IMG/VR virus record: IMGVR_UViG_3300032251_000007
Coordinates: 1 to 27,944 of that record
Length of the DNA: 27,944 nt
Origin: a virus
Strand: one strand, 5' to 3'
In this document: piece by piece, positions 1-27,944 of the stretch
Layout: each line of letters opens with the position of its first letter
Position numbering within the stretch: the stretch's first letter is position 1
Program-made: the position numbers and the translations under genes
The notes under the pieces: model-generated
Databases searched by the model: none
Told to the model about the DNA's origin: nothing
Seen by the model: only the letters and a program-made list of their open reading frames with translations

Positions 1-216
1 CCAGACGTACACCAACGAATCGGTAAGGTCGACGCTCGTGGCTACCACATACGGGTTCGTGGTGGTGCTGGAAACAACGTCGCCAACGCACCCACTTGCC
101 TCTGCCGGTGTCGGTGCCGAGGTGTAAAGCGTCACTCCGCCGACCCACCCGGTGATGGAATCGGCCTCGTTGAACGCGGCACCACTGTTGCGAAGGTCTG
201 TGACTACTACTGCCAT
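1..216 (-). CDS. Partial virion-associated protein (N-terminus only)
   Basis: The first 72 codons of a leftward gene that runs off the left edge. It starts at the ATG at 216 and overlaps the end of the upstream gene by 10 bp. The visible residues (MAVVVTDLRNSG..., then a Gly/Thr/Ser/Val-rich stretch) have the beta-rich, low-charge look of phage structural proteins. There is no stop codon in the visible part. Its place at the far end of the tail gene block suggests a tail or decoration protein, but I recognise no family. Confidence 0.6.
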   Translation of the reverse strand, partial: MAVVVTDLRNSGAAFNEADSITGWVGGVTLYTSAPTPAEASGCVGDVVSSTTTNPYVVATSVDLTDSLVYVW

Positions 217-626
217 TGCCGACCCCTATGCCAGAGGGCTGTCGCCGCGCACTGATGCGGCCACAGCAACCCGTCACCCGCTGGTGTCTCGATACACAGC
301 GACAAGTCACCCGGTTCTGCGAACGAGGTGAACGGCGACCAGTTGCATTTCCCGAACACATAGCAAGCGTTCTCCGGGTGCTTGAACTCGGAGAGATAGC
401 ACGGTGCTCCCTCGGTAACGAACACGAGGTGGTGCTGCCTACGCAGCGCCTCCAGCATGGCACCAGCATCTGCCCATTCCGTGACCCGAGGCTGGTCAAT
501 GCCTGTGACCGGACTCATGTGCCACTCGTCCACCATGAAGTCTCGGACCACCATCTCCCATAGGCATGCTTCCTGGAGCGGCACATTGTGCCCGAGTTCC
601 CACAGGCCAGCTACGGCAACGGTCAT
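207..626 (-). CDS. Hypothetical protein, possible SPOUT/TrmH-like fold
   Basis: 139 aa, ATG start, overlapping the upstream gene by 4 bp (ATGA) and the downstream one by 10 bp, so it is translationally coupled within the tail operon. The chain is compact and globular, rich in Trp, His and Cys. It opens with a short hydrophobic strand (MTVAVAGLWELG). Near the end, a YVFGKCNWSP segment is followed by ETPAGDGLLWPHQCAATALW. This order loosely resembles the last two knot motifs of SPOUT RNA methyltransferases. That is an inference from pattern only; no catalytic residue can be assigned. It could equally be a virion protein of unknown fold. Confidence 0.7.
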   Translation of the reverse strand: MTVAVAGLWELGHNVPLQEACLWEMVVRDFMVDEWHMSPVTGIDQPRVTEWADAGAMLEALRRQHHLVFVTEGAPCYLSEFKHPENACYVFGKCNWSPFTSFAEPGDLSLCIETPAGDGLLWPHQCAATALWHRGRQWQ

Positions 627-1243
627 GGTGCAGCCTCATACCAGAACACGGCCTGCCCGTTATCTAGGGCACCATCAGCTGGCTCTGAAGACGCTACCTC
701 GATGATCGCATGGAGGTGGTCGTCGAGCGTGTCCATGGCTTTCTGCACATCGTCATCCAATACGCTCAGGACGTTGTCGAAATCAGTGGTGTCGAGCGTA
801 GTATCGCTGCCGCTGCCGCCACCTCCTATAATCGGGGAAGTCTTTGTGATGCCCTCAGCGACCTCCGCAAAGGAGATGACGTCCCACCAGTTCTTGTCCC
901 CATATCTAGCGTCGAGATAGAGCACCCCGTCTTCATCTGGGCCGTCTGGGAGGAGATAGAAAAATCGGCGAGACCCAATGGCGCGCGGGCGCTCTTCAAT
1001 TGTCTGACCAATCATGATCATGTTTTCAATGCGGTCGGTCTGCGGGATGTAGCTGTCGTAGATTGAAGAGTGCATCTCTCTCGACCAGCGAAGGAGGTCG
1101 TCGACAACCCCAACCACATCCCCGCTCCATGCGTTCAGATCATCTAGACCCTCACCCTCCGGCAGGGCGATTCTGCCCTGCGGCCTATGCGGCGTCGGCA
1201 TAATTGCCGGGATCTGGTAGAAGGTATTGTCCATCTCTGCCAT
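623..1243 (-). CDS. Hypothetical tail-region protein
   Basis: 206 aa. The ATG overlaps the stop of the large upstream gene as TAATG, and its own end overlaps the next gene by 4 bp. The N-terminal third is polar. The middle contains FFYLLPDGPDEDG followed by VLYLDARYGDKNWWDV, and a Gly/Ser-rich spacer (IIGGGGSGSD) precedes an acidic helical C-terminus (DDDVQKAMDTLDDHL). There is no signal peptide or membrane segment. The Gly-rich hinge before a helical segment resembles small fibre or tail-accessory proteins. Function is not recognised; the assignment to the virion rests on position. Confidence 0.7.
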   Translation of the reverse strand: MAEMDNTFYQIPAIMPTPHRPQGRIALPEGEGLDDLNAWSGDVVGVVDDLLRWSREMHSSIYDSYIPQTDRIENMIMIGQTIEERPRAIGSRRFFYLLPDGPDEDGVLYLDARYGDKNWWDVISFAEVAEGITKTSPIIGGGGSGSDTTLDTTDFDNVLSVLDDDVQKAMDTLDDHLHAIIEVASSEPADGALDNGQAVFWYEAAP

Positions 1244-4200
1244 TACGATTTGCGCCTCCCAGCGCCAGCAATAGACCCGAATGCGCCGTTCATGAAGATG
1301 TGCTCTGATGCCTCAATCGTCAATCCGTAGCCCCAGAACCTGCCCTTCTCCCTCACCTCTGCGAAGTACGGGCCCTCTTGGAAGATGTCGATGGACTCGT
1401 GCGACACTGGGACTGCATCGAACCCATAGTCTGATGACCAAATCTCAACGTCAAGAGTGTGGGGCGTATTTGTCCGATTGACGAGGAATTCCATCTCCTT
1501 CAAGACGCTGTAACGGTCCTGGAGGCCAAACTCTGTCAGTCCGCTACGCAATAGGGCGCGGATTGAATGGCCCCAGTCATCGAGCGCCCCGTCGTCCATG
1601 ACATACGTGACGCCGTCTGCGGCCCCCATGAAGAAGTCGGGCTGCAGCGCCTGCCCCTGGGCCAGCACAGACGACAGGCTACCCATGCGGATCGTCACAC
1701 CGCCCATTTCGTAGTTGCCAATGGTCTGGACCGGCGCACCAGCCGTGAAGTCAAACAGAGGGCCGTTCCACTCGAATGGCCATCCCGCCTGTTTGTCGAT
1801 GTCGATCCACATTCCACGGTTGACTCTGCCGTCAGATCCCTTCGTCGGATACATGGCCAGGACGGAATTCATCCTTGGGGTGTAGACCAGGAACGCCCGA
1901 TCCTTATAATTCAGGTCCAGCTCATATTGGATCGTGCCGCTGATATTTTGGCTGAAATTTCTCGGATAGGTGCCGTCAAACATATAGATGCCACCATCCG
2001 CACCGAGATACAGGTGGGTGTTCTCAGTGAGAGCAGCCACGGCCCTGACCCCAATTGGGCCGGGGATATTGGAAGCCATCAGCTGGGTGCGGAATGGGTT
2101 GTTGCCGGTCTGGTAAACCAGCATATAGAGAGCGTCCGTCTTGTAGGCCGAAACAGCCAGGGTTCCCATCTCCAGGAGCTTTACGATCTCCCCCGGGGTG
2201 TCGGCGAGTCTAATGGCCAGTTCAGGGTGCCAGTTTCTGAATCCTCGGCTAAGGAACGTGTCCGAGTAGACGATAGCCAGAGGGGCGTTGAAATCTGTCC
2301 CTGGGTCGTCGAAACGTACATTGCCTGCGAGAATTCGACCGCCCGAGACACAGATGGTCTTGGCGAACGGGGAGCCGCTCCCAGCCCTTTCGATCTTGCT
2401 GTCATCCTGCCCATCCCATGCGGTGACTCTATCATTCGGATTCGCGCAAACGATCCACGTCTTCTGTCCGAAATCGTAGCCACGCAGTTCCACCGGCCCG
2501 TCGCGGTCAGTGTGGAAGACGGTCTCGTCGACCTCTTCGTCATGCCTTCTGGTGACGATTCTGCCCATAAAGATCGGGTCTTCCCAGTCATCAGGAGGTG
2601 GGTCTGGGATCACGCAGACGTCATCGAAGTCCGTCCAGCGCTCCGCTTCCTCATCATAATTATCCTCGTCAAGGGCAACAACGATTTTAATCGGGAGCGT
2701 CCGTGGCGTCCCGAAGTTGATTTCGATCTCAGCTTCGGTGATTGGCGGGTCGATGAGTAGATTAAACGGGCCCACCCAGTCGCCACCATTCACCCGATAG
2801 CTCCAGGACTCGCCTGGGTATGGAGTCGTGGACCCCTCTGACGCGCTCGGGAGGGTGATCTCTATCTCCAGCTCATCAGGCTCCCCAGGCTGCGACGTAT
2901 AGCCTTCTGGGTCCGTCTCTTCGAATGTGATCCGCTCGTCCAAGGTGACCGTCTCTTCGTCGTCCTCATCGGTCCCCAAAAGGTAGAGCTTTGAATAGAT
3001 TGTTTCGAGATCAAACCCGGCCCAAATCCACCCATCGTTCACGTCGTCCCACTTCCAGAGGGACTGATCAGTCGCCATGACAATGCGGTTGGACTCCGTG
3101 GCCCCCTCGAAAAGATAGTCATGGAGGTAGTAGTTCAGCGGGAACTCGCCCCTAGCATACGGGCCGGAGTGCTCAACCACTGGAAGCTCAAAATCCCACC
3201 ACCGGGTGCTCGCCGTTCCAGCCTCGACCAGCTTCACGTCATCAAGAATAACGCCAACTCGCATAGCCTCGAAGTTCGGCTCATCAAGCGTGACGATCTG
3301 ACCGTGGTTGTCATAGACGATATTGCCCAGGTTGTCGTAAACAACGTCGCTGGCCGCTGTTGGGCACAGGCATTTAATCCTCAGCCCAAGGTGCGTCGTC
3401 AGGGGCGGCGGGACGAACTGGACCCAGTCTCGCCCCCTTGGGTCTGTGATGTAGTACCCGCCAGGGAGCCCAGAAATCCCAGACGAGGCGATGGTGACCG
3501 TGTCGAGCTCCACCCCTGCCTCGTTGTAATAAACGCCCTCAATCGTATAAACGATCTCGGCCAACGGGCTGATCTCTACATCAAAGAAGTATGAGGCCGA
3601 GGCTCTGTAGGCCGTCGACGGATCTACCGGCACCCGCCACGCCTCTTTGAGCACGAGCCCGGTCACCTCGTTGTACGATGGAATCGACCGGCTGGGCTGC
3701 GCCGAATACGCAACCGCCCGGCCAGCGAACGGCATGTTGTCGTAGCCATCGAATAGGCCAGTCAACCCCCCGCCAGTGTAAGAGACGGGGGTCTCTTGGC
3801 CCACCAGCACATCCCACATCTGCATGGTCTCTTGAGTGGTCTCCGGGTGCGCCACTTCCATAGCGAACAGGTTCTGGTCTGGGGCCTCGGCGTATCCATC
3901 GCCCGCGCTCCAGGCGTTGATTTCTTCGCTCTGGCAGAGTTTGAATGGGCCGAATGAGACTCCGGCCTGCGCCGTAACTTTGATCCTGTATTGAGCAGCT
4001 ACGGTCCCTGGCGGAGCCGTCGCTGTAACCAGCCAAAGGCCCTGGTTGATCGCATCGCCAGCCAGCGGAACGGATTCAAGAACCACCGAGCTGGAGTCGA
4101 CGAACTCAAGAGAATAAGTATCTGCCTCCGCACCTGTCCCCCCAAAAATCCAGGCCGTGTATGGGAGTCCTGGCTCGGCTGTGATCTCATCTGTGACGAC

Positions 4201-4557
4201 GTCCGCATCCAAAGAGGTCGTCACAAAGGCGTAATACTGATGGTCCCCAGCTAGGGCATCTGCGGTCCCGGGGTTCACCTGCACCCTACCGACGTCGTAG
4301 TTGAGCAGTGCTGTGCCAGTCGGGTCGCACTCGGCCAGGGCTTCTGGCACAAGGTTTAGGCAGTCGATAATCCGTTCGTACCACCGCCTCGGCGGCTCAG
4401 CTGAGAATAGACCATTCCTGGTCCTGAATATCCCGTCGTGGTTCCACCAGTTCTGAGACAGCGACAGCCCACCGTGCCCGATTGCAAACGGATGCTGGTC
4501 AGAGATAACCCCAGACTCCGGCATGGGGAACGGTACTTTATTGCCAGCCCTTGTCAT
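1243..4557 (-). CDS. Large tail protein, nozzle / tail tubular protein B-like candidate
   Basis: 1104 aa, ATG start, the largest gene in the window. The N-terminus (residues ~1-60) contains LSQNWWNHDGIFRTRNGLF, the kind of motif seen at the start of podovirus nozzle proteins. The middle is beta-rich with many Asp/Glu/Pro turns. Residues ~700-950 carry repeated short blade-like patterns (GGRILAGNVRFDDP, LAIVYSDTFLSRG, LGADGGIYMFDG), which suit a beta-propeller domain. It lies downstream of capsid, adaptor and fibre genes, as tail tubular B does in T7-like gene orders. It is longer than T7 gp12 (about 800 aa), perhaps because of inserted carbohydrate-binding-like beta domains in residues 60-450. 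Family assignment is inferred, not certain. Confidence 0.75.
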   Translation of the reverse strand: MTRAGNKVPFPMPESGVISDQHPFAIGHGGLSLSQNWWNHDGIFRTRNGLFSAEPPRRWYERIIDCLNLVPEALAECDPTGTALLNYDVGRVQVNPGTADALAGDHQYYAFVTTSLDADVVTDEITAEPGLPYTAWIFGGTGAEADTYSLEFVDSSSVVLESVPLAGDAINQGLWLVTATAPPGTVAAQYRIKVTAQAGVSFGPFKLCQSEEINAWSAGDGYAEAPDQNLFAMEVAHPETTQETMQMWDVLVGQETPVSYTGGGLTGLFDGYDNMPFAGRAVAYSAQPSRSIPSYNEVTGLVLKEAWRVPVDPSTAYRASASYFFDVEISPLAEIVYTIEGVYYNEAGVELDTVTIASSGISGLPGGYYITDPRGRDWVQFVPPPLTTHLGLRIKCLCPTAASDVVYDNLGNIVYDNHGQIVTLDEPNFEAMRVGVILDDVKLVEAGTASTRWWDFELPVVEHSGPYARGEFPLNYYLHDYLFEGATESNRIVMATDQSLWKWDDVNDGWIWAGFDLETIYSKLYLLGTDEDDEETVTLDERITFEETDPEGYTSQPGEPDELEIEITLPSASEGSTTPYPGESWSYRVNGGDWVGPFNLLIDPPITEAEIEINFGTPRTLPIKIVVALDEDNYDEEAERWTDFDDVCVIPDPPPDDWEDPIFMGRIVTRRHDEEVDETVFHTDRDGPVELRGYDFGQKTWIVCANPNDRVTAWDGQDDSKIERAGSGSPFAKTICVSGGRILAGNVRFDDPGTDFNAPLAIVYSDTFLSRGFRNWHPELAIRLADTPGEIVKLLEMGTLAVSAYKTDALYMLVYQTGNNPFRTQLMASNIPGPIGVRAVAALTENTHLYLGADGGIYMFDGTYPRNFSQNISGTIQYELDLNYKDRAFLVYTPRMNSVLAMYPTKGSDGRVNRGMWIDIDKQAGWPFEWNGPLFDFTAGAPVQTIGNYEMGGVTIRMGSLSSVLAQGQALQPDFFMGAADGVTYVMDDGALDDWGHSIRALLRSGLTEFGLQDRYSVLKEMEFLVNRTNTPHTLDVEIWSSDYGFDAVPVSHESIDIFQEGPYFAEVREKGRFWGYGLTIEASEHIFMNGAFGSIAGAGRRKS

Positions 4558-5024
4558 TCAGAAAACCTCATAATGACGCACTCAATTTCTCCAGAAGAGT
4601 CGCCAGACCAAATTGGCCGAGTCTCGATGAGCATTGAATCTTGAGCGAAAAAGAACGGAGCGTAGACCCCATCGCGCCCAATGTACCTTGTGTCGTCTAG
4701 GTCAAAAATGCCACTGAGGCCACTGTATGGGTCTTCCCACACCTCTTCCCCGTCGCAAATGACCCTCGCGTGGTTCCCGGCGTAGTACGGAGGTGTGGTC
4801 AGAACATTGTTGAAGGTGAGGCTCAGTAGAATATATGGCCCGCTGAGGCCATTAAAAACCGGCTCCCAGAGCTCCACGTAGTTTGGGTGGCTGGGGTAAA
4901 GTTGTTGTTTTGGCCGGTGGCTCGGGTTGAATACCTCAACCGTTCCCAAAGACACGAAGAAGTTCTTCATCCCCCAGAGGTAGGACATCACCCATGCGTA
5001 GTGGGGGCTGTCTACGAAAGCCAT
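4554..5024 (-). CDS. Small tail protein sharing a C-terminal domain with the upstream fibre
   Basis: 156 aa, ATG start, sharing 1 bp with the stop of the fibre gene upstream (TGATG) and 4 bp with the large tail gene downstream. From about residue 65 it has the pattern GPY..., F.N.L.T..., DGE, ...FFAQDS, I..R.I, G.IEC. The same residues occur in the same order in the last ~90 residues of the fibre protein encoded just upstream (GPY, F.NLLST, DGQ, FFAKES, FRRIG, GDVTC). The two genes therefore seem to carry paralogous beta-sandwich domains, probably for receptor binding or virion decoration. The N-terminal 60 residues (hydrophobic/aromatic MAFVDSPHYAWVMSYLWG) are unique to this protein. Confidence 0.75.
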   Translation of the reverse strand: MAFVDSPHYAWVMSYLWGMKNFFVSLGTVEVFNPSHRPKQQLYPSHPNYVELWEPVFNGLSGPYILLSLTFNNVLTTPPYYAGNHARVICDGEEVWEDPYSGLSGIFDLDDTRYIGRDGVYAPFFFAQDSMLIETRPIWSGDSSGEIECVIMRFSE

Positions 5025-6811
5025 CAGCCCATCCTGACTGCCTTGGCGTGGCAGGTTACATCGCCCGTCGTCGCCCCAATCCTCCTGAATTTGATTTCAA
5101 AGGACTCCTTGGCGAAGAACGGGAAGTCATACTGCGCGTCCGCGTCGTTCATGATCACATCTGGTTCTAGATAGTCGATGGTTTCTTCGTCAAAGATTGG
5201 AATCGTCTGGCCGTCGATGGTGATCGTCAGAACGGCCTCGCGAGTGGAGAGTAGATTGGTGAACCTGACCTCGTGGATCATGTACGGTCCAGTCGTCCCG
5301 GCCAGGGCCACCACGTCGGTCACGAGATCGCTATTGTCCACACCAGCAGCTGCGGTCTCTTCCCTCGACAGTGTCCCAAGGACCCCTGCGGCCCCACCCT
5401 TCTGCCACTGCAGTGTCCCGGCGTCAACGCCAGTGGACTCTACGATCAGTTGGTAGATCCCAGGTTGAGCGTCCGGGATCGTCCGAACTGCATCGAGGTT
5501 GAGGTAGTCGACACCGTCAACGGCGATCTTCGGGGTCGTGACCGCGCCATCTTTGATTTGGGCCGTGTCGATCCCTTCGTTGTCGATGCTGACCGTGACC
5601 TGTTTCGTCGTCGGGTTGGTAGCAACCACCACTTGATCTGTCGTGCCGACAATGTCCAGATCGCTCCACTCCAGCAGCCCACCGGAGCTGATTCTGGAAT
5701 ACTGCCCATTGTCCCCAATTGGCATGTGGGAGATGTTGATCCCGTTGACGGTGATCGACATCTCGATTGGGCCACTGCCGGTGAACGTGATGCCCGAGCC
5801 GTCCGTGTACGTGTCTCCCACATCAGAGTAGAGTGCCAGATCAGCGTCGTTGTACAGCGGTCGCGCGCCAAGACCCACAAGGTTGATATTTGTCCCAGCA
5901 TGACCAACCTGGAAATCCCCGCTTGAATACCACAGGACAGTCTGCATGGCCGCCAGGGGGATTGAAAGCTCATATACTGAAACCGCCCCCTCAAACTCAA
6001 AACCGCCAGTGGCCTCAAGGATCACATTCCCAACCGCATCATCACCAACTCTGGCAAATGGGAACGACTTCGAACCCTGATATGACATGTTGATGGCGCT
6101 GCCAGTGTCGAGTAACAGGTTGGTTTCAAACGTCACCATCCCGCTGAAGGTGCCACCAGCCTCCGGCACATAATCCATGCCGGGGATGGTTCCTGCTATA
6201 TCTGAGACGAAAGCGATGTTCTCACCATTGTAGATTGGTCTTCCAGAGGCCCCTGTTAACTGGAGCCCCTCGGTGTTGTCGCCAACAACGACAGCCGAGC
6301 TGAACTTTATGAGGTCCACCCCGAGGTTCGACTGGAGAGCCATCCCAGCTGCCAAGGCGGGGCTATCCACGAAGACCGCGCTGCTGATCTCCAGGCTTCC
6401 TGACGCGGTGATCCCACCGTCAGCCACCAGGGGCCCTGTCATCGTGTCACCGGCCCGCAGAACGAATAGGTTCTGCGTGGTCAAATAGTCGTCGATGTAC
6501 TGCGATGTGTAGTCCCTGATTGCCGTGACGTTGGCCAGCCTGTTGTCGTCGTCCGATTCGGCGAACTCTGTGATCTCAGCCACGATCTCGTCAATCGGGA
6601 CGTCGCTGCCGATGGTCAGGTTTTGGAGGATCTCGACATCGCCGCTTGCGTTGATTGAGAAGGGGGGCGTGAGCTCTACGCCAGCCGGGAAGCTGAAGGC
6701 GTGGCGAATCGCAGCATCAAGACTCTGGATGACGAACTGGTAATCGTCACCCCTGGTCGTCTCATCCGCCCTCTTCAGGGGGAAGCCGTTATACATCCAG
6801 GATACTGCCAT
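5024..6811 (-). CDS. Tail fibre protein
   Basis: 595 aa, ATG start. After an N-terminal segment likely to attach to the tail (residues 1-60) comes a coiled region and the typical fibre motif RAGDTMTGPL (around residue 125). Fibre-like repeats follow, including NGENIAFVSDI and NDADLALYSDV. Around residue 350 is a GITFTGSGPIEMSITVNG segment and then VVVATNPTTKQVTVSI, a form common in marine and environmental phage fibres. The last ~90 residues match the C-terminal domain of the next gene. It acts outside the cell as part of the host-recognition apparatus. GC content and codon use are like its neighbours. The receptor cannot be read from the sequence. Confidence 0.85.
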   Translation of the reverse strand: MAVSWMYNGFPLKRADETTRGDDYQFVIQSLDAAIRHAFSFPAGVELTPPFSINASGDVEILQNLTIGSDVPIDEIVAEITEFAESDDDNRLANVTAIRDYTSQYIDDYLTTQNLFVLRAGDTMTGPLVADGGITASGSLEISSAVFVDSPALAAGMALQSNLGVDLIKFSSAVVVGDNTEGLQLTGASGRPIYNGENIAFVSDIAGTIPGMDYVPEAGGTFSGMVTFETNLLLDTGSAINMSYQGSKSFPFARVGDDAVGNVILEATGGFEFEGAVSVYELSIPLAAMQTVLWYSSGDFQVGHAGTNINLVGLGARPLYNDADLALYSDVGDTYTDGSGITFTGSGPIEMSITVNGINISHMPIGDNGQYSRISSGGLLEWSDLDIVGTTDQVVVATNPTTKQVTVSIDNEGIDTAQIKDGAVTTPKIAVDGVDYLNLDAVRTIPDAQPGIYQLIVESTGVDAGTLQWQKGGAAGVLGTLSREETAAAGVDNSDLVTDVVALAGTTGPYMIHEVRFTNLLSTREAVLTITIDGQTIPIFDEETIDYLEPDVIMNDADAQYDFPFFAKESFEIKFRRIGATTGDVTCHAKAVRMG

Positions 6812-6814
6812 TGC

Positions 6815-7558
6815 CTAGCCTTTCCTTTGGAGCACGGACTGGCGAGCCACATCAGTAGTTCGCCCGCCCTGAGCAAGAGCTGCGCGGAGCGCCCTGCTGT
6901 ATTCAGCTCTGAACAGGTCGGCCCGCTCCTCCTCCTCGTAGTTGTATTTGATGATCATGTTTTGGGTAGCGTAGACCAGAAGCTCATGACCGTGCCGGGT
7001 GAACTCGTTCTCGCTCTCCTCATCTTCGAGCTGCACCGGCTCGTAGTAGCCCTGCACCCACAAGGTGACGTCAAATCCCGGCGTCGGCCCCAGGAGGACC
7101 GCGTCACCCGTGACGCTGTATGCGGCCGGAGTGCCACCAGAGGCCTGGAAGTCGTACTCTGCCTCGAACTCATCTTCCAATAGGAAGCCAAGCTCGTTGC
7201 CCTTCTGGATCTCGTTCCAGTAGGCCTTGTAGGGACGGTAGAGCCCCTCTGGGTACGGGACGGCTCGGAGGTAGGGCGTGTTCTGCGGTATGGCCCCTGC
7301 AGCGATCTGGGTGGCCGTGAGAGGCGCTCCGTCTACATTTAGAGGGGGCAGGATGGCCCGAGTGGCCCAAACGGCGTTGTCCTCGTCCCTAACAACGCTT
7401 CCCCATACCTTGCAGAACCAAACGTCGAAGAGTTTGACCAGCTCATTTGCGGCCTCGTTCATGAGGCCGTAGATCTCTTCTGGAGTCAGCTTCTCTCGGT
7501 TCCTGGCGGAGAGCCAGTTTCGAACCCGCGTTTCGAGTTCACCTGCAGTTTTAGCCAT
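6815..7558 (-). CDS. Head-to-tail adaptor (connector) candidate
   Basis: 247 aa, ATG start with an AGGGGGAG-type ribosome binding site. The helical N-terminus (ELETRVRNWLSARNREKLTPEEIYGLMNEAANEL) and the helical C-terminus with the Glu-rich YNYEEEERADLFRAEYSRAL flank a beta-containing middle (SVTGDAVLLGPTP, VQGYYEP). This layout of helical bundle, small beta module and C-terminal helices is that of podovirus adaptor proteins such as T7 gp11. So is its position between capsid and tail genes. It would form the ring joining the portal to the nozzle. The assignment combines layout and context; I see no invariant motif that proves it. Confidence 0.65.
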   Translation of the reverse strand: MAKTAGELETRVRNWLSARNREKLTPEEIYGLMNEAANELVKLFDVWFCKVWGSVVRDEDNAVWATRAILPPLNVDGAPLTATQIAAGAIPQNTPYLRAVPYPEGLYRPYKAYWNEIQKGNELGFLLEDEFEAEYDFQASGGTPAAYSVTGDAVLLGPTPGFDVTLWVQGYYEPVQLEDEESENEFTRHGHELLVYATQNMIIKYNYEEEERADLFRAEYSRALRAALAQGGRTTDVARQSVLQRKG

Positions 7559-7567
7559 CAGCTCCCC

Positions 7568-8086
7568 CTATTGGGCTTGCTGGGCCTCTTTGATCCTTTC
7601 CCTGATCGTGTCGCGGAGATATGAAACTGTCCCGTCCTGGTTAATCTCGTCCCAGCCTTGCTTCTGGACGATTCCCTGGAGGACATCTTTGTTGGCTTTC
7701 GCGACAAACGTGAGGGTCGGGAGCGTGTCTACAACAGGCTCTCCCTCGTCCTGGACCGGTGTTTCCCCTGTCTCCTGTTCGTCCTGCAGAATATTGGGAT
7801 TGACTTCAATCCCCATCCTCTGGAGCTGCACTGCTGCTGCCCCCAGATCTTCTACAGTCGCGCTGGAGCCCTCGGGGATCGACTCCGGGTTGATGACCGG
7901 GATGTTTTCTGTGTCCTCGTGGAGGAAAAACATTTTCCCGAAACCGGGCAATGCTTCTATCCACGCACAGATTTCTGGGTCATCACATGGTGGCTGCCCC
8001 ATTTGCGGGAAAAAATGCTTGTGGAACAGAACGCGTCCGCCAAACATCTTCGCACCGTTTCTCGTGGAGCGGTATCGCTTCGCCAT
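7568..8086 (-). CDS. Hypothetical virion protein with HeH/LEM-like C-terminus
   Basis: 172 aa, ATG start after an AGGAGG site. The basic, aromatic N-terminus (MAKRYRSTRNGAKMFGG) is followed by an acidic, Glu/Pro-rich linker (residues ~85-125). The C-terminal 45 residues (VAKANKDVLQGIVQKQGW...YLRDTIRERIKEAQ) have the short helix-extended-helix pattern of HeH/LEM/Rho-N-like domains, which recur in phage head fibre and head-completion proteins. It lies directly downstream of the major capsid gene and a strong hairpin. A role as head decoration or completion protein is inferred from context. Confidence 0.6.
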   Translation of the reverse strand: MAKRYRSTRNGAKMFGGRVLFHKHFFPQMGQPPCDDPEICAWIEALPGFGKMFFLHEDTENIPVINPESIPEGSSATVEDLGAAAVQLQRMGIEVNPNILQDEQETGETPVQDEGEPVVDTLPTLTFVAKANKDVLQGIVQKQGWDEINQDGTVSYLRDTIRERIKEAQQAQ

Positions 8087-8132
8087 TCAACCTCCTTCTA
8101 CGTCGAGAGGACCGCAAAGACCCAAATACTGA

Positions 8133-8153
8133 CGGGGAGGGGGTGCCTCCCCG
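8133..8153 (-). terminator. Strong hairpin just downstream of the capsid gene
   Basis: An 8-bp perfect GC-rich stem (CGGGGAGG with CCTCCCCG) closes a 5-nt loop, 23 bases after the capsid stop codon. No T-tract follows on the leftward strand, so it is not a complete intrinsic terminator. It could be a partial terminator or a 3' end stabiliser that keeps capsid mRNA more abundant than the downstream tail genes. The hairpin is seen directly; its effect is inferred. Confidence 0.5.
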
Positions 8154-8175
8154 CCAGATGTTCAGTCGTTTGGGA

Positions 8176-9480
8176 TCAGGTGGCGCTGAAGTCATCGACC
8201 CCAGTGATGTACCCGTGGGTCCGCGCATGGCGCAGATCCAGGCCGCACTTGGTCATAAACTCGTGAGTCACACGATCCTCACCGTTGCCCTGCCGCTCGC
8301 GGAGGAACCGAGTGTCCCGACCACGGAGGTAGGTGTACATGATGTTCCGGGTGTCAACGATAACCGCCGACTTCCGCCAGGAGGGATGCTCCGACATCAG
8401 CGGGTGGTTGATCAGGCGCAGATCGCCCCACGCGTGAACGAGGGTCTTGATCTGGAGGCCATACGTCTTATCCCGGGGCTCCAGGAAGATCTGACCGAGT
8501 TCCTCGGCGTACTTGGTCATCACTCCCAAGAAGGTCGAACCACAGAAGGCGACCTTGTTCTGGGACCCACCGGGGATGGTGTAGATCGGCTCCAAGAACG
8601 CGAGCAGCTCATCACGGGTGATGGTGTTCGCGGTCGTGAGGTCGTTCGCACCGTCCAGGGCGTGGGTCGGGGCTTCGAGGTCGATCCAGAACTTGATGCC
8701 ACCAGTGGTCCGCATGGTCTCGCCCTCGCCGAGGGTGACCGGTGCGAGCTGGTCGACACGTTCGCGACGACCCCACATGAATGCCTTCTCCATCTCCATG
8801 GAGTGCATCATGGCGCAGTCGAACTTCGAATTGGCGTTGATGTCGCCAGTCCGGTAATAGGTCTGCGCGGCGTCGTCGGTCAAGCTCAGGGAGGTACGGA
8901 AGATCTCAGCGTAGTTCCACTTCTCATGCGGCGAGTAGTGGATAGCGCTGGGAGTGTCCGCGCCCTCTTCGTGCGCCGAACCGATGATGGTGAGCTCGTA
9001 TCCGCCTAAGCTCATGTCAATCGCGAATGCGTTGCCACTGTCACCATAGGTGGCACTGGAACCGATGTCGCGAACGACGGTCATCGTGGTGCCGTCCACG
9101 ATGTCCTCGACATAGATGACCTCACCAGTGGCCTCAACTCGAACGAGATGTCCGACCTTGAAGAACTTGGTGGGGGCCGTGTAGTCCGTGTACGGGGCAC
9201 CTGGGGCCGTGTCAAGCACAAAGGTGCGGTGAGCCGCCGCCGCCTCTGCCGCAAACTGCGCGGTGGAAGCGAGGAGGTGGATCTGGTCCGGGAGGCCCTG
9301 CTCGAAGATGTTGAACTTGTTGTCATCCACGGAACGAGACTTCAACATGCCCAAAATCATCATCAGCGGTGCCGGGCCCTCCGGGTACTCGCGGAGGATT
9401 TTCTCCAGGAAGTTTGTGGGGCGCTCGCCATCTGTGAACGAGCCCGTGCCCCGCATTCCTGCTACTGCTCTGTCTACCAT
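8176..9480 (-). CDS. Major capsid protein, SU10-like (HK97 fold)
   Basis: 434 aa, ATG start, with a usual length for the family. The N-terminal region contains FLEKILREYPEGPAPLMMILG. Residues ~95-160 form a beta-rich insertion (HLVRVEATGEVIYVEDIVDG, TTMTVVRDIG). After that come KWNYAEIFRTSLSLTDDAAQ and the helical MMHSMEMEKAFMWGRRE, a pattern of SU10/DUF5309-type capsid proteins in which the spine helix ends in a basic GRRE. It follows the scaffold gene, as expected. It forms the icosahedral shell. No N-terminal protease-cleaved delta domain is evident, which agrees with a separate scaffold. Confidence 0.8.
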   Translation of the reverse strand: MVDRAVAGMRGTGSFTDGERPTNFLEKILREYPEGPAPLMMILGMLKSRSVDDNKFNIFEQGLPDQIHLLASTAQFAAEAAAAHRTFVLDTAPGAPYTDYTAPTKFFKVGHLVRVEATGEVIYVEDIVDGTTMTVVRDIGSSATYGDSGNAFAIDMSLGGYELTIIGSAHEEGADTPSAIHYSPHEKWNYAEIFRTSLSLTDDAAQTYYRTGDINANSKFDCAMMHSMEMEKAFMWGRRERVDQLAPVTLGEGETMRTTGGIKFWIDLEAPTHALDGANDLTTANTITRDELLAFLEPIYTIPGGSQNKVAFCGSTFLGVMTKYAEELGQIFLEPRDKTYGLQIKTLVHAWGDLRLINHPLMSEHPSWRKSAVIVDTRNIMYTYLRGRDTRFLRERQGNGEDRVTHEFMTKCGLDLRHARTHGYITGVDDFSAT

Positions 9481-9513
9481 TCGAGGCTACCTTTCCACGG
9501 CAGCACCCAGTCC

Positions 9514-10677
9514 CTATCCAGTCATCATTGCCGGATCTGTAAAGTCCATGGCCTCTTCTTGCGGCGTGAGCTCACTCGGCCGTTTCACGACCGGTGGGCC
9601 GCCAGCACGAGATGCTCCTTCTCCCGTGACCTGCGCTGCGACCTGTGCGTCCTTGCCCTGCTGCTCTTCGAGCGCTTTTTGGGCCAGCAGCTGTTGCCGC
9701 AGCTCGGCCCCAGTCATAGCGTCATACATCTGAGCCGCCGTGGTGGGGTCGAGGTTCGGGTTAAATATCGGAGTGCCATTTGCATCAAATCCGCCGAGCT
9801 GAATTTTTTCGTGGACGAAGGATACCAACCGTTGCCATTCTTCGGGTTTAGCGAGGGCCTCATAGCCCGGAATGGTCGCTGCCTCCTGCTGGATCTGTCG
9901 CTCAGTGGCCCTTAGAGTCTGGTCCTGGAAATCCTGGACATGGGGAACGACCTCGCCTGCGAGCTGCTGCTGAAGGGCTTCAAACTCCTGGCCACCGACT
10001 CTTACGACTTCGGCAACGAGGTTCTTGACCGTCTGCATGTCGTACATGTGCTCAGCAATCAGCCCACCGAACTCGGATTTGTGATCCTCGGTCAACCTTC
10101 CATCCGCAACCATGGCCGCAAGCGCGGGCTCGAAATGGGCCTCGATGGCTTTTCCGGGCGGGCGCTCTGGCGCTGGCATGTCAGCCGCCTGCTGCTGCTG
10201 CTGTGCCATCTGGGCTGCGGTGTATCGGTCAAGGACCTCACGCTTCTCGGCTTCGGCTTGCAGCCGGGCCGTTTCGCGCTCCTCTGACAGCTTCTGGAAG
10301 TGGGTCAGCTGGTTGCTGTGGGTAACAAGATCTTGGAGCCTCTTGTCGTCAGCGATCAGCTCGGCCTTGGTGACCTTTACCCCGCCCGGAAGCGTGTAGA
10401 TGACCTCATCCTCTGGCGGTGTCTCTCCCTCTGCCACTTGGGCCTCAGCGGCCCCAGCTACCGGTGGCTCCTCAGTCACTGGGACCGTGGGCTCTGCAGG
10501 TTCAGGGGGAGTCTCTACGGGTTTTTCGACAGTCTCGGCGGGGGGTGGCGCTGGCGGCTCAGGGTCCTCGGTCTTGGGCGGCAAAATGTCACCCATGTCT
10601 CGTGAACCATCATCGTGGGCCGCTAGATTTTCCCATCCGAACTCCTCTTGGTTCTCCTCTTTTTCAAGTTCGGGCAC
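9514..10677 (-). CDS. Capsid scaffolding protein
   Basis: 387 aa, GTG start preceded by AGGAGG at a good distance. The first ~95 residues are acidic and Pro/Glu-rich (PPAPPPAETVEKP). The middle is a long Gln/Ala/Glu-rich helical region that probably forms a coiled coil (ERETARLQAEAEKREVLDRY, AAQMAQQQQQAADM), followed by helical segments near 190-300. The C-terminus is Gln-rich, then ends in a basic patch (GGPPVVKRPSEL) and a short acidic tail. Composition, length and location between portal and capsid genes fit a scaffold that guides shell assembly and then leaves. Confidence 0.8.
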   Translation of the reverse strand: MPELEKEENQEEFGWENLAAHDDGSRDMGDILPPKTEDPEPPAPPPAETVEKPVETPPEPAEPTVPVTEEPPVAGAAEAQVAEGETPPEDEVIYTLPGGVKVTKAELIADDKRLQDLVTHSNQLTHFQKLSEERETARLQAEAEKREVLDRYTAAQMAQQQQQAADMPAPERPPGKAIEAHFEPALAAMVADGRLTEDHKSEFGGLIAEHMYDMQTVKNLVAEVVRVGGQEFEALQQQLAGEVVPHVQDFQDQTLRATERQIQQEAATIPGYEALAKPEEWQRLVSFVHEKIQLGGFDANGTPIFNPNLDPTTAAQMYDAMTGAELRQQLLAQKALEEQQGKDAQVAAQVTGEGASRAGGPPVVKRPSELTPQEEAMDFTDPAMMTG

Positions 10678-10832
10678 AATGACCTCCTAGTGCTCCACAA
10701 GTGGTTGGCACCGCATACGTTGGGCTCCCAGCTCTGGTCTGGGTTAGCCGATGTCCGGTCGATCCAGAGTGGACTTTCATAGTTCGAATATAGGCACAGC
10801 ACTGCCCCTTTGGCAAAATTCGCATTGACGCG
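10678..10832 (-). other. 155-bp gap upstream of the scaffold gene
   Basis: No supported protein gene lies here. It contains the candidate promoter described separately, leaving a leader of roughly 100 bases before the scaffold GTG. The short reading frame that spans it lacks a convincing ribosome binding site. Confidence 0.5.
10787..10816 (-). promoter_or_regulatory. Candidate promoter for scaffold and capsid genes
   Basis: On the leftward strand, TTGCCA (10816-10811) and TATATT (10792-10787) are separated by 18 bases. The -10 box is strong and the -35 box matches 4 of 6 positions. A promoter here would give extra transcription of scaffold and capsid, the genes needed in largest amounts. Confidence 0.45.
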
Positions 10833-11171
10833 TCAAATTTCGTTGTCCGGGGCACTTTCTCTATCCTTTTGCGCTTGGTGGAGGAGCGCCTTCGCCTCCT
10901 TCATGTCATCAATGATCTTCATCGGGGCCGTCATCTCGTGTGCCAGAATGGAACACTGGGCCGCGATGGCGATGGCTTTCTCCCCGTTGTCACCGATTTT
11001 GAACATCTTCACAAGGCGCAGAATCCTGTCGTTCATGAATGACCGGCGCTCGTTCCACTCATCATCCTCGCCCTTGGCCCTCTTCAGGGCCCTGGCGTAG
11101 GGGACCTCCATCGCAGTGATGTCGAGCTGCAGCTGCTGAATACGTTTATCTAGCGCGTCTTGTCTAGCCAA
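10833..11171 (-). CDS. Small helical protein between portal and scaffold
   Basis: 112 aa. The start is a TTG at 11171, whose frame begins 8 bases inside the end of the portal gene; a GGAGG lies 11-12 bases upstream. The protein is almost wholly helical with heptad-like spacing (DKRIQQLQLDITAMEVPYARALKRAKGE) and many Lys/Glu pairs; it has no membrane segment. Small coiled-coil proteins at this position in podovirus genomes are often head-assembly accessory factors. I do not recognise a named family, so the role is inferred from position. Confidence 0.65.
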   Translation of the reverse strand: MARQDALDKRIQQLQLDITAMEVPYARALKRAKGEDDEWNERRSFMNDRILRLVKMFKIGDNGEKAIAIAAQCSILAHEMTAPMKIIDDMKEAKALLHQAQKDRESAPDNEI

Positions 11172-13254
11172 GGGCCCGCTGACCTCCTCCTTGAATCGGC
11201 ACCACGTTCCCCTGCTGGGCCTGATCTTGTACGACTTGGTCAGGCTGCACGTTGACCTGCATCATGTAGCGGTCAAGGTCCGTAACGCCCATTTTTTCCG
11301 CAATGGTCTTGAAGATCTCACGGAAGTCCAACACCATCCCGTCCGGCCCTGGCTGCTGCAGCTGCGGTAGCTGACCAGCGCCCTGTAGCAGGTTCTGCCA
11401 AACCATGGCGGAACGCGCCGGGTCCTCCGGCACAATGCCGGTGACGGGCTCGTAATCGAAGTCACCCTGGATGTCCATCAGGGAGACGAAAATGTTATCC
11501 ATGCCGAGCTTCCTGGCGAAATCACCAACAACGCGGTAGTACCGCTCGATCCTCGTGAGCTGCTGGCGATTCCACATCGCGCGCTTCAACATCGGCTGCA
11601 CACCGGCCTCGTCCATGAGTTTCGTCATGATCGCAATGCGGTCTGTGGCCTTGGCCGAAATCGTCTGGATCTCGGTAGCCGACCGCTCGGTGGGAGTCGG
11701 GATGCCGCTGAGCGGATCGTTCGCTCCAGTCAGGAGCTGGATGAAGCTGAAGGTCTTCTCCATGGCCGGGACGTGGTTCGGGCCGGTCACGTCTTGCATC
11801 GGCATCTGGTAGAGGAACTGCTGGACACTCTGGATCTCTCCCGAGAGCATCATCTCGACAGCCTCGTTGGTGAGCCTGACGTTCTCGCCCGGCCCGCCAA
11901 AATCGAAGTCGACCTGATTGATGAACCGAGGAGAGTAGAGATACCGGTTGTTCAGCATCACCGTGATGTTCTCGATCCAGGAGTTGTAGAGCCAGCTCGT
12001 GACCCGCTGCAGCCCCTCAATCAACTCACCCTGGCCCGGTGAATTCGCGGTATGGATGTCCGGGTCAGTCTCAAACCCGGCATACGGGAAGTCCCCATGC
12101 CAGTTCCGCATCTCGTGGCAGCGGACGATCCTTTGGTCCTCCACCCAGGTGAAAACGTATTTCTCTGGGTTCTCACTGGGGCCGAGCTTCCAATCACGCG
12201 GGATGGCCTCCACCACCATGTGCTCGCCTGTGTAGAAGTCGCCGTAGCCTTCGTGCATCCGAAAGCCAGAGTCGAGGTGGGTATTTTGATCGGCTCCCTC
12301 GAAATGACGGTCATAGCGCATCTGGGTGCGGTTGACCTTGAGGTTTCGAAGGGCCTCGATGTTGAAGTACGGCCCATCCGGCATCTGCCTTTTGGCGAAG
12401 TAGTTGTATGACGCATCAAACTGATGGCCGAAAAACTCCCCCTCCTGAAGGCGGGAAAGAGGAACGCGCGGATCTTTTCTTACCCGGTATGGGTCGATCA
12501 CGCGCCACCTGTTGAACTCCTTCTTGGTCGTCCACTCCTTCACTGGGGTGTAGGCGAGCGGCCCGAGCTGGGCCCTCAGAACCTCCGGTGGGACGCCTGG
12601 GACGTCGAGCGGGACATGCTTGTACTGGTTCCCCTTCTCTACCTCCCAGCAATCGTAAACAACGCCCATCCCGGTCGTCAGGGCATCCAGGAATGCGTTG
12701 TAGAGCACGCCGTAGGCCTTGGTCTCCTTAGAGTCGTGTCCAAGGAGGACCTCCATCAGCTTCGCGCTGACCTGATCCTCCGGCCCGACACCCATGACCT
12801 GAAACATCGGCTTCCTGGCGCTGTAGATCGACATAATCTGTGCCAGGAGCACGTGCATGGTCGCGTAGGTGGCCGGGACGGTCACCGACCTCTGGAATGG
12901 CATCTCGACGGCCTTCGACATGCTCGTCTTGTCGCCCTTTCGAGCTCGCCGGTCGAGGTTCACATACATGTGCATGTGCTCTCGGACGCGGTCCCACTCC
13001 TCGTACCGGTGCTCGATGTTTCGAACGGCGTAGTCCCTGCGGCGCTTCAGGCGGTCTCTGAGGAAGGCCTCGAAGCCCTCCTCGTGCATGACGCGCTCTG
13101 GGAGCGGTTTATCTGGCATCGGTTCGATCTTCATGCCAGTGGGATTCTGCTCGACATTCCCGTCCGGGATGGGGTCCGTCCTCTGCATCGTCGCCGGGTT
13201 CATGAGGGCCGACTGCGGCTGGTCCCGCATTGGCAACGGCTGTCTGATTGGCAT
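11164..13254 (-). CDS. Portal protein
   Basis: 696 aa, ATG start with an AGGAGG site. Several portal hallmarks can be seen: the basic helical N-terminal region (DRLKRRRDYAVRNIEHRYEEW, read as a continuous amphipathic segment), KAVEMPFQRSVTVPATYA with a helical stretch into the wing, MGVVYDCWEVE, and the C-terminal crown helices rich in Gln (GAGQLPQLQQPGPDG). Length suits podovirus portals of the 700-aa class. The protein forms the dodecameric ring through which DNA enters and leaves the head. It follows the terminase nuclease gene by 8 bp. Confidence 0.85.
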   Translation of the reverse strand: MPIRQPLPMRDQPQSALMNPATMQRTDPIPDGNVEQNPTGMKIEPMPDKPLPERVMHEEGFEAFLRDRLKRRRDYAVRNIEHRYEEWDRVREHMHMYVNLDRRARKGDKTSMSKAVEMPFQRSVTVPATYATMHVLLAQIMSIYSARKPMFQVMGVGPEDQVSAKLMEVLLGHDSKETKAYGVLYNAFLDALTTGMGVVYDCWEVEKGNQYKHVPLDVPGVPPEVLRAQLGPLAYTPVKEWTTKKEFNRWRVIDPYRVRKDPRVPLSRLQEGEFFGHQFDASYNYFAKRQMPDGPYFNIEALRNLKVNRTQMRYDRHFEGADQNTHLDSGFRMHEGYGDFYTGEHMVVEAIPRDWKLGPSENPEKYVFTWVEDQRIVRCHEMRNWHGDFPYAGFETDPDIHTANSPGQGELIEGLQRVTSWLYNSWIENITVMLNNRYLYSPRFINQVDFDFGGPGENVRLTNEAVEMMLSGEIQSVQQFLYQMPMQDVTGPNHVPAMEKTFSFIQLLTGANDPLSGIPTPTERSATEIQTISAKATDRIAIMTKLMDEAGVQPMLKRAMWNRQQLTRIERYYRVVGDFARKLGMDNIFVSLMDIQGDFDYEPVTGIVPEDPARSAMVWQNLLQGAGQLPQLQQPGPDGMVLDFREIFKTIAEKMGVTDLDRYMMQVNVQPDQVVQDQAQQGNVVPIQGGGQRALG

Positions 13255-13262
13255 TTAGCCTC

Positions 13263-14177
13263 CTACCGCAGAAGTCCCAAGAGCGGGCGCTTTTTACGTT
13301 TTTTCTTGCCCTTTCTCCGGGCAAGTTTTTCCTCGTGCTCCAGCTCTTCTTGGCTCTTCCGCGACACCTCAGACCTCGTGGGCCATTCACGGTTGACAAT
13401 CGACATGGCAGCGTCGGCGGCATGGGTGCGATAGAAGTAGGGGTCCTCCCTCTTCAGCACCTTCTTTATCGCTCGGCGTTCACTGTCCTCCCAGATTACC
13501 TCGACCATGTCCCTGATGAGATGGGTGCAGTTCGATTCGTGAATCTTAACTCGTGGGTTACCAAAATCGTCCTGGAGCCTCCTATTGAAGGCCCGGACGG
13601 AGTTTACATTGGATGGATTGCGAGACGGGACCTTCATCCGCACACGAAACGGCGCGCGCATGAAGCGGAGTTTAATCTCGTCGTAGTTCGACCTCTGGTC
13701 CTTCGATGAGCGGGCCTTGCCGGTTGCATCACCATAGACCCGAAGATCTCCGTAGTAGTCACCGAGTAGGTCGAGAACCTCGTCACATGCCTCGATCACT
13801 GACCCCGGGGAGAGGCGGATTTCGTTGACAATGTGAAGCATCTCACCGGGCAGGATCTGGGCGATCACCCAGACCATCGGATCGACGTTGAAATCGCAGC
13901 AGAGACAGACCGGGTACTGGTAATCCAGCTCCAGGTCCTGGGATGTGTTGGTGACGAGGGAGAACGACTCGAAACACCGAGCGCCGGACACGGAGCTGAA
14001 GTTGATCTCCATCTCCTGCTCCCAGTCCTCGACGGTCCCGCGCTCCCGCATGGCGACCGCCCACTCCTCGTCCTTGTCCGGGTCCGCGCTGTAATGCACG
14101 AACGCCATAGCCCAGCCGCCCTTCCCACGGACGACTGGGACATGCTCGAAGTCGGCGTAATTTGTGGCCTTATCCAA
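13263..14177 (-). CDS. Large terminase, nuclease domain (separate gene)
   Basis: 304 aa, with a TTG start immediately after the stop codon of the 34-aa gene (TAGTTG). The protein begins where the nuclease half of a large terminase normally begins: AFVHYSADPDKDEEW, WEQEMEINF, then the RNase H-like core. Likely metal ligands are D95 in CCDFNVDP, D150 in VYGDATG and D255 in THAADAAMS. The C-terminus is strongly basic (KGKKKRKKRP). It cuts concatemeric DNA during packaging. The ATPase half is a different gene about 2 kb upstream, with four other genes between. The weak ribosome binding site suggests coupling to the upstream small gene. Confidence 0.85.
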   Translation of the reverse strand: MDKATNYADFEHVPVVRGKGGWAMAFVHYSADPDKDEEWAVAMRERGTVEDWEQEMEINFSSVSGARCFESFSLVTNTSQDLELDYQYPVCLCCDFNVDPMVWVIAQILPGEMLHIVNEIRLSPGSVIEACDEVLDLLGDYYGDLRVYGDATGKARSSKDQRSNYDEIKLRFMRAPFRVRMKVPSRNPSNVNSVRAFNRRLQDDFGNPRVKIHESNCTHLIRDMVEVIWEDSERRAIKKVLKREDPYFYRTHAADAAMSIVNREWPTRSEVSRKSQEELEHEEKLARRKGKKKRKKRPLLGLLR

Positions 14178-14282
14178 CTACGGTTTCCCTTTTGCCGCAG
14201 GCTTTGACTTCAGCTTCTCCAGGTAGTACCAGACCCCCGCCCCGCCGACAACGATTCCGATTACAAACAGCAAGAATTCCAT
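14178..14282 (-). CDS. 34-aa single-pass membrane peptide
   Basis: This small gene has a near-perfect AGGAGGTGAT ribosome binding site right before its ATG at 14282. The peptide is MEFLLFVIGIVVGGAGVWYY followed by a Lys-rich tail (LEKLKSKPAAKGKP): one transmembrane helix with a positive cytoplasmic end. It ends exactly where the terminase nuclease starts. Small phage membrane peptides of this type can be holins, holin regulators or superinfection factors. Which one cannot be told from sequence. Confidence 0.7.
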   Translation of the reverse strand: MEFLLFVIGIVVGGAGVWYYLEKLKSKPAAKGKP

Positions 14283-14290
14283 ATCACCTC

Positions 14291-15253
14291 CTAGAATGTC
14301 GGCCCATCGTAAGTGCCATTATTCGACGCGATCTGACCGCCAGCGCTGAGCGTCAAATGCTTTGCATACGGCCCGATGTCGTTGCAGTCTGCCTGGAATG
14401 GATAGTGCCAAAGAATGCCGTCGCGGTTGTCGTCCTCGATTGTGCGCATCGACCACGCCGCATATTTGTCGTAGATGGTATCCAACGGGTCGATGGCTGT
14501 GATGTCATCGAACTCATCTGCATCCCAATCAGCCGGATTGCTGACAATGAAGTTGCTGACACCGAAGTGGTTCGTCTTGGGGGCCTCAGCCGCCAATAAA
14601 CCAGCCCGGTTGCCGATCACCATCTGCAAAATCTGGAACCCGTTCGTGGTGTCAGGAGAAACCGACCAAGTGGCCTCTCCGTCGTTAGCAGGCCCCCATG
14701 TCCTAACACCATCTACCCACAGAATCCCATTATAGGCGTGGTAGACGCAGAAGTGATGCCATTCGAGGTTCTTGAAGCTCCCATTGCCATCGCCTGCAGC
14801 GCCAAGGACAGTAGTCGGTGCCCCATCACGGTAGTCCAAGTGGTATCCATTCATGCGCTGCGATGAAAACATCAAGCACTCGGAAAGAGTGCCGTTGTAT
14901 CTCGGCCCGTGGTTGAATCCAGAAGACGCATAGGTAGCGTTATTCAGGCTAACCCACGGGTGGACATACGATGATTCCGTGTGGTTGTAGCACATCGCCC
15001 AAAACGAGACCATGAGGTTTGCCTCTGCTGTCCATGAGCTGTATAAATGTGGCTGCCCAACAGCCCCAGAGGCCGCATAGCCATCAGATTCCGTACACCA
15101 AACAGCAGAGCGTTGCTGTTCGACATAAGGACCGCCGCCGCCGCGCCCGCGCTTCCCTTGCGCGAAGGCGGACCACGGCAGCACTTCAAGGTCTTCTCTT
15201 TTTGGCAGGATCTTTCTGCCTCCACTAAGGGGGATGGGCCTGTCGGCTGCCAT
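14291..15253 (-). CDS. LamG / concanavalin-like protein, probable virion adhesin
   Basis: 320 aa, with its ATG overlapping the previous stop codon (TGATG). After a short basic N-terminus with a Gly-rich hinge (GKRGRGGGGPYVEQQ), the rest is a beta-sandwich pattern: LMVSFWAMCYNHTESS, WHHFCVYHAYNGILWVDGVR, QMVIGNRAG. The order WHHF-x-Y followed by LWVDGV is the classical strand pair of laminin-G/pentraxin-like lectins. Such domains bind glycans. The C-terminal 70 residues include WHYPFQADCNDIG. It lies inside the terminase region and probably decorates the virion. The ligand is unknown. Confidence 0.7.
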   Translation of the reverse strand: MAADRPIPLSGGRKILPKREDLEVLPWSAFAQGKRGRGGGGPYVEQQRSAVWCTESDGYAASGAVGQPHLYSSWTAEANLMVSFWAMCYNHTESSYVHPWVSLNNATYASSGFNHGPRYNGTLSECLMFSSQRMNGYHLDYRDGAPTTVLGAAGDGNGSFKNLEWHHFCVYHAYNGILWVDGVRTWGPANDGEATWSVSPDTTNGFQILQMVIGNRAGLLAAEAPKTNHFGVSNFIVSNPADWDADEFDDITAIDPLDTIYDKYAAWSMRTIEDDNRDGILWHYPFQADCNDIGPYAKHLTLSAGGQIASNNGTYDGPTF

Positions 15254-15648
15254 CAGACGGCAGTGCCAACAAAGTCGGCGGTCTTGTGGTCCCTGGTCGA
15301 GATTACAATGTTCGCCTCGCTCAGGGGCGCGAAGGTCCAGCTGGCATGCGTTGGTGTGACGGTGTACTCGCCCTTCGCAACCAGGAACGCAAAGCGTCCA
15401 TTCGCGTCTGTTGTGGTGACTGCTGCGGCATCGCCAGATAGCGTGACTGTGACGCCAGCTATGGGGTCGGGCGTGCCATCAACAACATAGCCGAAGATTC
15501 TACGCTTTTTGTTCTTCGCAGCCGCACGCGTCTTCCGCCTCTTCTTCATCTTTTGCGTGCGCGCCCTCTTGCCGCCATCGCTGTAAAATTCTTCTTTGGT
15601 CGGTAGGGCCCCGACCTTGGCTACCCTTTCGAGTTTTGGCTTCGGCAT
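15253..15648 (-). CDS. Ig-like (carboxypeptidase regulatory-like) domain protein
   Basis: 131 aa from the ATG at 15648, chosen because GGAGG lies upstream and the preceding gene stops just before (TGACATG). An earlier ATG at 15684 lies inside that gene. The N-terminal half is very basic (RARTQKMKKRRKTRAAAKNKKRR). The C-terminal 80 residues are a clear beta-sandwich: IFGYVVDGTPDPIAGVTVTL, TTTDANGRFAFLVAKG, EYTVTPTH. This VTVTLSG...TTDANGRF...GEYTVTPT pattern is typical of CarboxypepD_reg-like/SdrD-B-like Ig folds found on phage surfaces. It may bind DNA or polyanions through the N-terminus and display the Ig fold outside. Confidence 0.7.
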   Translation of the reverse strand: MPKPKLERVAKVGALPTKEEFYSDGGKRARTQKMKKRRKTRAAAKNKKRRIFGYVVDGTPDPIAGVTVTLSGDAAAVTTTDANGRFAFLVAKGEYTVTPTHASWTFAPLSEANIVISTRDHKTADFVGTAV

Positions 15649-15649
15649 G

Positions 15650-16162
15650 TCATTTGCCTCCGCCCATGGCTCCGCCCCGGCCACCGCCCTGCATTCCCTG
15701 GAGCATCTGCTGGAGGGCGTTCATCTGCATCTGCTGCTGCTGGTTCTGGCCGCCCTGCTGGCCCGCTATGCTGCTAAAGTTGCCAAGCGCGCGCCCGGCA
15801 GGCTGAGCGCCGATGCCGCCAAGCTGCGGGGGCGTAGACGCGCCAGTGTTGCTCGGGCCTGGAGGGGGAAGGGGCCGCATCTGGCCTCCCATGCTCGGGC
15901 CCTGGGCCGGTCCCGCGCCCGGCGCTGGCATTGGTTTCGGTTGTGCGAGGCCTTGGTATGCGCTCGGCATCCCGCCCGCCGCTGGTTTCGGTCCACCCAT
16001 CTGTCCGCCTGCTCCGCCTGCCTGTCCTGCTCCACCGCCCATGGTAGTTCTCCTTGCGTTTGGAAATCCTGCGTTATTGATATTCTGCATAGGGTCTGCG
16101 ACGTTCGGATTGGCGCGTTGCGCCAAATGCCCGTAGTTGCCGCCTCCTGATCCACCCATCAT
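15650..16162 (-). CDS. Gly/Gln/Met/Pro-rich low-complexity protein
   Basis: 170 aa, ATG start overlapping the terminase ATPase stop by 4 bp. Nearly the whole chain is low complexity. Gly-rich ends surround a Pro/Gly/Ala middle and a Gln/Met-rich segment (QNQQQQMQMNALQQMLQGMQ) that could be a short helix. There is no hydrophobic core, membrane helix or known motif. It may be a disordered linker or a minor virion component. Although its composition is unusual, tight coupling on both sides supports a real gene. Confidence 0.65.
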   Translation of the reverse strand: MMGGSGGGNYGHLAQRANPNVADPMQNINNAGFPNARRTTMGGGAGQAGGAGGQMGGPKPAAGGMPSAYQGLAQPKPMPAPGAGPAQGPSMGGQMRPLPPPGPSNTGASTPPQLGGIGAQPAGRALGNFSSIAGQQGGQNQQQQMQMNALQQMLQGMQGGGRGGAMGGGK

Positions 16163-16875
16163 GCCACCAGCCTTTTCACGTCTTTCCAGCTTTTGATCCC
16201 CATGGCGTCTGCCAGCTCAGCCATAATGCCGATTGGCCCGCCGCTGGACGATGCGAGAATCAGTTGAGCTCCATTTTCGACCATCGGCAGCGCGGCTCGA
16301 ACGGTCTCTGATGCCTCATCTTGGAATTCACTCTCGTCCAAGAAGATCCTGGTCGCCGTGTACTGTCTCAGAACATCACCCCCGCTGGCAAGTGCCCAGA
16401 TATAGGAATCATTCTCATAGGTGATGTGTCCGATCAGACCGGTCTTGGTCTTCGAGGTGCTCGGGGTCCTCCGAAACGCTGGATCTTTCAGATTCGTCTC
16501 GATGAAGTAGCAGCGTTTGTCGACAGCAAACGCCGCCTTCTGCTCCGTCTCTGACATATAGAAAAGCGCGCCGTTCGGATGATACCGGGCGTCCCAGACG
16601 AAAAACGCTGAGAGGAGCCACGACACCATCATCCGGCGCGACTTCGGGATAGCCACCAGGGGCTCGTTTCGGAGCACCTGGATCACTTCTTTGAGATATT
16701 CGTGATGTTTCGGCCACGGATACCGGCGATCCTGGTTGGCCTCTGTGATCTCCGCCGACTCGTCCTTTGTGATGACCTGCTGGCAGAAGAATTTCCAGGG
16801 ATCTTGGGCGTATTGGATGTCCAGCTCTTCCTTGAAAGCAAGGAGAGCCGCAGCCTCCTCCCTGGGGGTTAGCAT
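16159..16875 (-). CDS. Large terminase, ATPase domain (separate gene)
   Basis: 238 aa, ATG start sharing 1 bp with the small terminase stop. The segment WPKHHEYLKEVIQVLRN precedes a Walker A-like site, IPKSRRMMVSW (residues ~76-86), of the deviant phage-terminase type. Walker B is RIFLDESEF (D180, E181) and the coupling motif is LILASSSGG (~206-213). The chain stops ~25 residues later, at the linker that normally leads to the nuclease domain, which is instead encoded at 13263-14177. It powers DNA translocation into the head. The usual full-length protein would be about 500-550 aa; the two halves together make 542. Confidence 0.88.
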   Translation of the reverse strand: MLTPREEAAALLAFKEELDIQYAQDPWKFFCQQVITKDESAEITEANQDRRYPWPKHHEYLKEVIQVLRNEPLVAIPKSRRMMVSWLLSAFFVWDARYHPNGALFYMSETEQKAAFAVDKRCYFIETNLKDPAFRRTPSTSKTKTGLIGHITYENDSYIWALASGGDVLRQYTATRIFLDESEFQDEASETVRAALPMVENGAQLILASSSGGPIGIMAELADAMGIKSWKDVKRLVA

Positions 16876-17567
16876 CAGTCGTCCTTCTCCAACATCTCGG
16901 AGTACGTCTGGAGCGCGGCCTGCCGCTCTTCCGGCGACGCGGCCATCAGCTCAATCAGACCCCTCGGCAGATTGAGGGTGTTGTCCTTCTCAAACATGCC
17001 AAGGTGGCGGGCGATTTTCTCCATCGCCGAATCCTGGTCTCGGAGCTCCAGTGAAAAGTTGCCATTCACGTCCATCTTGCACTTCTTGACGAGGTGCAGC
17101 TTCCCGAGCTCCGCGGCCTTAGCCATGTCCGGCACGGCCACCGTGACGAGGTTATCGTCGTCCATCAGGGGGTGACGGACCTGCTGCAAGGTGATGAAAT
17201 CCCCCATGTCAGCCTGGGCAATCTCCGCCCAGTTCGCGAGAATCTCATCGGAATCCATCGCTTTGTCGGCGATCCTCTTCGCGATGATCTCGCGCACCTT
17301 GGGCCGTTTCAACACCTTTTGACCCACGTTTCCGTGGACCTTGGCCGTCAGTCCTTTGTATTTTGCGGCCCTGGCAGCGGCGGCTGCCTTGAACCCATTG
17401 GAAAGGTACGCTTCGATGAAGAGCGCTTCGTGGAGGTTGATGTCACCTTCCACAAACGCTTTAACTGTGGGGTTTGAGTCAACAAGAAGGGAATAGACGG
17501 CGTCGTCAACTTTACACTCGACGCCTAGAGCCCGGAGAAATTCCACCGTATCTTGAGCAGTCCTCAT
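16875..17567 (-). CDS. Terminase small subunit
   Basis: 230 aa, ATG start with AGGAGG upstream. The N-terminal region resembles small terminase DNA-binding modules: EALFIEAYLSNGFKAAAAARA followed by KVLKRPKVREIIAKRIADK. The central region (DSDEILANWAEIAQADMGDF) is the conserved segment after the DNA-binding domain in this family, and the C-terminus is helical and acidic. It recognises the packaging site and loads the ATPase encoded right after it. A promoter just upstream makes it the first gene of the packaging and virion operon. Confidence 0.88.
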   Translation of the reverse strand: MRTAQDTVEFLRALGVECKVDDAVYSLLVDSNPTVKAFVEGDINLHEALFIEAYLSNGFKAAAAARAAKYKGLTAKVHGNVGQKVLKRPKVREIIAKRIADKAMDSDEILANWAEIAQADMGDFITLQQVRHPLMDDDNLVTVAVPDMAKAAELGKLHLVKKCKMDVNGNFSLELRDQDSAMEKIARHLGMFEKDNTLNLPRGLIELMAASPEERQAALQTYSEMLEKDD

Positions 17568-17584
17568 CAGGGGCCTCCTGTCCC

Positions 17585-17613
17585 ATATTGGGGCAGTGAC
17601 TAGGACTTGTCAA
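17585..17613 (-). promoter_or_regulatory. Promoter for the packaging/virion operon
   Basis: Leftward TTGACA (17613-17608), 17-base spacer, then CAATAT (17590-17585). The -35 is perfect and the -10 is weak, which suits a promoter that needs an activator. The predicted start is only about 11 bases before the terminase ATG, at or inside the GGAGG. Confidence 0.55.
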
Positions 17614-17860
17614 ATATTAGCAAATAATCTTCCGGCTCATCCAGCTCGATCCAGAACGGATCGAGGAGGAGAGCGGCGGTCCTCGCAATGCGCGCGTCAC
17701 GCCGTGCGATAAAGGACAGAACCTCGTACAGCGTTGCCTCTATATGGTAGCAGTAGTCCCACGGAACGGTCGTCACATCACGGTCAAACACCCGGAACCA
17801 TTTCTTGAGGGTGTTTTTGTTAGCCAGTCTTTTGAAGATCTCCGCAACCTCCTGAATCAT
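17600..17860 (-). CDS. Hypothetical protein downstream of the HTH regulator
   Basis: 86 aa, ATG start, overlapping the upstream regulator gene by 41 bp in another frame. It is probably all helical: IQEVAEIFKRLANKNTLKKWFRVF at the start, YHIEATLYEVLSFIARRDARIA in the middle, and an acidic hydrophobic end (IELDEPEDYLLIFDKS). It has no membrane segment or known motif. Its stop codon lies beside the -35 box of the virion operon promoter. The 41-bp overlap is longer than elsewhere in the genome. Function is not recognised. Confidence 0.6.
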   Translation of the reverse strand: MIQEVAEIFKRLANKNTLKKWFRVFDRDVTTVPWDYCYHIEATLYEVLSFIARRDARIARTAALLLDPFWIELDEPEDYLLIFDKS

Positions 17861-18149
17861 GGCCTCGTTCTGGAATATGTGAATCTGACTCCTTGCCCGC
17901 GAGTCGCCTTTCGGCGTCGCGGAGTTTCTGGCTGCAGCGGTACAGCGCAGGAACGAGCGGCGAATCCGGCGTCGGAATCACGCGCTCGATAAAACCACGG
18001 CGCTCCAGAGTCTTCAGGCGCTGATACATCGCCTGCCGTGTTTTCTTGAACATCTCAGCAAGGGCCGGTCCAGAAATGGGCTCATGGATTCGTACCGCTC
18101 GTAGAATTTCTATGGTCTTGATGTGCTGCCCGTGTGTGGGTCTCACCAT
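17820..18149 (-). CDS. Winged-helix transcriptional regulator
   Basis: 109 aa from the ATG at 18149, chosen for its AAGGAGG site; an upstream TTG would lie in the promoter. Residues ~10-60 form a winged helix: IKTIEILRAVRIHEPISGPALAEMF, recognition helix KTRQAMYQRLKTLERRGF, then the wing (IERVIPTPDS). The order resembles MarR/ArsR-type and Lrp-like DNA-binding domains. The C-terminus is polar, with His/Gly/Cys residues. Lying between replication and virion genes, and just before the weak -10 promoter of the virion operon, it is a candidate switch for late transcription (inference). Confidence 0.75.
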   Translation of the reverse strand: MVRPTHGQHIKTIEILRAVRIHEPISGPALAEMFKKTRQAMYQRLKTLERRGFIERVIPTPDSPLVPALYRCSQKLRDAERRLAGKESDSHIPERGHDSGGCGDLQKTG

Positions 18150-18165
18150 TCGGCCTCCTTTGGAC

Positions 18166-18194
18166 AATTTAACCCGTCAAGAAAAGTCCGTCAA
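18166..18194 (-). promoter_or_regulatory. Promoter for the winged-helix regulator
   Basis: Leftward TTGACG (18194-18189), 17-base spacer, TAAATT (18171-18166). A second TTGACG lies within the spacer. The predicted start falls about 10 bases before the ATG, so the leader is very short. Confidence 0.6.
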
Positions 18195-18391
18195 GCGGCT
18201 TCTTTCTCGATGACTACCACCATTGCATGGCCGCACGGGCATTCTACGAAGACATCCTTGCCCTCATCGGCGGTAATGACGATCACCCGGTCGCACTGGC
18301 TGCACTTCACCTTTTCAGTCGCCATGGCGAAATCCAGGAGTGCCTCGCGGGCCAGTCGGTCGGTCTCGAAAAACATTGGTTGGTGTCCCAT
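18191..18391 (-). CDS. Small zinc-ribbon protein
   Basis: 66 aa, ATG start. The N-terminal 25 residues are helical (FETDRLAREALLDFAMA). The rest is a zinc ribbon with two knuckles, CSQCDRV and CPCGHAM, about 22 residues apart, separated by hydrophobic strands (VIVITADEG, DVFVE). Such ribbons bind nucleic acid or RNA polymerase. There is no clear ribosome binding site. The upstream promoter places the mRNA start within about two bases of the ATG, so translation may be leaderless. Confidence 0.7.
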   Translation of the reverse strand: MGHQPMFFETDRLAREALLDFAMATEKVKCSQCDRVIVITADEGKDVFVECPCGHAMVVVIEKEAA

Positions 18392-18399
18392 TTTGATAC

Positions 18400-18428
18400 A
18401 ACATAATCCCAGTCCTCTGTATTGTCAA
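18400..18428 (-). promoter_or_regulatory. Promoter for the small zinc-ribbon gene
   Basis: Leftward TTGACA (18428-18423), 17-base spacer, TATGTT (18405-18400). It overlaps the end of the helicase gene. Predicted initiation is at 18392-18394, right at the ATG at 18391. Confidence 0.6.
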
Positions 18429-19705
18429 TAGCTGTAACTTCTAGTTTTCTCAATGAATCGGCACCGGGCCTCGTCAAATATGCACTCCACGCGCCCTTTC
18501 GGGCCATGCCGTTGCTTCCGAACGAGAAGCACAGCATCGTTGGATTCTTCGCTTGGCCGGTGGGTGAAGATGGCGGTATCAGCATCTTGTTCTATCGCGC
18601 CAGAGTCGCGGAGGTCGTGGAGCTGTGGCTCCTTGCCCTCCCTGGCGCTGTTCCGGCTGAGCTGCGACAGAACGATCATGGGTGCCCCAATTATTCTCGC
18701 CATGTCCTTCATCGCTCGGCTCTTCTTGGTGGTCTCATCGACAGGGCCGAGTCCCCTCTCTGGCCAGTGAACGCGTTGCAGAAAATCAACGACCACAGCC
18801 TTGAAGTCGCTGTGCTGTGCCTTCATGGCCATCGCCTTTCCCAGGATGGTCTGTGGGGTGCAATATCGCGGAGCAAACACTTCCAGAGTTCTCGGCCCGC
18901 CTCGAAGTTCTGATGACGCCTTGGCTATCTTATCGCGGACTTCGGGTGTGACAAACTTCGGGTTATCAATCACCTCGGCGGCGCATCCTGTTCTGGCCTG
19001 AACCGCGCGCTCCCAGAGCTCGGCCTTCCCCATTTCCATCGAAACGAAGAGGACGTGCCCTTGCTTCATGACGTTCATCGCGATCTGGAGCCCAAGGGAC
19101 GACTTACCGGTCCCGGGGTGCCCGGCGATGACCACCATGTTTTCTTTCCTGAAGGTCACAATGTTGTCCAGCATTGGGATGCCGGTCGTGAACATCTGGG
19201 CCATGATGCCCTGCTGCTGGTTCTCGCGGTATTCCTCCCCAACATCTTCCAAGACCTTGCTCTCGGAGTTGTCGCTCCGGTCTGCAACCTCCATGAGTCG
19301 GTTCATGGCGTGGCCAAGGGCCTCGTCTGGGTCTTGCTGGGTCTGAAGCTCGCGCCCGATCTCGATCAGGGTTCTGGATCTGGCAGCCGTGACGATGATC
19401 TGGCAGTACGCGTCGATGTTCGCCACGTCCGGGAGAACATCAAAGAGCCCCGAAAGGTAGATCGCACCGCCAGCCATCTCGTACTCACCACGGTCGCGCA
19501 GGGCCCCTGGGAGGGTCACGAGGTCGATCTTCCCGTCGCCGTTCTCGGAGATGTCGACCATGGCCTCGTAGATTACCCGGTGCTGGACGTGGTACAGCTC
19601 CACCGGCTTCACCTTCTGCATCGCCTCCCAGATCAGGTCGCTCTTATGAAGGATGGCCCCAAGGAAGGCCTTCTCGGCCTCAAGGTCATGCGGCAGCCGG
19701 TCCAT
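18425..19705 (-). CDS. dnaB: Replicative DNA helicase, DnaB family
   Basis: 426 aa, ATG start overlapping the upstream gene by 1 bp. The N-terminal helical domain begins LPHDLEAEKAFLGAIL, the standard DnaB opening. The RecA-like ATPase has Walker A GHPGTGKSS (K201), the DnaB motif LFVSMEMGKAELWERAV (H1a region), Walker B VVVDFLQ (D307), then LSQLSRNSAREGKEPQLHDLRDSGAIEQ, read in two conserved blocks that include the arginine-bearing and DLRDSG motifs. It unwinds DNA at the phage fork. The neighbouring initiator gene probably supplies loading. Confidence 0.92.
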   Translation of the reverse strand: MDRLPHDLEAEKAFLGAILHKSDLIWEAMQKVKPVELYHVQHRVIYEAMVDISENGDGKIDLVTLPGALRDRGEYEMAGGAIYLSGLFDVLPDVANIDAYCQIIVTAARSRTLIEIGRELQTQQDPDEALGHAMNRLMEVADRSDNSESKVLEDVGEEYRENQQQGIMAQMFTTGIPMLDNIVTFRKENMVVIAGHPGTGKSSLGLQIAMNVMKQGHVLFVSMEMGKAELWERAVQARTGCAAEVIDNPKFVTPEVRDKIAKASSELRGGPRTLEVFAPRYCTPQTILGKAMAMKAQHSDFKAVVVDFLQRVHWPERGLGPVDETTKKSRAMKDMARIIGAPMIVLSQLSRNSAREGKEPQLHDLRDSGAIEQDADTAIFTHRPSEESNDAVLLVRKQRHGPKGRVECIFDEARCRFIEKTRSYSY

Positions 19706-20436
19706 CAGAACGGGATGTCCATGAACTCGTCCATCTCGGCCTTGCTCTTCGGCGTCCGGTGGTTGGCGTCGAGGAAGCGTCGGATCTCCTCACCCTTGTA
19801 TCCGAACATCCCCGGCTGCCTGGGCTTTTCTCTTTCCCTCTCATCTTCCCACCTGCGGCCATTCAGATAGGAGGTGGGGAGCAAGATGAACCGTTTCTCT
19901 TTTCCGTCCACCTGGGCGCTGTATCCAGGGAGATCCTTCATGACCGCTTCCTGGTCTTTGATCGTCATCCTCTTCCACGCCGTCTCCGCTTTCTTTTTGT
20001 TTTCCTTCCTCGGGTAGATCGACCAGAAAGAATCGAACGGGATCTCGTTCGTCCGCCCCTTGGGTGGACTATATACTTCTGTCTCTGTCTCTGTCTCTGA
20101 GCTAGCATCGTGCTTGCGCCGTGCTAGCGTGTTGCTAGCATCGAGATAGCACCAGCCCCTAAGCTCCAACTCTTCCAGTAATTTAGAAACTTCGGTATCG
20201 CCACGGTGTAGTTGAAACGCCAGCGCTTCGCTATCAACGCGCAAACACCCGTCTAGCGTTCTGCTAGCAAGGAGCCAAAGCTCCATCAAAAACTTCACGG
20301 CATCCGCCGACGTGAGATGCCACCGGGCGAAGTTCTCGGGGTCTTCAATGATCGAGCGGTGGAGCTTGATCCATGGAGGGCAGCGGTCTTTGTAGTGCTG
20401 GAGCTTTTTCCAGTTACAAATCTCTATCGTCAGCAT
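19705..20436 (-). CDS. Replication initiator / helicase-loader-like protein (lambda O/DnaD type)
   Basis: 243 aa from the ATG at 20436, which has GGGGGTGG upstream; an earlier start six codons before lacks one. Residues ~20-100 look like a winged-helix replication domain (WIKLHRSIIEDPENFARW, then AFQLHRGDTEVSKLLEELEL). A linker with Glu-Thr repeats (ETETETE) follows. The C-terminal part contains FDSFWSIYPRKENKKKAETAW, split here as FDSFW, YPRK and TAW, a signature in phage replication proteins. It sits directly before DnaB. The gene itself carries repeated GCTAGC sites in its linker, as origin iterons lie in the O gene of lambda. Confidence 0.75.
   Translation of the reverse strand: MLTIEICNWKKLQHYKDRCPPWIKLHRSIIEDPENFARWHLTSADAVKFLMELWLLASRTLDGCLRVDSEALAFQLHRGDTEVSKLLEELELRGWCYLDASNTLARRKHDASSETETETEVYSPPKGRTNEIPFDSFWSIYPRKENKKKAETAWKRMTIKDQEAVMKDLPGYSAQVDGKEKRFILLPTSYLNGRRWEDEREREKPRQPGMFGYKGEEIRRFLDANHRTPKSKAEMDEFMDIPF
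20101..20268. repeat. Iteron-like GCTAGC repeats, candidate replication origin
   Basis: The palindrome GCTAGC occurs at 20101, 20123, 20134 and 20263. A 10-base form, GCTAGCATCG, is repeated exactly at 20101-20110 and 20134-20143, 33 bp apart (about three helical turns). Related TAGC half-sites lie at 20147 and 20253. They fall in the segment coding for the linker between the two domains of the initiator protein, the same place where lambdoid origins carry their O-binding iterons. Origin function is inferred. Confidence 0.5.
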
Positions 20437-20659
20437 CACCACCCCCGAAGTCATCGACGAAATCCGCTTTCAGTAGGCCGATCTTTCCACCGTGCTGGTG
20501 GAAGAACCGGTCATTTCTGTGTTCGTAGACCCAGCGCCCGAGGTGATCCTTGGGGGCATACGCGTGGAGGCGGTCGTGGTGCTTTCGCCCACGCTTCGTG
20601 GGCTTCGCGAGCAGCTCACAACCGCACACACACCTGAAAATTCCCCACCTACGAGCCAT
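20414..20659 (-). CDS. Small basic protein with Cys/His residues
   Basis: 81 aa, ATG start, overlapping both neighbours. It opens with MARRWGIFRCVCGCELLAKPTKRG (C10, C12, C14), followed by a His-rich basic stretch (KHHDRLHAYAPKDHLGRWVYEHRNDRFFHQHGG, seen as several short groups) and an acidic tail. The Cys and His residues could bind a metal, and there is an HxxG-like element reminiscent of minimal HNH-type folds, though no clear catalytic motif. Its place next to the replication genes suggests a DNA-related role. Function is not known. Confidence 0.6.
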   Translation of the reverse strand: MARRWGIFRCVCGCELLAKPTKRGRKHHDRLHAYAPKDHLGRWVYEHRNDRFFHQHGGKIGLLKADFVDDFGGGDADDRDL

Positions 20660-20888
20660 GACAGCCCATGCAGACGATCCTGTTGTTGATCTCGTCCCAG
20701 TGGGCGTCGTCGCCCTTCAGGATGCGTCTGCCGCAGCCGTCGCAGCAGTCAATGGGTTGCCAGACGAACGGTCTCTGCCCGTTGCAGATGTGATACTTCC
20801 CGTCCATGAATGTAACCCTTGACCCGTACTGACCTCCTTGAGACAGCTTCTCAACTTTATCCAGGATCTCAATGAAGGGGCTGGGCAT
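20649..20888 (-). CDS. Small zinc-finger protein
   Basis: 79 aa from the ATG at 20888, chosen for GGAGGT upstream. The N-terminus is a short helix (FIEILDKVEKLSQGG) and a beta strand. The C-terminal half has a four-cysteine zinc site: CCDGCGRRI, then CMGCHGS about 22 residues later. The form resembles treble-clef or TraR/DksA-like fingers. It overlaps both neighbours within the early operon. A nucleic-acid or polymerase contact is possible; the partner is unknown. Confidence 0.7.
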   Translation of the reverse strand: MPSPFIEILDKVEKLSQGGQYGSRVTFMDGKYHICNGQRPFVWQPIDCCDGCGRRILKGDDAHWDEINNRIVCMGCHGS

Positions 20889-21198
20889 TAATGACCTCCA
20901 CGTACTCGGCGGCGAGTTTATCAAGGTTAAGCTCTTCCTCGATGACGCGGAGGTCAGGGTCCTGACCTTCCAGTTCTTCAGTCACGGCCCGGTTGAATCT
21001 CACCTGGGCAGCGCCCACGACGGCGTCGGCCTCCAGGACCGCCTCGATCTTGTCCAGGCGCTCGTTGATCGCCTTCATCTTAACCAGGGCGGTCACGTCC
21101 ACCATGGCGAGGCCAGCGAACGCAATTATGCACCCGGCGAAGCCGACAAGAACCACCGTGAACAGTCGCGTTACATATCCGTGATCGTCAAATTTCAT
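20869..21198 (-). CDS. Single-pass membrane protein with coiled coil
   Basis: 109 aa, ATG start with GGGGAGGT upstream and a 4-bp overlap with the gene before. After nine polar residues comes one hydrophobic segment (residues ~12-35, LFTVVLVGFAGCIIAFAGLAM), then a helical region with heptads (INERLDKIEAVLEADAVVGAA) and an acidic C-terminus. The layout of short N-terminus, one membrane helix and soluble coiled coil is that of i-spanin/Rz-like or small holin-associated proteins. No lysin is in the window, so the lysis role is only a possibility. Confidence 0.65.
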   Translation of the reverse strand: MKFDDHGYVTRLFTVVLVGFAGCIIAFAGLAMVDVTALVKMKAINERLDKIEAVLEADAVVGAAQVRFNRAVTEELEGQDPDLRVIEEELNLDKLAAEYVEVINAQPLH

Positions 21199-21692
21199 TT
21201 GCCACCTCCCCCAGGCAGGAAACCCTTCCCCAGATCACCGTAGTGTCGTTTCCAGTGCGGCAGAAACTGCCGGGGATCGGGATCTCCGCCAAATAGCGGG
21301 CTGCTCGCGCCAGCGATTTGTTCCATCTGGCCGAACATCTGTGTGTAATTGGTCTGTTGCTGCTGTGCTGCTCCTGCCCCAAACAGGAGCGCCGCCTCGG
21401 CAGCCATCGCCCGCTGCTGCGCAGCACTCTGGATGGCCGCAAGCTCCGTGGAGGTGCGCTGCATACCCGCCGCTACTTCGGGCGGGAACTCGGGTTGTCG
21501 ATCTAAAACAGGAGGAGGAGTAGCTTGGGGCTCCTGCTCGGCTCCGGCCAATGAGAGCGTATCGTCTGTCGGCGGCACCTCGCGGGTTGGCTCCACCGGC
21601 TCAGACGCTGCGACTAGCTTGACTGGGGGCACTGCCTTCCGGCGCGTTGCGCCGAACAGTCGGTCAAGCCACGTCTGTTTCGGTTGTGGCAT
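21195..21692 (-). CDS. Hypothetical Pro/Gln/Ala-rich protein
   Basis: 165 aa, ATG start preceded by repeated GGAGGAGG. A basic N-terminus (WLDRLFGATRRKAVPPVK) is followed by a disordered Pro/Glu/Thr linker (residues 30-75). A helical Ala/Gln-rich part follows (ELAAIQSAAQQRAMAAEAAL, then QQQQTNYTQMFGQMEQIAG), and the C-terminus is Gly/Pro-rich (LGKGFLPGGGGK). The composition is like that of the low-complexity gene at 15650-16162. There are no recognised domains. Confidence 0.6.
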   Translation of the reverse strand: MPQPKQTWLDRLFGATRRKAVPPVKLVAASEPVEPTREVPPTDDTLSLAGAEQEPQATPPPVLDRQPEFPPEVAAGMQRTSTELAAIQSAAQQRAMAAEAALLFGAGAAQQQQTNYTQMFGQMEQIAGASSPLFGGDPDPRQFLPHWKRHYGDLGKGFLPGGGGK

Positions 21693-21885
21693 CCTCCTCC
21701 TCCTTTCCTCTTTCTTCGTCCCAATCGACCAGTAGGCCGAGGTATCGTAGTGCTCGTTGCACGTCCTGCTGATCCCGGACGGTCCACGTATGGGGGATGT
21801 ACCCGTTCTGGAAGTTGATCATGGTCTTCTTCCAGATGAGCAAGATCCCGTGAATGATACGCGGGCCAAGCGATGGGCGGCGCAT
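21664..21885 (-). CDS. Small hypothetical protein
   Basis: 73 aa from the ATG at 21885, which overlaps the stop of the first operon gene and has GGAG upstream. A longer frame exists upstream but lies inside that gene. The chain has a basic start (MRRPSLGPRI), a helical hydrophobic segment (IHGILLIWKK), a WTVRDQQDVQRALRYLGLL helix and a strongly acidic end (DEERGKEEEDATTE). No family is recognised. Confidence 0.6.
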   Translation of the reverse strand: MRRPSLGPRIIHGILLIWKKTMINFQNGYIPHTWTVRDQQDVQRALRYLGLLVDWDEERGKEEEDATTETDVA

Positions 21886-22073
21886 CAGGAACTCTCCAGC
21901 GCCGTATTGATCATTTTCCCCAGCGCCTCTGTTTTCTCCATCCACCGGGCGACGACGAGCTCGCGCTCGTCAGCGTTTTCACGGTCACCCAAAGCCCCCG
22001 GCGTGCGCGAGGGATTCCCTGTAACTGTAGAATTTGTGGAGGTTTCGAGGATCTGAAAACCGTGTCTGTTCAT
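21885..22073 (-). CDS. First gene of the leftward operon, hypothetical
   Basis: 62 aa, ATG start with AAAGGGGG nine bases upstream. The N-terminal half is Ser/Thr/Asn-rich and probably unstructured; the C-terminal half is helical (ERELVVARWMEKTEALGKMI). No known motif. It begins about 19 bases after the predicted start of the strong leftward promoter, so it is likely among the first genes transcribed after infection. Confidence 0.6.
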   Translation of the reverse strand: MNRHGFQILETSTNSTVTGNPSRTPGALGDRENADERELVVARWMEKTEALGKMINTALESS

Positions 22074-22098
22074 GCTGTGCCCCCTTTCACACTATGCC

Positions 22099-22127
22099 AA
22101 TATAGCGCAAATCTCTTTACGTGTCAA
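22099..22127 (-). promoter_or_regulatory. Leftward early promoter
   Basis: TTGACA (22127-22122), exactly 17 bases, TATATT (22104-22099): nearly consensus sigma70. It drives the operon starting at 22073. The bases just after the -35 (CGTAAAGA) resemble those after the -35 of the rightward promoter (TGTGAAGA). Confidence 0.8.
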
Positions 22128-22158
22128 GTTATATGAGGGTCTTTTCTGGAAGTAGGGG

Positions 22159-22187
22159 TTGACATGTGAAGAATTGTGCTGTACCTT
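22159..22187 (+). promoter_or_regulatory. Rightward promoter for the RNA array and rsr
   Basis: TTGACA (22159-22164), 17 bases, TACCTT (22182-22187). The -35 is perfect; the -10 keeps the key first, second and last bases. The predicted start is near 22194, about 20 bases before the first RNA module. It would transcribe the five modules and, by readthrough, the Rsr gene. Confidence 0.65.
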
Positions 22188-22214
22188 GGTTGTGTTCGAA
22201 AGGAGGCAATAAGA

Positions 22215-22350
22215 GTTCCGAGCGGCGACAGAAAGGGTTACTTCCACTTATAATGGGGATGTCCCAAGTTCGAATCTTGGTCGTGACCTTCGGGCGCGGT
22301 AGCTCAGCTGGTAGAGCACCTAATGTTCCCTTTCGCCCCTTCCCTCGGAC
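22215..22350 (+). ncRNA. yrlA: Y-RNA-like module 1 with permuted tRNA-like domain (YrlA-like)
   Basis: The lower stem TCCGAG (22217-22222) pairs with CTCGGA (22344-22349), followed by a C-C mismatch and a GG step. The upper part folds as a tRNA in permuted order. The T stem is CCAAG/CTTGG (22264-22268, 22276-22280) with loop TTCGAAT. The acceptor-like stem is 22281-22288 with 22292-22299, sealed by a 3-nt loop and containing one G-A mismatch. The D stem is GCTC/GAGC (22302-22305, 22314-22317) with GG in its loop. GGGA (22256-22259) pairs with TCCC (22327-22330) where the anticodon stem would be. Known bacterial YrlA RNAs have this tRNA-mimic fold on a Ro-binding stem. Confidence 0.85.
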
Positions 22351-22357
22351 ATAATTT

Positions 22358-22463
22358 TCCTGTGGCGCTGGACTGGGTTCCTTCGGTTAACAAGCCTTCG
22401 GGCTTTGTGGTTCGAATCCACGACACTCGCAAGAGTGCAACACCCATCCGCTCATCCCCAGGA
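22358..22463 (+). ncRNA. Y-RNA-like module 2 with reduced tRNA-like domain
   Basis: The lower stem TCCTG (22358-22362) pairs with CAGGA (22459-22463), then a T-C mismatch and GG/CC. The conserved CGCTG and GGGTT follow, and GGGT (22375-22378) can pair with ACCC (22442-22445). The apical part has three hairpins: AAGCC-TTCG-GGCTT (22392-22405); a T arm, TGTGG/CCACG with loop TTCGAAT (22406-22422); and CACTC-GCAA-GAGTG (22424-22437), which looks like an acceptor stem sealed by a GNRA tetraloop. No D arm is visible. It seems to be a YrlA relative that has lost part of the mimic. Confidence 0.75.
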
Positions 22464-22475
22464 TTTCAAACAGGT

Positions 22476-22545
22476 TTCGGTGTGGCGCTGTGCGGGTTAC
22501 TTCACCTTCAAAATGAAACAGCCCCGTATACCCATCCCCACCGAA
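22476..22545 (+). ncRNA. Y-RNA-like module 3, no tRNA-like domain
   Basis: The lower stem TTCGGTG (22476-22482) pairs perfectly with CACCGAA (22539-22545), then T-C mismatch, GG/CC, CGCTG, GGGTTACTTC. GGGT (22494-22497) pairs with ACCC (22530-22533). The apical loop is short and A/C-rich with a possible TTCA/TGAA hairpin. It is the shortest well-paired member and defines the core shared by all modules. Confidence 0.7.
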
Positions 22546-22562
22546 TTTGAAAATTTGAGCTT

Positions 22563-22624
22563 CGACGCGGCGCTGCGTGGGTTACTTCTTTAGGTGAAAA
22601 CACCCGCACAAATCCTTCCCGTCG
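22563..22624 (+). ncRNA. Y-RNA-like module 4, no tRNA-like domain
   Basis: The lower stem CGACG (22563-22567) pairs with CGTCG (22620-22624), followed by C-C mismatch, G-C and G-T pairs, CGCTG and GGGTTACTTC. GGGT (22579-22582) can pair with ACCC (22602-22605); alternatively GGTG-AAAA-CACC (22593-22604) forms an apical hairpin. The two are mutually exclusive, which could permit switching. Confidence 0.65.
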
Positions 22625-22635
22625 TTTTCGAGGTT

Positions 22636-27944: not shown

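Follow-up and report, generated by a model that had tools for sequence, protein, structure and literature searches.

A YrlA-type Y RNA with a permuted tRNA head and a predicted anticodon arm upstream of the Ro60 gene of an SU10-like phage

Background

In 2014, YrlA RNAs near Ro genes were reportedly known from over 250 species of bacteria and phages. They are described in reviews as bearing D, T and acceptor arms, as tethering Rsr to PNPase and as being modified by DusA and TruB (PMC8394870), and one proposal gives them a competitive role towards an anticodon nuclease (PMC7790460). The YrlA crystal structure (6CU1) superposes on tRNA via a circular permutation (PMC11472068). Permuted tRNA mimicry and phage Ro proteins are already known, and the mimic is known in phages too. 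The closest annotated phage Ro is the Ro60 of the Thermus phage phiLo (9l5y), with 34-37% identity to the protein discussed here and the same fold; a search of the phiLo Ro neighbourhood with model R1 found no YrlA-type RNA. The Rsr-Y RNA-PNPase complex (RYPER) of D. radiodurans shares the Ro fold and the Y RNA stem with the present locus, for which the link to PNPase is one of analogy. As in module 1, treated below, the 3' half stands ahead of the 5' half in the permuted tRNA genes known from algae and archaea.

The window analysed here is a stretch of 27,944 nucleotides (IMG/VR record IMGVR_UViG_3300032251_000007), the source of which is an SU10-like phage with portal and capsid genes. Five RNA modules precede a Ro gene in the window, and the first of these (module 1, 22215-22350) is likely to be a Y RNA of the YrlA type that carries a permuted tRNA head and acts together with the phage Ro60. 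The Salmonella YrlA (RF02553; PDB 6CU1) resembles module 1: both adjoin Ro/Rsr and have a stem of the Ro-binding type, a T arm in permuted position, a sealed acceptor and a D arm. The Rfam YrlA model, however, has a continuous 4-bp stem and no anticodon arm, whereas module 1 carries a 12-nt insertion at this place and scores below the gathering score. A complete anticodon arm is missing from the Rfam model and from the reviews consulted, and its novelty is uncertain.

Methods

A first scan for the T arm-acceptor-D arm order retrieved mostly tandem ordinary tRNAs, from which the true Y RNAs were separated with ARAGORN. A stricter pattern that included the UACUUC linker matched 110 viral and at least 120 bacterial stretches, in which 228 distinct RNAs were read. 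The covariance model was trained on 40 relatives with the window left out. A related-locus search seeded with a single Ro protein gave no match. tRNA positions are given in the conventional numbering, and all the RNA modules and the Ro gene lie on the plus strand.

Results and Discussion

The Ro gene and the five-module array

The open reading frame at 22736-24217, with AAAGGAGG at 22723-22730, encodes a Ro60/TROVE protein of 493 amino acids, which matches PF05731 (E 2.3e-19) and phrog_850 (E 2.6e-36). Its predicted structure confirms the TROVE fold, matching the TROVE-domain crystal structure 9kop with Z 32.7, the phiLo Ro60 9l5y with Z 29.6, vertebrate Ro60 with Z 23-25 and the D. radiodurans Rsr with Z 23.4. 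The ORFs tested to the right of Ro gave no match to a known family. Elsewhere in the window, the large terminase is seemingly split on the minus strand into an N-terminal part (phrog_5989) and a C-terminal part (phrog_10250), lying 2 kb apart (13263-14177, 16159-16875). ORFs are situated between the two parts, and one of these ORFs has a CarboxypepD_reg/Ig-like domain (15256-15684); an Rfam search found no intron.

Common to the five modules are an internal loop of the GGCG type, a stem, a linker of the UUACUUC type and similar 3' parts. Modules 3 (22476-22546; fold z -2.6), 4 (22561-22624) and 5 (22634-22715; fold z -3.4) are plain Ro-type Y RNA stem-loops as judged by their fold, the repeats and the consensus. 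Module 2 (22362-22462) has a Ro-type stem with a UUCG hairpin, a T arm (UGUGG-UUCGAAU-CCACG) and a GCAA hairpin and is without a D arm; it matches the covariance model of the relatives weakly over 22376-22445 (13.2 bits, E 0.075) and is perhaps a reduced tRNA mimic. A candidate promoter for the array and Ro, TTGACA-17-TACCTT at 22159-22187, was read from the sequence; it is weak and falls under the threshold of the consensus scan.

The Ro gene begins about 0.4 kb downstream of module 1, as expected of the neighbour of a Y RNA. Among the loci with enough flanking sequence, 45 of the 52 viral and 48 of the 61 bacterial ones have Ro on the strand of the YrlA and no more than 2.5 kb away from it. 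Extra UUACUUC motifs are frequent close to the YrlA of the relatives, so that arrays are the usual case. Three YrlA-type RNAs, one with the full anticodon arm, are found upstream of a single Ro gene in the Xanthomonas phage Olaya (L009 2348, 2575, 2824), while the Brevundimonas phage Domovoi, which has Ro and YrlA-type RNAs as well, carries a permuted tmRNA (RF04321, 60.2 bits; L004 6784-7039).

Ro follows the array immediately, its ribosome-binding site set off by a short gap and nothing resembling a terminator lying in between; the array might thus act chiefly as a cis-acting leader, with Ro binding its own mRNA and regulating its own synthesis or the stability of the mRNA. Such a role as the chief one is improbable, because the YrlA of relatives occurs both upstream (100 cases, median about 211 nt) and downstream (58 cases) of Ro and at varying distances, and autoregulation needs no elaborate tRNA head. 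A leader function is nevertheless compatible with module 1 being a YrlA-type partner of the phage Ro60, the two not being exclusive.

Module 1 as a Y RNA

The covariance model matches module 1 over 22236-22321 with 81.2 bits (E 4.9e-20), well beyond what chance would give. With the Rfam YrlA model RF02553, module 1 scores 34.5 bits (E 1.1e-5) across 22222-22342, which is below the gathering score of 69, and the Rfam search of the window at the gathering score therefore yields no match to module 1; this score is missed by other phage YrlAs as well. The ends of module 1 pair to form a stem with an internal loop, as in Y RNAs. The outer Ro-type stem, with UCCGAG at 22217-22222 as the 5' strand and its partner at 22344-22349, is found in the minimum-energy fold of 22215-22350, and the inner stem pairs AAAGGG at 22232-22237 with CCCUUU at 22328-22333 (pairing probability 0.84-0.88). 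The 5' side of the internal loop between them, GGCGACAG at 22224-22231, is the counterpart of GGCGCUG in modules 2-5 and would contact Ro. The inner stem is followed by the linker UUACUU (22238-22243); with the next residue, C29, this forms the UUACUUC that most relatives share with modules 1 and 3-5. Module 1 is almost certainly a bacterial Y RNA of the YrlA type, as its sequence indicates, and its stem is quite probably bound by the phage Ro. The initial annotation of this DNA had proposed a permuted tRNA mimic of the YrlA type, and homology, covariation and gene neighbourhood support that proposal together with a partnership with the adjacent Ro.

The tRNA-like head

The tRNA-like domains of module 1 follow one another in the order that characterises YrlA. 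The T arm (positions 49-65; CCAAG-UUCGAAU-CUUGG) lies at 22264-22280, the sealed acceptor at 22281-22299, and U8, A9 and the D arm at 22300-22317, with the D arm itself (GCUC-AGCUGGUA-GAGC, including G18 and G19) at 22302-22317; the T and D arms are supported by the Rfam alignment, covariation and the covariance model. These are the coordinates and the permuted order given in the initial annotation for the three arms, and the T-D elbow residues that it had noted (T-loop UUCGAAU, D-loop with G18 G19) are intact as judged by homology and covariation. Its view of the acceptor has to be revised: the three-base loop it proposed has a pairing probability of 0.05 versus 0.74 for a UUCG cap (22289-22292) with A22286 bulged, so that closure by C(UUCG)G at 22288-22293 is more likely. 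Modification of module 1 by elbow-reading enzymes is plausible by analogy, since YrlA reportedly undergoes modification by DusA and TruB (PMC8394870).

The arm list of the initial annotation comprised the T, acceptor and D arms and overlooked an anticodon arm at 22244-22256, with which module 1 amounts to a whole tRNA opened at 28/29. The arm consists of C29C30A31-CUUAUAA-U39G40G41, with a stem of 22244-22246 and 22254-22256 and a 7-nt loop (positions 32-38, 'anticodon' UAU) at 22247-22253. It is continued by G42 and G43 (22257-22258), the partners of C28 and C27 (22320, 22319), and by the variable loop AUGUC (44-48; 22259-22263), while A26, C27 and C28 occupy 22318-22320 after the D arm. An anticodon-position stem had been placed previously at 22256-22259/22327-22330; this candidate was rejected, its pairing probability being 0.00, because it rivals the well-supported inner Ro-type stem for the bases of the latter, and the real conserved pairs are those of 22257-22258 with 22319-22320. 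The UU of the linker (22242-22243) can replace 27-28 as the partner of 42-43 in most viral relatives, and a switch between a Y-like and a tRNA-like state is possible.

On joining residues 1-28, which follow the cap, to residues 29-72, which precede it, and adding ACCA, module 1 gives a cloverleaf of 76 nt, with arms of standard length, which ARAGORN calls as tRNA-Ile(UAU). The conserved tRNA bases U8, A14, G15, G18, G19, A21, A26, U33, C48, G53, U54, U55, C56, G57, A58 and C61 are all present in it. When the relatives were de-permuted likewise, 85 of the 88 were called as compared with 19-26 of 88 when the halves were swapped between RNAs. In the native order, neither the window nor 22200-22360 by itself yields an ARAGORN call, and no linear cloverleaf of an ordinary tRNA gene is present. 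The body of module 1, as read from its letters, is a complete tRNA that is circularly permuted, opened at 28/29 and sealed at the acceptor.

As all the tRNA positions are present and de-permute to tRNA-Ile(UAU), module 1 might be regarded as a permuted tRNA gene processed to a working tRNA, as in some algae and archaea. This is highly improbable. Unlike the algal and archaeal genes, which yield mature tRNAs, module 1 is sealed: positions 72 and 1 are split by a C and UUCG only (five bases), leaving no space for a discriminator and CCA. Moreover, the short caps vary among the relatives, the conserved element is the Ro stem rather than processing signals, and the anticodons of the relatives include AUU, which is rare in bacteria. 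A tRNA-Arg(tct) deposited for the Gordonia phage VanLee (L007 2653-2724) overlaps a YrlA (L007 2672-2757, E 6.5e-19); the call is probably spurious, built from the YrlA anticodon and T arms, and ARAGORN produces calls of this type in two further loci (L067, L103).

The matches to the simple T-acceptor-D pattern, being mostly adjacent ordinary tRNAs, might also suggest that module 1 is the functionless debris of two tandem tRNA genes. The linkage to Ro, the Ro stem and the hairpin-type acceptor speak against this, and covariation across both halves contradicts it, making the idea practically untenable. Phage tRNA genes that adjoin one another (L014-L133) reproduce the order of T arm, acceptor and D arm, and a tandem tRNA pair could accordingly be the origin of YrlA.

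Covariation of the anticodon arm

The presence of a complete anticodon arm in module 1, proposed from the sequences of its relatives, is very probable. In the alignment to the Rfam YrlA model, the 12-nt insertion cacuuauaaugg of module 1 corresponds to this arm. Percentages for the 90 non-redundant relatives, which do not count as independent events, are descriptive. Watson-Crick pairing is seen among them at 27-43 and 28-42 in 97-98%, all four pair types being represented, at 30-40 in 97% and at 31-39 in 92%; position 29 is fixed by the search pattern itself. Both 27-43 and 28-42 are paired in 88 of the 90, as compared with 27.5 on permutation. Counts for the named structure in 64 RNAs show 98.2% pairing and a covariation score of 0.674 versus 0.162 on shuffling, values which collapse when the structure is slid; repetition on 40 RNAs gave the same result.

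As selection by the UACUUC motif might have skewed the sample, the test was extended to the 23 Y RNAs that the first scan had yielded, a set chosen regardless of this region. The 27-43/28-42 pairs occur in all 23 of them, and the full arm with a 5-bp stem and a 7-nt loop in 10 (0.22 expected). Between UACUUC and GUUCGA, 23 nt is the most frequent spacing (102 of the 228 RNAs) and exactly that needed for an anticodon arm, a variable loop and a T stem.

About half of the relatives of module 1 carry the arm. It is wholly missing, with a gap of 9 nt, from a group of Bacteroidota YrlAs (L254, L259, L262, L299, L305, L308 and others), and the existence of arm-bearing and armless (gap-9) classes implies that the arm is not essential to the family. 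Energy-only folding of module 1 gives probabilities of 0.08 for the anticodon arm and 0.00 for the 27-28/42-43 pairs, the tRNA fold, when imposed, costing about 6 kcal/mol. Most relatives behave likewise (mean 0.27 for the arm and 0.05 for the pairs), so the energy model is uninformative here, though it gives no support.

Conservation of the anticodon loop

U33 is present in 88% of the relatives, and U36-A37-A38 in 76% (71-74% with similar sequences pooled) as compared with 32% of 1416 ordinary tRNAs of the same loci, while positions 34 and 35 are near random. On the Ro tree, positions 34 and 35 undergo 22 and 24 changes, respectively, whereas 36-38 stay. The anticodon changes 41 times on the tree of 61 Ro proteins versus 44.7 for shuffled labels; with a turnover almost as high as on shuffling, mere shared ancestry is unlikely to account for the retention of 36-38. 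U36-A37-A38 is the known t6A37 signature of ANN-decoding tRNAs. A loop with 36-38 kept and 34-35 varied fits a t6A-type loop, a modification that would follow from the sequence, and argues against decoding; the loop is probably kept tRNA-like (U33, U36, A37, A38) as a site of modification or recognition. The YrlA anticodon is identical to that of the nearest ordinary tRNA in 23 of the 90 relatives (7 expected), which lends some support to repeated copying from ordinary tRNAs as an alternative.

The same agreement in anticodons would be compatible with module 1 serving as a decoy, a chargeless permuted tRNA that absorbs host anticodon nucleases or other anticodon-loop enzymes and thereby shields the real tRNAs. 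The anticodon arm is complete and covarying, its loop is tRNA-like, and a survey of jumbo phages groups TROVE proteins with RNA-repair functions (PMC7824862). However, a loop in which 34-35 are free and 36-38 kept is ill-suited to a nuclease whose target is fixed, the arm occurs equally often in the bacterial copies, and the nuclease studied in Salmonella left YrlA uncut (PMC7790460). A decoy function is therefore unlikely.

Proposed working of module 1

In the reading of module 1 as a Ro-bound Y RNA, the RNA would be made and would act together with the phage's own Ro60 ring protein, which would grip the two-part stem at its internal loop. With the acceptor ends joined via the UUCG loop and the opening at 28/29, a tRNA-like fold would be attained without charging or translation. 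The head may then be offered to a host partner that handles tRNA or other RNA, tethering Ro to this partner and gating it during infection. Tethering of Ro to an effector by the head is quite conceivable, if somewhat short of probable, and is modelled on the D. radiodurans system, in which PNPase is the precedent. The anticodon arm would add a surface that is missing from armless YrlAs, and the conserved U33 and U36-A37-A38 make the anticodon-loop enzymes the first candidate partners.

A broader and rather doubtful extension is that many phage and bacterial YrlAs are complete uncharged permuted tRNAs, the anticodon arm of which is selected as a U33/U36-A37-A38 loop. Such RNAs might be substrates or competitors of anticodon-loop enzymes such as the t6A synthase and anticodon nucleases and, in phages, might serve counter-defence or the control of translation via Ro.

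Conclusions

Should the anticodon arm prove real and modified, mimicry by many Y RNAs of bacteria and phages would extend beyond the elbow to the whole tRNA. This would suggest anticodon-loop enzymes and nucleases as new partners and would account for the false tRNAs placed by tRNA finders at such loci. The phage Ro systems would thereby acquire a testable role in conflicts over tRNA.
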